From NCBI RefSeq assembly GCF_022531965.1, contig NZ_CP092831.1, positions 4,713,501 to 4,777,500 of the forward strand: DNA of 64,000 nt, in the 5' to 3' direction. The notes beneath the pieces are model-generated. The model was not told where the DNA came from and did not search any database. It worked only from the letters and a program-made list of their open reading frames with translations. This document shows positions 1-64,000 of this stretch, piece by piece (position 1 is the first letter of the stretch; every line of letters begins with the position of its first letter). Both the position numbers and the translations under genes were made by a program. Source of the stretch: Paenibacillus peoriae (GTDB lineage Bacteria > Bacillota > Bacilli > Paenibacillales > Paenibacillaceae).

Positions 1-646
1 CTGCGCGATATTCCTCAACTCTGCGAATAGCAAGTGCCCAGAAGTGAGGCGGCTGCCATAAGAACAGGAGAGCGAATAAAAGCCAAGCGCCCATATCAAT
101 ACGACCCGAAGCGGCCACATAACCAATTACAGGAGGCATTGCACCAGAAATACCGCCGATGGATGTACTCCATGTAGATGAACGTTTTAACCAAAGTGTA
201 TAAATACCGACGTAGACGAACATACCAAGTAATCCCAGTAATCCTGCCTTTACACCAGAGAAGAAGAATAGAACAGCTAACCCGACAACACCCAAAATAA
301 TAGCGTATGACAACACCGTTGTAGGGGTCAGACGCCCTGTTGGCAGTGAGCGATTACGTGTACGTTCCATTTTCAAATCCAGCTCACGGTCAAAATAGTT
401 GTTAAAAACACATGAAGATGCCATAACCAGCATTGTACCTAAAAGTGTAAGAATTAGCTTTATATAGTCAACGTCCCATTGCGATGCTAACCAAAAACCA
501 CCAAAGGCTGCAACCAGATTGGTACGAAGGATGCCTGGCTTGGTAACTGTAATAAAATCTTTCCAAGTGCCCGCTTTGCCGGGTGGTTTAGATTTTACAG
601 AATAGGTAGCCGCATCCGAAGAAGTCTTATAACTTATATTATCCAT
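1..646 (-). CDS. ctaB: Protoheme IX farnesyltransferase (heme O synthase), 3' end cut by window edge
   Basis: Read on the minus strand from ATG at 646. A GGGGGAG ribosome site lies about 8 nt upstream. The 215 visible codons contain the UbiA-family Asp-rich motif NNYFDRELD followed by KMERTRNRSLPTGR, and a second conserved stretch WQPPHFWALA near the cut end, with several hydrophobic segments between. The family transfers a farnesyl group to heme B to make heme O for terminal oxidases, in the membrane. The C-terminal third lies beyond base 1. The next gene (850) is divergent. The family call is firm; only completeness is unknown. Confidence 0.93.
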   Translation of the reverse strand, partial: MDNISYKTSSDAATYSVKSKPPGKAGTWKDFITVTKPGILRTNLVAAFGGFWLASQWDVDYIKLILTLLGTMLVMASSCVFNNYFDRELDLKMERTRNRSLPTGRLTPTTVLSYAIILGVVGLAVLFFFSGVKAGLLGLLGMFVYVGIYTLWLKRSSTWSTSIGGISGAMPPVIGYVAASGRIDMGAWLLFALLFLWQPPHFWALAIRRVEEYRA

Positions 647-849
647 TGTGAGTAACTCCCCCTTAGAGATGTATGAATTCGGGAGTAAGTTGAACTCCGA
701 TATAAATTTTATCATATACCTACCCCAAAAAGTTTGACAGAAAACGCACAAAACGTTCACAATTCCGATGGCAAATCGCCCCTGCTGATCGTTTACAGTA
801 AATTTGGGTAGTAATAAGTACAGGAAACAATACAAAAGGAGCGACAGAT

Positions 850-1833
850 ATGGATACAGCCACACACTTTGTCATGGGAATCGGATTGGCCGGTCTGGCC
901 TACACTGACCCTGTCGTCGCCGGAGATCCAAAGTTGGCCGCAGTGGTGCTGCTCGCTACAGTTATAGGGTCACAAGCTCCGGATTTTGACACTTTGCTTC
1001 GGTTGAAAAATAATGCAGCCTACATTCGCAATCACCGTGGACTGTCGCATTCAATTCCCTTCTGGTTGATATGGATCTTGTCAATAACAGGGCTAATTTG
1101 CCTGATCTTCAGAGATGTGCCCCCAGGTCATGTAGCATTATGGGTAACGATTGCCGTCTGCCTGCATGTATTCACAGATTTATTTAATACGTACGGAACA
1201 CAGGCATTCCGGCCGTTTACAAACAAGTGGATATCTTGGAATATCATCCATATTTTCGATCCCTTTATTTTTGGCACCCATGTTGCTGCGATTATGCTGT
1301 GGATCACCGGATTGATTCCACCCGCTCCCTTATTTATTACGCTGTACGTCATTATTGGCCTGTATTACATTTGGCGAACCTGGAGTCATTTTATTACCAG
1401 AAAAGCGGTACGTAATATGGACAACGAGCGTCAGGAGGGCGACAATTATTATATCATTCCCACCGTATCATGGAACCGGTGGCATGTGGTAAAAGCTCAT
1501 CAGAATGGAAGTTATGACATTGGCGGATTAAATGGCTCGCACTTATTTTGGACGAAACACGCAATTCCATCCACACATCCTGCCGTAGAAGCATCCAAAT
1601 CCTATCGCGATGTGCAGGCATTTCGCTATTTTTCCTCCTTTGCCGTTGCCGAGGTGGAAGAACTGGAATGGGGCTACATTGTGCGATGGGGAGACGTGAG
1701 GTATCGACACCGGAGGCAATATCCATTCGTGGCTGTGGTCGCGATGGATAAGCAGTTCGGGCTGATCAACAGTTATATCGGATGGCTCAGTGACGAAAAG
1801 ATGCAAAAACGCCTTTCCCTGCATACGAATTAA
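850..1833 (+). CDS. YfhP/YdjM-family membrane protein (putative metal-dependent hydrolase)
   Basis: 327 residues, the length I recall for B. subtilis YfhP. The start is ATG with AAAAGGAG about 7 nt upstream. An N-terminal block with conserved His and Asp (ATHFVMGIG, GSQAPDFD, then NHRGLSHS) is typical of the DUF457/YdjM family, which resembles membrane-bound metal-dependent hydrolases. Four to five hydrophobic segments follow up to about residue 180, then a soluble tail of about 140 residues rich in Trp, Tyr and Arg. Substrate is unknown. It is a single-gene unit with its own terminator, divergent from ctaB. Confidence 0.8.
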   Translation: MDTATHFVMGIGLAGLAYTDPVVAGDPKLAAVVLLATVIGSQAPDFDTLLRLKNNAAYIRNHRGLSHSIPFWLIWILSITGLICLIFRDVPPGHVALWVTIAVCLHVFTDLFNTYGTQAFRPFTNKWISWNIIHIFDPFIFGTHVAAIMLWITGLIPPAPLFITLYVIIGLYYIWRTWSHFITRKAVRNMDNERQEGDNYYIIPTVSWNRWHVVKAHQNGSYDIGGLNGSHLFWTKHAIPSTHPAVEASKSYRDVQAFRYFSSFAVAEVEELEWGYIVRWGDVRYRHRRQYPFVAVVAMDKQFGLINSYIGWLSDEKMQKRLSLHTN

Positions 1834-1871
1834 AATCTGCTTACAAGCTAACAACCAGCCGTATGAACAAG

Positions 1872-1914
1872 AAACAGCAAGTTCCCCCTTAATCTGGGAG
1901 CTTGCTGTTTTTTT
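1872..1914 (+). terminator. Rho-independent terminator of the YfhP-like gene
   Basis: The stem AAACAGCAAG / CTTGCTGTTT has an inner TTCCC/GGGAG extension and is followed by a run of seven T, 39 nt after the stop codon. Confidence 0.85.
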
Positions 1915-2001
1915 GGCCATTCGCGCCAAAAATCACATCTCATGAAAGCGCCCTCTTGACGAAGCGGACTTGCGTGATTCACAATGGTCATAAGCCATGC
2001 G

Positions 2002-2036
2002 TAAAAAAAATCCGGAGCATGATCGCTCCGGATTTT
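2002..2036 (-). terminator. Terminator of the SASP gene
   Basis: The 10-bp stem AATCCGGAGC / GCTCCGGATT has a 6-nt loop. Read on the minus strand it is followed by eight T, about 50 nt past the SASP stop codon. Confidence 0.85.
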
Positions 2037-2088
2037 CTTCATGACAGTTGCTCATAATACAGCTTCCAAGATGGAGTGTTTATGTGTA

Positions 2089-2310
2089 TTACTGCAAACG
2101 GCTGCTGCCCGACAAGGATTGTTCTGCTTGTTGGACTAGCTTTTTCGTAATATATCCCCCAAGAGAACCTGTTTCGCGGGAAACAACATTACCGAAGTAA
2201 CCGTCCTGAGGGATGGTGATGCCAAGTTCTTGAGCTGCCTCATATTTTAATTGTTGTAAAGCGGCGTTGGCCTGCGGTACTTGCAGGTTGTTTGAACGAC
2301 GTCTGCTCAT
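2089..2310 (-). CDS. Alpha/beta-type small acid-soluble spore protein
   Basis: 73 residues from ATG at 2310, preceded by AAAGGAG. An ATG 39 nt upstream in frame lacks a ribosome site and adds a non-homologous leader. The signature blocks of alpha/beta SASPs are present: LKYEAAQELG, VVSRETGSLGGYITKKLV. These proteins coat spore DNA and change its photochemistry; they are cut by the Gpr protease at a site in the EAAQELG region. The paralogue at 5142 is about 75% similar by eye. A sigma-G-like promoter lies upstream, so expression in the forespore is expected. Confidence 0.93.
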   Translation of the reverse strand: MSRRRSNNLQVPQANAALQQLKYEAAQELGITIPQDGYFGNVVSRETGSLGGYITKKLVQQAEQSLSGSSRLQ

Positions 2311-2365
2311 ATTTGAATCTCCTTTCAGTTCTTTGTGAGTGAGGTTCATTGCAAGCTTGCAAGAT

Positions 2366-2394
2366 TATTATGGCTCGCTTACAACTACTTATTC
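2366..2394 (-). promoter_or_regulatory. Sigma-G-type promoter of the SASP gene
   Basis: GAATA (2394-2390), a 17-bp spacer and CATAATA (2372-2366) match the sigma-G pattern GHATR / CATNHTA. It lies about 55 bp upstream of the SASP start. Confidence 0.6.
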
Positions 2395-2431
2395 CTGAAA
2401 TTCAACATTCGAACACTGGAGGTTTTTACCA

Positions 2432-2599
2432 ATGAGCAAAGGTTTATCCCTATGGTTCGCCGTTTCATCCATTGTCCTGCTGACCGCAGCCGCTATATCC
2501 ATCAGTTATTCCGCATGGCTTGCCATTCTACTGGGGCTATTATCTGTCGGCAATATTGGCTGGGGTTTCGTGGTTAAAGCCCGACAACGCCGCTCCTAA
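2432..2599 (+). CDS. Small two-helix membrane protein, YlaF-like (DUF5325)
   Basis: 55 residues from an ATG with GGAGG 8 nt upstream. It has two hydrophobic stretches (residues about 5-22 and 25-45) and a basic tail KARQRRS, and resembles B. subtilis YlaF in size and layout. Function unknown. The longer overlapping frame starting at 2335 is not supported by a ribosome site. It sits divergently between a SASP gene and trpS. Confidence 0.65.
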   Translation: MSKGLSLWFAVSSIVLLTAAAISISYSAWLAILLGLLSVGNIGWGFVVKARQRRS

Positions 2600-2642
2600 T
2601 CCAATCCTATAAAAGGCCTAATTCGTTTCGCCTCAATATGCT

Positions 2643-3632
2643 TTAGCGTAGACGTGGCAGAAAGCCCATGCGCTCTTTGACCGCAGACAGCGTGACTTCA
2701 GCAGCTTCTTGTGCACGCTCTGCGGATTGGGCCAAAATATGTCCAATTTCACCAGATTCCCGGATATCGCGATAGCGTTGCTGAATCGGTTCAAGCATAG
2801 CCACAACCGTCTCTGCCAGTTCTTTTTTAAATGTCCCGTACATTTGGCCTTCATAACGATCCTGCACTTCTTGGAGCGACAAACCGGAACACTGGCTGTA
2901 AATGCTCATTAGATTACTAATTTCAGGTTTATTGGCCAGATCATATCTAACCTCACTGCCAGAATCGGTCGTAGCGCGGCTGATTTTCTTGCGTATGACT
3001 TTCGGTTCGTCCAGTAGCGCAATAAAACTGCCTGCATTCGGATTACTCTTGCTCATTTTTTTGGATGCATCATCCAGGGACATAATTCTCGCCCCTACTT
3101 CAGGGATATACGGCTCGGGAATTGTAAAATAATCTCCATAACGATGATTAAAGCGGCCAGCCAAGTCCCGTGTCAGCTCCAGATGCTGTTTCTGATCTTC
3201 GCCCACCGGGACGAGATCCGCGTTGTAGAGCAAAATGTCAGCTGCCATCAACGACGGATATACGAACAACCCTGCTCCTACGGAATCCTTGCCAGCAGCC
3301 TTGTCCTTAAACTGAGTCATACGTTCCAGCTCGCCCATATTCGTCAGTGTTGTCATCAACCATCCCAGCTCAGCATGCTGAGGAACATGGGATTGTAAAA
3401 AGACGTTGGATTTCTCTGGGTTAATACCCGCTGCAATAAATAATGCCGCTACCGCCTCCGACTGCTCGCGTAATTGAGCTGGTTCCTGCGGTACGGTAAT
3501 CGCATGAAGATCTGGAACCATAAAGTAACATTGGTGATCCTCTTGCAATTTGACAAAGTTTTTCATTGCACCAATGTAGTTGCCCAAAGTAAGTTGTCCG
3601 CTAGGCTGAATACCTGAAAGTACAGTTTTCAT
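2643..3632 (-). CDS. trpS: Tryptophanyl-tRNA synthetase
   Basis: 329 residues, normal for bacterial TrpRS. The class-I signatures are visible: PSGQLTLGNYIGA near residue 10 (HIGH-type motif) and KKMSKSNP near 192 (KMSKS). It charges tRNA-Trp with tryptophan in the cytoplasm. Start is ATG with GGAGGAAGAG upstream. A long T-box leader with a UGG specifier lies directly upstream, so the gene is controlled by uncharged tRNA-Trp. Identification is secure. Confidence 0.97.
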   Translation of the reverse strand: MKTVLSGIQPSGQLTLGNYIGAMKNFVKLQEDHQCYFMVPDLHAITVPQEPAQLREQSEAVAALFIAAGINPEKSNVFLQSHVPQHAELGWLMTTLTNMGELERMTQFKDKAAGKDSVGAGLFVYPSLMAADILLYNADLVPVGEDQKQHLELTRDLAGRFNHRYGDYFTIPEPYIPEVGARIMSLDDASKKMSKSNPNAGSFIALLDEPKVIRKKISRATTDSGSEVRYDLANKPEISNLMSIYSQCSGLSLQEVQDRYEGQMYGTFKKELAETVVAMLEPIQQRYRDIRESGEIGHILAQSAERAQEAAEVTLSAVKERMGFLPRLR

Positions 3633-3664
3633 ACTCTTCCTCCTCCGATTATTTCAATATTTAG

Positions 3665-3965
3665 AACGCAAAAAGGCCCCGCATCCTCAAGGGACGCGAG
3701 ACCGTGGTACCACCCTTATTCATTGCCGTCAGCCTTTGCTTATCGGAGCTATGCGCCATGACTGATTGCAATCTTAAAGCTCCGTTAACGGGGAGCAATC
3801 GGCCGTCATACTGAGGACTGTAAAATCCTGTTCTGTGCGGCACTCCAAGGTCCATTCAGCAATGCAGGCTCACCGGTTCCCATCCACCACCGGCTTTCTG
3901 AAGAGCTTATGCGAAAGCTTACTTGTCCTCATCATCGCGTTATCCATGTCATTACTTTCTAAACT
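3665..3965 (-). promoter_or_regulatory. T-box riboswitch (tRNA-Trp specific) of trpS
   Basis: On the minus strand the leader contains the T-box core AATAAGGGTGGTACCACG (around 3721-3704) followed by an intrinsic terminator. The specifier loop reads GAA-UGG-ACC, with UGG complementary to 3852-3854. Uncharged tRNA-Trp is expected to bind and stabilise the antiterminator. The whole leader is about 300 nt, normal for the class. Confidence 0.93.
3669..3703 (-). terminator. Terminator stem of the trpS T-box
   Basis: The stem GGTCTCGCGTCCC / GGATGCGGGGCC has a TTGA loop and a T run. It competes with the antiterminator that includes the GGTGG core. Confidence 0.88.
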
Positions 3966-3971
3966 ACATTA

Positions 3972-4000
3972 ATGATAATTCCGCATAATGTTATTGTCAA
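3972..4000 (-). promoter_or_regulatory. Sigma-A promoter of trpS
   Basis: TTGACA (4000-3995), 17 bp and TATCAT (3977-3972) on the minus strand, just upstream of the T-box leader. Confidence 0.75.
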
Positions 4001-4085
4001 ATGACGATTGTGCCCTACGATCAAAAATCTGTTATCATAATGACACGAAGCTTCAACCGATTATAGTGGACAAAGGAGCATGGAT

Positions 4086-5051
4086 ATGAAACAAGTGACC
4101 AAAGAACACTGGAACGGTTACGACACGTATGTTTTACATAGTGGTGAACTGGAAGTTACGATGATCCCTCGCCTCGGGAATAATATTATCTCAGTGCGTG
4201 ATCTGAAGCTCGACAGGGATATCGTACGTCGGCCCGGTGAGGAAGAATTGGCTTTTTATTTACAAAAGCCTTATCATTTTGGCTTGCCCATTTTGATTCC
4301 TCCTGGCCGAATTCGCAAAGGACAATTTGAGTTTGACGGTGTTCCTTACCAGTTCGACCGAAATACAGCCAATGACAACCATATACACGGTCTGCATCGT
4401 AATCAATCCTGGCGCTGCAGTGATATTGAAGAGGATGAAGAAGGTTGCAGTGTCACTACCGAGCTTTTGACAGAAAGTGATCCGCACTGGATGGAACAAT
4501 TCCCCATTCCTTTGCGTCTGGAGATGACGTATCGCTTGCAGGGTGCTATATTAAGTCAAACACTGCGCGTAACCAATTTGGGTGAAAAAGCAGCCCCATT
4601 TGGCTTGGGATATCACACTTGGTTTATGGTGGACGGAGAACCTGAGCGCTGGCGCCTAAAGCTACCTGTAAACGGCGTATATGAACAGGATGCTGAACAG
4701 CTACCTACAGGTATCATTACTTCGTTGAATGACTTGGAACAGCTCTCTTCGGGTCTTTCTCTGAAAGGAACGAATCTAGATACGTTGCTGCGGGCAACGG
4801 AAGGCCCTGCTGTAGCTCTTTTGACTCGTGATGATGGTTATCAAATCCGCTACACAGCAGATGAGCAATACTTTAAGTATTGGGTGTTATACACCAAAGG
4901 TGAATGCGATCAGTATCTTTGCATTGAGCCTTATACCTGGCTGTCAGATGCTCCTAATTTACCTGATCCTGTTGAAGGAGGCGGGCTGATCCGTCTGGAG
5001 CCTAAGCAATCCATCGATCTCAAAACTCAGATTCATATCATATATCCGTAA
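4086..5051 (+). CDS. Aldose 1-epimerase (GalM family)
   Basis: 321 residues from the ATG at 4086, which has AAAGGAG 7 nt upstream. The ATG at 4080 is only 1 nt from that site and is unlikely. Conserved features of the galactose-mutarotase fold are NHIHGLHRNQSW (catalytic His region), GLGYHTWF (second His), and CIEPYTW near residue 280 with the likely catalytic Glu. The family interconverts alpha and beta anomers of hexoses. It stands alone between the T-box promoter and a SASP gene; substrate specificity cannot be read from sequence. Confidence 0.85.
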   Translation: MKQVTKEHWNGYDTYVLHSGELEVTMIPRLGNNIISVRDLKLDRDIVRRPGEEELAFYLQKPYHFGLPILIPPGRIRKGQFEFDGVPYQFDRNTANDNHIHGLHRNQSWRCSDIEEDEEGCSVTTELLTESDPHWMEQFPIPLRLEMTYRLQGAILSQTLRVTNLGEKAAPFGLGYHTWFMVDGEPERWRLKLPVNGVYEQDAEQLPTGIITSLNDLEQLSSGLSLKGTNLDTLLRATEGPAVALLTRDDGYQIRYTADEQYFKYWVLYTKGECDQYLCIEPYTWLSDAPNLPDPVEGGGLIRLEPKQSIDLKTQIHIIYP

Positions 5052-5081
5052 TTTCCCTCTAGTCACTTTCCTTCCTTCGGC

Positions 5082-5110
5082 GCATATTTTCATAACTCTG
5101 TCGCATACTA
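5082..5110 (+). promoter_or_regulatory. Sigma-G-type promoter of the second SASP gene
   Basis: GCATA (5082-5086), a 17-bp spacer and CATACTA (5104-5110) fit GHATR / CATNHTA exactly. It is 32 bp before the SASP start. Confidence 0.6.
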
Positions 5111-5141
5111 ACCTCATCACAGCCGAAGGAGGTGACTACAC

Positions 5142-5378
5142 ATGAATGAAGCTAATCAAGGCAGAAGTCGTCGCAGTAACAACCTTGTTGTTCCTCAAGC
5201 CAACAACGCACTGCAACAATTGAAATATGAAGCTGCACAAGAGCTGGGCATCACCATTCCGGCAGATGGTTACTACGGTGACATGCCATCCCGTGAAGCT
5301 GGTTCTCTGGGAGGCTATATCACTAAACGCTTGGTACAGCTGGCCGAACAGCAATTATCAGGACGTTCAGGTCAATAA
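5142..5378 (+). CDS. Alpha/beta-type small acid-soluble spore protein
   Basis: 78 residues, ATG preceded by GAAGGAGGTGA. It has both SASP signatures (LKYEAAQELGI and SREAGSLGGYITKRLV) and a slightly longer N-terminus (NEANQGRSRRSNN) than the copy at 2089. It binds and protects spore DNA. It is the sole gene between its sigma-G-like promoter and a strong terminator. Confidence 0.93.
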   Translation: MNEANQGRSRRSNNLVVPQANNALQQLKYEAAQELGITIPADGYYGDMPSREAGSLGGYITKRLVQLAEQQLSGRSGQ

Positions 5379-5450
5379 GCGTCATTATTCCACATGAGCA
5401 TTCCGTTCATCGTAATTTACCAAAATGCGTTATAACGGGCATATAACATA

Positions 5451-5488
5451 GGCGGTCTTCCCAAGGAAGGCCGCCTTTTCTCTTTTTT
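5451..5488 (+). terminator. Terminator of the SASP gene
   Basis: The 11-bp stem GGCGGTCTTCC / GGAAGGCCGCC has a 3-nt loop, followed by TTTTCTCTTTTTT. Confidence 0.88.
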
Positions 5489-5522
5489 AAATTAGGATTT
5501 TGCAAAATTCTCATATTGATGA

Positions 5523-5924
5523 TTATTCCGAATTAGCCGCTCGGTATGTAGGCTTGTTGTAGCGGATCATGAGATTCGCCATGTTGTAGTTGGACTCCAG
5601 TGTTGCATCTACCAAAATCGTTCCTTGTCTGATGGCAAAATCAAAAGCAATCTCACCATGAGTCCAGCTACGCTTATGATTTAGCGTTTCTAGGGCCATA
5701 CGCCGAAAATCCTCCCGATGCTTTGCTGATAACCCCGGTTCTACTGCTGCTAACGTGCCACCTTTACCTGCAAGCGGATTATGGCGAATCCCAAACTTCC
5801 CAACTACATTGTTACGTATTTGTACAAATACGATGCCTGACGACAAACCCGCCAGTTCATTATCCAGTTCTTTTAAAACGATATCCATCTGCCTTGCCAA
5901 CGACAATTGACCTACTTCATCCAT
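5523..5924 (-). CDS. Conserved hypothetical protein, 133 aa
   Basis: Start ATG at 5924 has AGGAGG 8 nt upstream; a farther in-frame ATG at 5954 lacks one. The protein is soluble, mixed alpha/beta, with no signal peptide. Recognisable stretches are GIVFVQIRNNVVGKFGIRHNPL, HKRSWTHGEIAFDFA and LESNYNMANLMIRY. I do not recognise the family. It stands alone, convergent with the SASP terminator and followed upstream by a 260-bp gap to the pepF terminator. Confidence 0.65.
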   Translation of the reverse strand: MDEVGQLSLARQMDIVLKELDNELAGLSSGIVFVQIRNNVVGKFGIRHNPLAGKGGTLAAVEPGLSAKHREDFRRMALETLNHKRSWTHGEIAFDFAIRQGTILVDATLESNYNMANLMIRYNKPTYRAANSE

Positions 5925-6140
5925 TACAAAAACCCTCCTATATACCTTGTCCAAAAATAATTAATAGGTCTTACGACTCAATTATATGCGAAGATTTTTA
6001 ACCTTACAATCAAAACCAACATAATTGGGTATTTATAACTATTTTCTAAGTATATCCATCATTTTAAATTTCGCCAACAGGTAATGTTAATTACACTTCG
6101 ACATTTTGCGACTTTGTTCATCATCTTCTGCAAAAATTAC

Positions 6141-6170
6141 AAAAAAGGCCTCCCTTATAGGAGACCTTTC
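6141..6170 (-). terminator. Terminator of the M3 peptidase gene
   Basis: The stem AAGGTCTCC / GGAGGCCTT is followed by TTTTTT on the minus strand, about 15 nt after the stop codon. Confidence 0.85.
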
Positions 6171-6185
6171 AAAAGTGTAAATCCG

Positions 6186-7973
6186 TTATTTTGTCATTTG
6201 TAAAAATTGCTCAATATCCTGAACAGTAACTTGCGCAGCATTACGCCAGAAGTCAGCCTGTGTTAAATCGGTACCTAAGTGCTTGGAAGCCAATTCTTCG
6301 ACTGTCATGCGACCAGTATCACGCAGCAAGGCATCATATTGGTCGGCGAAGCCGTCAGGGTTTTCCTTCGCAAAAGCGTAAATTCCTGCACTGAACATAT
6401 ACCCGAATGTGTACGGGAAGTTGTAGAAAGGAGTGTCCGTAATATAGAAATGCAGCTTGGATGCCCAAAAATGAGGATGAGCCTCATCCAGGATACCACT
6501 AAACGCTTCACGCTGCGCTTGTTCCATCAACTCGCTTAATTGTTGTGCTCCTACGACTCCTTTTTTCCGCAACTCGTAAAAACGGGTTTCAAATAGGAAA
6601 CGGGCATGAATGTTCATAAAGAAGGCTACACCACGCTGAATTTTATCCTCCAGCAAAGCTACCTTCTCCTGACCCTCGGCAGCTTCCAGCAAAGCATCTG
6701 ATACAATAAGTTCTGCCAGCGTCGACGCCGTCTCAGCTACGTTCATGGCATAATTTTGATTCAATGGGTGCAATTCATTCATCACATGCTGGTGATAACC
6801 GTGTCCGAGCTCATGGGCCAGTGTCGAAACGTTGGATGGTGATCCGGCATAGGTCATAAAAATACGGGTCTCTTTGCTTAGACGCAGAGATGTACAGAAA
6901 CCACCCGGACGTTTGCCAGGACGATCCTCTGCTTCAATCCAACTTTTCTCAAAAGCCATTTGGGCAAAGTCAGCCATTCTCGAGCTAAATTTACCAAATT
7001 GCTCAACAATCGTTACAGCAGCATCGTCGTATGGGATTTTAGTGGTTGATGTTCCCAGCGGAGCTTCAACGTCATGCCAGGACAGCTTCTCTAAGCCCAG
7101 CAGCTTTGCTTTCCGCTCCAAGTATTTAACTACAATAGGCTTTGTTTCATTAATAACCTGCCACATCGTATCCAGCGTTTGTGCGGACATACGGCTGATT
7201 TCCAGCGGTTCTTTAAGCACATCTGTCCAGCCTCGTTTTTCATATAGCTTCAGACGGAAGCCTGCCAAATGATTCAATGTATCCGCGCAATAGTCCTCTA
7301 CCTGAGCCCATGCCTCTTCCCAACGTGCAAACACATCTTTACGTACGCTGCGATCTGCTTCATCCAACTTATTAGCTGCCTGACCTACAGACAGGTTTAC
7401 GATCTCGCCATTTTCTGGTACAGGGATCGTCATATTTTTGACAATGGTATCATAGAAGTCGCCCCATCCATGGTAGCCATCCACTGCCAGATCCAATGCA
7501 AGGCTTTCCAGCTCAGGAGCCATTTTTTCACGTGCTTCGTTCCGATATTCGTTCAGGACAAAAGAAATCGGCTGGATAGCTTCGCGCTCCATCCATTTCT
7601 GCCAAATGTCTTCACTGGTTTGTGCCAGCAAGTTCTGGAAAGATACTAAAGCACTTTTCCCTTGGGCATACAGCGTGTTGACACGCGCTCCCAGTTGAAC
7701 AGCCAGCTTGTCGTGCTGGTTTTGAGCAGTTAGACAAGAGACAAAGGAACCCGCCTGCGACGCGCCATTAAACAGCTCCTGGATGCTACTCAATACACTA
7801 TCCAGACGCTCGGTATCCAATACCGTTTGTGGTACTTTAGCTGCTTTAAGCTGGGACTGCAGCTGTTGGACCTTGCTTTCCAATTCTTCCAAAAATGCAT
7901 GGAATGAGGCAGAGGAAGACCCTCCGCTAAAAATAGATTCCAGATCCCATGTTTGCTTTAACGGTGTTTTCAT
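6186..7973 (-). CDS. M3-family oligoendopeptidase (PepF-type)
   Basis: 595 residues from ATG at 7973, with AAAGGTGG 9 nt upstream; an ATG 33 nt further up has no ribosome site. The zinc-binding HExxH motif reads LAHELGHGYHQH with the first His at residue 387, and the third ligand is expected in the downstream block NVAETASTLAE. The family cleaves short peptides in the cytoplasm. Length and the N-terminal helical lobe fit the Bacillus PepF-like M3 group. Monocistronic. Confidence 0.93.
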   Translation of the reverse strand: MKTPLKQTWDLESIFSGGSSSASFHAFLEELESKVQQLQSQLKAAKVPQTVLDTERLDSVLSSIQELFNGASQAGSFVSCLTAQNQHDKLAVQLGARVNTLYAQGKSALVSFQNLLAQTSEDIWQKWMEREAIQPISFVLNEYRNEAREKMAPELESLALDLAVDGYHGWGDFYDTIVKNMTIPVPENGEIVNLSVGQAANKLDEADRSVRKDVFARWEEAWAQVEDYCADTLNHLAGFRLKLYEKRGWTDVLKEPLEISRMSAQTLDTMWQVINETKPIVVKYLERKAKLLGLEKLSWHDVEAPLGTSTTKIPYDDAAVTIVEQFGKFSSRMADFAQMAFEKSWIEAEDRPGKRPGGFCTSLRLSKETRIFMTYAGSPSNVSTLAHELGHGYHQHVMNELHPLNQNYAMNVAETASTLAELIVSDALLEAAEGQEKVALLEDKIQRGVAFFMNIHARFLFETRFYELRKKGVVGAQQLSELMEQAQREAFSGILDEAHPHFWASKLHFYITDTPFYNFPYTFGYMFSAGIYAFAKENPDGFADQYDALLRDTGRMTVEELASKHLGTDLTQADFWRNAAQVTVQDIEQFLQMTK

Positions 7974-8070
7974 AATAGTTCCACCTTTCTTTTTTGGCGA
8001 ATTCATGTGGTTTCATATACAATAAAGCTACATCGTGATAGTAAATCACTACAATTGGGAGGAAAACAGA

Positions 8071-8241
8071 ATGAGACCCTTACAAATTTCGCCGGAAACG
8101 GCTGTGAAATTATCCGAAAAGCTCGGTATTCCGCTGGAACACCTTATGCATACACCCCAGCACATTTTGATGCAAAAGCTGGCCGAACTGGCTAAAGAAG
8201 AAACCGCTGACCCGAACGGCGGAGAATCGGACAAATCATGA
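8071..8241 (+). CDS. YycC-family small protein
   Basis: 56 residues from ATG at 8071 with GGGAGG 8 nt upstream. It matches my memory of B. subtilis YycC in the block RPLQISPETAVKLSEKLGI...LEHLMHTPQHILMQKLAEL. It is charged and helical with no membrane segment; function unknown. The stop overlaps the next start (ATGA), so the pair is translationally coupled. Confidence 0.75.
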   Translation: MRPLQISPETAVKLSEKLGIPLEHLMHTPQHILMQKLAELAKEETADPNGGESDKS

Positions 8242-8474
8242 TCCCTTTTCATAAAACCTGGCCTTATGACATCGTCATGGGAGACGTTTATGTACAGTCT
8301 TGTCCGTTTTGCGACCAGGATAATGTATTGCTGCCCCTGAAGCCTAAAGAACTTAAGCTCATACACGAAGGTATGAAAAAGCTGCTTGTGTTTCCATGTT
8401 GCCATAACAAGGTTACTTTAGTGGATTGTGATGACGATTATTTGCTGTCAGATACCACATTGCGTCATCATTAA
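8238..8474 (+). CDS. Hypothetical zinc-ribbon-like protein, 78 aa
   Basis: The ATG overlaps the stop of the YycC-like gene by 4 nt. The sequence contains CPFCDQDN near residue 22 and FPCCHNK near residue 53, so the cysteines could form a zinc site. The C-terminus is acidic (DCDDDYLL). I do not recognise the family. The coupling suggests the two small proteins work together. Confidence 0.6.
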   Translation: MIPFHKTWPYDIVMGDVYVQSCPFCDQDNVLLPLKPKELKLIHEGMKKLLVFPCCHNKVTLVDCDDDYLLSDTTLRHH

Positions 8475-8562
8475 TTCATGAGTTGTAAGAGAATATAACC
8501 CGTTTTACAAACAAGGTGTGAACCATGAGCCTAAATCGGCCATAGTGCACACCTTTATTTCT

Positions 8563-9273
8563 TCAGGAGGAGCTTGCGTCTTGCATTTCCTCCGGCAGTT
8601 GGAAATTTTTAGCCATCATTTGTTCTCGCAGTACAGACCACTGTTCGCGGGAAGCCCGGATCATGGCTGCATCCATAATCTTTTTGTCATTAATGACACG
8701 CGAAAACCAGCGTACCGCTTCGTTAAAGTTCCCTGTACGTCGATGCAATTCACCAATCAGATACAGCAGTTTGGCATTATTCGCCCCGACACCCTCCAGC
8801 TCATAAACCCGAACGTAAGAATCCAGACTAAATTTGAGAAAGCGAAGCTCCTGCTCCTCATTTCCCTGGTATCTGTACATCCATGCGATATGCTGTAATA
8901 GACTGGCTACTACGCGTTCCTTTTCTCCGATGACCTGGGCACAGAGTAAACCCAGTTTATACGTTTCTAATGCCTCTTCCCAGCTACGATGCCCGCCATA
9001 TTCGCGAGACTGCCAGCGATTACCGATTTTATCTCTAAAAATCTTGGTTTGCTGATCGCTTAACTGAACGGTAGAGTGCTCTGTCGAGGTAAACCCACAA
9101 TGAGGACAGACCCTTACGACATAAAAATCCGGATTTTCATTCTTATAATAAGCGCAAAAATCTGAATCTGTACGAATGGCCTTCTTTAGGCTTGGTCTGA
9201 CACGAGATGTCTGAAATTCTTCTTCACAATGTGTGCAGGTGATTTTAATCTGATATAACGGTTCAAGTTCCAA
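8563..9273 (-). CDS. DUF2225 family protein
   Basis: 236 residues if translation starts at TTG 9273, about 11 nt after GGAGAGGG. This places the conserved LELEPLYQIKITCTHC at the N-terminus, as in relatives; another TTG 21 nt upstream has no ribosome site. CxxC pairs (CTHC near 13 and CPHC near 60) suggest a rubredoxin-like zinc knuckle. The C-terminal half is a TPR-like helical repeat (YKLGLLCAQ, YLIGELHRRTGNFNEAVRWF). Function unknown. It is 43 bp upstream-adjacent to the hemoglobin gene on the same strand. Confidence 0.78.
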   Translation of the reverse strand: MELEPLYQIKITCTHCEEEFQTSRVRPSLKKAIRTDSDFCAYYKNENPDFYVVRVCPHCGFTSTEHSTVQLSDQQTKIFRDKIGNRWQSREYGGHRSWEEALETYKLGLLCAQVIGEKERVVASLLQHIAWMYRYQGNEEQELRFLKFSLDSYVRVYELEGVGANNAKLLYLIGELHRRTGNFNEAVRWFSRVINDKKIMDAAMIRASREQWSVLREQMMAKNFQLPEEMQDASSS

Positions 9274-9315
9274 TGTTTTTACAACCCTCTCCAAAATTCG
9301 GCAATCCCCGCAAGC

Positions 9316-9693
9316 TTACGGGGTATTTACAAAATGATGCGCAGGACCAGACAAACGGTTAAGTATGATGGAACGAAGCGGCTCCTCAATGCCCGTATCC
9401 GTTAACGCACCTGCCATACAAGACAACCATGCCTCTGCTCGCTCCTCCGTTACGGGAAACTTCATATGTCTCGCACGTAACATTGGATGACCATATGCAT
9501 CAGAAAAAAGGGACGGTCCTCCAAAAAACTGGCTCAGGAACATAAACTGCTTTTCCTTAACCGGTTCCATGTCTTTAGGAAACAGGGGACTTAACAACGG
9601 ATCTTTATAAACTCTCGGGTAGAAGGCCTCAATAATAGCACGAATACCTTCCGCGCCCCCAAGGTTGTCATAAATGCTCAGGCTAGGGTTCAC
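9316..9693 (-). CDS. Group II truncated hemoglobin (YjbI-type)
   Basis: 125 residues, start GTG at 9693 with TTGGAGG 5 nt upstream. It shows the two-on-two globin pattern: Tyr at B10 (FYPRVY, residue 25), proximal His F8 in RARHMKF (residue 76) and Trp G8 (AEAWL, residue 89), which mark group II. It binds heme and O2 or NO. It probably shares a transcript with the DUF2225 gene 43 bp downstream. Confidence 0.92.
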   Translation of the reverse strand: MNPSLSIYDNLGGAEGIRAIIEAFYPRVYKDPLLSPLFPKDMEPVKEKQFMFLSQFFGGPSLFSDAYGHPMLRARHMKFPVTEERAEAWLSCMAGALTDTGIEEPLRSIILNRLSGPAHHFVNTP

Positions 9694-9753
9694 TTTTCCT
9701 CCAACTTTCTGTGCTATGGTAATAAATATACACCCGTATTATAACAAAAAACA

Positions 9754-9785
9754 AAAAATGACGCTAAAAATAAGCGTCATTTTAT
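9754..9785. terminator. Bidirectional terminator hairpin
   Basis: The stem AAATGACGCT / AGCGTCATTT has a short loop and A/T runs on both sides. On the minus strand it follows the small frame at 9848-9943. Confidence 0.7.
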
Positions 9786-9847
9786 CAATTTAACATATGA
9801 AGAGGATGTGCTTCGTTGCACATAGCTTCGTCATTCTATAAATACAA

Positions 9848-9943
9848 TTAATAACTCCGCCAATCCTCTTCACCGGAATGGACGAGAGAGGCACGAATAA
9901 CATACACAAAAGCACATACGAACAGACCGGCAACGATACTCAT
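9848..9943 (-). CDS. Possible 31-aa membrane peptide
   Basis: ATG at 9943 has GGAG 9 nt upstream and a stop at 9848. The peptide has one hydrophobic segment (SIVAGLFVCAFVYVI), then RASLVHSGEEDWRSY. A terminator follows about 65 nt after the stop, which supports a real short transcript. No family recognised; it could be chance. Confidence 0.4.
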   Translation of the reverse strand: MSIVAGLFVCAFVYVIRASLVHSGEEDWRSY

Positions 9944-10104
9944 CCTGATCACTCCATCCTTAAGGTTATGGATCGTTGTTTTCCTATTTTAACATACTCT
10001 TTACAAAAATACAGCAACAAATGTAACCGTTTTCTTTGTTTTTTTGTACTCTTTGTCCATCCCCGACATAGGTATAATAGTACAACTCCAAAGGAGGGGC
10101 CTCT

Positions 10105-11400
10105 ATGTCGCTATACCGTCGTTACTCGCTTCCTCTGCTCATCCTTTCACTGCTATTCCTATTTATACTTATGGCTGTATACCCGCAATCTTCTCTGAAT
10201 GCCGGGCTTCGGGGGCTTGCCATCTGGTGGGACGTGCTGTTTCCGTCTTTATTCCCGTTTTTCGTTATTTCCGAGCTTCTCCTCGGTTTCGGAATTGTTC
10301 ATTTCATAGGTGCGCTGTTGGATCCGCTGATGCAGCCTCTATTCCGTGTACCTGGCTGTGGAGGTTTTGTCGCTGCGGTCAGCTGTGCATCCGGTTACCC
10401 GATTGGAGCTAAACTAACAGCCAAGCTGTGGGAGCAAAAATGGATCACACGCATTGAAGGAGAGCGTTTGGTCGCATTTACGACTTCCTCTGATCCGATA
10501 TTCTTGATCGGTGCGGTTTCCGTTGGCTTCTTCCATCAACCAGAAATTGCACTCGTGCTGGGCGCGGCTCATTATGGTGGTGTGCTCATCATCGGGCTAC
10601 TTATGCGCTTCCACGGTTCCCGTTCAGGGGAAACAGATACTCGCAGCGACCGCCCTCAACCTACTCCAAAAGCCTGGTCGAAGTCCACGAATACAAAAGC
10701 TGCAGGTCGCAATAGACAGCCTGGACCCCTACGCCAAGCATTATATGCCATGCATACAGCTCGTTTGGAAGATGGTCGTCCATTGGGTGAGTTACTCCGT
10801 GAGGCGATTACTTCCTCCCTACGCCTTATTATTGTCGTAGGAGGGCTAGTTGTATTCTTCTGCGTCATTTTAGAAGCTTTGACGAACTCCGGTTTAATGA
10901 GCGGGCTTCATCTGCTTACGGCAAACCTCTTGACTGCATGTGGTCTTCCTCCTACGTTAACGGAGTCCATCGTAGGTGGTATTTTCGAAGTCACTTTAGG
11001 AGCGCAGGCCGCAGGTAAAGCCACGGCAGCGGTACCATTCAAGGTAGCCGCAGCCGCTTTTGTGCTCTCCTGGGGCGGGCTATCGGTTCATGCGCAGGTT
11101 GCAAGTATTTTAAATATGACGGATCTTCGTTATATGCCATTTTTGTTGGCCCGGGCTGCGCACGGCTTCATCTCGGCACTGCTCGCTCTCGTGTTATGGC
11201 AGCCTCTGATGGGGCAGGGAAGCTCTCCAGTCTTTTTTCCAATATACGACATCGTATGGTCCCCTGGCTTCTCGTCCGCCATGCTGTTGCAAAGTCTGCT
11301 GTTTCTTGGCTTTATACTGGCTGGAATGCTTAGTCTCTCATGGTTGAGTGTGGGTACACGTCGCTTATACGTACGTTTGAGAAGAACACACAGGCAATGA
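10105..11400 (+). CDS. ylbJ: Sporulation integral membrane protein YlbJ
   Basis: 431 residues, ATG with AAAGGAGGGG 7 nt upstream. It is polytopic (about eight hydrophobic helices) with the typical YlbJ blocks WWDVLFPSLFPFFVISELL and SCASGYPIGAKLTA. A hydrophilic loop of about 60 residues (residues 175-235) is rich in Arg, Ser and Thr. YlbJ is made in the mother cell under sigma-E in B. subtilis and is needed for normal spore cortex. nadK follows after 66 bp. Confidence 0.92.
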   Translation: MSLYRRYSLPLLILSLLFLFILMAVYPQSSLNAGLRGLAIWWDVLFPSLFPFFVISELLLGFGIVHFIGALLDPLMQPLFRVPGCGGFVAAVSCASGYPIGAKLTAKLWEQKWITRIEGERLVAFTTSSDPIFLIGAVSVGFFHQPEIALVLGAAHYGGVLIIGLLMRFHGSRSGETDTRSDRPQPTPKAWSKSTNTKAAGRNRQPGPLRQALYAMHTARLEDGRPLGELLREAITSSLRLIIVVGGLVVFFCVILEALTNSGLMSGLHLLTANLLTACGLPPTLTESIVGGIFEVTLGAQAAGKATAAVPFKVAAAAFVLSWGGLSVHAQVASILNMTDLRYMPFLLARAAHGFISALLALVLWQPLMGQGSSPVFFPIYDIVWSPGFSSAMLLQSLLFLGFILAGMLSLSWLSVGTRRLYVRLRRTHRQ

Positions 11401-11466
11401 ACGATTGTGTTCTTGCTCATAATTGATTATGATCGATATATACCCATGACAAAGGAGCTTTTCATC

Positions 11467-12270
11467 TTGAGATATTATGTTCTGGATCGCGGGGATCAGC
11501 ACTCCATGGACTTGAGTCAGCAATTTCACCGTCTTGCCCAAGAAAAGAATTTCAAGCTGGATGCCGAATCGCCGGAAATCGTCGTGTCTATTGGAGGCGA
11601 TGGTACAATGCTTCATGCGTTTCATACCTTCATCGACCGCATTCCGGATATTGCCTTTGTTGGTGTACATACCGGTCATCTAGGCTTTTACGCCGATTGG
11701 CGTGCGGACGAGCTGGAGGAGCTAATCCACCTGATGAGCCAAAGCGGATCTGAGGGACCGCTTAACCCGAGAATCGTTAAGTATCCACTGATTGAGTTGG
11801 AAATTCACAAGAAATCAGGCAATGCTTCTTTTATTGCCTTGAATGAGTTTACGTTAAAAGGGGTGGATGGCACTGTCGTTGCCCAAGTAGATATTAACGA
11901 TATCACCTTTGAAATGTTTCGCGGTGACGGTATATGTGTTTCTACCCCCTCAGGGACGACCGCCTATAATAAAGCACTTGGCGGAGCTATGGTTCATCCC
12001 ACCATTGAAGCATTGCAATTGACTGAGATCGCTTCCATTAATAACCGCGTGTATCGGACACTAGGATCGCCATTGCTACTGCCCAAACATCATCATTGTG
12101 ATATTTTTTCACGGAAAGATCAGCGTCTTTTATTGACAGTAGATCACCTGAACTTTCCTGTGGATGACTTAATCTCTGTTCGATGTCAGGTCGCAAGTCA
12201 GAAGATCAGCTTCGCTCGTTACCGTCCTTTCCCATTTTGGGATCGAGTACGCAACGCCTTTCTTAATTAG
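11467..12270 (+). CDS. nadK: NAD kinase
   Basis: 267 residues from TTG at 11467, with AAAGGAG 9 nt upstream; this gives the N-terminus LRYYVLDRGDQ expected for Firmicute NAD kinases. A frame extension to 11407 is unsupported. The catalytic GGDGTM motif is at residues 43-48, and the substrate motif CVSTPSGTTAYNKALGGA is present. It phosphorylates NAD to NADP. It lies 66 bp after ylbJ and is followed by a terminator. Confidence 0.95.
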   Translation: MRYYVLDRGDQHSMDLSQQFHRLAQEKNFKLDAESPEIVVSIGGDGTMLHAFHTFIDRIPDIAFVGVHTGHLGFYADWRADELEELIHLMSQSGSEGPLNPRIVKYPLIELEIHKKSGNASFIALNEFTLKGVDGTVVAQVDINDITFEMFRGDGICVSTPSGTTAYNKALGGAMVHPTIEALQLTEIASINNRVYRTLGSPLLLPKHHHCDIFSRKDQRLLLTVDHLNFPVDDLISVRCQVASQKISFARYRPFPFWDRVRNAFLN

Positions 12271-12277
12271 AACCTGT

Positions 12278-12305
12278 AAAAGAGCCGACTCTGGCTCTTT
12301 TTTAC
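12278..12305 (+). terminator. Terminator of nadK
   Basis: The stem AAAGAGCC / GGCTCTTT is followed by TTTTTT, directly after the stop codon. Confidence 0.82.
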
Positions 12306-12308
12306 AAA

Positions 12309-12343
12309 CAAAACGGTTCCTGAAAATTCAGGAACCGTTTTGT
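12309..12343 (-). terminator. Terminator of the yutD-lipA unit
   Basis: The 13-bp perfect stem AAACGGTTCCTGA / TCAGGAACCGTTT has a 4-nt loop. It overlaps the yutD stop and is T-rich on both strands. Confidence 0.82.
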
Positions 12344-13242
12344 TGTGGAGCAGTAAATGTTTTATTCTTTTTACTACTCTCAGTCTTTTCGGCTTTAGCA
12401 GCTGGATGGGTCTGACGCTGGCCCTCAGGTTCACGTGAGACACGAACTTGCCGTCCCTCCCGATTTTCCTTTGGTTGACGCTCATAGCGTGGTCCACGTG
12501 ATTCCTTTTTATCGAAATTCCCTTGCTGATTGCGCTGTCTACGCGGTTCGCGGGTTTGCTGCCCTTCACCCGGATTGCGTCCATCCTTTGCTTCACGTGG
12601 TTCTCTTGGCTGGCGCGAATCACGTGCTTCACGTGGCTCACGTTGCCGATTTCCTTCACGTCCTTCTCTGGATGAACGACTTTCACGAGCTTCACGCGGC
12701 TGTCGCTCACGTACTTCCTGGGCATCCTTCGGTTCCCGACGTTGCAACTCGCGTGGTTCTCGGAATTCTCGAGGCTGCTCCACTCGCGATTCCTCCGTAG
12801 CTGTGGAATCCTGTTGTGGTTGCGGCCACTCCTGTTCTCCAGCTGTATGTTGCAATACTTCTTGCTGCTCTTCGGTTTCTAACGTTCCCGCTTGTTCCCT
12901 TTGAGCATCTACCAACTGCTGAATATCTGGAGCAACGATTTCATCATTGACGCCGTTTTTATTAATCACTTCACGGCTTTTTTGCAGCACAAAATAGGCA
13001 CAGCCAAAATTGCAGTATTCATTAATGTAATCGTCCAGTACCACTATAGATGTATCCTTATTTGCTTTGGGATGGCCGTCTCGATAAAAGCCCTTCAGAC
13101 GCAGCTGATTGTAACCCCAATCACCAATAATGTAATCATAGCGATCCAGCACTTCACTATACCGATCACGAAACGCTTCGGGATTCCATCCGTTCTTGTG
13201 ATCCTGCAACAATTCATAGTTTTTACCACCGATTTGAAACAA
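12328..13242 (-). CDS. yutD: YutD-family protein with a long Arg/Glu-rich tail
   Basis: 304 residues from TTG at 13242, with AAAGGCGGT about 10 nt upstream and 24 nt after the lipA stop. Residues 1-100 match YutD (NYELLQDHKNGWNPEAFRDRY, GDWGYNQLRLKGFY, YCNFGCAYFVL). B. subtilis YutD stops there at about 102 residues. Here residues about 140-300 are a low-complexity tail dominated by Arg, Glu, Pro, Ser and Gln (repeats like REPREARE and SREGREG), predicted disordered and strongly charged. YutD function is unknown; the tail could bind RNA or acidic partners. Confidence 0.82.
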   Translation of the reverse strand: MFQIGGKNYELLQDHKNGWNPEAFRDRYSEVLDRYDYIIGDWGYNQLRLKGFYRDGHPKANKDTSIVVLDDYINEYCNFGCAYFVLQKSREVINKNGVNDEIVAPDIQQLVDAQREQAGTLETEEQQEVLQHTAGEQEWPQPQQDSTATEESRVEQPREFREPRELQRREPKDAQEVRERQPREARESRSSREGREGNRQREPREARDSRQPREPREAKDGRNPGEGQQTREPRRQRNQQGNFDKKESRGPRYERQPKENREGRQVRVSREPEGQRQTHPAAKAEKTESSKKNKTFTAPQQNGS

Positions 13243-13266
13243 GCTATTCTGACCGCCTTTCCCGGA

Positions 13267-14175
13267 TCAAGCCTGCGAAAGGGCGCTTTCTTCCTTATGC
13301 TGAGCGGCTGACTTCACCTGCTCATGCGCTTGGTAGGAGCTGCGGACCAACGGTCCAGATTCGACGTGGCTGAATCCCCGCTGTAATCCCTCTTCCTTTA
13401 ACTTCGCAAAATCTTCCGGTGGATAATATTTTTGCACATATAAATGTTTCTCGGACGGCTGCAAATATTGACCAATTGTCAGAATGTCACAATCGACTTT
13501 ACGCAGATCATCCATGGCTTGTAAGATCTCGTCCCACTCTTCTCCGACACCTAGCATGATGCTTGATTTCGTTGGAATAGCCGGATTTAATTGCTTCGCA
13601 CGTTGAAGCAGCTCCAGAGAGCGACGGTATTTCGCTTTAGCCCGAACCTTGTCGGACATGCGCTCCACCGTTTCAATATTATGATTCAGAATATCTGGTT
13701 TGGCATCCATGACGATTCGCAGCGATTCAATATCGCCCATAAAATCGGGAATCAATACTTCTACACTGCACAAAGGTAACCGGCCGCGAATCGCACGAAC
13801 CGTTTCTGCAAATATAGTAGCGCCCCCATCTTTTAAATCGTCGCGAGCCACACTGGTTACGACACAGTGCTTCAAATTCATGTTCCCAGCCGCTTCTGCG
13901 ACGCGATCAGGCTCCTGCAAGTCAAGTTCCGTAGGCAATCCCGTATTTACTGCGCAAAAACGACACGCACGCGTACAAATATCACCCAAAATCATAAATG
14001 TAGCTGTCCTATTGGCCCAGCATTCATATATATTAGGGCATCGTGCCTCCTCACATACGGTATGTAATGTCTTGGAACGCATCATGCTCTTGATTTCTTG
14101 ATAGTTATCGCCTGTCGTAAGTTTAATACGAATCCAGTCGGGCTTAGCTTCCTTCTCTTTTCTAGACAATGGCAT
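13267..14175 (-). CDS. lipA: Lipoyl synthase
   Basis: 302 residues from ATG at 14175, with AGAAGG 6 nt upstream; an in-frame extension to 14274 has no support. It has both cluster sites of LipA: C41-x4-C46-x5-C52 ([12 protein letters not shown]) and the radical SAM C67-x3-C71-x2-C74 (CTRACRFC). It inserts two sulfurs into octanoyl groups on lipoyl domains. The gene starts a two-gene unit with yutD, and the divergent neighbour is yunA, as around B. subtilis lipA. Confidence 0.96.
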
Positions 14176-14215
14176 AGACCTTCTTTCTGATAAGCTTAAG
14201 CTGTCATTGTCATAC

Positions 14216-14224
14216 ATTATAACA
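14216..14224 (-). promoter_or_regulatory. Extended -10 promoter element for lipA-yutD
   Basis: TG-T-TATAAT on the minus strand, about 40 bp before the lipA start. No good -35 box is visible at 17 bp, as is common with extended -10 promoters. Confidence 0.4.
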
Positions 14225-14343
14225 TGAAAGCCATGGAAAAACCTCCATTCATTGTTCCCTTTTTGATATGACATTGATGCCGAAAAAAGTAAACTTTTTA
14301 TATGGATAAAAGCGGCGGATATGGCTCAATCTAAACAAAAGCG

Positions 14344-14367
14344 CCCTATTCACGCTATTGAATAGGG
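14344..14367 (+). other. Hairpin in the yunA upstream region
   Basis: A perfect 9-bp stem CCCTATTCA / TGAATAGGG with a 6-nt loop, 49 bp before yunA. It has no T run on the plus strand. It may be a leader structure or a weak minus-strand terminator. Confidence 0.4.
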
Positions 14368-14415
14368 TCTAGAATTTACTGGGCGGTTAAGCCCTTCTAT
14401 AGGAGGTCGGTTCAC

Positions 14416-15522
14416 GTGCCTTACCCTTCGCGGACAGCCCGCGCTGTTCGTCTGTTATCGCTGCTGATATGCGCTGCTACACTGACAACGGCCTGTCCGC
14501 TTCCTGCCCATGCCCTTGCCAATCACTTACAGTCCTCGTCCGCCGGAAGCAGCCTGACAGTTAATGTAGATGCTGAACATGCACAGTCTTCAATGTATAT
14601 TTCCAGGCTTGCTTTATATCGTTCCATCGAAGCCCTGACAGGAGTCCCTTGGTACAGGCTGGCCGCCATCGACCAGTATGAACGTACACTTACGGTGGCC
14701 CATCCCAAAGATCGCAAGCATGCAGAACGAACCATAGGTATTTTCGTTACGGGACCGATCTGGTCCGGCTTGATGAACCCTGATTCGGAGGATCAAAATC
14801 CACGTTCCATAGAACTATTTTCCGGGCTGGGACAAGACGGTTCGGGTGATGGAATTGCTGACCGCAATAATGACAAGGATCTGCTGTTCAGCATCGCATC
14901 TTATCTCGGAAAGTATGGAAACAACGAGGATGAATTTGGTATTGCCGTTTGGGAATATTACCATAACAGCCGCGCAGTTCAAAGAGTTCAGCAGTTTGCC
15001 AAGCTGTATCGGACGTATGGCAAGCTGGATCTGGTCAGACAAGCTTTCCCCCTTCCCTTAGGCAGCATTTATAGCTACCGCAGCACATGGGGAAGCCGTC
15101 GCAGCTGGGGGGGCTACCGTATACATGAAGGAACTGACCTGTTTGCTGGCTACGGAGTTCCAGTTCGCAGTACCTGCTACGGTGTAGTTGAAATGAAGGG
15201 CTGGAATCCCTTTGGAGGATGGCGCATCGGAATCCGAGATCTCAACAACCGCTATCACTACTATGCGCACCTTTCCGGCTTTGACAAAACCGTTCACAAC
15301 GGAGACGTCGTTACACCTGGCCAGACGGTTGGCTGGGTCGGAAGCTCGGGCTATGGAAAACCTGGTACCCAAGGCAAGTTTCCACCGCATCTGCACTATG
15401 GTATATATCGGGACAATGGCTGGGCAGATTGGTCCTTTGACCCGTATCCGTTATTAAGACAGTGGGAGCAGTCCGAACGCAAAGCGCTCAAAAAAGGAAA
15501 GACAAAAGGGACCTCCTCATAG
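14416..15522 (+). CDS. yunA: M23 family endopeptidase, YunA-like
   Basis: 368 residues from GTG at 14416, with AGGAGGT 8 nt upstream. An N-terminal signal peptide (hydrophobic run LLSLLICAATLTTA near residues 14-27) is followed by a domain of about 170 residues and a LytM-type domain from about residue 220. Metal and catalytic residues are HEGTD (HxxxD), YYAH and PHLHYG (HxH). It probably cuts peptidoglycan cross-bridges outside the membrane. The lipA / yunA / yunB neighbourhood matches B. subtilis, which supports the name. Confidence 0.85.
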   Translation: MPYPSRTARAVRLLSLLICAATLTTACPLPAHALANHLQSSSAGSSLTVNVDAEHAQSSMYISRLALYRSIEALTGVPWYRLAAIDQYERTLTVAHPKDRKHAERTIGIFVTGPIWSGLMNPDSEDQNPRSIELFSGLGQDGSGDGIADRNNDKDLLFSIASYLGKYGNNEDEFGIAVWEYYHNSRAVQRVQQFAKLYRTYGKLDLVRQAFPLPLGSIYSYRSTWGSRRSWGGYRIHEGTDLFAGYGVPVRSTCYGVVEMKGWNPFGGWRIGIRDLNNRYHYYAHLSGFDKTVHNGDVVTPGQTVGWVGSSGYGKPGTQGKFPPHLHYGIYRDNGWADWSFDPYPLLRQWEQSERKALKKGKTKGTSS

Positions 15523-15538
15523 GGTCCCTTTTATTTTT
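15503..15538 (+). terminator. Terminator of yunA
   Basis: The stem AAAAGGGACC / GGGTCCCTTTT spans the stop codon and is followed by TTATTTTT. Confidence 0.85.
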
Positions 15539-15568
15539 CCAGAGCAACTCACGTCACTCCATTCTGCT

Positions 15569-16378
15569 CTATGGCGTTGGGGGCTGACTAGAGGAGTTTG
15601 GGTCTTCCTGTACCTCTGGAACACTTACTATGCTGGAATCTATAGCGCCGCTACTCTCTATGGAATGGGGAGGCAACGCCAACTGCGGAGCGGCTGCACC
15701 ATTTTTACCTACTGGTTTTCCCTGATTGTCATAGTAGTACATCGGAACGTTGCCCACCACCAGCAAATAAGAAACGGGGATTTCCGTCTCCACAATCTGA
15801 GGTTGCATCTCAAACGGTATAACCACAGACACTTCCGTCGTAATCCGAATATACACTTCAACCAAGATCATGTTTATGCCCGCATCCTGTTGCCGCGTAT
15901 TTAAATCCACCTTGATCGCTCCATGCGGCTCCACCTTTAGAGGAATCTTGGGGCCATAAGCTGCCAACAATGGACTGCCCAATGCCTGACCAATCGGAAC
16001 GCTCTCATCAAAATGGCTCATGCTGTCCATCGTTGCCTTGACTGCTTTGAGCGTGTCTGACGTAATTCTCATATGCTCTGCATAATTCAGAACAAAGCCG
16101 GAGGTTCTTCCTTGTGCATCCGTTCTCCATTCGATCAAATTATCAGCTGCCTTCCCCTGCTCTACCTGTGCTGTAATTGCTGAATTAATAGCCTCCGTCG
16201 CCATTTGTTTGACCCGCACTTTTGCCAGATGCATCATAGGCGGCTTCAAATGCTGCTCCACATAAGCAGCCACCTGTATGATTCCTACCAGCAGCGCCAG
16301 TACCACAATCAAAAATACTCTACGTCTGCCGCGTCGCCTTCTGTTGGGCGCGCTGTGCCATTGCGGTCTTCTCATCAT
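15569..16378 (-). CDS. yunB: Sporulation protein YunB
   Basis: 269 residues from ATG at 16378, with GGGGGGAT upstream; a farther in-frame ATG at 16501 overlaps the next gene's terminator and is unlikely. It starts with a basic stretch (NRRRRGRRR), one membrane helix (VFLIVVLALLVGIIQVAAYV, residues about 20-40) and a soluble domain typical of YunB (KVRVKQMATEAINSAI, FVLNYAEHMRI). In B. subtilis it is a sigma-E-controlled spore formation protein. The C-terminal 35 residues are Ser/Pro-rich. Confidence 0.9.
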   Translation of the reverse strand: MMRRPQWHSAPNRRRRGRRRVFLIVVLALLVGIIQVAAYVEQHLKPPMMHLAKVRVKQMATEAINSAITAQVEQGKAADNLIEWRTDAQGRTSGFVLNYAEHMRITSDTLKAVKATMDSMSHFDESVPIGQALGSPLLAAYGPKIPLKVEPHGAIKVDLNTRQQDAGINMILVEVYIRITTEVSVVIPFEMQPQIVETEIPVSYLLVVGNVPMYYYDNQGKPVGKNGAAAPQLALPPHSIESSGAIDSSIVSVPEVQEDPNSSSQPPTP

Positions 16379-16431
16379 CCGATCCCCCCGCAGCGTTGAA
16401 CTTACCCTACAAGGATATGCAAGGAAGGGAC

Positions 16432-16462
16432 GAAAAAGAAGCTGCCCGTCCGGCAGCTTCTC
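16432..16462 (-). terminator. Terminator of the aldo/keto reductase gene
   Basis: The 10-bp stem AGAAGCTGCC / GGCAGCTTCT is followed by TTTTTC on the minus strand. Confidence 0.85.
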
Positions 16463-16504
16463 TAGATGGAATACATATACAATTGCAAATTTCAGGTGCA
16501 CTCA

Positions 16505-17437
16505 TTATTTAAAAATGTGGTCAATCTTTTCGATATCAGCCTGACTCAATTGGACATTTAGCGTTTTCAGATTCGCCAGCACCTGCTCCGGCCCCTTCGC
16601 ACCTGGAATGAGGGCATCAATTGAATCGCGTGTCAAATACCATGCGAGCACTACGTGAGCAACCTCTGCATTCAACGCATTGGCAATCTCCCGTACCTGC
16701 TCCACTTTGTCCAAATTACGAGCAAATGTATCTCCCTGAAACAGTGGATTATTCGCTCTGATGTCCGTGAAGGTCATGTCTTTCGTATACTTACCACCCA
16801 GCAATCCTGAAGCTAGCGGGAAATAAGGCACAAACGAAATGCCATTTTCCTTGGTATAAGGCAGCAGATCCTTCTCAGCTTCCCGTTGAAACAAATTATA
16901 TTGGGATTGGAGCACATCTACATAACCGTCGCTATTCGCATCCTTAAGTTGTTCAATGGAAAAGTTAGATACGCCAATAGCCTTGATTTTGCCTTCGTCC
17001 TTAAGCTTCTTCAGTTCTCCGACTGCTTCTGCCTTCGGCGTAGCTTCATCGGGGAAATGGATATAGAACAGATCGATATAATCGGTCTGCAATCTTTTCA
17101 GACTAGATTCGACGGATTCTCGTAAAAAAGCAGGCGAGTTGTCAAAAACAATCTCTCCGTTCACAAATTTGTGTGCACCCTTCGTGGCAATAACAGCTTT
17201 ATCACGCTGACCACGCTCTTTCAATACCTCACCAATTAATCGTTCCGAGTGCTCAGGTCCATAAATAAAAGCCGTATCCAGAAAGTTGATGCCATTGTCC
17301 AAAGCTGTGCGAACGACTTCTTTGCCCGTTTCATTGTTCAAATCGGAAAAGAGATTATGTCCTCCCACCTTATTTGCACCCAAACCGATTGGTTTTACAT
17401 ATAAATCTGTTTTACCAAGACGCACTTGCTCTGCCAA
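16505..17437 (-). CDS. Aldo/keto reductase
   Basis: 310 residues from TTG at 17437, with AAAGGAGA about 10 nt upstream. The AKR catalytic tetrad is visible: Asp and Tyr in [14 protein letters not shown], Lys in VIATKGAHK, His in [12 protein letters not shown]-barrel NAD(P)H-dependent reductase of carbonyls is expected; substrate unknown. It stands alone between yunB and the repair operon. Confidence 0.9.
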
Positions 17438-17526
17438 TTCACGTCATCTCCTTTTCGAAAGTTACTTCCATTTTATTATTAAATTCCAAAAAAGGCAAAG
17501 TGCGTACCTGGCTGCTGAGCCCCATC

Positions 17527-18216
17527 CTATTTTCTTTTTCGCTTCATACTACGAATGGTCGTTTTTGTGGCCTGATCCACCCGATATGATTCCGTGATTT
17601 TTTGCAGAGCTTTATTGAAAGTAAAATCATCCAATGTATTATGATTTAAATACGCCATCGTTGCCTCAGGCAGTTTGATATAACAGATCGATATCGCCCA
17701 TGCTACCGCCATTTGTACATAATAATCCTCACGATGGGTCTGATCTAGCAGAGCAAACACCCGGTTCATATACTGTTCCTCAATATAAAAATTCAGAAGC
17801 ATAACTACACCAAACCGAATTTCATATTCTTTCTTGGAGAGCAAGTAGGGTTGAATAAACTCCCACACCCGTTCTTTATGATGTTTCGTGATCTTCAATC
17901 CAGCACAGAAACTGTCACATACGGACCAATTATCAATTTTAGGAACAAACCTGGCGGTATAACTCAAAACTTCCTCTATATCCGTTTTTACAGAACCAAT
18001 CACCATGCCTTGCAGCATGACTTCTTCGAAGTGTTCACTTTCAGCGGTCTCCAGGTAGAGACGCCAATCTCCTTTGGCAATATCTTGAGCTAGCTTACGC
18101 AGCACCGGCAGACGTACCCCCAGCACATTATTAATCGTCGGAAGCAATGCAGCCGTAAATTTCTGAAAATCCACATCCACATATGACAGTATCTGTTCCC
18201 TTATTGTTTTCTCCAT
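17527..18216 (-). CDS. AlkD-type DNA alkylation repair protein
   Basis: 229 residues from ATG at 18216, with GGGAG 8 nt upstream. HEAT-like helical repeats and conserved blocks GVRLPVLRKLAQDI, IDNWSVCDSFC and MAVAWAISIC fit the AlkD/COG4912 family, which removes N3/N7-alkylated bases. It is the last gene of the Ada-type repair operon, 19 bp after alkA. The C-terminus is very basic (RSMKRKRK). In this family Trp and Asp of the DNWSVCD block contact the lesion. Confidence 0.88.
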   Translation of the reverse strand: MEKTIREQILSYVDVDFQKFTAALLPTINNVLGVRLPVLRKLAQDIAKGDWRLYLETAESEHFEEVMLQGMVIGSVKTDIEEVLSYTARFVPKIDNWSVCDSFCAGLKITKHHKERVWEFIQPYLLSKKEYEIRFGVVMLLNFYIEEQYMNRVFALLDQTHREDYYVQMAVAWAISICYIKLPEATMAYLNHNTLDDFTFNKALQKITESYRVDQATKTTIRSMKRKRK

Positions 18217-18235
18217 CGTTTCCACTCCCTGATTT

Positions 18236-18853
18236 TTAACGAAATGAAATACTCCACAAATAAATAGAGGCCACCGAACCATAAGGCGAATAGACTCGGC
18301 GGTACTCCTCAAATTGCTGCTTGGTCAATGTATCTAGTTGGTACAGCTTCATCATTCCCCGTCGAATAGCCATATCGCCCCAACTGACAACATCTGGACG
18401 CTCCATGCAATTCATCAGCATCATTTCAGCCGTCCAAGGCCCTATCCCTTGCAGCGAGGACAATTTCTGGATCACTTGTGCATCGGAAAGCTCATATAAT
18501 TCCTGTAAATCCAACAAGCCCTGCTCGATCGTTTGGGCTATATTAAGGATACATGTGGCTTTTTTCATGGTGATACCACAGCTTTGAATATCTAAAGCCG
18601 TTTGAACGACTATATTTTGTGGAGTGATCACGCCTAACTTCTCCTGCATCCTTGCCCATATGGTTTGAACCGCCTTGGCCGATATAAGCTGTCCCACAAT
18701 TGCATGAACGAGCGCAGCAAACAGGTCGGGAATGATCACCCGCTCTACCTTGCCCATTTGCGTCATCGCTGCACCAAGTACGGTATCTACGTTTTTTAGA
18801 TAATTGATTTCCTTTTCCCCATAGTCAAAGTTTTTGGTCATTACAGTTTGCAT
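18236..18853 (-). CDS. DNA-3-methyladenine glycosylase (AlkA-like, HhH-GPD)
   Basis: 205 residues, ATG with GGGAG 5 nt upstream. The helix-hairpin-helix LSSLQGIGPWTAEMML (131-146) and the catalytic Asp160 in VVSWGDMAIRRG define the HhH-GPD glycosylase family. It is short compared with E. coli AlkA (282) and lacks its N-terminal domain, like many Firmicute forms. Fourth gene of the alkylation-repair operon; it excises alkylated bases. Confidence 0.92.
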   Translation of the reverse strand: MQTVMTKNFDYGEKEINYLKNVDTVLGAAMTQMGKVERVIIPDLFAALVHAIVGQLISAKAVQTIWARMQEKLGVITPQNIVVQTALDIQSCGITMKKATCILNIAQTIEQGLLDLQELYELSDAQVIQKLSSLQGIGPWTAEMMLMNCMERPDVVSWGDMAIRRGMMKLYQLDTLTKQQFEEYRRVYSPYGSVASIYLWSISFR

Positions 18854-18916
18854 TCGTTCTCCCGTTGCCCCCTTATATGTTTCACTCTTGATTCAATGGC
18901 ATAGACTGCTGTTGCA

Positions 18917-19732
18917 TCAAGGTTCGAATCCTTCTTTGCTCACGTAGAGCTGTTCTTTCGGGAAAACATGGAGAAAACGTTCATAAACCGTCTTATAGGC
19001 AGCAGGATGATACCATTCTTCCAGCCCCAATGACTCGTACAGCGCACCTATTTTTAAGCTACGCGTTCGTCTCCCCCCACTGCCATCTCCCATAAAATAA
19101 TCATCAATACAGACACGGTTGACCAGAGGCAAAAGCTTGTCTGCAAAATGTTCACTGCTTGGAAGCATCGGAGCAATCGTAGCTTGCGTTGGTACACCTG
19201 CCTCCTTTAAGAGATGCAGCGTTTGGAGACGAGCCTGGATGGGAGGAGCTTCCGGGGTAAAATGTTTGCGTATATCTTCTCGATCTGTTTCTACAGTCAT
19301 ACTTACACGAACACGATCCCCCAATCGGAGCAGTAAATCGGTATCCCGCCGTACCAGTGGACTGCGCGTCTGTAAAAAGAGAAAATCTGGTGGCTCATCC
19401 ACCATCACCTCCAGCAGAGACCGGGTCACCTCTTCCTTGTACTCAGCAGGCTGATAAGGATCTGTGCTTGACGACATGAAAATCGTGACTTTACCTTTGG
19501 ATTTGGCTCTACGAAGTTCCTTGCGAAGAATATCTGCCGCCTGATTTTTAATATCAACCCATGTCCCCCACGCTTCCTTCCGAAATGTGGAGACTGGCAA
19601 TTGGCGTACATAGCAATACGAGCAACCAAAGGTACAACCTGTATACGGGTTCAACGAGTGTGTATACCCTGACAAGAAGCCGGTCCCTTTATTCAGAAGT
19701 GTCTTTGGGGATTTGTAATACTCATTTTTCAT
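18917..19732 (-). CDS. SPL-family radical SAM protein
   Basis: 271 residues. The radical SAM motif is C33-x3-C37-x2-C40 (CTFGCSYCY), with SSSTDPYQPAE and other blocks of the spore photoproduct lyase-like/Rv2578c group. Real SplB is longer and carries a Cys near its C-terminus used in catalysis; none is seen there, so thymine-dimer repair is not shown. The start overlaps ogt by 11 nt and has only a weak ribosome site, so translation is probably coupled. Its position among alkylation-repair genes suggests a DNA-repair role. Confidence 0.82.
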   Translation of the reverse strand: MKNEYYKSPKTLLNKGTGFLSGYTHSLNPYTGCTFGCSYCYVRQLPVSTFRKEAWGTWVDIKNQAADILRKELRRAKSKGKVTIFMSSSTDPYQPAEYKEEVTRSLLEVMVDEPPDFLFLQTRSPLVRRDTDLLLRLGDRVRVSMTVETDREDIRKHFTPEAPPIQARLQTLHLLKEAGVPTQATIAPMLPSSEHFADKLLPLVNRVCIDDYFMGDGSGGRRTRSLKIGALYESLGLEEWYHPAAYKTVYERFLHVFPKEQLYVSKEGFEP

Positions 19733-20264
19733 ACTGAACCAACGCCACTCTTTCCTTTTCGAGCTGCAAAAGCTTAACCTTCATGTCCAAACCACCACGA
19801 TATCCGGTCATAGCTCCATTTTTACCAATGACCCGATGACAAGGGACCGTAACCAAAATCGGATTAGCACCGATGGCGGCCCCCACCGCACGAACAGAGG
19901 CTGGTTTTTGAATAGCGTTGGCAATATCTGAATAGGATAGTGTTTCCCCATACGGAATATCACACAACGCATTCCAAACCGCCAGCTGGAATGCAGTCCC
20001 CTGAAAGTCAAAGGGCAATGTAAATTGGGTGCGCTCCCCTTGGAAATATTCAATCAGCTCCTTGGCATAGGGCTGTAAAGCGGCATCCTCTTCAACTAAA
20101 GGGCTACCGGGAAATCGACTTCCTGCCCATGAAAACAATTCCTCTACAGGATGATTGGGCGAGCCCACATAACATAATCCTTCCGATGTAGCTGCAATAT
20201 ATAAATTCCAATCCTCATGTGTCAACAATGACCAATAGATCGTTTTATTTATTTGATGTGCCAT
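19722..20264 (-). CDS. ogt: Methylated-DNA--protein-cysteine methyltransferase
   Basis: 180 residues from ATG at 20264, with TGGAGGT 7 nt upstream. The methyl-acceptor motif PCHRV is at residues 141-145 (Cys142), preceded by the helix-turn-helix block PASVRAVGAAIGANP. It removes methyl groups from O6-methylguanine by suicide transfer to Cys. Second gene of the operon, 16 bp after adaA, as adaB is in B. subtilis. Confidence 0.95.
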   Translation of the reverse strand: MAHQINKTIYWSLLTHEDWNLYIAATSEGLCYVGSPNHPVEELFSWAGSRFPGSPLVEEDAALQPYAKELIEYFQGERTQFTLPFDFQGTAFQLAVWNALCDIPYGETLSYSDIANAIQKPASVRAVGAAIGANPILVTVPCHRVIGKNGAMTGYRGGLDMKVKLLQLEKERVALVQYEK

Positions 20265-20280
20265 GCTGTGTACCTCCATT

Positions 20281-20850
20281 TTATGTTGCTTTCGATTTGA
20301 GTTGGCGATATTGCAATGGGGTGTAGCCTGTATTCTTTTTAAATAACGTAATAAAGTAAGGTGCATTGGACAGACCTACGTTCTCCCCCACTTCCGCAAC
20401 AGATATATCTGAGCAGATAAGCAGCTCCTTCGCTTGTTCCAACCTGGTCTGCTGTATATATTCCATCGGGGTTAGATGCATGACCCGCTTGAAGGTACGA
20501 TGTAAATGATACGGACTTCCATGACTTATCTCAGCTAGGATGTGCAATGTTAAGTCCTTCATATAGTTAGAATTCACGTATTCTGTAACCCGTGCGATCC
20601 ATTCATGATCAGGCAATCGTTGTCCTGTCGGTTTACACCTTTTGCATGGACGGAAATGCTCAGCCAATGCCTGTTCCGCTGTTTTAAATATACGGATGTT
20701 CTCTCTTTTGGGAGGTCGGGATTTGCAGGAGGGGCGACAAAATATTCCCGTTGTCTTCACGGCGTACAAAAATATCCCGTCATAAGACTTGTCGTTTTCT
20801 ACGATAGCTCTCCACTTGTCGTCAGTTATGGATAAATCGGATGTACTCAT
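20281..20850 (-). CDS. adaA: AdaA-type methyl-sensing transcriptional activator
   Basis: 189 residues, ATG with AGAGAGGTGA upstream. The N-terminal Ada zinc site has Cys at 38, 42, 69 and 72, the same numbering as E. coli Ada, where Cys38 accepts methyl from phosphotriesters. The C-terminal half (90-185) is an AraC-type double HTH (SPYHLHRTFKRVMHLTPMEYIQQ). There is no O6-methylguanine domain; that function is the next gene. It heads and presumably switches on the five-gene repair operon. Confidence 0.94.
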   Translation of the reverse strand: MSTSDLSITDDKWRAIVENDKSYDGIFLYAVKTTGIFCRPSCKSRPPKRENIRIFKTAEQALAEHFRPCKRCKPTGQRLPDHEWIARVTEYVNSNYMKDLTLHILAEISHGSPYHLHRTFKRVMHLTPMEYIQQTRLEQAKELLICSDISVAEVGENVGLSNAPYFITLFKKNTGYTPLQYRQLKSKAT

Positions 20851-20982
20851 TCAAATCACCTCTCTGATGCAAATGTGACCTCCCACATATCTATGGCAGG
20901 ATTATTCAAAATCCCTCTGTCTAAATTATAAACTAAATAGTGAACATATGTACCCTTCTTGGAATGTAAAGGCAAGATAACG

Positions 20983-21014
20983 AAAAAAAGATGACTCCCC
21001 GCGGAGCCACCTTT
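20983..21014 (-). terminator. Terminator of the AGCS symporter gene
   Basis: An 11-bp stem with G-T wobbles (AAGGTGGCTCC / GGAGTCATCTT) is followed by seven T on the minus strand. Confidence 0.8.
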
Positions 21015-21034
21015 GATCTTACTTCTCTATCTTA

Positions 21035-22534
21035 TTAGGCTTGAAGCTTGCTTGGTTTAGCGGTGATCGTCAACTCATCTGAAGGAGGCTGATATTCCTT
21101 TGACCAGTAATCGGCATTTGAAATCCCTGCCTTCTTCGGATCAAATACCGGGTCTATCCCTTGCCTCCGTTGCCGTTCGTAATCCTTAAGCACCAGAAGC
21201 GCAGGCTTGGCCAGGAGGATCATAGCAATCAGATTCACCCACATCATAATACCGACCCCCACATCCCCCAGTGTCCACGCCAACGCAGATTCCTTGACAA
21301 CCGTTCCATAGAATGTCGAACCCAGAATAACCAGCTTTAACAGGAACATAGGCCATTTGGCTTTACGATCGGCAATCAGGTAGGCCATATTCGTTTCAGC
21401 GATATAATAATAGGCGATAATGGTGGTAAAGGCGAAAAAGAACAATGTAATGGACAAAAGACTCGACCCAAAACCCGGAAATACCGATTCGATGGCAGAT
21501 TGTGTATATTGAGTTCCTTCTTCAACACCCGGAAGATGCTGCACAATATAGCCCCCACCTGGTCCCTTCACATTGTACATCCCTGTAAACAAGACCATGA
21601 AAGCCGTAGACGTACAGACTAAAAAGGTATCTACATATACAGAAAATGCTTGAACCAGTCCTTGCTTTGCCGGATGAGACACTTCTGCGGCGGCGGCTGG
21701 ATGGGCACCAGAGCCTTGTCCTGCTTCATTCGAATAAATGCCTCGTTTTACCCCCCAGGCAATGGCTGTCCCTGCTATACCACCGAACACTGAATCGATA
21801 CCGAAGGCACTGCGAAAAATAAGGGCAAATACATCGGGAAGCGCAGTAATGTTCGTCATCATAATATAGAAAGAGACAAGGATGTAGCCAAGTGCCATAA
21901 AGGGTATGACTACCTGTGCCACATTGGCAATTCTTTTTACACCACCAAATATGATAAGCGCCAGCAACACCACAACTACTATCCCGGAAACCTTCATATC
22001 CATACCAAACGAACTATGAAAAGCTACCGCAATCGAATTCGATTGAGTTCCCGGCAACAGTAAACACATAGCGACCAACGCTACAACTGCGAAAATAACC
22101 GCAAACCATTTTAAGCCTGTCCCTTTTTCAATATAAAAGGCCGGGCCGCCTCGATACTGACCATCACGCTTTACCTTATAGATCTGAGCCAGTGTAGATT
22201 CAACAAACGCAGTGGCCGATCCGATAAAAGCCATGACCCACATCCAAAATATTGCCCCGGGTCCTCCCATACCGACTGCCAGTGCAATCCCCGCAATATT
22301 CCCCGTTCCTACACGTCCTGATAACGCCATCGTAAAGGCCTGAAATGAGGATACACCTGCCTCAGAACTTTTCCCTTTAAAGACAAGGCGAATCATCTCT
22401 TTGAAATGTCTGATTTGCAGAAATCGAGTCATAATTGAAAATAATAGCCCCACGCTCAAACAGACATATACCACAGGATTGCTCCAAATGACGCCATTTA
22501 CTGCCTCTGCCCACTTCTCTAACATTCCTTGCAT
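21035..22534 (-). CDS. Sodium:alanine/glycine symporter (AGCS family)
   Basis: About 499 residues from ATG at 22534 (AGGGGGAA just upstream). ATGs at 22588, 22549 and 22525 are alternatives. The 22588 start lies only about 5 nt after the predicted transcription start and lacks a ribosome site. AGCS signatures are ALSGRVGTGNIAGIALAVGMGGPGAIFWMW and YSNEAGQGSGAHPAAAAEV, with about ten membrane helices. It imports Ala or Gly with Na+. Monocistronic, between a consensus promoter and a strong terminator. Confidence 0.9.
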   Translation of the reverse strand: MQGMLEKWAEAVNGVIWSNPVVYVCLSVGLLFSIMTRFLQIRHFKEMIRLVFKGKSSEAGVSSFQAFTMALSGRVGTGNIAGIALAVGMGGPGAIFWMWVMAFIGSATAFVESTLAQIYKVKRDGQYRGGPAFYIEKGTGLKWFAVIFAVVALVAMCLLLPGTQSNSIAVAFHSSFGMDMKVSGIVVVVLLALIIFGGVKRIANVAQVVIPFMALGYILVSFYIMMTNITALPDVFALIFRSAFGIDSVFGGIAGTAIAWGVKRGIYSNEAGQGSGAHPAAAAEVSHPAKQGLVQAFSVYVDTFLVCTSTAFMVLFTGMYNVKGPGGGYIVQHLPGVEEGTQYTQSAIESVFPGFGSSLLSITLFFFAFTTIIAYYYIAETNMAYLIADRKAKWPMFLLKLVILGSTFYGTVVKESALAWTLGDVGVGIMMWVNLIAMILLAKPALLVLKDYERQRRQGIDPVFDPKKAGISNADYWSKEYQPPSDELTITAKPSKLQA

Positions 22535-22599
22535 TTCCCCCTGATCCATCAATTCATATTCAGTTAATGTTTTCAGAAAATTTTTCATATTTACAAGAA

Positions 22600-22628
22600 A
22601 TTATAGAATAGTTTTTACAACCGTACAA
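22600..22628 (-). promoter_or_regulatory. Sigma-A promoter of the AGCS symporter
   Basis: TTGTAC (22628-22623), 17 bp and TATAAT (22605-22600) on the minus strand. Confidence 0.6.
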
Positions 22629-22689
22629 GCTAATTTAATTGACATATTGTCAATTACAAATCGACTTATCTGCTACCTGAAAGGACGAC

Positions 22690-22731
22690 AAAAAAGCTCT
22701 GATGATCCGGGAATATGGATCATCAGAGCCT
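22690..22731 (-). terminator. Terminator of the beta-glucoside operon
   Basis: A 13-bp perfect stem GCTCTGATGATCC / GGATCATCAGAGC is followed by TTTTTT on the minus strand. Confidence 0.92.
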
Positions 22732-22745
22732 TGTCCTTAAGACAT

Positions 22746-24653
<1,908 letters not shown>

Positions 24654-24683
24654 CTAAGGGGCTTTTTACCATATTTAGGCACA

Positions 24684-24748
24684 CAAAAAACCTAAGCCTT
24701 GAAAAATGGTGGGCACTTGAGTCCCGCAATTTTTCATGACTTAGGTTT
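24684..24748 (-). terminator. LicT-controlled terminator before bglP
   Basis: A long stem pairs AAACCTAAGTCATGAAAAAT with ATTTTTCAAGGCTTAGGTTT and is followed by a T run. Its 5' arm overlaps the RAT. Confidence 0.85.
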
Positions 24749-24772
24749 TGCCTGCATAACCAGTAACAATCC
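24743..24772 (-). promoter_or_regulatory. Ribonucleic antiterminator (RAT) before bglP
   Basis: The minus strand reads GGATTGTTACTGGTTATGCAGGCAAAACCT in two halves, matching the LicT/BglG target GGATTGTTACTG...GCAGGCAAAACCT. Protein binding would block the overlapping terminator. Confidence 0.88.
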
Positions 24773-24886
24773 CAGTTAAAACTTATTAAATTCCTGTTAC
24801 TCACATAATACATTTAATCTACCATATTTGTCAACAAAAACATTTTAATATATATTTTCGATTCTTTTTTACTAAAAAAGTTCAAC

Positions 24887-25717
24887 TTATCTGTTCACCA
24901 CTCGTTCAATATGCACAGTCAAATACAGCTTTTCTTCGTTCGTCAATTCGTGATTGTATTCTTTTTTTACAAAGGTTCCGATTTTCTCAGTACAAGCGGC
25001 TGCTTCCTTGTGCTTTTCCTTAATCATGTCATACAAATGGTCATAGTTATTTTCATAGTGATTTCCCTTAAATACGCGCTGGGCGAAAAATTTCAGATGC
25101 GTAATAAAGCGGAAATAACTCAAAGAATCCTCGTCAAAATCAACCTTAAAATGGTACTTTGCGATATTGATAATTTGCTGGATAAACTTCGTGATACTCA
25201 TGGTTGTAATGACTTCCTCGTTCATTTCAGCATTTACGATGTGAAGGGCAATATAAGCTGCTTCATCCACAGGCAGTTCAATATCAAGCTTTTGTTTGAT
25301 TTGTTCCAGCGTTTTCAGACCTATCGCAAATTCTTCTTTGTATAGCTGCTTGATTTCCCACAACAACGCGTTTTTGATTTCCAATCCTTCCCGGTATCTT
25401 TCAACAGCGAAATTGATATGATCGGTCAGCGAAACATAAATATTTTCGTTCAGCTTTCTATTCAGATTATGCTTGGCGTCATTTATGACTTCCTCTACAA
25501 TCATGATCAAATCAAGCGGTACCTCACGTAACAGCATTTTAAAGTTATCGGACGTCTGTTTGTTTTTCAGAGCAAATACCTTCTGAATTCTGGTTTCGTC
25601 TACTTTGTCTCCAGGCTTTTTCTTAAAAGCAATCCCCCGACCCATCACCACGAGTTCGGTACCGTCCGTCTGGTAGACGCTGATTACATTGTTGTTAATG
25701 ACCTTTGCTATGTTCAT
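24887..25717 (-). CDS. licT: LicT/BglG-family transcriptional antiterminator
   Basis: 276 residues from ATG at 25717, with GGGGGAT 6 nt upstream. RNA-binding CAT domain is residues 1-55 (NIAKVINNNVISVYQ, MGRGIAFKKKPGD). Two PTS regulation domains follow, with conserved His in DHINFAVER, ALHIVNAE and LTVHIERV. In the family, phosphorylation by BglP and HPr sets activity. The gene lies between bglA and bglP and has a RAT in its own leader, so it can autoregulate. Confidence 0.94.
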   Translation of the reverse strand: MNIAKVINNNVISVYQTDGTELVVMGRGIAFKKKPGDKVDETRIQKVFALKNKQTSDNFKMLLREVPLDLIMIVEEVINDAKHNLNRKLNENIYVSLTDHINFAVERYREGLEIKNALLWEIKQLYKEEFAIGLKTLEQIKQKLDIELPVDEAAYIALHIVNAEMNEEVITTMSITKFIQQIINIAKYHFKVDFDEDSLSYFRFITHLKFFAQRVFKGNHYENNYDHLYDMIKEKHKEAAACTEKIGTFVKKEYNHELTNEEKLYLTVHIERVVNR

Positions 25718-25781
25718 CTTGATCCCCCGTTCCATATGCCAGCAAGAGCCACACTTGCTCCATCCTCTTTATTGTAAACAG

Positions 25782-25845
25782 AAAAAAACCGAAGCACGCC
25801 AAATAAACAAGACTGTAACATCTTCTTATTTGTGGCTTAGGTTTT
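25782..25845 (-). terminator. LicT-controlled terminator before licT
   Basis: A stem pairs AAACCTAAGCCACAAATAA with TTATTTGGCGTGCTTCGGTTT and is followed by TTTTTT on the minus strand. It overlaps the RAT. Confidence 0.82.
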
Positions 25846-25867
25846 GCCTGCTACGCAGTAACAATCC
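25839..25867 (-). promoter_or_regulatory. RAT element before licT
   Basis: The minus strand reads GGATTGTTACTGCGTAGCAG then GCAAAACCT, a near-consensus LicT target. Confidence 0.9.
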
Positions 25868-25993
25868 TAAAAATGATGGAATTGCGTCAAGTATAGCCCG
25901 AAGAGGAACGATTGTCAACGCTTTCAATGAAGAAACGAAGATCGGAAATCCCCGTGGGCCCGGGATGTCCGATCCTATTTACTTGTGGTACGA

Positions 25994-27574
<1,581 letters not shown>

Positions 27575-27593
27575 TTATACGTATTTGATTGAA

Positions 27594-27622
27594 ACTCTAA
27601 CAAAGATTTGGGAACCTGTCAA
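27594..27622 (-). promoter_or_regulatory. Sigma-A promoter of the bgl operon
   Basis: TTGACA (27622-27617), 17 bp and TAGAGT (27599-27594) on the minus strand, just upstream of the first RAT. Confidence 0.6.
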
Positions 27623-27709
27623 ATTCATTTGATAAATAACACGCAGCCCCTGTGGGTTATATCATACAACAGCATTAATACAAATGCCTATTGGGTAATG
27701 AATTGAACC

Positions 27710-27814
27710 ATGAAGGAAACCCCAGATAAACGACTTTACGAAAGATACCTGGCTGTTCGTCTTTGTCTGGAAGGGCACGTGTTTTCGAAGATCGCTGATC
27801 TACTCAGTCGCTAA
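27710..27814 (+). pseudogene. IS630-family transposase, N-terminal fragment
   Basis: A 34-codon frame encodes the N-terminal HTH of IS630-type transposases (KRLYERYLAVRLCLEGH, then KIADLLSR) and stops at the point where full proteins continue. It has no partner downstream in the same orientation. A C-terminal piece of the same family lies at 28185 on the other strand, so the locus has been rearranged. Confidence 0.6.
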
Positions 27815-28104
27815 TTTAAAATATTTTGTTGCAAGAAATTTAGGAAATCCCTTTGCATAGAGCCAAGAGGAATAATTTTTTTGATTATCTTGAACCTCCA
27901 ATGCTGTCCTTTACTGTTAAATGACCATATTGCAGAAGACAGATATATGGAATGATATTTTTGTTCTTGTAAATCTGCTACTTCAAATTCAACTTTCTGT
28001 ACTATTTTAGTGGAAAATAGATTGAGGAAAAGGATAATAATTTTATCATTATTTAGGAGTAATATAGCTCGACTTGTCCAAGCCGAAAGGCTTTGAGGAG
28101 TTTG
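27811..28104 (-). pseudogene. Open frame without start, PH-like C-terminal fragment
   Basis: 98 codons are open on the minus strand and end in TAG at 27811, but no start codon with a ribosome site is visible. The text looks like protein (QSLSAWTSRAILLLNND, then QHWRFKIIKKIIPLGSMQRD and FLNFLQQN) and recalls the C-terminal strand and helix of bacterial PH-like domains. I read it as the remains of a gene that lost its 5' end. The family call is tentative. Confidence 0.4.
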
Positions 28105-28184
28105 TTAATGAATATCATAATCAAATACCTTTCTATTTGGATGTTCAAATGAAATAACATTTCAAAGAGTATTTTCCAAAATAT

Positions 28185-28373
28185 TTAAAACTCAAATTGT
28201 TTCCAGTTGTTAATCCGTTTCATAAACTGGCCGACATGAAGCTTAATCTTATAAAACCTCTAAAAAAACACGTTATTCGCCACATTGGATTTAAGCCACA
28301 GCCATAGCCCCTCTACTGGATTTAGGTTGGGACTATAGGGCGGAAGAAAGACCAGGTGCAGGCGTAGATGTTC
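28185..28373 (-). pseudogene. IS630-family transposase, C-terminal fragment
   Basis: The minus-strand frame reads LRLHLVFLPPYSPNLNPVEG then LWLWLKSNVANNVFF, the signature DDE end of IS630 transposases, then an in-frame TAG and RFYKIKLHVGQFMKRINNW to a final stop. The upstream frame is closed at once. A dead fragment. Confidence 0.7.
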
Positions 28374-28400
28374 CTATCTCATTTGACAATATAATTAGTC

Positions 28401-28772
28401 TCATTTAATGTTAAGAACCACATCTGGTGCCTCTTTTATCTGATATAACAAAGGAGGATAACCATTTCGAAATACCAGAACATCAGGCACATGTAACCAA
28501 AATTTTTTCTCTAATTTTTTTGTTTTATATGGGATGGGGACTTCAACGGGTTGAACATAGTAATATAATGTTGAAACATCCATCTCTAGAAAATAATAAA
28601 ATAAACACTCATTCAATGAGTGGTACTCGACAGTACGCTTCATCTTTCTACTGTGAAAACTTCCGATGATGTGAGGCCTTTGCCAGCTGATTTTATTATC
28701 TACTCTCCGTTTTGGTGAGAATTCTTGGTCTTCTTGTAGCCAGTTTTTATTATTCTACATTAAAGATTCCAT
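28401..28772 (-). pseudogene. TnsA-like transposon endonuclease, disrupted
   Basis: Start ATG at 28772 has a strong GGGAGG site, but codon 6 is TAG (28757-28755). The same frame then stays open to 28401. The encoded text fits the TnsA N-terminal nuclease: WQRPHIIGSFHSRKMKRTVE, YHSLNECLFYYFLEMD, VQPVEV, then HVPDVLVFRNG and LLYQIKE, which supply the Glu, Asp and QxK expected of this fold. At about 123 codons it lacks the C-terminal domain. It is probably a relic of a Tn7-like element. No TnsB or TnsC is seen. Confidence 0.55.
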
Positions 28773-28832
28773 GTAGAAAACCTCCCTTCCTGGTAATCAA
28801 TATTACCAACCTCCAAAGTGTAAATAACTCGG

Positions 28833-28985
28833 CTATAATGCAATGCTAAGTTTGACTTCTGGCCCACAGTCCGTTATCAGATATGGTTGCTCGACAAGAA
28901 ACACCGTGCTGAAAATGCGGTTTTCCTCTTTAGGAATATATCCCCTTCTCCTTTCGGGTAACAAATTAATTAGCTGATCTAGTTT
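28833..28985 (-). other. Unassigned open stretch in decayed DNA (28773-29232)
   Basis: About 50 codons are open on the minus strand (LDQLINLLPERRRGYIPKEE, then RIFSTVFLVEQPYLITDCG), without start or ribosome site. It looks coding but I cannot name it. The rest of 28773-29232 shows only a terminator. Confidence 0.3.
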
Positions 28986-29032
28986 TTATCTTTTCATAAA
29001 TAAAATTATGAATAGAGATTTTCACATGTAAC

Positions 29033-29071
29033 CTCTAAAAAAACGACACTACATATTTTCTGCAGCGTCGT
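29033..29071 (-). terminator. Terminator downstream of the crotonase/amidohydrolase unit
   Basis: The 10-bp stem ACGACGCTGC / GTAGTGTCGT (with wobbles) is followed by seven T on the minus strand. Confidence 0.72.
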
Positions 29072-29232
29072 CTCGTTAGTGTTATTTTTAATTGTTGTTT
29101 CAAAGTGTCTTATGGCAGTTATTAACCACATATAGCTTGAATTAAACACGTCCTCAGAATATCTAAAGTAATTTAACGATACGGATTCAATTCAGACAAT
29201 AATCTTTCTTATCTTTTAATAATTCATGCCTT

Positions 29233-29367
29233 TTATTTTCTTATAGAGCACAGTGTAAATGTATCCGGTAGATATATTTTTAGCTTCGCGGTATTATCAA
29301 TTTCTGTCATGAAGAACAAGTCCTTGTACTTCTCCGAGTATTCTTCGAATCGTGTAGGTCCCGCCAT
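29233..29367 (-). pseudogene. Partial duplicate of the 6-oxocamphor-hydrolase-like gene (N-terminus only)
   Basis: A 44-codon frame starts 4 nt after the stop of the gene at 29372. Its first 20 residues (MAGPTRFEEYSEKYKDLFFM) closely match residues 6-25 of that protein (MIGPTKFEEYSEKYKEFLLM), then unrelated sequence follows to a stop. There is no ribosome site. Best read as the start of a tandem paralogue whose remainder was deleted. Confidence 0.65.
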
Positions 29368-29371
29368 AGCT

Positions 29372-30211
29372 CTAATGAACTTCTTTGCCCATTAGACGTC
29401 CTTGCATTTTTTTCAGCCGCTCCAGAGCTCCTTCTTCATCAATGGCCATGTCGTACATTTGGTGGGCAAGCTGGAACCCTTGATCACTGACCAGGGCTTG
29501 TTTCCATGGACGGGATATAATGGAGTGGGACAGATGTCTCGTTGAACGCGGTGCCTGCATGATCATCTCCGCAAGCTCCCATGCGCGAGGAAGAAGCTTT
29601 TCCCGGGGCAGGACTTCACTAACGATGCCCAGGTCCAAGGCGGTTTGACCATTGATATTCTTGCCGGTGTATGCGTAATATGCTGCTTTCTTGAAACCGA
29701 TCATGTTCTGCAGTGTGAGCAGCATTCCATCTCCGGGAGGTGTGCCTCCCAGATAATGAGGATCAAAAAAGTCCGCGTCTTCAGTACAAATGGTAATATC
29801 GCAGAGAGTTGCGAGTTCACAGTGCGTTCCCGGCCCGTTGATCGCCCCGATGGTGGGGATGTCAATGCAGAATATCAAATTTTCAAGCAGTCTCAGCGAT
29901 TCATGATACTGTTCGAGCTTCTTTTGCTTCGGCCAGTCCATAAATTTTGTATTCCAGACCTCAGGGTCCCCTATTACCCATTTATCCCCTGTTCCTGAAA
30001 TAATCATTACCTCGTTCTCAGGGTCGCGGCCAATATCTGACCATGCATGGGACCATGCCGTATGGGCTTCCCAAGAATGCTTGTACGGCCCTCCGTCGGT
30101 ATGCAACCGTACTTCGATGATTCCGTCACGGCGGGTCATTAATAGAAATTCCTTGTATTTCTCCGAGTACTCTTCAAATTTGGTTGGTCCAATCATACGT
30201 CTCTCTGTCAT
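29372..30211 (-). CDS. Crotonase-fold hydrolase, 6-oxocamphor hydrolase-like
   Basis: 279 residues from ATG at 30211, with AGGAGG 7 nt upstream; upstream frame to 30412 overlaps the next gene. It aligns by eye with the 6-oxocamphor hydrolase branch of the enoyl-CoA hydratase superfamily: INGPGTHCELATLCDI, FFDPHYLGGTPPGDGM (the His and Asp of the retro-Claisenase pair) and GIVSEVLPREKLLPRAWELA. That enzyme cleaves C-C bonds of beta-diketones without CoA. The substrate here is unknown. It lies 28 bp after an M20 amidohydrolase, so a two-gene operon. Confidence 0.8.
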   Translation of the reverse strand: MTERRMIGPTKFEEYSEKYKEFLLMTRRDGIIEVRLHTDGGPYKHSWEAHTAWSHAWSDIGRDPENEVMIISGTGDKWVIGDPEVWNTKFMDWPKQKKLEQYHESLRLLENLIFCIDIPTIGAINGPGTHCELATLCDITICTEDADFFDPHYLGGTPPGDGMLLTLQNMIGFKKAAYYAYTGKNINGQTALDLGIVSEVLPREKLLPRAWELAEMIMQAPRSTRHLSHSIISRPWKQALVSDQGFQLAHQMYDMAIDEEGALERLKKMQGRLMGKEVH

Positions 30212-30239
30212 TTCAATTCCTCCTGGTTTTGTTGAGATA

Positions 30240-31457
30240 TTATCTATTACTTTCAAGCCAATCTCTGGCGAAAGCAGCGTAAGCCGCAGCCCCTTTGTAC
30301 AGCACCTCATCCGAGAACATCGTCTTTGGATGGTGCACAGGGTAACCATAGCCTTCCTCGGTATTGCCTGCGTTAAGAAATACTGAGGTACTTGGCACCG
30401 CTTGTGAGACAAATGCGAAGTCTTCCGATCCCATTAATTTCCCGCCGGGTATCAATTGGGTTATACCGATTAAGGAACTGGCGCCAAAAGTGTTTGCAAT
30501 CGTAGTTCTCATTTGACGGTTAAGCCCGCTGTCCGTTTTCACCTCAGGACATCCCCTGGTATAGATCACATCCACCTTTGCCTGAAAAGTTTCTCCGATA
30601 CCTGCAGAAATGTCGTGGATACGGGTTTCCATTTTGTCCCGCAATGCGGCGTTAAATGTGCGTACGCTTCCTTTCATTCTGGCCGTATCGGGAATCACGT
30701 TGTTTGTACTTCCGCCTTCCATCACGCCAATGGTAAGGACGGCACTCTCAACTGGCGGAATTTCACGGCTGAGAATACCCTGCAGCGCCAAATGAAGATG
30801 AGCAGCCACATTTAACGGATCGACCGCGGCACTCGGCATTGCTCCATGTGCACCCCTTCCGCGGATGATGATTTCGAACCAATCAGAGGAAGCTGAGATA
30901 ACTCCACCGGCCTCAGGCACTACAAATTGCCCGATAGGAATTGGCATTCCGGTCAACACATGAAGCATCATGGATGCATCCACCTTAGGATTGTCAAGAA
31001 TCCCATTCTTAAGCATCATCTTTGCCCCGTGCAGAGTCTCTTCACCCGGCTGAAACATAAGCTTAACCGTCCCGCGAAGCTGCTCTTCGTTGGCCTTCAG
31101 GATCTCCGCAGCTCCGAGCAGCATGGAAGTATGCAAGTCATGACCGCATGCATGCATGTTTCCGTTCAACGACGCAAAAGAAAGCTCCGTTTCTTCTTGA
31201 ATGGGCAGCCCATCCATATCCGCACGGATAAGAATCACCTTCCCGGCATGTTGTCCGCCGATCGTAACCATTAGACCTGACTCTCCTACGGGAGTAGGCT
31301 CAAGCCCCATCGACTCCAACACCTCTTTTACGTAGGCAGTTGTCCTCGGCAAACTTAAATCAAGTTCCGGAACCGCATGAAGATGATGCCTGTGCTTGAC
31401 CAATTTGTCCTGCAGCTGATGGGCCATACTCAAAAAATCTCCAGCTTCTTCAATCAC
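30240..31457 (-). CDS. M20-family amidohydrolase (N-acyl-amino-acid/hippurate hydrolase type)
   Basis: 405 residues from GTG at 31457, with GGGAGA 8 nt upstream. ATG at 31427 (MAHQLQDKLV) is also possible, with a weaker site. Metal motifs are NMHACGHDLHTSML near residue 98, FQPGEETLHGA near 135 and MGSEDFAFV near 350; the RHHLHAVPELDL start is typical of the M20D family. It removes acyl groups from N-acyl amino acids or related amides. It is paired with the crotonase-fold gene and faces a divergent regulator. Confidence 0.9.
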   Translation of the reverse strand: MIEEAGDFLSMAHQLQDKLVKHRHHLHAVPELDLSLPRTTAYVKEVLESMGLEPTPVGESGLMVTIGGQHAGKVILIRADMDGLPIQEETELSFASLNGNMHACGHDLHTSMLLGAAEILKANEEQLRGTVKLMFQPGEETLHGAKMMLKNGILDNPKVDASMMLHVLTGMPIPIGQFVVPEAGGVISASSDWFEIIIRGRGAHGAMPSAAVDPLNVAAHLHLALQGILSREIPPVESAVLTIGVMEGGSTNNVIPDTARMKGSVRTFNAALRDKMETRIHDISAGIGETFQAKVDVIYTRGCPEVKTDSGLNRQMRTTIANTFGASSLIGITQLIPGGKLMGSEDFAFVSQAVPSTSVFLNAGNTEEGYGYPVHHPKTMFSDEVLYKGAAAYAAFARDWLESNR

Positions 31458-31523
31458 AATAAACATCTCCCAAAGCACAAATTGAATGAACGTAAGAACA
31501 GGGTAAACATTCCCCCCTTCATA

Positions 31524-31603
31524 TTTTAAGACTTTTTAAGAACACTTTTATCGTACTTTTAAATCCATTCGCTGTCAAGAGAAAATAAGACATTTTAAGA
31601 ACA
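31524..31603. promoter_or_regulatory. Direct repeats in the divergent control region
   Basis: TTTTAAGA occurs at 31524, 31534 and 31593. The last two extend to TTTTAAGAACA, 59 bp apart; the first two are 10 bp (one helical turn) apart. They are probably operator half-sites for the regulator at 31691. Confidence 0.45.
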
Positions 31604-31690
31604 TTATTTTAGAGGCTGCCGGAACATTGAAATATCACATTTATTATGATATAACTCTTTTGATTGAACTGTTTATGAAAGGAATCTATC

Positions 31691-33004
31691 ATGAAAATCA
31701 AGCTGGGTATTATCACGCCTGAGACCCATATGGACTATTTCCGCGCCATTGAAGAAGAAATGCGGCCCTTATGTCAGTTCAGGTTTCTTACAATCAGTAA
31801 CTTCCGGGAAACAACAGACATCTATCTCAAAAACTTAGATTCGGTGGATGGATTTGTGATCAGTGGCAGGATGCTTTACGAGTCAATCGATAAGGAATGC
31901 CTGGATGAAAAAGTACCTGTTCACATTTTGCAGGATGATGAAAACCTGCTTTACAGGGAACTTTTCCGGCTGCTGGTTACAGAACCTGGGCTTGATATAT
32001 CCCGGATCTATGTGGATTATGCGTATATAATCAAGTCTTTCAGCGAATTCCAGCAATACCTGACTCATGAGGGAAAGCCCATTGACAGCGGTGATCTGCT
32101 CGAACGGGTGGAGACAATGCTGGAGAACCATATCACTCTATGGGAAGACAAGAAAATAGACTTGTCCATCACCGCGTTCGGCCACTTTGTTCCAGAACTC
32201 AAAAAGCACGGAGTCAGATATATCTTAATCCGGCCCACTTTGGAAAACGTTAAAGAGACCATAAGAGAGATCATCAACGAGATTACTATCCTCAAGCTTA
32301 AGAGTCAGAGGGCAGTTGTCGCATGCTTATCGACCAGAACGGCGGATCCGCTATCTGAAGAGCAGCTTCATGAGCTAAAGGTCCTTGTCGGCAGGTTTCT
32401 GCGCAGCGTGAATCTGGCAGACACGGCCCAAATTTCGGAAGGCTTTGTCAGACTATACACCACCTACGGAAATTTCATGAAAATCACCACTAACGCGCAT
32501 AACTGCACCCTACTGGAGTATCTGGAAGAGCGCATAAGCGACAAGGTGAAGATCGGGTGGGGCTCGGGACATGAATATTTTCAAGCTAACATTAACGCCA
32601 CCAAAGCTCACAGACAGGCGGAAGCCTTTACGGGCAGCTGCAGCTTTTTTATAAACGAGGATCAGAAGGTTATCGGCCCAATGCGGAGCATGAATGTCAT
32701 ACAGTTCTCTGAACAGGGGGACCCGGAAATCATCGCGTTAGCCAAAACTATCGGAATAAACAACATCAACTTGCAAAAAATCATGTCCTATGCAGAAATC
32801 ATGAGAACAAATAAATTATCCTCTGAGGATGTTGCTGGCTGCCTGTCCATGACCGTCAGAGGTGCAAACCGTATCCTTAACAAAATTGAAGAAAGTAAAT
32901 ACGTACAAACGGTATTTGAAAAACGAGACAACAGTAAAGGGCGACCCAAAAAATACTACGAACTGTTGTTTCTTGACAAAGAAGGGCGCAAATTAAGCAG
33001 ATGA
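31691..33004 (+). CDS. Putative transcriptional regulator, 437 aa, divergent from the amidohydrolase operon
   Basis: ATG with AAAGGA upstream. The N-terminal 190 residues look like a ligand-sensing alpha/beta domain (KLGIITPETHMDYFRAIEEE, VDGFVISGRMLYES). The middle contains a GTP-cyclohydrolase/GAF-like region (KIGWGSGHEYFQANINATKA). The C-terminus (about 375-430) is a winged HTH (LSSEDVAGCLSMTVRGANRI, GRPKKYYEL). I do not recognise a named family. Position and the upstream direct repeats suggest control of the adjacent operon. Confidence 0.7.
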   Translation: MKIKLGIITPETHMDYFRAIEEEMRPLCQFRFLTISNFRETTDIYLKNLDSVDGFVISGRMLYESIDKECLDEKVPVHILQDDENLLYRELFRLLVTEPGLDISRIYVDYAYIIKSFSEFQQYLTHEGKPIDSGDLLERVETMLENHITLWEDKKIDLSITAFGHFVPELKKHGVRYILIRPTLENVKETIREIINEITILKLKSQRAVVACLSTRTADPLSEEQLHELKVLVGRFLRSVNLADTAQISEGFVRLYTTYGNFMKITTNAHNCTLLEYLEERISDKVKIGWGSGHEYFQANINATKAHRQAEAFTGSCSFFINEDQKVIGPMRSMNVIQFSEQGDPEIIALAKTIGINNINLQKIMSYAEIMRTNKLSSEDVAGCLSMTVRGANRILNKIEESKYVQTVFEKRDNSKGRPKKYYELLFLDKEGRKLSR

Positions 33005-33045
33005 CACTCATTGTTACGCTTGCCATTTCGACTTTAAATTAATGG

Positions 33046-33088
33046 AAAAAAAGGCACATTTTCAAAACTGAAAACGTGCCTTTTTTTT
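33046..33088. terminator. Bidirectional terminator
   Basis: The 11-bp stem AAAAAAGGCAC / GTGCCTTTTTT has an inner AT-rich arm and T or A runs on each side. It follows the regulator stop. Confidence 0.85.
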
Positions 33089-33176
33089 GAGCTTGATTTA
33101 CCAAGCCAAATCACTTCCTGGCCGGACGACCAGCTCTGCATATGCTGCCCCCTCATCTGCGAACAGCCTAAAAACA

Positions 33177-33656
33177 TTATTTAACTCGAATTTGTTTCTT
33201 TAACAACATGATTTGTCCGATATGATATGCATTATGAATACTTAAATTAGAAACAACTCCCCACCAAGGAGCATTAAAATATTCTGAAAGTTGTTTTGTG
33301 AGCTTTGATTCATCTGTTTCTTCTAAAATAACTCTCCAATTGCTAAATACATTCTCAAGTCTATTTAATGTTTCCTTCCAGCCTAAATCATTCAATTGAT
33401 CTTGAGTCAAAGAAAATGTCTCATCATTGTTAATAGCATTATTTAATATAAATTCTCCTGCCTTAAAACGCTCAAGCCATGTTTCATTCCAATAAATAAG
33501 ATGATTCACTATAGACCATATGGTTTGTTTATTGTCATTCTCAGTAACTGCTTCCGTTGCTGTTAGATCATCCAGTATATCCGCAAGAGGAATGAACCAA
33601 CTCTTATCGTTATAACATGCAGTTAATTGATCTATTAAAATTGATTTATAGGTCAT
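33177..33656 (-). CDS. DinB-family protein
   Basis: 159 residues from ATG at 33656, with GAGGAG 6 nt upstream. It has the DinB four-helix pattern with metal-binding His positions (TIWSIVNHLIYWNETWLERF and IHNAYHIGQIMLLKK). These are often thiol-transferases or enzymes of unknown substrate. It lies directly after one attC-like palindrome and may be the cargo of a mobile cassette. Confidence 0.85.
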   Translation of the reverse strand: MTYKSILIDQLTACYNDKSWFIPLADILDDLTATEAVTENDNKQTIWSIVNHLIYWNETWLERFKAGEFILNNAINNDETFSLTQDQLNDLGWKETLNRLENVFSNWRVILEETDESKLTKQLSEYFNAPWWGVVSNLSIHNAYHIGQIMLLKKQIRVK

Positions 33657-33695
33657 CAAATGCTCCTCATCTCTTAATCGATTTAGGGTTCTTTC

Positions 33696-33773
33696 GGATA
33701 ACGTTCCTATATTCACGACTCAGCGAATGCCGGACCCAGGACGAAAGTCCGCAGCATGAATATTATGTTAGAT
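33696..33773 (-). repeat. attC-like imperfect palindrome A (78 bp)
   Basis: On the minus strand it begins ATCTAAC (fits RYYYAAC) and ends GTTATCC. The outer arms TAAC...GTTA and ATATTCA...TGAATAT pair, and the inner arm ATGC-TG-CGGAC pairs with GTCCG-GCAT. Both flanks are nearly identical to palindrome B at 34480-34596 while the centres differ. Such layout is typical of integron attC sites; function here is inferred. Confidence 0.55.
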
Positions 33774-33810
33774 GTAACGGCCTACTTTGAATTACCTTCA
33801 GTCGTTCTTA

Positions 33811-33849
33811 CAAAAAAAGAACACCAAGCCACTTCTACACTTGATGCTC
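33811..33849 (-). terminator. Terminator at the end of the Doc-like gene
   Basis: The 11-bp stem AGAGCATCAAG / CTTGGTGTTCT (with wobbles) overlaps the stop codon and is followed by TTTTTTT on the minus strand. Confidence 0.72.
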
Positions 33850-34211
33850 TTCTATCCATTTTTGTATGTTCTCTTCTGTGAATTCACCTTCTGCAGTCTT
33901 CAATCCCAATTCAACTAATTCTTCTTGCTCGTACTTTACAGAAATCTCATTTAAACGTAGTAAAAGCAGCATTGTTGCTACCCCTATTCGTTTATTCCCA
34001 TCAATAAATCCATGATTCTTTATTAAGCAAATGTAATGACAGATATTTCCTTTATACTTCCTTCGTAAAGTTCCTGTCCATCGAAAGCTGCTTCTGCTTT
34101 CTTTAGAGCACTTTCAATTAGTCCAAGATCTCTAACTCCATCGGAGCCACTAGTTGCCTTAATAATCTTAGTATGGAATTCAAGAATTTGTCCCAGACTA
34201 AGACTCTTCAT
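33835..34211 (-). pseudogene. Doc/Fic-family toxin, frameshifted
   Basis: Frame 1 from ATG 34211 encodes LSLGQILEFHTKIIKATSGS then DGVRDLGLIESALKKAEAAF, typical of Doc, and stops at 34023. The Fic core NHGFIDGNKRIGVATMLLLL follows in the next frame, up to TAG at 33835. One missing base near 34024 restores the join. Total length (about 125 codons) equals intact Doc. The intact protein would phosphorylate EF-Tu. The start overlaps the antitoxin stop by 4 nt. Confidence 0.75.
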
Positions 34212-34381
34212 TTAGCTAACTCCCTAAGTGCCTCAATATTTTCATTCACAATATCGTCCATGATCGACTCCATTTGCTTATTGCTACGATTCTTTAGGAA
34301 TTCAACGAAATCAATCACTTCAATTTTCTTGTCATCAGGCAATGCCAAAAAGTCTTGAATAAGTTTCTCTTCAATGCTCAC
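34208..34381 (-). CDS. Antitoxin of the Doc-type module
   Basis: 57 residues from GTG at 34381, with AGGAGG 8 nt upstream. A helical protein (SIEEKLIQDFLALPDDKKIE, VIDFVEFLKNRSN) of the DUF2281/Phd-like type, ending MDDIVNENIEALRELAK. It overlaps the toxin start by 4 nt, the classical order antitoxin then toxin. Because the toxin is frameshifted it may now be an orphan. Confidence 0.7.
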   Translation of the reverse strand: MSIEEKLIQDFLALPDDKKIEVIDFVEFLKNRSNKQMESIMDDIVNENIEALRELAK

Positions 34382-34479
34382 TATGCATACCTCCTGCACT
34401 TCTTTGTTCTTTATTATACACTAAAGTCTGAAGGGAACTAACATCTGCTTCCTATGTTGTTTGGTGTTGCTGGTATTTC

Positions 34480-34596
34480 AGATAACATTTCTGTATTTAC
34501 GACCCAGCGTATGCTGGGTGTCTGGCAGCTCCCACTCCCATAAAACCCCTCTGCCGGGCCCAGGGGCATGCCCGCCGCGTGAATATTATGTTATAC
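34480..34596 (-). repeat. attC-like imperfect palindrome B (117 bp)
   Basis: On the minus strand it begins GTATAACATAATATTCACG and ends CGTAAATACAG-AAATGTTATCT. The ends pair (TAACAT/ATGTTA, TATT-x-ACG/CGT-x-AATA). About 20 bp at each flank match palindr. A with few changes, while the centre is longer and carries its own hairpins (CCCAGC/GCTGGG, GGGCATGCCC). It follows directly on the stop codon of the HEPN-like gene and precedes the antitoxin gene. Confidence 0.55.
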
Positions 34597-35002
34597 GATG
34601 GGCATTTCATCACTGAATATACTCATCAAAATTTCTCGAATATATACTAATTGAATAACTGCAATCTTGCTTGCAGGATCGAGTGATCTTAATGACAGAT
34701 CGTATTCCCTACAATCAAAATACACAGAACCACTTCTCAAACTAATCTTGTTTGCTTCTGGGATTTCACTTACTCCTCTTAGCAGATTCAATTTCTCCTC
34801 TCTACTTCTTGGATCATCTGGATCCCATTCTGTTATTAATGGGAGAGTTCCATGCGTAACTTTATTCCTAAGATTTTTAACTTTCTTCAAATTATCAATT
34901 ACATCTTTATTATAAACTTTTTGTTTTTCTAAATAGGTAATCAGATTGTTAAATGTAAATTTATCGCTCAATGAAAATGGATCTTCTATCAGTTCGATGC
35001 TG
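34591..35002 (-). pseudogene. HEPN-like protein, C-terminal part (split by IS3 element)
   Basis: The last about 137 codons of a gene: TFNNLITYLEKQKVYNKDVI then LKKVKNLRNKVTHGTLP, with the Rx4H motif (RNKVTH) of HEPN ribonuclease-type domains, ending SIFSDEMPIV. The apparent start at 35019 lies in transposase sequence. The likely original 5' end is at 36107-36175 on the other side of the insertion. Function inferred only from the HEPN-like motif. Confidence 0.55.
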
Positions 35003-35757
35003 GTTGAACCAATGAACATAATCGTATAATTCCAACTTCAAATGACGAAGATTTTGAAAGTTCATCTGGTTCACGAACTCCGTTTTCATGATCTTATAGG
35101 TGGCTTCGGCCACGGCGTTGTCATACGGACACCCTTTCGCACTCAGCGATCGACCGATTTCAAACGTCTCTAAAAGCTCATTCATCTTTTGATTTTTGAA
35201 CTCGCTGCCACGGTCGGTATGAAACCACTGAATCTGATGCAGATCGCCTTTCACGGTCGCAAAGGCGCGAGAAATCAGTGCTGCATCCTTATTAGGGCCA
35301 GCACTATGACCGATCATTTCTCGATTGAACAGATCGATAAGCACACAAATATAGTGCCACTCGTTCTGGACTTTCACATAGGTTAGATCACTGACCACCA
35401 CACGTTTGCTTTCCGTTTGGTTGAACTTGCAGTTCAGTGTATTGGCTATAGCCGCTTCATTACAAGCGGCTTTATGGGCTTATATTGTGCCACAGTGTAT
35501 GTCGAAACCAGTCCCTGTTCTTTCATGATCCGACCGATTCGACGTCTGGAAACCACGAGCCCTCGCTCGTGAAGCTTAACTTTAATCTTTCGAGTGCCAT
35601 ACGCTTTTCGATTTTTGTGAAAAATGTCCACAATGGCTGTGGTCACTTCGTCTTCTGGCGACTCTTCGTTGGCTTCATAGTAAAACGTACTTCTTGCGAT
35701 TTGCAGGACGTCACACAATGCTGATACCGAGTATTTATCCCGATTATTCTGAATGAT
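35003..35757 (-). pseudogene. IS3 transposase orfB (frameshifted, truncated)
   Basis: First part CDVLQIARSTFYYEA to STYTVAQYKP; then the frame shifts near 35477 and continues as NQTESKRVVVSDLTYVKVQN, WFHTDRGSEFKNQK and DNAVAEATYKIMKTEF, which carry the DDE residues of the rve domain. The C-terminus is lost after about 10 residues past YDYVHWF. Confidence 0.75.
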
Positions 35758-35759
35758 AG

Positions 35760-36044
35760 CTACTTTCGTCCCATGATCAGCGCGGCTTGCTTTAAAATAT
35801 CATTTTCCATTTTGAGGCGTTGAACTTCTTTGCGTAAAGTGATTAGCTCATTCTCTTCTGGCGAGCGATTGTCCTTCTCTGAGAAAGAGCCTGTCGTTTG
35901 GCCTTGTTTAATCCAGCGATCCAAAGCCGAGGCGGTGAGGTCATATTCCTCCACCAGATCCGCTCTGGACTTTCCGTTCTCATATAATAGCACCATTTGC
36001 TTCTTGAACTCTGCTGTAAAGGTACGTCGTTGTTGTTTTGGCAT
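35760..36044 (-). CDS. IS3 transposase orfA
   Basis: 94 residues: HTH domain TFTAEFKKQMVLLYENGKSR, ADLVEEYDLTASALDRWIKQ, then a leucine-zipper ITLRKEVQRLKMENDILKQA typical of IS3 orfA. It normally joins orfB by a -1 frameshift. Intact, but its partner is broken. Confidence 0.85.
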   Translation of the reverse strand: MPKQQRRTFTAEFKKQMVLLYENGKSRADLVEEYDLTASALDRWIKQGQTTGSFSEKDNRSPEENELITLRKEVQRLKMENDILKQAALIMGRK

Positions 36045-36106
36045 TGTAGAAATCCGCTCCTTAGGATAATAGGTTTATTCTACAAGCCCTCATTTTTATT
36101 GCCCAA

Positions 36107-36175
36107 CTAAGTGTAGCCGATCCACCCTTGGGAAAAATCATCTAATAGATAGCTGATTATTTCTTCCTTCTTCAT
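36107..36175 (-). pseudogene. 5' end of the gene interrupted by the IS3 element
   Basis: ATG at 36175 has a strong AGGGGGG site and encodes KKEEIISYLLDDFSQGW, then runs into the IS. It is colinear with the HEPN-like C-terminal part at 34591. The middle of the gene may be deleted. Confidence 0.45.
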
Positions 36176-36490
36176 TAGCCCCCCTAAAAAAGCACGCCAA
36201 TGCCGAATATTAAATCTCCATGTTTATAACTACCTAAGGATAAAACAGAGTAAAAAAACTCATAAAAATGATAGATTTATTATCATCCTTACCAGGAAAT
36301 TAAACATTTATTCATTCTTTTCAGTATCAATTTCTTTTTAAACATTTCTTCTCCTAAGAATTGCACTAATAAACGAGTTTTCCTTGAGTTTCGGGATACG
36401 TAAAAACGCCAAATAGCCCCTATCTATAAATCAGATGGGAGAAGAGCTAGAATATATCCAAGTTTGAAAAAGTGGCAACAAGGAAATCAA
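36176..36490. other. AT-rich region with no recognised gene
   Basis: No start with a ribosome site and no strong hairpin. The frame of the next small ORF stays open upstream from about 36402 without a better start. Confidence 0.4.
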
Positions 36491-36598
36491 ATGCTTTTCG
36501 ATCTTCAATATCCAGGAATTGGGGAAACAGCACAAACAGGTACATCAAATAGTGGAACAGAAACAAACTGTTTCCTTGGCTGTCAAATCCCACTCTAA
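36491..36598 (+). CDS. Possible 35-aa peptide, Thr/Ser/Cys-rich C-terminus
   Basis: ATG with AAGGAA 6 nt upstream. The peptide starts MLFDLQYPGIGE and ends TSNSGTETNCFLGCQIPL. The FDL motif followed by a Thr/Ser/Cys-rich tail recalls precursors of ribosomally made modified peptides, but no modification or transport genes lie nearby. The same frame is open about 90 nt upstream with protein-like text, so it may instead be the end of a decayed gene. Confidence 0.3.
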   Translation: MLFDLQYPGIGETAQTGTSNSGTETNCFLGCQIPL

Positions 36599-36780
36599 AT
36601 TAGAGTACTTTTTTTCGCACTCGCAGTGTGTTGTTGAAGAGCCAAATCTTTCGCCCATTTATAAGCGATGAATTGATCTATCACCCTTCTAGATAGTTGT
36701 GGATCCGATCCAATCTTTTTGCATACGAGAAACTTCTCCCGCAGGTCTAAACTATGGTGAGTGCTTACTGAAACAGGCTC
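36595..36780 (-). pseudogene. Startless open frame, Spo0E-like?
   Basis: 62 open codons (SLDLREKFLVCKKIGSDPQ, LSRRVIDQFIAYKWAKDLAL) without a start. The spacing LREK...dPqLS...ID.fI.Y recalls Spo0E-type aspartyl-phosphate phosphatases, with one residue too many in the SxxxD motif. A weak guess. Confidence 0.3.
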
Positions 36781-37328
36781 TTAGGCAGCAATTTTGCCTG
36801 CTGCTAGCGGTAATTTTTGTTGTGAATTTCTATAACAGTCCCCATATTCGAACATTATTCTAGATAATGAAGCTGTTAATTCATTATTTTAGTTAGGGTT
36901 TACTCGTGAAACAAGAGATAAATCAAAGTATGAATCCATATAAGGATGGCGATCCTTTTGGTTCCTCTCATATACATTAAGAAGCTGAATATGTAAATTA
37001 TATATATCTTTATAATTAATCTTAATCTCCTCCCTTTTTATTTTATAACCAGCATAGCCATATAGCAAACGAAATAGACATATGATATCTGTTCGGTGAA
37101 AATAAAGTATTAGACTAGAGTTGTTGATTTAGCGAGGTTTTTGAACTGAAGAATCGTCAGCTTTTGAAAAATAGGTTTTCGACTGAACAATTAATATAAA
37201 GCAGCGGCAGACCAAGACTTGATAAATAAAGCCTTAGACTGCCGCTGTTGTCATTCAACTAACAACCACCTATTCTGAATTATCAGCTACCAATAACTTT
37301 TCGATTCCATCCTCTTGTAAGTGTCGGA
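36781..37328. other. Non-coding region with one long hairpin
   Basis: Nothing codes. CAGCGGCAG at 37203-37211 pairs with CTGCCGCTG at 37243-37251 around a 31-nt centre; this could end the MmyB-type gene. A second inverted repeat (GCAGCA/TGCTGC) lies near 36787. Confidence 0.4.
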
Positions 37329-38207
37329 TTAGACAAATGCACAATCAGCTGGACATCCCAGGTTCTCGAAAACTGTGCGCGCAGCAGAATCTACTGGCAG
37401 GAAAACCTCAATTTGCGGATATAAGCGGCCGCCTGCGGAAATCGAAACCTGTCTGTAGCGTACGGGAATAAGGTCTCCGGAGCTTTCCATTCTGGCTAGA
37501 ATTGTTTGTATTTGATCAACATTTCCCCCTACATCCGGCACACTCAGATATTCGCACGCGTTATATTTCTGAACTCTATCCAGCAATTTTTGATACCACG
37601 CATCATAACGCGAGAGCATGTGCTCACTCTTAAAGGCTTGTATTCCGTTTATGATGTGCTCCTCCCACTGCTTAAACGACGCCTTGTCAAACGTGGAGCG
37701 GGACCGGATAGGAAAACCAGAATTAAAATGTAAATCGACCCTATTCATTAAACCGTCATATGAACGGTCGAGAGGGATTTCGAACAATTGATGAAACGGC
37801 TCATTTAATCCCTTGATGTCCTGAGTATGTGTTACGACCATGGCGGGAAAAGGAATACTCCTCATCGTTTGCTGAGCCCACTCTAATGCACGCTCCAACG
37901 ACCGTCCATACAATTCGGTCTGAATTGGAAGAAAACCGGCTGCCAAAAGCAAATCGTTACGCTCGTTGGATGTACACTCAAGATATTCTGCAATATTTAT
38001 TATCGTCTGGCGGGTCGGTATGCGGCGGGTACGTCCAACCAGCAAATTTTTATACGAAGGAAAAGCCTCGTCGTTTAGCTCTTGTTGAGTAAATCGTTTC
38101 AAGGACGGTTGAGGTTGATCGACAAGCTTTTGCTGGCGTTTTATCCGCAGGGCTTCAATTTCTCCCATTACGATTCTATGTCTGGAATTCTCCGTATCTA
38201 TATCCAT
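37329..38207 (-). CDS. XRE/MmyB-type transcriptional regulator
   Basis: 292 residues, ATG with AGGGAAG upstream. An N-terminal HTH (about 35-100: LKRFTQQELNDEAFPSYKNL, RRIPTRQTIINIAEYL) is followed by the MmyB-like ligand domain (GRSLERALEWAQQTMRSIPF, ALVV-type core, YLSVPDVGGNVDQIQTILAR). Such regulators commonly repress a divergent oxidoreductase gene, as here. A 15-bp palindrome lies between the two genes. The C-terminus ends in two Cys (LGCPADCAFV). Confidence 0.85.
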   Translation of the reverse strand: MDIDTENSRHRIVMGEIEALRIKRQQKLVDQPQPSLKRFTQQELNDEAFPSYKNLLVGRTRRIPTRQTIINIAEYLECTSNERNDLLLAAGFLPIQTELYGRSLERALEWAQQTMRSIPFPAMVVTHTQDIKGLNEPFHQLFEIPLDRSYDGLMNRVDLHFNSGFPIRSRSTFDKASFKQWEEHIINGIQAFKSEHMLSRYDAWYQKLLDRVQKYNACEYLSVPDVGGNVDQIQTILARMESSGDLIPVRYRQVSISAGGRLYPQIEVFLPVDSAARTVFENLGCPADCAFV

Positions 38208-38288
38208 CTTCTCTTCCCTTCTCTTATGAAGTGTAGTTCTGCACTTGGGCCGAACCTTTATTTAAAGTATACTCCTCATTGAAATGAA

Positions 38289-38303
38289 GGTCATCTAATG
38301 ACC
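38289..38303. promoter_or_regulatory. Palindromic operator candidate
   Basis: GGTCAT-CTA-ATGACC, perfect 6-bp arms, between the divergent regulator and oxidoreductase, 25 bp before the latter's start. Confidence 0.5.
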
Positions 38304-38328
38304 ATAACCAACATGGAGGAAAACCGAT

Positions 38329-39270
38329 ATGATTCGTACTATTGTTATTGATCCGCATGCCCCGTCTCTTTTGGCCTTCAAGGAAGTTGACGCCCCGCAG
38401 CCTAAGCCATGGGAAGCGCTTGTGCAAGTGAAGGCCGTCTCACTCAACCGCGGTGAAGTGAGTGACGCTAAAAATCAGGAAATTTCTAGCCGTCCTGGCT
38501 GGGATTTCGCCGGGATTGTCATCGAGCCGGCAGAGAACGGCGCAGGACCGCAAAAAGGGGCCAGGGTTGTTGGTTTGCTCCCGATGGGAGCCTGGAGCGA
38601 GCAAGTGGCTGCTCCCGTATCGTTGTTGGCCGAAATCCCAGACAAACTCACTTTTACGGAGGCGGCTACCCTCCCCGTAGCAGGGCTCACGGCTCTTTAT
38701 GCACTTCGAAAAGGCGGCATGCTGCTTGGCAAACGGATTTTCATTACAGGCTCTAGCGGCGGAGTTGGGTTATTCGCCCATCAGCTTGCAGTCCAATCCG
38801 GCGCATACGTTGTAGGTACGGCAAGCACGGAAGAGAAGGCTGAGCTTGTTCGGGAGGTCGGATCCGACGAAGTGATCATTGGATATTCCGCAATTTCATC
38901 AGCCAGCAAATTTGGGCCGTACGATCTGATCATCGATTCAGTAGGCGGCAATGCACTGGCGGCGTTGCTGCCGCAGCTAGCGCCCCAAGGGATTTGCGTT
39001 GCGGTAGGATTTTCCTCTTCAAATACCGTAATGATCGATATGAAGAATATGGTGACCAGCGGAGGAAGAACCTTGTACAGCTTCTTTTTAGGTGAGGAAC
39101 TCACTCGTCAATCAGCCGCGGACGATCTGAGTTTGCTGGCCCGGCTGGTCACAGATGAGCGGTTAATCCCACGAATCCAAGTGGAGGCGCCTTGGACCGA
39201 AATTGACACCGTTGCCCGTAATCTTATGGAACGGAAATTCTCGGGCAAAGCCGTGCTTCACTTAGATTGA
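38329..39270 (+). CDS. Zinc-less MDR oxidoreductase (quinone reductase-like)
   Basis: 313 residues, ATG with GGAGG 8 nt upstream. Groes-like N-terminus (VKAVSLNRGEVSDA, PGWDFAGIV), then a Rossmann fold with GSSGGVGLFAHQLAVQSGA. No zinc ligands, so of the NADPH:quinone reductase/enoyl-reductase branch. Probably controlled by the divergent MmyB-type protein. Substrate unknown. Confidence 0.88.
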   Translation: MIRTIVIDPHAPSLLAFKEVDAPQPKPWEALVQVKAVSLNRGEVSDAKNQEISSRPGWDFAGIVIEPAENGAGPQKGARVVGLLPMGAWSEQVAAPVSLLAEIPDKLTFTEAATLPVAGLTALYALRKGGMLLGKRIFITGSSGGVGLFAHQLAVQSGAYVVGTASTEEKAELVREVGSDEVIIGYSAISSASKFGPYDLIIDSVGGNALAALLPQLAPQGICVAVGFSSSNTVMIDMKNMVTSGGRTLYSFFLGEELTRQSAADDLSLLARLVTDERLIPRIQVEAPWTEIDTVARNLMERKFSGKAVLHLD

Positions 39271-39325
39271 TTATATAAGTTTGCAACTATAATCCCAGGA
39301 ATCTAAAAACGAATCTGAAAAAGAA

Positions 39326-39378
39326 ACGGCAGTAGTACACCCTTACTCGTTTGAGTGGGAGTACCGCTGCCTTTCAAT
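39326..39378 (+). terminator. Possible terminator of the oxidoreductase gene
   Basis: GGCAG-TAGTAC-ACCC pairs with GGG-AGTAC-CGCTGCC, then CTTTC. The T run is weak. Confidence 0.5.
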
Positions 39379-39526
39379 GAACCCGGCTATTTGACCTTTA
39401 TATTTCGTATAGTAATCCATCCAGCTTTAATATCAACACAGTTATTCCTCTGCCCTCAGTGGCACCGCTTTAAGAATGTTCATTTTCTCTCACTATTCTG
39501 CCAGTTGGCTTAATGAAATGCTCACC

Positions 39527-39588
39527 AGTCTAATACTTTATTTTCTAAGTCTAGTACTTTATTTTTCAGTCTAACACTTTATTTTCTT
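39527..39588 (+). repeat. Three tandem 20-21-bp direct repeats
   Basis: AGTCTAATACTTTATTTTCT, AGTCTAGTACTTTATTTTTC and AGTCTAACACTTTATTTTCT are consecutive (39527, 39548, 39568), differing at one or two positions. They lie in a 900-bp gene-free region. Confidence 0.8.
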
Positions 39589-40173
39589 CGGACAATATCA
39601 ATTTAATATTTCTCAGAATTAATCAACAAATGAGATAAATGATGGGTACCGTTTCGCCTCAGCTTAACAATACAATCTAAAAACAGGTTTGCTAATTATC
39701 TAAATATCCTCGAAAGCTAAAGACAAACTTTGCCTGAGTATCGACGGATGTAATCCTCCAAAAAGCAGAAAGAGATTTGAATGGGAATAGCAATTTCCCA
39801 AAAACGGGTTATCATTTCACCTACCATCTATAACGTAAAAACAGCCCCGAAATAGAAAGCTTTTCATCGGGACTGTTTAGGTTAGATATTAAAAGGTCCT
39901 GTAGGTAAGAATATATATAACAAAATTTTATTGTAACCGAGAAGAGGTTATTTTCCCTTTAGATAATGTTTGTCTTACTTCTTGTTATAAAAAATTTTCT
40001 GTCCTTTTTCACCATAAAATAAGAAAACTTAGATTAATCATTAACAGATAATTTTGTATTTGGTTAGCCTTAATTACCGGTTTTATTGGGTTTTCGGGGA
40101 CATTGACTGTCTCATTTAGATGGTATAAACAGTCTCAATTGATGTTATAAACCACAGCCCCATGTTCACTCTC
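39589..40173. other. Gene-free AT-rich region
   Basis: No coding sequence is recognisable on either strand. It contains only the hairpin listed at 39836. Confidence 0.5.
39836..39882 (-). terminator. Terminator-like hairpin
   Basis: AAACAGTCCCGA pairs with TCGGGGCTGTTT around a 16-nt loop, followed by TTTTT on the minus strand. It is 290 bp after the methyltransferase stop. Confidence 0.6.
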
Positions 40174-40962
40174 TTAGTTTCGTTGTCTCATGGCCTCAAA
40201 TAACAGCACCGTAGAAGCCATCGCCGCGTTCAGTGATTCCGCTTGCCCCTGCATCGGAATGAATATCGACTCATCCACCATGCGCGCAGTAGCATCAGAA
40301 ATACCTTGGCCTTCATTCCCAATCACAAGCCAAGTGGAAACACGTAAATCTATGGCATAGCATGATAAGCTCGCATCCAACGAGGTGCTGAGCAAGCGGG
40401 CACCTTTACTTTTGGCCTGCGGCAAAAGCTCCTCCAGACTGCCTTCAATCACCGGCAGATGAAACAACGATCCCATCGTGGAGCGAATCGTTTTGGGATT
40501 GTACAGGTCGGCGCAGCCATGACCCAATATTACGCCTGCGGCTCCAGCAGCGTCCGCGCTGCGGATGATGGTGCCTACATTGCCGGGGTCCTGCACCCCG
40601 TCCAGCACCATTACCAGTGCATCCGGCTGCTCCAGCAATGCCGGGAATGCGCTGCGCTCCTCCTTACGCACGATGGCAAAAACCGACTGCGGCGTCTTCG
40701 TATCGGTGCATTTTGCAATGACCGCCGCTGACACGGGAACCCATTCCACCGGCTGGTCGGCTGGATCCAGGCCATTCAGCTCGGCGGGAATGCCCTTGTC
40801 CAAATCATAGGCGACGGTTTCGACAGCCGCGTCCGAACGCAGCGCTTCCTGCACCAGATGAATACCCTCGACAATATATTTATGCTGCCGTGTGCGATGC
40901 TTTTTCTCCAGCAGTTGCGCCCACTCTTTTACACGCGCATTATTCGGTGAAATGATTTCCAT
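40174..40962 (-). CDS. TrmH/SpoU-family RNA 2'-O-methyltransferase (YsgA-like)
   Basis: 262 residues from ATG at 40962, with GAAGG 8 nt upstream; upstream frame to 41040 has no support. A substrate-binding N-domain (ARVKEWAQLLEKKHR) is followed by the SPOUT knot motifs VLDGVQDPGNVGTIIRSADA, LVIGNEGQGIS and IPMQGQAESLNAAMASTVLL. It probably methylates rRNA or tRNA ribose. It is 77 bp downstream of the Ktr gene on the same strand. Confidence 0.9.
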   Translation of the reverse strand: MEIISPNNARVKEWAQLLEKKHRTRQHKYIVEGIHLVQEALRSDAAVETVAYDLDKGIPAELNGLDPADQPVEWVPVSAAVIAKCTDTKTPQSVFAIVRKEERSAFPALLEQPDALVMVLDGVQDPGNVGTIIRSADAAGAAGVILGHGCADLYNPKTIRSTMGSLFHLPVIEGSLEELLPQAKSKGARLLSTSLDASLSCYAIDLRVSTWLVIGNEGQGISDATARMVDESIFIPMQGQAESLNAAMASTVLLFEAMRQRN

Positions 40963-41039
40963 TCGTTTAACCTTCCGTTTCTTTGTCCGTTTCAATAAAA
41001 ATAAATGATGTATCACTTGCACTTGAACACAAGCCCTCA

Positions 41040-41702
41040 TTAGGCTGCAAATGCCAGCTCCAGCTTGGTCAGGTCATCCTTGTGGCCCACAATGACCAGT
41101 ACATCACCCGGCTCCAGACGATCCTCGGCATAAGGTGAAATGTTCATTTCCTGATTTCTGCGAATCGCCATCACATTGCAGCCGAAGCGTGCACGTATGT
41201 CTAACTCTTTCAGGTTTTTTCCAATCATGGAATCGGCGGCTCTCATCTCCAAAATACTGTAGTCCTTGGACAGCTCGATATAATCCAAAATGTTGGGGGA
41301 TGTCAAATGATGGGCTACCCGTAACCCCATATCCCGTTCAGGATAAACGACTTTATCTGCACCTATCTTTTGCAACACTTTTCCATGCAGCTCATTTTGT
41401 GCCTTGACCACAAGAGCTGGTACGCCCATGTCCTTGAGAATCAATGTCGTCAGAATACTGGCCTGTATATCTTCGCCAATCGCAACTACGATTACGTCAA
41501 AATTACGGATACCCAGCGCTCGCAGCGCTTCCTCATCCGTCGAGTCGGCAGACACCGCATGCGTCACAATATTCGACATTTCCTGTGTACGCTGCTCGTC
41601 CGAGTCAATAGCCAGCACATCAAAACCCATCTCACTCAGCGCACTGGCAACACTGGAACCAAAACGTCCCATGCCAATAACCGCATACTGTTTTTTTGCC
41701 AT
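41040..41702 (-). CDS. Ktr potassium uptake regulatory subunit (KtrC/KtrA-like)
   Basis: 220 residues, ATG with GAGGT 9 nt upstream. RCK-N domain with the nucleotide motif VIGMGRFGSSVASAL, then an RCK-C (TrkA-C) domain from about 135 (LKELDIRARFGCNVMAIRRN). It gates a KtrB/KtrD channel in response to ATP/ADP and c-di-AMP. No channel subunit lies nearby, which is typical of KtrC. Confidence 0.92.
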   Translation of the reverse strand: MAKKQYAVIGMGRFGSSVASALSEMGFDVLAIDSDEQRTQEMSNIVTHAVSADSTDEEALRALGIRNFDVIVVAIGEDIQASILTTLILKDMGVPALVVKAQNELHGKVLQKIGADKVVYPERDMGLRVAHHLTSPNILDYIELSKDYSILEMRAADSMIGKNLKELDIRARFGCNVMAIRRNQEMNISPYAEDRLEPGDVLVIVGHKDDLTKLELAFAA

Positions 41703-41800
41703 TCCTTCTTTACCTCCCGATCACCATACTGTCCGTCATAGTATAGCATATCATGCTACAAACATAAATTTTGACATACTTATGCCAAATGCTTCTCCAT

Positions 41801-41830
41801 GTATACTGGACAACAGCCCAAGCCATAATA
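41801..41830 (+). promoter_or_regulatory. Sigma-G-type promoter of sspI
   Basis: GTATA (41801-41805), an 18-bp spacer and CATAATA (41824-41830) fit GHATR / CATNHTA. Confidence 0.6.
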
Positions 41831-41865
41831 CATTCGATCACTACTACAACATACGGGAGGTACAC

Positions 41866-42099
41866 ATGCCCATTACAATGGATTTACGACAAGCAATTGT
41901 TCACAAAGTACACGGCAAATCAGAAGCTGATCTTACGGATATGATTATTGGGTCAGTGGACGGACCTGAAGCCGCTCTGCCTGGATTGGGTGTCATTCTT
42001 GAAATCGCTTGGAAGCATATGAGCCCAAATCAACAGCACGATTTCGTCCATTTGGCACATGAACAAATCGATAAAATCAAACCCGTGCCTTTAACCTAG
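41866..42099 (+). CDS. sspI: Small acid-soluble spore protein SspI
   Basis: 77 residues from ATG with GGGAGGT 5 nt upstream (ATG 12 nt further in is an alternative). It matches SspI in MDLRQAIVHKVHGKSEADL and ALPGLGVILEIAWKHMS. A minor spore protein made in the forespore under sigma-G in B. subtilis; the promoter agrees. The C-terminal 12 residues extend past the usual end. Confidence 0.9.
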   Translation: MPITMDLRQAIVHKVHGKSEADLTDMIIGSVDGPEAALPGLGVILEIAWKHMSPNQQHDFVHLAHEQIDKIKPVPLT

Positions 42100-42166
42100 C
42101 TCTAGCTATTTAACTTTTTGTTCCAATTTAATTGTGCTCATTATTTTACCCGTATTCGAAAATGAA

Positions 42167-42202
42167 AATAGTCCACTCGCATTCACATCGAGTGGACTAT
42201 TC
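42167..42202. terminator. Bidirectional terminator between sspI and prfC
   Basis: The 13-bp stem AATAGTCCACTCG / CGAGTGGACTATT has an 8-nt loop and is T-rich on the minus side. Confidence 0.82.
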
Positions 42203-42250
42203 GTTGTATACACTAAATGACTGAGATCAAACTGTTCTGCTTATTCAATC

Positions 42251-43831
42251 TTACGGAGCCATTTCTAGAAACTTAGCTGTCGGGTTTTTCTCCATAGCCG
42301 TACGCATGGCATACTCGTTTTCGAACAAGGCGACATAATTGCCCTTCTTATCCTTTACCAGCGTAGAGTTAATACGGAACTTGCTCGGGTCAATCTGCTC
42401 ATCCACAATCCAACGTGCAAATTGGAATGGCATACGCTGAAGCTGTACATCAACTCCATACTCACCCTTCATGCGGTACTCAAATACTTCAAATTGCAGT
42501 TGGCCGACAACACCTAATAGCGTATCGTCAAAGCTTACCGTACGGAAAACCTGAATCATACCTTCCTCGGTCAACTGGTCAATACCCTTCAGATACTGTT
42601 TGTGCTTCAAGGCATTTTTCACCGTTACCTTGGCAAAAATCTCAGGCGAGAAGGTCGGCAATTCATCAAACACAACCTCGCTACCTTGGCTGAGTGAATC
42701 ACCAATACGGAAAATACCCGGGTCAAACAATCCAATAATATCGCCAGGAAAAGCCTCCTCAACAATATCACGGTCCTGTGCCAGGAACTGCTGTGGCTGA
42801 GACAGCTTTATCTCCTTGCCCATCCGTACATGCTTAACACTCATCCCGCGTTGAAACTTACCAGACACAATACGCAAAAATGCAATACGGTCACGGTGAG
42901 CCGGGTTCATGTTCGCTTGAATTTTAAATACATAGCCAGTAAACTTTTCGTTTGTTGGTTCAATTTCCCCAGCTGTACTACGGCGTGGCTCCGGTTTAGG
43001 AGCAAGCTGAAGGAAGTTTTCCAAAAATGTTTGTACACCAAAATTATTAATCGCACTGCCGAAGAATACCGGTGTTAATTCTCCGCGCTGTACTTTCTCC
43101 ATGTCAAAAGGGTCACCCGCGACATCAAGCAACTCCAAGTCTTGGCATAATTGGTCATGCAAATATTCGCCCGCCATCTCACGAATGATCGGATCATTGT
43201 AATCTTCCACTTTTTGTACTTTAATCGTGGAATGGTCATCTCCCTGAAACAGCTCGACCTGATTTTTGACACGGTCATAGACACCGCACAGCTCGCGTCC
43301 TGTACCAATCGGCCAATTCATAGGCACCGAACGGATGCCAAGTACCTGCTCCAACTCCTCCATCAAATCAAAAGGACTGCGTCCCTCACGATCCAGTTTG
43401 TTAATGAAGGTGAAAATCGGAATTCCACGCTTCGCACAAACTTGAAACAGCTTAATCGTTTGCGCTTCCACACCTTTCGCTACGTCAATCAGCATGACTG
43501 CACTATCTGCTGCTGTTAATGTACGATACGTGTCTTCACTGAAATCCTGGTGACCTGGCGTGTCCAGAATGTTGATGCGGTGACCATTATAATCAAATTG
43601 CATCACTGAGGATGTTACAGAGATCCCCCGCTGTTTTTCAATCTCCATCCAGTCACTCGTGGCGTGTTTGCTTGCTTTACGCGCTTTAACTGAACCAGCA
43701 AGACGAATCGCGCCCCCGAACAGCAGCAGCTTTTCCGTCAGTGTCGTTTTACCCGCATCCGGGTGAGAAATAATCGCAAACGTACGCCGTTTGTCGACTT
43801 CCTGTTGAAGTATATCTGTTGTTTTACTCAT
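42251..43831 (-). CDS. prfC: Peptide chain release factor 3
   Basis: 526 residues, the usual RF3 length, ATG with AAGGGAT upstream. G-domain motifs are SHPDAGKTTLTEKLL (P-loop), DTPGHQDFSED and FINKLDREGR. RF3 is a GTPase that frees RF1/RF2 from the ribosome; it is absent from B. subtilis but present in many Paenibacillus. Monocistronic. Confidence 0.95.
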   Translation of the reverse strand: MSKTTDILQQEVDKRRTFAIISHPDAGKTTLTEKLLLFGGAIRLAGSVKARKASKHATSDWMEIEKQRGISVTSSVMQFDYNGHRINILDTPGHQDFSEDTYRTLTAADSAVMLIDVAKGVEAQTIKLFQVCAKRGIPIFTFINKLDREGRSPFDLMEELEQVLGIRSVPMNWPIGTGRELCGVYDRVKNQVELFQGDDHSTIKVQKVEDYNDPIIREMAGEYLHDQLCQDLELLDVAGDPFDMEKVQRGELTPVFFGSAINNFGVQTFLENFLQLAPKPEPRRSTAGEIEPTNEKFTGYVFKIQANMNPAHRDRIAFLRIVSGKFQRGMSVKHVRMGKEIKLSQPQQFLAQDRDIVEEAFPGDIIGLFDPGIFRIGDSLSQGSEVVFDELPTFSPEIFAKVTVKNALKHKQYLKGIDQLTEEGMIQVFRTVSFDDTLLGVVGQLQFEVFEYRMKGEYGVDVQLQRMPFQFARWIVDEQIDPSKFRINSTLVKDKKGNYVALFENEYAMRTAMEKNPTAKFLEMAP

Positions 43832-44075
43832 TTCACATATCCCTTCATGATCAAATCCATTGCATTCCTGCTCAAGCTATTCATAAAAAGGCCATGATGC
43901 ACGCCTGTTTTCATAAAATCATCGGCTCATTGCCGTTAGCCCCATTATTCGGCGTACCCCGTTACCATATTCATTATAAATACGATCTATTTACATGTTT
44001 TAGCCTGCCTTTAACCTATAATCAGTTGCAAACTGAAAACCTGAGACTAAGCTATTATAGCACACTCCGAACGCA

Positions 44076-44119
44076 AAGCATCCCCTTACGTCCTAAACAG
44101 GACATAGGGGGATGCAGGA
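44076..44119 (-). terminator. Terminator-like hairpin after zwf
   Basis: GCATCCCC.TA.GTCCT pairs with AGGAC..A.GGGGATGC around a 4-nt loop, then TTTGCGTT. The T run is modest. The rest of the zwf-prfC gap (43832-44129) holds nothing else. Confidence 0.6.
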
Positions 44120-44129
44120 CAAAACGGGA

Positions 44130-45686
44130 TTACTGAACGCCGCCTACTCGCCAGATGACATTATCTTCATCCTGACCGCTAACCGGCCACCACTTGAAGC
44201 CATCCTGCTCCAATAGCTTGTGTGCACCTTCCGGTCCCCATGAGCCTGCAGCATAGGTTTCCAGCGTATCCGGGGTCTGCTGCCATGCTTTGGCGATTCG
44301 ATCGACGAATCCCCATGCCGTGGCAACCTCATCCCAACGCGTGAAGTACGTCGAATCACCCTCAATGGCATCCATCAGCAACCGTTCATAAGCCTCCGGT
44401 GAGTTGATACCCACCATACAGCTTTGGCAAAAATCCATAGCCAATGGCTCAATATCTGATTCCGAGCCAGGTTTCTTGGCATTAATTTTAATGTAAATGC
44501 CCTCCATTGGATTGACCCGAATGACGAGCAAGTTCGGTTCCAGCTTATGCTTTTGACCGAGGTACACGTTCGTTGGCATGCTCTTAAATTCCACAACAAT
44601 CTCCGTTGTTTTTACAGGGAGACGTTTGCCCGTACGAATATAGAACGGTACGCCAGCCCAACGGAAATTATCAACAAACACGCGTGAAGCAAAATAAGTC
44701 TCTGTGTTTGACTGTGGATCAACCTTGTCTTCTTGGCGATATCCTGGCAACTGCTGACCGCGATAACTGCCTTCGATGTATTGACCACGCACCACATTGG
44801 TTTTCACATCGTCAGACGTTTCAAAAGGGCGCAGCGAACGCAGCACTTTCACCTTTTCATCACGGATATCCTCAGGCAACAAACGACTAGGTGGCTCCAT
44901 CGCAATCATCGTTAGCATTTGCAGCATATGGTTCTGTCCCATATCCCGCAAGGCGCCGGAATGATCGTAGTAACCTCCGCGTTCCTCCACCCCTACCGTT
45001 TCACTAAGCGTAATTTGCACATTGGCAATATGCTTATTATTCCACAGTGGTTCAAAGAAGGCGTTCGCGAAGCGGATCACCTCAATATTTTGTACCATTT
45101 CCTTGCCAAGATAGTGATCAATCCGATAAATTTCTTCTTCGGCAAATACTTCTCGTATTTCAACGTTCAATTCTTGTGCAGATTCGAGGTTATAACCGAA
45201 TGGCTTCTCAATGACAAGACGATTCCACCCTTTGCCATCCATCATGCCGCCATCTTTCAAACTCTTAGACACGCTTCCGAATAATTCAGGAGCCAAGGCC
45301 AAATAAAACAACCGATTTCCCGGTATGTTAAACTTGCTTTCTATAGACTCCGTCTGCTGTCTCAACTCATGGAACCCTTCGACATTGTTGATATCAAGCG
45401 ATTTATATTCAAAATGCTCGGCAAATGCCTGCCAATCTTGATCATTTTCTGCTTTGTAGCGACTAAACTCCTGTATGGAAGCGTACAGGTCATTACGGAA
45501 TTCTTCCTCTGTGCGAGGACGCCTTGCTACACCAATAACGGCAAAATCCTCAGCAAGCTTGCCTTCGCGGTACAAGCTGTAAATAGCAGGAAAAAGCTTG
45601 CGACGAGCCAAATCGCCCGTAGCGCCAAAAATAAACAGAACTGCGCCTTGCGTCACAACAGATTCTTTAGCAGGTATGTCAGCCAT
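44130..45686 (-). CDS. zwf: Glucose-6-phosphate 1-dehydrogenase
   Basis: 518 residues from ATG at 45686, with GAGGT 5 nt upstream; an upstream frame adds 12 residues without a site. NADP site FIFGATGDLARRKLFPA and active site RIDHYLGKEMVQN are present. First step of the oxidative pentose phosphate path. Monocistronic. Confidence 0.96.
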   Translation of the reverse strand: MADIPAKESVVTQGAVLFIFGATGDLARRKLFPAIYSLYREGKLAEDFAVIGVARRPRTEEEFRNDLYASIQEFSRYKAENDQDWQAFAEHFEYKSLDINNVEGFHELRQQTESIESKFNIPGNRLFYLALAPELFGSVSKSLKDGGMMDGKGWNRLVIEKPFGYNLESAQELNVEIREVFAEEEIYRIDHYLGKEMVQNIEVIRFANAFFEPLWNNKHIANVQITLSETVGVEERGGYYDHSGALRDMGQNHMLQMLTMIAMEPPSRLLPEDIRDEKVKVLRSLRPFETSDDVKTNVVRGQYIEGSYRGQQLPGYRQEDKVDPQSNTETYFASRVFVDNFRWAGVPFYIRTGKRLPVKTTEIVVEFKSMPTNVYLGQKHKLEPNLLVIRVNPMEGIYIKINAKKPGSESDIEPLAMDFCQSCMVGINSPEAYERLLMDAIEGDSTYFTRWDEVATAWGFVDRIAKAWQQTPDTLETYAAGSWGPEGAHKLLEQDGFKWWPVSGQDEDNVIWRVGGVQ

Positions 45687-45873
45687 GTAGTACCTCATTC
45701 TTCCCATGTCAAGATTCCGCAATCCACAATCCCCGAAATCCGCATGTAGTATTGTGTATATTTATACAAGATCATACTTGATTTTCGAAAAACATGGAAC
45801 TAAAGATTTGATGATATTTTAGCATATCCTACATGGATAAGCTATCCGATGAATCATCAATTTACCTTATAAG

Positions 45874-46638
45874 TCAGTATTCAATCGTGATGAGCGGAAA
45901 ACCGAGCGTTATACGTGTATCCTGTTGCTCCTTATCTTCATGTACAGCCATCTGCATCTGGACCTGATGCTCACCGCTTTGAATCATTAGCGGCAGCTCT
46001 GGAGCTTCATAGGATATAGCCACAGTAGTCGCATCCGTATATCTTTCTTTGGCCTGCATGGAGATGTTCCCTGTTAAGCTCGCTTCTGTCAGTTTCAACA
46101 GTTGATCTTTGGATTCCTTTGTATGCAGCGAACGCTGAAGGGCCGTGTTCCACTGCGCTTGAATCCCCATAGACTTTAATTGCTCAGCACAGAGTTTATG
46201 AAGCTGAATCAACTGCTCACGTCCTGCATCGTTGCTCTCCAGTTGAACGACTACATACCATTGCCCAGTTTGACGTTCCATTACATTTAAGCGGATTTTT
46301 AGATCCTCACTATTACGAACAGAACGATAAACCGTGTGTCCATTTTCCACGAGTTTGTTTACTGTGGGTATATTCAGCTGATCAGCTATCTGTGCCGCTA
46401 CATCTGCCGGCTCTTCATGGTTAGAAATCCAATCGCCTTGCCACTTCACAACCAGCTTATCCAGCGTACCCGGGGCCTGGTCCGAGATGGTTAACAATGA
46501 GCGTAAAGCCGTTTCTGCCTCGCGGGAATCATATCGGTTTGTCTGAAGGGTTCCGTAACGCCAGCCAGCCAGTACCAGCACCGTTCCTAATACCAAAATC
46601 GTAATAATCCCTTTTCTAATCAACTCTGCTTTTAGCAT
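45874..46638 (-). CDS. ywmB: YwmB-family protein
   Basis: 254 residues from ATG at 46638, with GGGAGG 8 nt upstream. One N-terminal membrane helix or signal (ITILVLGTVLVLAGW), then a soluble domain with KLVVKWQGDWIS and TVAISYEAPELPLM, as in YwmB (TATA-box-binding-like fold, function unknown). Single gene. Confidence 0.75.
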   Translation of the reverse strand: MLKAELIRKGIITILVLGTVLVLAGWRYGTLQTNRYDSREAETALRSLLTISDQAPGTLDKLVVKWQGDWISNHEEPADVAAQIADQLNIPTVNKLVENGHTVYRSVRNSEDLKIRLNVMERQTGQWYVVVQLESNDAGREQLIQLHKLCAEQLKSMGIQAQWNTALQRSLHTKESKDQLLKLTEASLTGNISMQAKERYTDATTVAISYEAPELPLMIQSGEHQVQMQMAVHEDKEQQDTRITLGFPLITIEY

Positions 46639-46887
46639 TATCGTTCCTCCCGCTCCACACAACCATCCGATTCCCACACCTACGCTCTGGATACTTTCTT
46701 TTTCGGCTGGTTTGAAATCTATGAATCTATCAATAGCATTCCCGTTGTCAGAGGTTTTATACACACAGCAATACGGCAAAGCCCTTCTAAAATATTCATC
46801 TGCCTACTGGGTGTTCGACCATACATCGTAGGCACCATAAGAATAGACTATGATCACAATGCATCTTACACCAAAAGAGGTGAAATC

Positions 46888-47352
46888 ATGTTTCCGATTT
46901 ATCCTGTAAATGAAGCCAGTGTGGCACCTCATGGTGGACGTCTGGTCTGTGCCGTTATGCGTGATGGTACACGACACATCGGCATCTTAAGTGGGTGTAG
47001 CAAAGGCAAGCTGATGTTGAACGGATATCCACCCTCCTTTCCTGGCAGTCTCTATGCCGGGAGCTACAGTAACAAAGGAAAACAAACCCCTAAAAAGATT
47101 TCCTCTAAAAAGAAAAAAAGGAATCCTAAAAACAAAGTTCGTACCTCTGCCAAACTAAATGCCTTAATTAAGCCGCCCAATGCACCTCTGAGTCCATCCT
47201 TTCCTTATGACGCAGGCGGATTTGCTGGAAATGGCTATAGTAGTTATGGAAATGGCAGAGCAGGCTATCGCGGTGGGTACGGCGGATATGGATACGGTGC
47301 AGGGCTTGCACTAGATCTGGCTTTAATCGCCTTTTTATTCCTCCTGATCTAA
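46888..47352 (+). CDS. Hypothetical basic, Gly/Tyr-rich protein, 154 aa
   Basis: ATG with AGAGGTGA upstream. Residues 1-60 form a small beta-rich domain (LVCAVMRDGTRHIGILSG, KLMLNGYPP). A Lys-rich stretch follows (KKISSKKKKRNPKNK), then Gly/Tyr repeats (GGFAGNGYSSYGNGRAGYRG) and a C-terminal membrane helix (LALDLALIAFLFLLI). The composition resembles spore-coat or surface proteins. Not recognised. Confidence 0.6.
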   Translation: MFPIYPVNEASVAPHGGRLVCAVMRDGTRHIGILSGCSKGKLMLNGYPPSFPGSLYAGSYSNKGKQTPKKISSKKKKRNPKNKVRTSAKLNALIKPPNAPLSPSFPYDAGGFAGNGYSSYGNGRAGYRGGYGGYGYGAGLALDLALIAFLFLLI

Positions 47353-47369
47353 ACACCTTGTTATAGAAC

Positions 47370-47407
47370 ACAAAAAACCGGAGAACTATTATCGTCTCCG
47401 GTTCTTT
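47370..47407 (-). terminator. Terminator of the lia/psp operon
   Basis: The 9-bp stem AACCGGAGA / TCTCCGGTT is followed by TTTTTTG on the minus strand. Confidence 0.85.
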
Positions 47408-47427
47408 GTATTCGTTTATTCTACATT

Positions 47428-48078
47428 CTACTCTGCTAATCCGTTCTTATAGGCATAGATCGCCGCCTGTGTACGGTCTTCCACTCCTAATTTAGCGAGA
47501 AGGTTCGTGACATGGAATTTTACCGTCTTAATCCCGATAATCAGCTCGTCTGCGATATCCTGATTAGACTTCCCTTGTGCCAACAGGCGAAGTACCTCCA
47601 TCTCACGATCAGTCAGCTCCGTATGGGCGGGCGCTTCAGCCTGTGGCTGGCGGAATCGATTCATCATCTTGGAGGCCACCTGTGACTCTAGTACGGACTG
47701 TCCACGTGCAGCTGCACGGATCGCATCCGCTATTTCGGAAGCGCGAGACGTTTTAAGCAAATAGCTGAATGCCCCTGCCTCAATGACCGGATACATTTTC
47801 TCATCGTCTAAATAACTCGTCAGCACAATCACCTTTGTCTCTGGAAGCAGACGAGTTACTTGGCGTGTCGTTTCGATGCCATCCATGCCATCCATGACCA
47901 GATCCATCAAAATCACATTTGGCTTGTATTCGGAAGCCAACCGTATGCCTTCTTCTCCGCTTCCGGCCTCGCCGACCACTTCAATACCTTCTTCCGTCCC
48001 CAGCACCGCCGCAAGACCAATTCGTACCATTTCATGGTCGTCTACCAGCAGTACGCTAATCGGTAATTCCGTTTCCAT
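47428..48078 (-). CDS. liaR: LiaR-type response regulator
   Basis: 216 residues from ATG at 48078, with GGAAGG 10 nt upstream (ATG at 48084 also possible). Receiver domain ([20 protein letters not shown], phospho-Asp in [14 protein letters not shown]) and LuxR-type HTH ([18 protein letters not shown]). It overlaps the kinase gene by 23 nt and ends the envelope-stress operon. It should activate the operon promoter. Confidence 0.92.
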
Positions 48079-49135
48079 GATCATCGTTCCTTCCGCTTTC
48101 ATCATTAATAACTGGCACGGACACCTCAATCCGTGTCCCTTTTCCTGGAGCAGTTATATACTGAATCGCTCCCCCAATTTCACTGACCCGCTCCTGCATC
48201 GTGGATAATCCATATGAAGTCTGCTTTTTCTCATCCAGCTCAAAACCAATACCGTTATCCCGAATCGTCAGCCTGATGGAATCTGGGCGTTGCACGATAC
48301 GAATTTCCATGCGGGTTGCTTTGGCATGGCGCAACGTATTAGACATCGCTTCCTGCACAATACGAAACAAGTGGTTCTCAATGCCTTTAACCAACTGTAC
48401 TCCGCTTTCAATCTCAAAATCAATCTCCATCGGTACCTTTGCCTGCAACTCTTGTACCAAATCACGCAAACCCTGCTCAAGCCGTTTCCCTTCCAGATAG
48501 ACAGGCCGCAGATGTAGTAGTAACGCCCGCATTTCGGATTGTGCCACGGAAGACATTTCTTCAATTAGTGCAACTTGACGCTGCGCTTTATCAAAATCCT
48601 TATCCAGCGTCCTTCCCACAGCCGTCGCCGTCATTGAAATAGCAAATAATTGCTGTGATACGGCATCATGCAACTCTCTGGCCAGCCGCTGTCGCTCCTC
48701 CACAATCGCAGTCATCCGTGCCTGTTCTGCCAACTGAGCATTATCCGTGGATAAGCGTTGTAAAGACGTAACTTGTTCCTGCCATTTACGCCCAATCCGT
48801 TCCAGCTGTTCTCCCAGCCTGCCAAGCTCATCATGCCCTAGGGGCGGCAACTCACGTGCAGGGGTTCCCTTTTCCCACATCAGCAACGTCTCTCTCAACA
48901 TTTCCAGTCTGCTTTTAAAGCGGTAGCTTTCATAAAATCCGTACATTGCCCCTGTACCAATCAACACCAGTATAACGGCTCCTGCAACTTTCAATATCAT
49001 TCCCCAGGTTGGGAACGACTTCACATATCCATATGTATACAGCATATAAAAGACAACTACGCCCACAACAACACACAGGAGGATACCTTCACCCATACTG
49101 CGGGTTACCATGTTGGACGCTTTTTTATGATTCAT
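48056..49135 (-). CDS. liaS: LiaS-type sensor histidine kinase
   Basis: 359 residues from ATG at 49135, with GGAGGAG 7 nt upstream. Two membrane helices with a very short outer loop (intramembrane-sensing type), a HAMP-like linker, the dimerisation/phospho-His motif [19 protein letters not shown], and an HATPase domain ([38 protein letters not shown]). Partner of LiaR. It lies 16 bp after liaF. Confidence 0.92.
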
Positions 49136-49151
49136 CCCGGCTCCTCCTGAT

Positions 49152-49799
49152 TCAATAAAATCGGACGCGAACATCGCCCGCCAAGTACGAAACAACAAAC
49201 TTCACTTTATACTCACTCTGCTCAAAATGGGGAGACTTCCAAACTAGTCGATTGAGCATCCCCGCCTCATGGTCCCGGTCGAACTGAATCTGTCCGAACA
49301 ATATGAACATCTCCACCTCTACACCGTAATTATCCGGTAGGGTGATGTCAATATCACCGAAGATCCCCTGCAAAAATATGACGGGCTCACGTTCCTCTGG
49401 AAGAGCCAACGTCAGGTCGGCATCCACGTCCCCAACCACATGCCATATGCTTGTGCTGCGCAGGCTCCAAGGCACTTCATCCCATTTATGATTGGATATA
49501 AAATTGTGCTTGAATATGGAGCTTTGACCTTTATGCAGCTTCCTTGAACGTGAATAGAATATAGCTAATGATGCTAGTGTAACTACAACAAACAGGAACA
49601 AATGATCCAGCACTAACAATCCAGCACCAATCGCGAGCATCGTGTAACCCTTTTTGATTTTGGAATTGCGGATCTTATATATTCCGGCCAACATTAGGAT
49701 CAGTGCAACCACGGAGAGGAACCCAATCCACTGACCGAATAAAATGATAATTCCGATGCCAATCCCTGCCAGTGCCAAGGCTGATTTTCTTCTCTCCAT
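49152..49799 (-). CDS. liaF: LiaF-like cell envelope stress protein
   Basis: 215 residues, ATG with AGGGGGT upstream. Three to four N-terminal membrane helices (to residue about 85), then the C-terminal LiaF domain (GDVDADLTLALPEEREPVIF, GIFGDIDITLPDNYGVEVEM). LiaF holds LiaS inactive in B. subtilis. Confidence 0.9.
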   Translation of the reverse strand: MERRKSALALAGIGIGIIILFGQWIGFLSVVALILMLAGIYKIRNSKIKKGYTMLAIGAGLLVLDHLFLFVVVTLASLAIFYSRSRKLHKGQSSIFKHNFISNHKWDEVPWSLRSTSIWHVVGDVDADLTLALPEEREPVIFLQGIFGDIDITLPDNYGVEVEMFILFGQIQFDRDHEAGMLNRLVWKSPHFEQSEYKVKFVVSYLAGDVRVRFY

Positions 49800-49828
49800 G
49801 CTGCACCCCCTTTTTGTTTATACAGGAC

Positions 49829-49870
49829 GGAAAAGCCATAGTGGCGCAACATTCCGCCATATGGCTTTCC
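49829..49870 (-). terminator. Hairpin between pspA and liaF
   Basis: GGAAAGCCATATGGC pairs with GCCACTATGGCTTTTCC with one bulge, then a weak T-rich tail. It may attenuate transcription into liaFSR. Confidence 0.55.
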
Positions 49871-49948
49871 TGAACCATACAGATTAGGCACGATCATCGA
49901 CCAATGTCCATTCCATACAGCATATCATAATGTCTTGTTTCCGAGTAG

Positions 49949-50653
49949 TCAGTCCTTCTTCATATCGACTGGTTTAACACCTGTCTGAATTTTGGACTTA
50001 AGCTGTTGAAGCTGCTCATCCACTTTAAACTGTTTTTCAGCCTCAGCCGGATTAACATATGCTTCTCCTGGAGCTTGACGGTAAGGAGCACGCAGTACGT
50101 CAGCTTCAGCTTCCATTTGCATGATTTTTTCTTCCATACGGTGGAAGCCCAGTGAAGCAGATCCACTTTCAATCGTGTGCAAACTATTGATTTGAGACAT
50201 TTGCTTTTTAGCTTTCGCCATTTGAGCACGGGATACCAACTCATTGCGCTTGTTGCGCATTTTATAGAATTCATCTTTCATGTCGTGAAGCTGCTGTACC
50301 AATTCTTTTGCTTGAAGCTCAGCTTGTGTATGCAAGTCGCGGTATTCGTCCTGCTTCTGCACAAAATAAATCTTCTCTCCCAACAACTTGCGCGCTACTT
50401 CTTCCTGACCATTTCGCAATGCGGATTCAGCCTGTTTCTCACGCTCATTGGATACACGTACCGCTTCCTCCAAACGCTGTTTCATACGTCGTTCATTCGC
50501 CATTTGCTTGGCAACCGTTACCTCTGCCTCGTGAATTTCCGCCTCCATATCGCGCAGATATTGATTCAACATAATAATCGGATCTTCCACTTTATCCAAC
50601 ACTTCATTCACCGATGCTCTTGTCATATCCTTCATTCTTTTAAAGATCCCCAT
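49949..50653 (-). CDS. PspA/IM30 family protein (LiaH-like)
   Basis: 234 residues, ATG with GGGAGA 9 nt upstream; the start overlaps the pspC stop (TAATG). Almost entirely coiled coil, with the family N-terminus [20 protein letters not shown] and [17 protein letters not shown]. It binds and supports stressed membranes. Confidence 0.93.
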
Positions 50654-51141
50654 TATTTACGATCTCCCTTCTCAAATTGCTCTACTTTTTTGCGTAACTC
50701 TGCCAATTCTTTTTTCATTGCCTTTTTCTCAATATCTTCCATCATGGAATCCAAGTCATTGTTCTGACCTGTGTTAAATTTGGATGAGTTGCGGGCATCT
50801 TGACCAAAAAACGGGTTCGAATTGCCATATGCACCGCCCTGGTTGTAACCAGTTCCCTGCCCATACTGCGATCTTGTATTGTTACTGCCATAATAGCGTG
50901 GATCCTGTTGATGGTAGGGCCCGCTGTCAGGGCCAAATCCTCCATCGAAAGGAGATCTCGGCTCCTTGGAGATAACCAGTGCCGCAATCACATAAATCAT
51001 AAATGTGGTTCCTGCTGTAATAAAGAAACTGATCACAACCAGAATACGAATCCATGTTGAGTCCATTCCTGTTGCGTCAGAAAGACCGCCACATACACCT
51101 GTTATTACTCTATCCCGGCTTGATCTGTAAATTCGGGTCAT
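50653..51141 (-). CDS. PspC-domain membrane protein
   Basis: 162 residues from ATG at 51141, with AAGGAG 10 nt upstream (a TTG two codons earlier is possible). PspC domain [20 protein letters not shown] with one or two helices, then a Gly/Asn/Tyr-rich linker and a C-terminal coiled coil ([20 protein letters not shown]). It sits between the two pspA genes. Confidence 0.88.
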
Positions 51142-51148
51142 TATCAAA

Positions 51149-51820
51149 TTACTCCTTCCCGCTGTTGTTCAGCTTGCTTTTCAGTCTCGCCCACTCTTGT
51201 TCGAGCAGCGATCCACCGCCTTGGGCATCCTGTGCATGGTCGCCCTCACCCCGACGTAAATCACGCAGACTCATCGTTTCTGCTTCCATATCGGCTACCC
51301 GGTCTTCCAAGCGGTTGAACATTCGGGGAACATTTCGTCCACCGTATGTACCAGCCCGTTCGTTCATTTGCTGCTGGAGTCTCAACGTCTGTACACGTGC
51401 CGCATAATACTGACGCTTGCTGTGTACCGTTTGATATTCTGTCTTTAACGTATCTAGCTGTTGTTCTAGCTCACGTAGTGATTCACGGCTCTGCTCCCAC
51501 AATTCTCTATACTGCTCTTCTTTTTCTGCATATAGCATTTTCTCCTGTAGGGCCAGCTTCGCAATATGTTCTTCATCAGCTTTCAAAGCCAGTAGCGCCT
51601 GTTCCTCCCGTTTGGTCTGCATGGACAATGCATGATCCAACTGCTGCTTCATCTGTCTTGTATGCATCGCATACTGTTGATGGAGTTTTTCCGCTTCGGC
51701 AATTTCCTGGCGGGTATTATACAAGAACTGGTCAATCAGTTGCACTGGGTCTTGGCTTTGTTCCAAATGCTCATTGAAGGTCGCTACCGTAATATCGCGC
51801 ATTCTTCGAAAAACACTCAT
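51149..51820 (-). CDS. Second PspA/IM30 family protein
   Basis: 223 residues from ATG at 51820, with GGAG 9 nt upstream. Coiled coil throughout; start MSVFRRMRDITVATFNEHLE, QSQDPVQLIDQFLYNTRQEI matches the family. It differs clearly from the copy at 49949 (shorter C-terminus), so an old duplication. First PspA of the operon; 8 bp before pspC. Confidence 0.9.
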   Translation of the reverse strand: MSVFRRMRDITVATFNEHLEQSQDPVQLIDQFLYNTRQEIAEAEKLHQQYAMHTRQMKQQLDHALSMQTKREEQALLALKADEEHIAKLALQEKMLYAEKEEQYRELWEQSRESLRELEQQLDTLKTEYQTVHSKRQYYAARVQTLRLQQQMNERAGTYGGRNVPRMFNRLEDRVADMEAETMSLRDLRRGEGDHAQDAQGGGSLLEQEWARLKSKLNNSGKE

Positions 51821-51904
51821 TTGCATCTGCTCCTTTCACAATTCGTATCCCCATAATTAAAACTTCGTTACTGCAATATTTCTTCATTCGCTAAACTGCT
51901 AAAA

Positions 51905-52219
51905 TCAGTAACGTCTTCTGCGGTCACTCAGCAGGGAAACACCAAATATAATCAACCCGATTGCCAGTAGTGGTCCCAGAAGCCAGGACAGTTTGCCGAG
52001 CAAAATCAGTACCCCAAGTACAAGTACGATCCAGCCGAAGAGCGCATTTCCTTTTTTCACACCGTAGTAGCCTAGCATAACCATAGCTATCGGAATTAAG
52101 TAACCAATCAGATGTCCTAAAAAGTGACCGAAAAACGGAGTAAACTTACCGAGCAGCATAATCGAACCCAACACGATCAATACAATGGCTAACCCATTCC
52201 CTTTGTTAACTCTCATCAT
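51905..52219 (-). CDS. LiaI-like small membrane protein (DUF5668)
   Basis: 104 residues, ATG with GGCGGTGA upstream. Four hydrophobic segments with a Gly-rich first helix (GLAIVLIVLGSIMLLGKF) and an Arg-rich end (SDRRRRY). This layout is the LiaI/LiaF transmembrane type. It is the first gene of the lia/psp operon, where LiaI sits in B. subtilis. Confidence 0.8.
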   Translation of the reverse strand: MMRVNKGNGLAIVLIVLGSIMLLGKFTPFFGHFLGHLIGYLIPIAMVMLGYYGVKKGNALFGWIVLVLGVLILLGKLSWLLGPLLAIGLIIFGVSLLSDRRRRY

Positions 52220-52256
52220 CTCTCACCGCCTTTCACTGTGTCTTGCTTATGTCCTT

Positions 52257-52283
52257 ATTGTACGCTGAACAAGCGTTTGACAA
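52257..52283 (-). promoter_or_regulatory. Candidate promoter of the lia/psp operon
   Basis: TTGTCA (52283-52278) and TACAAT (52262-52257) are separated by only 15 bp, so an activator is likely needed. Just upstream, AACCTAGACCTAAGTC (52304-52319) contains a near-palindrome (GACCTAAGTC) and could bind LiaR. Confidence 0.4.
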
Positions 52284-52343
52284 AACGGACCCCAGACGGT
52301 TTTTGAACCTAGACCTAAGTCGGGGATGAGTATAGACCTGCGG

Positions 52344-53570
52344 CTATCCTCCTCTATGCTGTTCTGCTGCACGGGCTATCGAATGTTGCTCACCCGCTTG
52401 CTTGGAACGTAGTGAAAGGACGAGACAAGCCAGTAACGCTATAGCTGCAACCATATAAGGCAGATTAATATGAACATCGAACAACAGTCCTGCAATTAAT
52501 GGTCCAATCACATTACCCAAGCTGGTATAGGATGAGTTCATGCCTGCCACAAAGCCTTGCTCATCTCCGGCCTGCCGCGATAGAGAAGTACTTACTGCCG
52601 GGCGAAGGATATCCATAGCCAGAAAAATGATGAAGGTCGTCAGCATAATCATCATGTACTGTTCAGCAAATAGGGTTAGGAAGATGAACAGGCCCCCAAT
52701 AGCCAAGCAGAGATGAATTACTTTTTTCTCTCCAAAACGATTAATGATCCATCCAAATATAGTTGCTTGGACAACTGCTCCCAAAATGGAGCCTGTCGTT
52801 ATGATGATGGCAATATCCATCGGTGTGAAACCATATTTATGGTCAACAAACAGTCCAAATACGGTTTCGAAGTTCGCTAACCCAAAAGCAACGACAAATA
52901 CAATGAGTAAACCCATGAAATATGGAGATTGATATGACTTGGCAAATTGCTGCAAAAGATTTTCTTTTTGACGTGGAAGCTCTCTATTATATTGTTGCTT
53001 TTCCTTGCTTAAAGACTCAGGCAGCACTAACAGAGACAAGATAGCTGCTATTCCCGCAGCTCCAGCTGCCGCAAAGAAGGGAATGCGTATTCCATATGTG
53101 GCAAGCAATCCGCCAATCCCTGGCCCGATTATGAAGCCTGTGTTGATCGCCGCATTGATCATGCCCATTCCCTTGCCTCTTTCCTCAAACGAGGTCACGT
53201 CAGCGACATAGGCCATTATAGAAGGAGTCAGCAACGCTGCCCCTGCTCCACCCATGATTCGTGCTATGAACAGGGTAGGAATGGAATGAGCCAGTCCAAA
53301 AACAAGCTCTGATAACATGAAGATGAACATCCCAGAAACAATCAATTTTTTACGTCCATAACGATCAGACAACTTTCCTGACAATGGTGATAATAAAAGC
53401 TGAGTCAACGCAAAAGCTGCAACCATCAGTCCCATCGAAGAACCATTCATCCCTAGCTCACTTATAAATTTAGGTAATACAGGGACAACTAAGCCGATCC
53501 CCATGAATGCCAAAAAAATGTTAAGCATCAATAACAGCATTGCTCCTCGATTTCTTGTGAGTATAGACAT
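52344..53570 (-). CDS. MFS drug efflux transporter (12 TM, NorA/Bmr-like)
   Basis: 408 residues from ATG at 53570, with GGAAGGGTGG 5 nt upstream. DHA1 motifs: GIGLVVPVLPKF in TM1, LSGKLSDRYGRKKLI (motif A) and MNAAINTGFIIGPGIGGLLA-type motif C. It should export drugs by proton antiport. The TetR gene lies 153 bp upstream on the same strand. Confidence 0.88.
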   Translation of the reverse strand: MSILTRNRGAMLLLMLNIFLAFMGIGLVVPVLPKFISELGMNGSSMGLMVAAFALTQLLLSPLSGKLSDRYGRKKLIVSGMFIFMLSELVFGLAHSIPTLFIARIMGGAGAALLTPSIMAYVADVTSFEERGKGMGMINAAINTGFIIGPGIGGLLATYGIRIPFFAAAGAAGIAAILSLLVLPESLSKEKQQYNRELPRQKENLLQQFAKSYQSPYFMGLLIVFVVAFGLANFETVFGLFVDHKYGFTPMDIAIIITTGSILGAVVQATIFGWIINRFGEKKVIHLCLAIGGLFIFLTLFAEQYMMIMLTTFIIFLAMDILRPAVSTSLSRQAGDEQGFVAGMNSSYTSLGNVIGPLIAGLLFDVHINLPYMVAAIALLACLVLSLRSKQAGEQHSIARAAEQHRGG

Positions 53571-53647
53571 ATTACCACCCTTCCTTTTCCGTATCTCTTT
53601 ATTCGATATCAGGTAAACTTCATTATCCCTTTTCAAAAAACAATTGA

Positions 53648-53669
53648 AACTAAAAATGTTTTCTTAGTT
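53648..53669. promoter_or_regulatory. Candidate TetR operator upstream of the MFS gene
   Basis: AACTAAAAATG-TTTTCTTAGTT: imperfect inverted repeat with AACTAA/TTAGTT ends. Confidence 0.4.
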
Positions 53670-53675
53670 TTCATA

Positions 53676-53726
53676 TAAAAAAGTGGCCTCTTCAAATATG
53701 CAGCATATTGTTGAGGCTATTTTTTA
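53676..53726 (-). terminator. Terminator of the tetR-type gene
   Basis: AAAAAAGTGGCCTC pairs with GAGGCTATTTTTT; T run on the minus strand. It separates tetR from the MFS gene. Confidence 0.72.
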
Positions 53727-54275
53727 ATTTTCGACCAAACCGAACAACAAAATATCTACAATAGAATAAGTAGCTTCCTCTACCGTCACACTGTTATCCA
53801 GAAAGAAACGCTGATCAAGCGTTAAATTTACAGATTCAATAATAAGCTTCATGATCAGAGCCTCATTTTTGTTCACAATAATTCCTTCTCGGATGCCTTC
53901 CTGAATTAATGTTCTAATCGGAGACCAATCATTTAAATCGGCATGTACCCTTTTCCATTGTTCAGGATAATACTTTTTCATCTGGTCCAATATTCTTAAA
54001 TCGTAAAACTTATAATACAGAGGCATGACCCTAATCGACTGCTTAATCTTGTCTAACAAAGATAACTCATTATTTTGGATAATCTGCTCAGTTTTTCGAA
54101 TCATATCATCATTTGTACGCTCAATAAGTGTTTCTAAAATAAGCGTCTTAGACGAAAAGTTTTCATACAACGTACGCTTGCTAATAGCGAGTCTTTTCGC
54201 AAGATCATCCATCGTAAATTTCAATCCATTTTCATGAACTTCATCTACAAAAGCCTCCAAAATTCTTTCCTGCAT
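53724..54275 (-). CDS. TetR-family transcriptional regulator
   Basis: 183 residues from ATG at 54275, with GAGG 6 nt upstream. HTH near the N-terminus: FTMDDLAKRLAISKRTLYEN. The ligand domain is unremarkable. Probably represses the MFS gene. Confidence 0.88.
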   Translation of the reverse strand: MQERILEAFVDEVHENGLKFTMDDLAKRLAISKRTLYENFSSKTLILETLIERTNDDMIRKTEQIIQNNELSLLDKIKQSIRVMPLYYKFYDLRILDQMKKYYPEQWKRVHADLNDWSPIRTLIQEGIREGIIVNKNEALIMKLIIESVNLTLDQRFFLDNSVTVEEATYSIVDILLFGLVEN

Positions 54276-54400
54276 ATTCGCCCTCATTTCTTTCGCGCTC
54301 GGTAAACTAGAAAAGTTTTTTCAGTACCATCATCTTACGATAAGATCAAAGCGCTGGTCAAGTCCATGTTAACCTTGTTGCCAAAATCATGAATATATAA

Positions 54401-54445
54401 TAAAAAGGGGGATAAAATGCCTTTAAGCATTTTATCACCCTTTTG
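54401..54445 (-). terminator. Terminator at the distal edge of the island
   Basis: The 18-bp stem AAAAGGGTGATAAAATGC / GCATTTTATCCCCCTTTT is followed by TATTATAT on the minus strand. Confidence 0.82.
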
Positions 54446-54451
54446 TGTATG

Positions 54452-54489
54452 GGCGAGAGGACTAGAACCTCCACGGTTTCCCACTCGAT
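54452..54489 (-). repeat. Distal att copy: 3' fragment of tRNA-Leu
   Basis: 38 bp identical at 37 positions to 60560-60597 of the intact tRNA-Leu(CAA), from the 3' acceptor through the T arm into the anticodon stem, then unrelated. Same orientation. Marks the far end of an integrated element. Confidence 0.8.
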
Positions 54490-54534
54490 ACCGAATACAA
54501 TCTTGATAATACCTTGTTTAATGAAGGGGGATAA

Positions 54535-54657
54535 GCGTTGCTCGTCGATTTCGACCCGCAAGGTAATCTGTCGATGTACTTTGGTATTGAGCAGCGGGAT
54601 CAACTTCCGTGGCTATGGTCTGCGACAGGACTAACTCAGTTGCTCAGTATCAAGGAA
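54535..54657 (+). pseudogene. ParA/Soj-family ATPase fragment
   Basis: About 40 open codons read LLVDFDPQGNLSMYFGIEQR and [10 protein letters not shown], the Walker A' distal motif of ParA proteins. The Walker A part is missing and a TAA precedes. A remnant of a plasmid or integrative element partition gene, just inside the distal att copy. Confidence 0.65.
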
Positions 54658-54658
54658 T

Positions 54659-54898
54659 TTAGAATACTTGTACAACTTCTTTAATATCATCAATTTCCTC
54701 AAGAATTGCGCGCTCAATAGCAACCTTTAACGTAATCGTAGCACTTGGGCAACCATTGCAAGCTCCCAAAAATCTTAATTTTGCTATACCGTTCTCAACT
54801 TCGACCAGTTCAGCATCTCCACCGTCACGCAGTAAGAAAGGACGTAGTTTGAGAAGAACTTCCGATACTTCATCGAATAAAACTCCATTTTCATCCAT
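54659..54898 (-). CDS. Nfu-type iron-sulfur scaffold/carrier
   Basis: 79 residues from ATG at 54898, with GGGAGG 10 nt upstream; an upstream ATG at 54934 is unsupported. Nfu domain with [20 protein letters not shown] and [12 protein letters not shown] (CxxC binding a 4Fe-4S cluster). Last gene of the suf operon in the island. Confidence 0.9.
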
Positions 54899-54947
54899 TA
54901 TGTCAATTCCTCCCATTGTTTTACCAACCGTCAATTCATACCTTTTT

Positions 54948-55160
54948 TCACCCTAGATCGTCTGAGTGATCCTTTGCTTTTTGCCTAAGAGTGACCTCTT
55001 GATCCGAAAGTTCCCTTATAAGCGTATGAATAGAGTCTAAAGGTATCATCACACCGCAACTTGCGCTCAATCCTGACAGCATATTGAGGCAGAACTGAAG
55101 TTTTCGTATCTCTCGCGTAATTTGAGCTAGTTCTGAATCGTCCGAATTATTTTTCTTCAT
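54948..55160 (-). CDS. Small hypothetical protein of the suf operon
   Basis: 70 residues from ATG at 55160, with GAGGTG 6 nt upstream. Helical and charged, with two Cys ([20 protein letters not shown]). 59 bp after sufB and 49 bp before nfu. Not recognised. Confidence 0.6.
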
Positions 55161-55219
55161 TACTAGCACCTCGCACTTCTTTAAAGAATGATAAAGGTTT
55201 GATCTATTAAATTAATGAA

Positions 55220-56617
55220 TCAACCGATGCTTCCTTCCATCTCAAATTGAATCAACCGATTCATTTCAACGGCATATTCCATTGGCAATTCTTTGGTAAA
55301 CGGTTCAATAAAGCCCATTACAATCATTTGTGTAGCATCTTGTTCTGTAAGCCCGCGGCTCATTAAGTAAAACAATTGTTCCTCGGACACTTTGGATACT
55401 GTTGCCTCGTGCTCCAAAGTAATCTGATCGTTTTTAATTTCATTGTACGGAATCGTATCTGATGTTGACATGTTGTCCAATATCAACGTATCGCACTTAA
55501 TATTGGACTTGGACCCTGCGGAATCGCGGCTGAAGCTGGACAACCCTCGGTAGTTTACTTTTCCGCCCTGCTTGCTGATGGATTTGGATATAATCGTAGA
55601 TGTTGTCTCGGGAGCAAGGTGAATTACCTTCGCGCCAGCATCTTGATGCTGATCTTTACCGGCTACGGCAATAGACAGGATGGACCCCTTGGCTCCCCGT
55701 CCTTTCAATAATACTGCCGGATACTTCATTGTTACCTTGGAGCCGATGTTGCCGTCCACCCATTCCATTGTGGCATTTTCTTCTGCCACAGCCCTTTGGG
55801 TTACCAAGTTGTAGATATTAGGAGCCCAATTCTGAATGGTCGTGTAACGGACACGGGAATCTTTCCGGCAAATAATTTCAATAACTCCACTATGCAGAGA
55901 ACTGGTACTATAAATAGGTGCTGTACATCCTTCAACATAATGGACAAAGCTGCCCTCTTCGGCAATAATTAATGTCCGCTCGAATTGACCCATATTTTCA
56001 GAATTAATACGGAAATAACCTTGTATAGGAACCTCGCACTGAACCCCCTTCGGAATGTATACAAAGCTACCGCCTGACCAAACCGCACTATTAAGCGCCG
56101 CAAATTTATTGTCGGCGGGAGGGATTATCGTCCCAAAATGTTGCTTAAACACTTCGGGGTATTGCTTTAATGCACTATCCGTATCAAGGAAAATAACGCC
56201 CTGATCCTCCAGTTCTTTCCGCATGCTGTGATAAACTACTTCCGACTCATATTGAGCGGATACGCCCGCCAGGAACTTTTGCTCCGCTTCAGGGATTCCC
56301 AGCTTGTCAAAGGTTGCTTTGATCTCGGAAGGAACCTCCTCCCAGGTCTTTCCCTGTTTTTCAGAAGGGCGAACGTAATACTGGATGTCATCAAGATTTA
56401 GCTCGGTCAAATCCGCTCCCCATTCAGGCATCGGCATTTTGTAGAATTGATTCAAAGCTTTCAACCGAAAATTGAGCATCCACTCCGGCTCTTCCTTGAT
56501 TCGGGAAATTTCCCGGACAATCTCTTCCGTCAGACCTTTTCCAGATTGAAAAATAGACTGGTGCTTGTCGCGAAACCCATATTTATATTCGCCCATATCT
56601 GGTGCTTTTTTAGCCAT
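55220..56617 (-). CDS. sufB: Fe-S assembly protein SufB
   Basis: 465 residues, from ATG at 56617 with AGGAGTGAT 5 nt upstream. SufB blocks are [40 protein letters not shown] (with conserved Cys) and [20 protein letters not shown]. Scaffold in the SufBCD complex for cluster assembly. Confidence 0.96.
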
Positions 56618-56660
56618 TGGTATCACTCCTTTTTAACCTTTCAAGATTCATTTTGATTTG

Positions 56661-57968
56661 CTATGATCTGCCGAGCTTGCTTTCCACTAAATCTTTTAGG
56701 CGACTGCGAACACCTTCCAGCGGGATCTCCGAAATGACAGGAGCGAGAAATCCGAAAATAACAAGATGTTCGGCTTCACTCCGTGATATCCCGCGCGACA
56801 TCAGATAATAGATTTGCTCTGCATTTACTTGCCCCACGGATGCAGCATGACCCGCGGTTACATCATCCTCATCTATCAGCAGGATCGGATTGGCATCGCC
56901 GCGAGCTTTAGGACTTAACATAAGCACGCGTTCTGTTTGCTGACCATCACAATGGGTTGCACCTTTTTCAATCTTTGTAATGCCGTTGATAATGGCCGTA
57001 GCTTCTTCAAGCATGACTGCACGCGTAATCATCTGGCTTACCGAGCTTCTGCCAAAATGCTGAGCTTGAGTTGTATAGCTCGATTTTTGATTGCCCGTGC
57101 CAATAGCAATCACCTTATTGTCGGAGACCGCCCCGTTGCCTTGTAGCAAAGTCTTGGTATCGCTCACGGTATAACCATTGTTCATCTCACCGATAATCCA
57201 TTCCACACCCCCATCGGCAAGAACGACCGCCCGTCGCTGGGTGAAATCTGTTGTAGTTACAGCAAGCTGATGAACCGAAGCTACTTGCACCTTTGAGCCC
57301 GCCCCCGCGAAGACCTCCGTCACACCGTTATGCAATACCTTGACATCATCACCACTCGATACACAATTATCCACATAAGTAATCTTGCTGTTGCTCCCTG
57401 CCACAATTAAGACGTGAGGAGCAAAACACACACCGCTTGTATCGTTAAGAAAGATCGCTTGAATAGGTGCTTCAACCTCTACACCGTCTGGGACATATAG
57501 AAAAACGCCACCACTCCATAAGGCACTGTGTGCAGCAGATAAACGATGTTCTTCTGGCTTTACTGCCTGAAAGAGATAACGTTGAACCAGCTCCTCATGC
57601 TCTTTTGCCGCAGTATGCAGATCCGTTAAAATGACTCCCTGGGCGGCTAAGCTCTCGGACAATTTCGTATACACTACATCCGAGTTGAGCTGAACGATTA
57701 GTCCGCCTTTCACCGGAGAAGCAACCAAACCTCGAACAACCTCCGGCGCTTCCTCCAAACTAGACCACGCATTCTCAGCTTTGTAATCTCCACTTTCGTA
57801 GATATCCCATTTTTCAAGATTGATTTTCTCCACTTTAGGCAACTCCAGCGTCCCTGCCAGTTCGAGTGCATGAACGCGGCGTTCAATCAGCCAACGAGGT
57901 TCATCCTTAGCGCTTGACCATGCGCGTAAATCGTCCACATTCATTGAAACTCTAGCTTGTATATCCAC
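56661..57968 (-). CDS. sufD: Fe-S assembly protein SufD
   Basis: 435 residues, GTG start with AGGAGG 8 nt upstream. Beta-helix protein related to SufB: SALWSGGVFLYVPDGVEVEA and YYLMSRGISRSEAEHLVIFG; lacks the SufB catalytic Cys block. 23 bp after sufC. Confidence 0.95.
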   Translation of the reverse strand: MDIQARVSMNVDDLRAWSSAKDEPRWLIERRVHALELAGTLELPKVEKINLEKWDIYESGDYKAENAWSSLEEAPEVVRGLVASPVKGGLIVQLNSDVVYTKLSESLAAQGVILTDLHTAAKEHEELVQRYLFQAVKPEEHRLSAAHSALWSGGVFLYVPDGVEVEAPIQAIFLNDTSGVCFAPHVLIVAGSNSKITYVDNCVSSGDDVKVLHNGVTEVFAGAGSKVQVASVHQLAVTTTDFTQRRAVVLADGGVEWIIGEMNNGYTVSDTKTLLQGNGAVSDNKVIAIGTGNQKSSYTTQAQHFGRSSVSQMITRAVMLEEATAIINGITKIEKGATHCDGQQTERVLMLSPKARGDANPILLIDEDDVTAGHAASVGQVNAEQIYYLMSRGISRSEAEHLVIFGFLAPVISEIPLEGVRSRLKDLVESKLGRS

Positions 57969-57991
57969 GTGCTGTTCCTCCTCTCCGGCTT

Positions 57992-58768
57992 TTAAGCATC
58001 CCTTACCGTCTCATCCGTAATCCCAAGTTCCTCCTTCACCCAATCGTACCCTTCAGCCTCCAAACGGTGGGCAAGCTCCGGACCGCCAGATTTAACTATC
58101 CGGCCTTGCATCATGACATGCACAAAATCCGGGGTAATATAATTCAACAGTCGTTGATAATGGGTGATGATTAAAAAGCCTCTATCCGGGCTGCGCATCT
58201 CATTTACGCCATTGGCCACAATACGCAGTGCATCAATATCAAGCCCTGAGTCCACTTCATCCAGGATCACAAACTTGGGTTCAAGTAGCATCATTTGCAA
58301 AATCTCATTCCGCTTTTTTTCACCGCCAGAGAATCCCTCATTCAAATAACGATGCACAAATTCCGGGTTCATCTCCAGCCCCTTCATTTTGCTCTCCATT
58401 TCACGGATAAAACGGATTAGGGATATCTCATCGCCTTCTTCACGCCGTGCATTGATGGCACTTCTGAGAAAATCCGAGTTGGTCACGCCAGCAATTTCAC
58501 TTGGGTATTGCATAGCGAGGAACAAGCCTGCCTGGGCACGCTCATCCACCTCCATCTCCAGAAGGTCTTCATTGTCCAATGTCACCTTACCGCCAGTAAC
58601 CTCATATTTGGGATGGCCCATTAAAGCTGAAGCCAATGTACTTTTTCCCGTCCCATTAGGCCCCATAATCGCATGAATCTCTCCGCCATGAATCTCCAGT
58701 GTGAGCCCTTTTAAAATTTCTTTCCCTTCAATCTTGGATCTTAATTCCTCAATCTTTAATGTCGTCAT
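57992..58768 (-). CDS. sufC: Fe-S assembly ATPase SufC
   Basis: 258 residues. Walker A GPNGTGKST, signature FSGGEKKR, Walker B FVILDEVDSGLD. ABC-type ATPase of the SufBCD complex. The start overlaps the MarR-type gene by 20 nt, so the regulator is co-transcribed and coupled. Confidence 0.96.
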   Translation of the reverse strand: MTTLKIEELRSKIEGKEILKGLTLEIHGGEIHAIMGPNGTGKSTLASALMGHPKYEVTGGKVTLDNEDLLEMEVDERAQAGLFLAMQYPSEIAGVTNSDFLRSAINARREEGDEISLIRFIREMESKMKGLEMNPEFVHRYLNEGFSGGEKKRNEILQMMLLEPKFVILDEVDSGLDIDALRIVANGVNEMRSPDRGFLIITHYQRLLNYITPDFVHVMMQGRIVKSGGPELAHRLEAEGYDWVKEELGITDETVRDA

Positions 58769-59270
58769 TTATCGTAAACTTCCCTTCGGAGTATTCTTCG
58801 GCACGCGCCACCAAATCACTCATAAATTTTCCAATAGTCTGCAGCTCAACCTCTGAATAGGATTCAATGAATTGGTAAAACCTTTCTTCTTTTTCTTTGT
58901 GCATTTCTTTATGCAAATGATAAACGTGTCTTCCCTTATCCGTTAAACTAAAGTAAATCTCCTTACGATTGCTGTTCAGTTGACTTCTCATAATGAAGCC
59001 CATTTCCAGCAGCTTTGCACTAATTTTAGTAATGCTAGCTTTGGACAACCCCATCTTCTCCACAATCCCGGTATGATTTATCGGTTCATAATCACCAATG
59101 CAATCAATAACGTGCACACTAGTAATATTGTTGGAAAGCATGTCAATCTGGTACTTTCTGGCCTGTTGCCGAAACGAGTTAAATTCTTGTTCAGTATACA
59201 GCTCATTCAGATGTAGCATTTTAATATATTGCTCGTAAAGATGACCTTTAAAATGATTTTGAAACTCCAA
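58749..59270 (-). CDS. MarR-type transcriptional regulator heading the suf operon
   Basis: 173 residues from TTG at 59270, with GGGGAG 9 nt upstream. Winged HTH (about 60-120): HTGIVEKMGLSKASITKISA and SNRKEIYFSLTDKGRHVY. First gene of the operon; the long palindrome 88 bp upstream is its obvious target, if not Fur. Confidence 0.88.
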   Translation of the reverse strand: MEFQNHFKGHLYEQYIKMLHLNELYTEQEFNSFRQQARKYQIDMLSNNITSVHVIDCIGDYEPINHTGIVEKMGLSKASITKISAKLLEMGFIMRSQLNSNRKEIYFSLTDKGRHVYHLHKEMHKEKEERFYQFIESYSEVELQTIGKFMSDLVARAEEYSEGKFTINDDIKD

Positions 59271-59351
59271 TTTCCCAATCTCCCCTCTTTTGTAGTAGTT
59301 GAGACCAAGTTCAGTGTCTCCATTAGATCTTTTTGTTCACTAGTAAACAAA

Positions 59352-59398
59352 ATTATATTAACACAATTGATATTGATAATCAATATCAATTGTGTTAA
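59352..59398 (-). promoter_or_regulatory. Promoter and 41-bp palindromic operator of the suf operon
   Basis: The -10 TATAAT (59357-59352) abuts a perfect palindrome with 20-bp arms and one central base (59358-59398). Its core at 59369-59387 reads GATATTGATAATCAATATC and matches the Fur box GATAATGATAATCATTATC at 17 of 19 positions. Iron- or MarR-controlled transcription is inferred. Confidence 0.75.
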
Positions 59399-59514
59399 AT
59401 GTGACGTAATTTTGAAGTCGCATTTCACGGGTTTGTTGTCATTGTCATAGGCCTCATGCTGTGTTTTTACTAGGGCACGTCCCGGAAATAGTTTTAAATA
59501 CCTCTGATCAATCC

Positions 59515-60085
59515 TGCTTTGCGGGGGTTGAACAATGGAACCAATTCGGCAGCATCCGGATGGATCTGGTAACCGAAGCCAAGTCCAATACCGTTGCCTA
59601 TGAACGTCATGGTACACCTGCCACAGACTGGGGTCGCTACCGTAAAAAGAGGACGAAGGTGGTGCTTGGCCGAGCTGTTTTAAAGCTGTATCGCCGCGTT
59701 TGAGTACGCTATCGCGAGCATGTATGGCAATGAATAATCCGTCAGTTACCTGTGTCTGGATATGTTATGGGGCCAAAGAGTAACCAAAAACTGTGGTTTT
59801 TGCTGGTGAATCCGAACAGGCGATCCTCCATTCTAGCCAGCACCGATCTGACACTGGAGACAACCTAGATCATTGAACTTTATACCGCCCGGTTCAAAAA
59901 CAAATGTACCTTCTGGGCGCTAAAGCAATCCATCGGCGGATTCGGCTACCACTTTTGTAGCAAATCCATTCCGAAGCTCAACCGGTATTTGAAAAAGGAT
60001 CGGGTTCACCCTCTGGAGGTGTTGGAAGAGGAGAAAGCGCAACGGGACATCCGCCTAACTGTAAAGATGAGAATGGTAAACGATA
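59515..60085 (+). pseudogene. IS4-family transposase remnant
   Basis: Fragments in sequence read EQWNQFGSIRMDLVTEAKSN, LWFLLVNPNRRSSILASTDL, IIELYTARFKNKCTFWALKQ and IGGFGYHFCSKSIPKLNRYL, typical of IS4-type transposases, with stops and shifts between them. No N-terminus. Confidence 0.65.
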
Positions 60086-60086
60086 A

Positions 60087-60511
60087 CCAAAATGGATCCC
60101 TACGGGGCTTAAGATAAAAGGAACCAAGAAAAGAGCCGAAATCTTGCTTCAGGAAGCCAGGAAGAATTCTCATATGGAAGGACAAGCACTCGCGGTTGAA
60201 TACGAAGATATGCTGTAAGAGTAAAAGCGGCTACTCCATCCGGTAATCTGCCACTGGTGGACACGTTCTATGAGCTTCTGATTCGTATGAAGGAATAACA
60301 GGAATCCTATCGCTTATCTTCTGACAATTCTTATTGTCTTGAGTACCTGGAGTATATTTATGTAGATGTATTAGGGGTAAGTATGAAAGAAGTTCAGGAA
60401 TGGTTAGGCCACAGCGATTATGCAACAACGGCAAATATTTATTCGCATTTGGAATACAACTCAAAGGTGTCTTCAGCTCAAGCAATGAGTGGGGTACTAA
60501 AGCTCAAATAA
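60087..60511 (+). pseudogene. Tyrosine recombinase (integrase), broken
   Basis: N-terminal arm domain PKWIPTGLKIKGTKKRAEIL is followed by a stop (60216), a frameshift near 60243, a TAA in LIRMKE*QES, and a deletion that joins YLEYIYVDVLG straight to VSMKEVQEWLGHSDYATTAN and IYSHLEYNSKVSSAQAMSGV. The His and Tyr of the C-terminal active site remain. It lies 45 bp from tRNA-Leu, where such integrases act. Confidence 0.8.
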
Positions 60512-60512
60512 A

Positions 60513-60551
60513 AAAAGCTCACTAGAGAATGTCTCTAATGAACTCTTTTAG
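60513..60551 (-). terminator. Terminator of the tRNA/rRNA operon
   Basis: AAGAGTTCATTAGAGA pairs with TCTCTAGTGAGCTT, followed by TTTTTT on the minus strand, just after tRNA-Leu. Confidence 0.82.
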
Positions 60552-60555
60552 TTAA

Positions 60556-60634
60556 TACCGGCGAGAGGACTCGAACCTCCACGGTTTCCCACTCGATTTT
60601 GAGTCGAGCGCGTCTGCCATTCCGCCACGCCGGC
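60556..60634 (-). tRNA. tRNA-Leu (CAA)
   Basis: Class II fold with an 11-nt variable region; anticodon loop CTCAAAA. No encoded CCA. Its 3' 38 bp (60560-60597) are duplicated at 54452. Confidence 0.93.
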
Positions 60635-60645
60635 GTATTCAATTA

Positions 60646-60720
60646 TGGAGGCGCCACCCAGATTTGAACTGGGGAATAAAGCTTTTGCAGAGCTTTGCCT
60701 TACCACTTGGCTATGGCGCC
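60646..60720 (-). tRNA. tRNA-Cys (GCA)
   Basis: Cloverleaf with loop TGCAAAA; CCA encoded. Confidence 0.94.
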
Positions 60721-60732
60721 AGAGTGTAACAA

Positions 60733-60804
60733 AGCGGACGACGGGAATCGAACCCGCGACCCTCGCCTTGGCAAGGCGATGCTCTACCGCTGAGCCACGT
60801 CCGC
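60733..60804 (-). tRNA. tRNA-Gly (GCC)
   Basis: Anticodon GCC between CCTT and AAGG; CCA not encoded. Confidence 0.93.
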
Positions 60805-60811
60805 ATAAAGA

Positions 60812-60886
60812 TGGCTGGGGATATAGGATTTGAACCTATGCATGACGGAGTCAAAGTCCGTTGCCTTACCGCTTGGCTAATCCCCA
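60812..60886 (-). tRNA. tRNA-Gln (TTG)
   Basis: Loop CTTTGAC; discriminator G; CCA encoded. Confidence 0.94.
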
Positions 60887-60896
60887 ATAAGTAAAG

Positions 60897-60970
60897 GGCG
60901 GCCGATGGGGCTTGAACCCACGAATGCCGGAGTCACAGTCCGGTGCGTTAACCACTTCGCCACGACCGCC
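60897..60970 (-). tRNA. tRNA-His (GTG)
   Basis: Loop CTGTGAC; has the extra 5' G (G-1) opposite discriminator C; CCA not encoded. Confidence 0.93.
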
Positions 60971-60986
60971 GCAAGTAATGAATAAT

Positions 60987-61060
60987 TGGCAGGGGCAGCA
61001 GGAATTGAACCCACACCAACGGTTTTGGAGACCGTTGTTCTACCTTTAAACTATGCCCCT
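60987..61060 (-). tRNA. tRNA-Trp (CCA)
   Basis: Loop CTCCAAA; 3' CCA encoded. This is the ligand of the trpS T-box. Confidence 0.94.
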
Positions 61061-61067
61061 ATAAAAC

Positions 61068-61153
61068 TGGTGGAGGATGATGGATTCGAACCACCGAACC
61101 CGTAAGGGAGCAGATTTACAGTCTGATGCGTTTGGCCACTTCGCTAATCCTCC
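61068..61153 (-). tRNA. tRNA-Tyr (GTA)
   Basis: Class II with long variable arm; loop CTGTAAA; CCA encoded. Confidence 0.94.
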
Positions 61154-61158
61154 AAAAA

Positions 61159-61234
<76 letters not shown>

Positions 61235-61256
61235 ACATAAAATATTCAATTAAAAG

Positions 61257-61329
<73 letters not shown>

Positions 61330-61366
61330 TTAGAATAAGGCCCTTCATTACACGTTATAATACTAA

Positions 61367-61443
61367 TGGCGGAACTGACGGGATTCGAACCCGCGATCTC
61401 CTGCGTGACAGGCAGGCATGTTAGGCCTCTACACCACAGTTCC
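61367..61443 (-). tRNA. tRNA-Asp (GTC)
   Basis: Loop CTGTCAC; CCA encoded. Confidence 0.94.
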
Positions 61444-61455
61444 ATAATAATTTTT

Positions 61456-61535
<80 letters not shown>

Positions 61536-61561
61536 ACAATAATAAATATTTATTTTCCAAA

Positions 61562-61637
61562 TGGTGGAGGCTGAGGGGCTCGAACCCCCGACCCTCTGCT
61601 TGTAAGGCAGATGCTCTCCCAGCTGAGCTAAGCCTCC
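61562..61637 (-). tRNA. tRNA-Val (TAC)
   Basis: Loop CTTACAA; CCA encoded. Confidence 0.94.
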
Positions 61638-61704
61638 ACACCGAAACACTTTTCATATTATATCATAATAAACTTTTTATTGCAAGTTTTTTATGATATT
61701 TTTA

Positions 61705-61776
61705 TGACCCGTAGGGGATTCGAACCCCTGTTACCTCCGTGAAAGGGAGGTGTCTTAACCCCTTGACCAACGGGCC
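61705..61776 (-). tRNA. tRNA-Glu (TTC)
   Basis: Loop CTTTCAC; CCA not encoded. Confidence 0.93.
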
Positions 61777-61793
61777 ATGCTACAAATGAATTA

Positions 61794-61885
61794 TGGCGGA
61801 GAGAGAGGGATTCGAACCCTCGAGACGCTTTTGGCGCCTACACGATTTCCAATCGTGCTCCTTCGGCCAACTCGGACACCTCTCC
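61794..61885 (-). tRNA. tRNA-Ser (GGA)
   Basis: Class II, 92 nt, loop TTGGAAA; CCA encoded. Confidence 0.94.
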
Positions 61886-61888
61886 ATA

Positions 61889-61964
61889 TGGCTCCCCGAA
61901 CAGGACTCGAACCTGTGACAACTCGATTAACAGTCGAGTGCTCTACCAACTGAGCTATCAGGGA
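61889..61964 (-). tRNA. tRNA-Asn (GTT)
   Basis: Loop CTGTTAA; CCA encoded. First tRNA after 23S rRNA. Confidence 0.94.
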
Positions 61965-62033
61965 ATATTAAGCATTTGTTTCAAGGTTACACCCTGAAAA
62001 CTGGATCCGAAACTTATTTGCGTTTTATCTTAG

Positions 62034-64000
<1,967 letters not shown>

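Follow-up and report, generated by a model that had tools for sequence, protein, structure and literature searches.

Palindromes in Paenibacillus peoriae as putative attC-like sites of a cassette system whose integrase lacks the I2 domain

In the stretch of Paenibacillus peoriae DNA analysed here (64,000 nt, referred to as the window), two related palindromes separate short genes of the same orientation, which raises the question of whether these repeats are recombination sites of a gene-capture system. The original prediction had taken them for attC-like sites of an integron-like cassette array, had noted that the window holds no integrase, which is correct, and had named a REP- or MITE-like repeat as the alternative. 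Comparative sequence analysis leads us to consider it likely, at roughly 85%, that the palindromes are attC-like sites of integron-type gene capture, served by a tyrosine recombinase without I2.

Both palindromes were recovered, on the minus strand. Site B (34483–34593, 111 nt) runs from TAAC (34593–34590) to GTTA (34486–34483) and matches our strict site signature; site A (33699–33770, 72 nt) also extends from TAAC to GTTA, does not match the strict signature and aligns as a degenerate site of the 90-nt class whose inner hairpins are incomplete. The two have TAACATAATATTCA in common at one end and similar sequences, G(A/T)AATA..G.AA.GTTATC, at the other, and differ in centre and length. As single-stranded DNA, site B folds somewhat better than shuffles, with z-scores of −1.86 and −1.72 on its two strands (8 and 14 of 200 shuffles as good), and site A is equalled by many shuffled sequences (41 and 76 of 200), so that folding by itself is insufficient to establish the sites. 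Crossover would fall between G 34486 and T 34485 in site B and between G 33702 and T 33701 in site A, delimiting the sole complete cassette unit of the window (33702–34485, minus strand, 784 nt between two G|TT points). The start of this unit does not pair with its own end at positions 4–5 and the unit therefore looks rearranged; it and site A break the rules of the system described below, which counts against our reading.

Between the two sites lie an antitoxin-like ORF (34208–34399, minus strand), which exceeds the cut-off for DUF2281 just barely (28.3 versus 26.5 bits) and stays well below those of the VapB and doc_partner models, and a short, probably broken frame of 62 aa (34023–34211, minus strand), previously labelled Doc, which may resemble Doc and has no Pfam or NCBIfam match. 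The DinB label of the gene after site A held (PF12867, 33.6 bits, cut-off 24.8); the listed frame covers 33177–33716 on the minus strand, with an in-frame ATG near 33656, and no additional site was seen behind it. Upstream of site B, the gene labelled HEPN-like is an ORF remnant (34591–35019, minus strand) without a Pfam match and with 14 bits to a Cas13b model, far below the cut-off of 150; the TAAC of B includes the stop codon TAA of this ORF, whose start adjoins an IS3-type element with minus-strand transposase ORFs at 34961–35401, 35446–35718 and 35760–36044 (NF033516, cut-off 160; the first ORF scores 134 bits, the last 49 bits) and a 1.13-kb relative in genome G023. A chromosomal gene (31691–33004, plus strand) borders the array end, as it does in three relatives. 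The window locus is a short two-site remnant of a cassette array without integrase. It resembles in this respect a CALIN, the term used in PMC9024848 for attC clusters without integrase, but its sites depart from the canonical attC type.

The integron-like array that had been predicted is realized in the genus rather than in this remnant. The 5.84-Mb genome contains eight exact copies of TAACATAATATTCA, which share one strand: those of A and B and six at 3.968–3.990 Mb. An array of about 29 kb lies 0.75 Mb from the window beside a broken tyrosine recombinase, whose state counts against our reading. A search for the conserved ends in other genomes, as had been suggested, found the right-end pattern in 73 of the 75 Paenibacillus genomes covered (three matches in all in the reversed control), and the expected tyrosine recombinase linked to such repeats was found across the genus, full-length and stop-free in 21 of the 75. 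At named loci with 5 kb of downstream sequence, ranging from Paenibacillaceae to Fusibacter and Spirochaetota, an array follows the integrase in 37 of 41; the four without (L117, L147, L155 and L164) count against our reading. In this survey the signature occurred 180 times in sense, once in antisense and once upstream; the signature-based detector replaced a first general one (77 plus, 15 minus, 2 shuffled and 0 reversed hits).

In 20 arrays examined closely, the integrase gene lies upstream in the orientation of the cassettes and is followed by an attI-like site whose sequence is conserved as far as G|TTA and diverges after it (two sets of 15 and 6 sequences, 21 in total); a putative attI next to the integrase gene thus appears to serve cassette insertion. 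Together with the own genome and the window, the arrays hold 192 sites in sense, 1 in antisense and 0 in reversed sequence, although the strict signature recovers no more than 72 of the 173 sites in the 20 arrays, which counts against our reading. Cassettes consist mostly of one long gene with its own palindrome at the end, joined head to tail, and the longest ORF is in sense in 147 of 166. They start with TTA after G. In homologous cassettes G|TTA marks both boundaries, and identity steps occur at this point in 47 homologous pairs, not all of them independent; in 5 of the 47, one copy is located at attI, and in L082 a 558-nt cassette is present twice with 100% identity, at attI and in the array. 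As in canonical integrons, the cassette start is complementary to the cassette's own end (715 of 996 positions; maximum 509 in 1000 shuffles), versus 438 of 870 positions for the end of the previous cassette. Pairing of a cassette's start with its own end is the mark of a circular cassette, and these data point to a crossover at G|TT with a circular intermediate. In L150, L163 and L114 this signature is weak or missing, a point against our reading. Exchange of exactly the DNA between palindromes, which the original prediction had proposed to look for between strains, is borne out between species by the identity steps and the start/end pairing.

The integrase itself sets the system apart. R, K, H, R, H and Y are invariant in 20 aligned integrases, and we take them to be the catalytic residues. 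The best PDB profile matches are the XerC-like 4a8e and IntI4 (2a3v), and 60 residues of 2a3v stand opposite 18 profile positions. The IntI model TIGR02249 matched in two pieces with 209 bits (cut-off 265); the array is thus not that of an ordinary sedentary integron, since the insert that defines IntI is absent, and the system would seem to work like an integron but with an enzyme that falls outside IntI. As for Xer proteins, P0001 does not pass the XerC and XerD models (203 of 335.15 and 200.4 of 329.6 bits), and P0001, P0065 and P0117 pass the NCBI XerA model, P0080 does not. The catalytic fold is that of XerA/XerC/XerD, but unlike these the integrase is linked to cassette arrays, carries a C-terminal IQSPLD as in IntI and has a motif spacing of 69 instead of 75–76. 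Most of the integrases bear an N-terminal extension; with an E-value limit of 1, PF07443 matches 5 of 20 members (best E 0.0014), a weak hint of a HARP-like extension.

In the mechanism that we envisage, the integrase crosses over next to G|TTA to release a cassette in circular form, which it then inserts at attI or at another site. With less assurance, the substrate may be one folded DNA strand, recognized via the paired R and L arms, a three-base spacer asymmetry and extended R pairing, features that might stand in for the extrahelical bases read by I2 in ordinary integrons. The inner TAAC and GTTA are conserved, but the canonical consensus does not define these sites, as RYYYAAC occurs in 34 and GTTRRRY in 30 of 192. 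Canonical sites showed the bulge in 46 of 46 cases, whereas sites here have no consistent one: in L'', 155 of 192 aligned ungapped, 8 scored better bulged and 29 were unclear, and a looser test gave 125 with none, 17 in L'', 27 in L' and 23 unclear. Most of the sites are thus without the extrahelical base of the attC L'' arm; the minority scoring better with a bulge speaks against our reading. Instead, 168 of 169 scored sites have the three-base spacer asymmetry (none in canonical sites), and R pairing spans about 12 positions with a conserved mismatch compared with about 7.

An alternative, in our view unlikely but to be given serious weight, is that the same cassette system operates with an integrase that uses ordinary double-stranded sites like Xer, palindrome folding being incidental or serving another purpose. 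Absence of the very part held to confer single-strand recombination (PMC7790495) would be in line with this, as is the missing strand bias: in a sample of 60 of the 192 sites, the average fold of either strand is better than that of shuffles, and the bottom strand is better in 33 of the 60, a result that counts against our reading. The 110-nt class shows almost no covariation, which counts against our reading as well. In the 90-nt class, however, compensatory changes preserve both the paired arms and the inner hairpins (the structure was drawn from one sequence; slid controls drop to 27–41% paired, and a free RNAalifold consensus returns two inner hairpins only), and both are retained in other genera despite unrelated arm sequences. 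The constancy of the spacer asymmetry suggests that one strand matters.

That a canonical integron is at hand whose IntI merely diverged or recently lost I2 appears very improbable. The crossover motif, the circle signature and the reverse-oriented integrase are indeed those of the treponeme integrons described in PMC4909258, and the Treponema-type sedentary integron (reverse-oriented intI) also shares the mostly single-gene cassettes directed as the integrase, the attI-like site beside it and the TAAC...GTTA ends with crossover at G|TT. The present system differs by its I2-less, mostly N-terminally extended integrases and, in the 90-nt class, by an inner three-hairpin fold. Against divergence or recent loss, the GKG–LRH spacing is 67–69 residues in 66 of 67 proteins in which both motifs were found (80 examined), across Bacillota and other phyla, so that the family, as sampled, has no I2; nor did any of 75 genomes from the genus or of 398 from the class contain a canonical IntI above the cut-off. 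Among 149 spirochaete genomes, 12 exceeded it.

A structured RNA element at gene ends, such as an attenuator, would account for a multi-hairpin fold with covariation located mostly downstream of a sense gene, but we reject it as scarcely credible: G.U pairs are not in excess over A.C pairs on the sense strand (20 versus 26 in the 90-nt and 24 versus 17 in the 110-nt class), a comparison of 12 kb of the window with Rfam gave nothing at E values up to 1, and the unit boundaries and circle signature would be left unexplained. Least of all do we believe in a repeat of the REP or MITE kind beside accessory genes, which short palindromes with conserved ends might suggest, because the repeats have one orientation per array and a fixed position behind the integrase, 125 gene families occur among 159 proteins between them, and the mobile unit, exchanged at an exact point, is the gene plus one repeat rather than the repeat alone.

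In the later of two trees, IntI forms a separate clade (100/100). This clade falls within the I2-less family (96/84), a placement that is not secure because a tree holding all I2-less rows apart from IntI was not rejected (p 0.363) and because the outgroup, eight Xer proteins of Bacilli, is a long branch; long-branch rows L024 and L190 had been left out of this tree. Rejection of a single clade for array-bearing rows (p 7e-9) was set aside, as 'no array' labels mostly reflect contigs ending directly behind the integrase. Tentatively, and with more doubt than belief, we raise the idea that the arrays represent a living pre-I2 stage, a lineage like the source of canonical integrons, with folded-site capture preceding the co-evolution of I2 and extrahelical bases and the HARP-like extension performing the recognition later done by I2. 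If true, this would resolve the chicken-and-egg problem raised in the literature, namely how I2 could come under selection in the absence of attC sites.

I2 is described as exclusive to integron integrases, with intermediates lacking, its deletion as abolishing IntI1 function and the domain as conferring single-strand recombination (PMC7790495, PMC4792948); the IntegronFinder 2.0 account (PMC9024848) gives integrons as extremely rare in Firmicutes, the only complete one being in Limnochorda pilosa, alongside a few CALIN in different genera. I2-less cassette capture in nearly every genome of one genus, in several Bacillota groups and in Spirochaetota would change the statements on both exclusivity and rarity; we found no description of an array system without I2 in the open-access literature. 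Such arrays would supply natural variants to test the roles of I2 and of extrahelical bases, and would open the origin of integrons to direct tests. Among plasmid (341) and phage (4) records, all relatives are below 60% identity. The arrays also open a pool of cassette genes with the family diversity given above, and some of these genes match anti-phage defence models.

Palindrome B lies at 34593 to 34483 and palindrome A at 33770 to 33699, both on the minus strand, where the order is an ORF remnant next to IS3-type transposase ORFs (three frames, 34961-36044), B, an antitoxin-like ORF, a short, putatively Doc-like ORF, A, and a DinB-family gene. The TAAC of B contains the stop codon of the ORF remnant. 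The original prediction thus holds in that both palindromes sit between genes of the same orientation and in that the window lacks an integrase, as no recombinase was found in the whole 64 kb. The DinB-family gene is adjoined by a chromosomal gene (31691-33004), and between this gene and the array end lies a strong 19-bp inverted repeat followed by T's (33046-33087), which appears terminator-like. Homologues of the bordering gene are present in 4 of 74 other genus genomes (G017, G023, G041 and G061). The homologue adjoins a cassette array in G017 (8 paired sites) and in G041 (7 paired sites), where the 52-53 kb read showed no integrase-like motif; in G023 site ends are also present beside it, counted as site-end matches rather than paired sites, and in G061 the stretch read gave a single weak right-end match. 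None of these four genomes matches the upstream side of the window locus. A relative of the window's IS3-type element occurs near the same array in G023.

The left end, TAACATAATATTCA, has 8 exact copies in the 5.84 Mb of this genome, all on one strand: 2 in the window and 6 at 3.967-3.992 Mb, accompanied there by 4 one-mismatch neighbours. The genome's main array comprises 17 sites by a fixed pairing rule (67 kb read) and spans about 29 kb once further right ends are counted. Upstream of its first cassette we found a tyrosine recombinase that is broken (one TGA; 58 bits to PF00589, positions 59-167) and followed by an attI-like stretch.

Array anatomy was derived from 20 stretches, each 16-20 kb long, that follow integrase genes (a few of these genes being broken) and were picked after site ends had been seen in most of 30 loci, hence not blind; in all 20 the integrase gene stands ahead of the site array, the linked tyrosine recombinase that the original prediction proposed to look for. 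Each array holds 4 to 14 sites (173 in total), with cassettes and integrase gene pointing in the same direction. Together with the own genome and the window, these arrays yielded 192 sense sites, 1 antisense site and none in reversed sequence, with lengths clustering near 90, 110, 116, 140, 160 and 164 nt. Behind the integrase stop codon a stretch is conserved up to ACATAAATTAGATG|TTA (15 sequences), and a second type ends in CGTAAATAAGACG|TTA (6 sequences, including the own remnant). Over the 60 bases before G|TTA the top-letter fraction is 0.85 and 0.93 for the two types, falling to 0.55 and 0.58 over positions 4-40 after it; conservation up to G|TTA with divergence beyond identifies the stretch as a putative attI-like site.

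Counting a cassette from one G|TTA to the next, with its own palindrome at the end, we obtained, among 184 units, 47 pairs of full-length homologues that share 80% identity or more, partly non-independent as several come from the same cassette family. Outside the site's arm, identity on the left side of G|TTA is close to the chance level, inside the unit it is mostly 0.8-1.0, and on the right side it is about 0.4 ten bases past the next G|TTA. These identity steps agree with the expected exchange of exactly the DNA between palindromes and point to cassettes that are discrete, exchangeable units. Five of the 47 pairs have a member located at attI, and locus L082 carries two copies of a 558-nt cassette with 100% identity, one at attI and the other 1.6 kb beyond it. 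The longest ORF is sense in 147 of 166 cassettes and antisense in 18, and the 159 cassette proteins of at least 60 residues fall into 125 families. Their predicted functions are model names: among the matches listed for 111 representatives, those to Pfam included GNAT, APH-fold, methyltransferase, TIR, HNH and DpnII-MboI (first 25 of 82 families), and those to defence models included NucC, ThsA, AbiC and AbiJ (first 25 of 133).

If a cassette circle is opened at G|TT, the first bases of a cassette are expected to be complementary to the last bases of that cassette rather than to those of its left neighbour. Agreement with the own end at the variable positions 4, 5 and 6 was 0.77, 0.77 and 0.75 (166 cassettes), as against 0.57, 0.37 and 0.36 for the previous cassette's end (145 cassettes) and 0.48, 0.30 and 0.33 for shuffled ends. 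Over positions 4-9 the own end matched in 715/996 and the previous end in 438/870 cases, with a mean of 473.5 and a maximum of 509 in 1000 shuffles. Canonical treponeme integrons, our positive control (42 cassettes), gave 0.98, 0.93 and 0.95 versus 0.83, 0.52 and 0.36. The window's own cassette breaks this pairing rule.

The 90-nt class of sites (39 distinct sequences, the window's A included) folds into an R stem, an L stem and three inner hairpins, with 95.9% of cells paired and double changes in 13 of 29 pairs (shuffled mean 5.9, 0/500 as high); slid versions of the structure lowered pairing to 27-41%. For the 110-nt class pairing was 96.0% and covariation almost nil. That the palindromes act as a transcribed RNA element is disfavoured by the sense-strand G.T pairs, which are overall not commoner than A.C pairs but about equal to them (20 vs 26 in the 90-nt class, 24 vs 17 in the 110-nt class). 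As single-stranded DNA, 60 sites drawn at random from the 192 gave better folds than shuffled sequences (mean z of -2.37 for the top and -2.67 for the bottom strand), and in this sample no folding strand was clearly favoured (27 top vs 33 bottom).

Turning to the integrase of these attC-like sites, its R, K, H, R, H and Y residues are invariant, and its C-terminal end, IQSPLD, is much like that of IntI4. The integron-integrase model matches in two pieces that skip the middle (209 of 265 bits), and 60 residues of the IntI4 structure 2a3v stand opposite 18 profile positions of the I2-less integrase. The GKG-to-LRH spacing is 67-69 in 66 of 67 proteins and 64 in one (both motifs found in 67 of the best 80 of 541 relatives), whereas by the count giving 69 for I2-less proteins it is 109-110 in canonical IntI (n=4) and 75-76 in XerC/D-like proteins (n=7). 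The IntI cut-off was passed by none of 75 genus and none of 398 class genomes, and by 12 of 149 spirochaete genomes. Judged from its sequence, the integrase is by definition not an IntI. The NCBI product name 'site-specific tyrosine recombinase/integron integrase' on several I2-less integrases derives from a XerA model and is no evidence of function. The first ~90 residues of the integrases (P0082, P0035, P0004 and others), an N-terminal extension, show a weak likeness to HARP (PF07443; 5/20 members, best E 0.0014); HARP domains bind branched DNA.

The sites differ as well. Each of the 46 canonical treponeme sites inspected combines a symmetric spacer with a bulge of one base in L'', whereas in a fixed-frame test 155 of 192 new sites were ungapped, 8 better bulged and 29 unclear; under a looser test 125 had no bulge, the bulge lay in L'' in 17 and in L' in 27, and 23 were unclear. 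The spacer is three bases longer on the right than on the left in 168 of 169 scored new sites. When paired arms are required, the signature C.TC-NNN-TAAC ... GTTA-NNN-GAMA recovers 72 of the 173 sites of the 20 arrays (antisense 0); it has no match on the two strands of five canonical loci, arrays being present in four of them. According to PMC4792948 and PMC2727003, the extrahelical bases of sites are read by I2. Set against the canonical sites, the bulge and signature counts show that where I2 is missing, the bases it reads are mostly missing too.

In a 62-row tree canonical IntI formed one clade (support 100/100) within the I2-less family against XerC/D (96/84), and a topology holding the I2-less rows apart from IntI was not rejected (p 0.363). 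I2 may have been gained after such arrays existed, or it may have been lost, or both kinds may have arisen side by side. We infer that the I2-less integrase most likely binds the paired R and L arms of the folded site, plus attI; it would then most likely cut beside G|TTA and insert or excise one cassette, recombination and strand choice both being putative. Direction may be set by spacer asymmetry and extended R pairing, replacing extrahelical bases, and the N-terminal extension may help to bind the folded strand. No description of this I2-less cassette system was found in the open-access integron literature, so that one may exist elsewhere. Single integron finds in Firmicutes are already known, as PMC8618304 names this phylum among those with detected integrons and PMC9024848 gives one complete integron and a few CALIN.

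A recurrence of conserved site ends, for which the original prediction proposed a search in Firmicutes, was evident within the genus, Paenibacillus: a 19-base right-end pattern (up to 2 mismatches) matched 73 of 75 genomes, 70 of them at least 4 times, with 3 matches in total for the reversed pattern; a few matches look unrelated, e.g. TGTGAATACAGGAACTTTA in G001-G003. The integrase query P0001, which has the same sequence as the integrase of P. xylanilyticus, gave matches at E 1e-60 in 46 of the 75 genomes; a stop-free copy that covers at least query positions 33 to 368 is present in 21, and the gene is broken or partial in several others. Contig C1 of G001 carries two full-length integrases 37 kb apart (426832 and 463763) and a third site-end cluster at 1.30-1.32 Mb, far from both.

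Beyond the genus, we considered 80 named integrase loci, one genome per species and the best 80 of 541 relatives, and called an array upon two motif pairs, two signature matches or one word repeated four times. Among these best 80 of 541, an array was present at 37 of the 41 loci where 5 kb or more of downstream sequence exists, in 38 of 47 with 2.5 kb and in 40 of 80 overall, many contigs stopping just behind the integrase; the signature gave 180 sense matches downstream, compared with one antisense match and one upstream. By record titles, the array taxa within this best 80 of 541 are Paenibacillus, Saccharibacillus, Cohnella, Gorillibacterium, Halanaerobacter, Alkaliphilus, Fusibacter, two Clostridia MAGs and one Spirochaetales MAG, while for Clostridium sp. 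CS001, Acididesulfobacillus and a Treponema MAG the call is based on two signature matches each. No array was found in the same set despite 5 kb downstream at L117 (Halonatronum), L147 (Treponema), L155 (Aminicenantes) and L164 (Neomarinimicrobiota). At positions 4-6 the circle signature (own versus previous end) was clear in Halanaerobacter (9/9 vs 2/9), Fusibacter L148 (8/9 vs 1/9), Alkaliphilus (8/9 vs 2/9) and Cohnella L118 (29/33 vs 14/33), moderate in Cohnella L143 (19/27 vs 11/27) and Gorillibacterium (13/18 vs 6/18), and weak or absent at L150 (11/21 vs 10/21), L163 and L114 (each 5/9 vs 4/9). Most sites of these nine sets are bulge-free with an asymmetry of three or four; a bulge scored better in 3 of 9 sites at L150, 1 of 4 at L114, 1 of 4 in Alkaliphilus and 2 of 7 in Gorillibacterium.

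At L145 (12040-20117, Spirochaetales MAG), nine long repeats behind an I2-less integrase are unmatched by the TAAC/GTTA signature. Contigs end less than 1 kb downstream of the integrase at L101, L104, L108, L111, L113, L115, L120, L127 and L130; such early ends are as expected from repeated arrays, so that draft genomes may hide them. A Neomarinimicrobiota genome carries both a canonical IntI (438 bits, above the cut-off) and an I2-less relative, a useful side-by-side case of both integrase kinds; the observation refers to G079, with contig 21 (L168) and contig 14 (L179), and to the genome of L164. Two plasmid-borne integrase relatives of Chryseobacterium, H1 and H2, have 37-38% identity.
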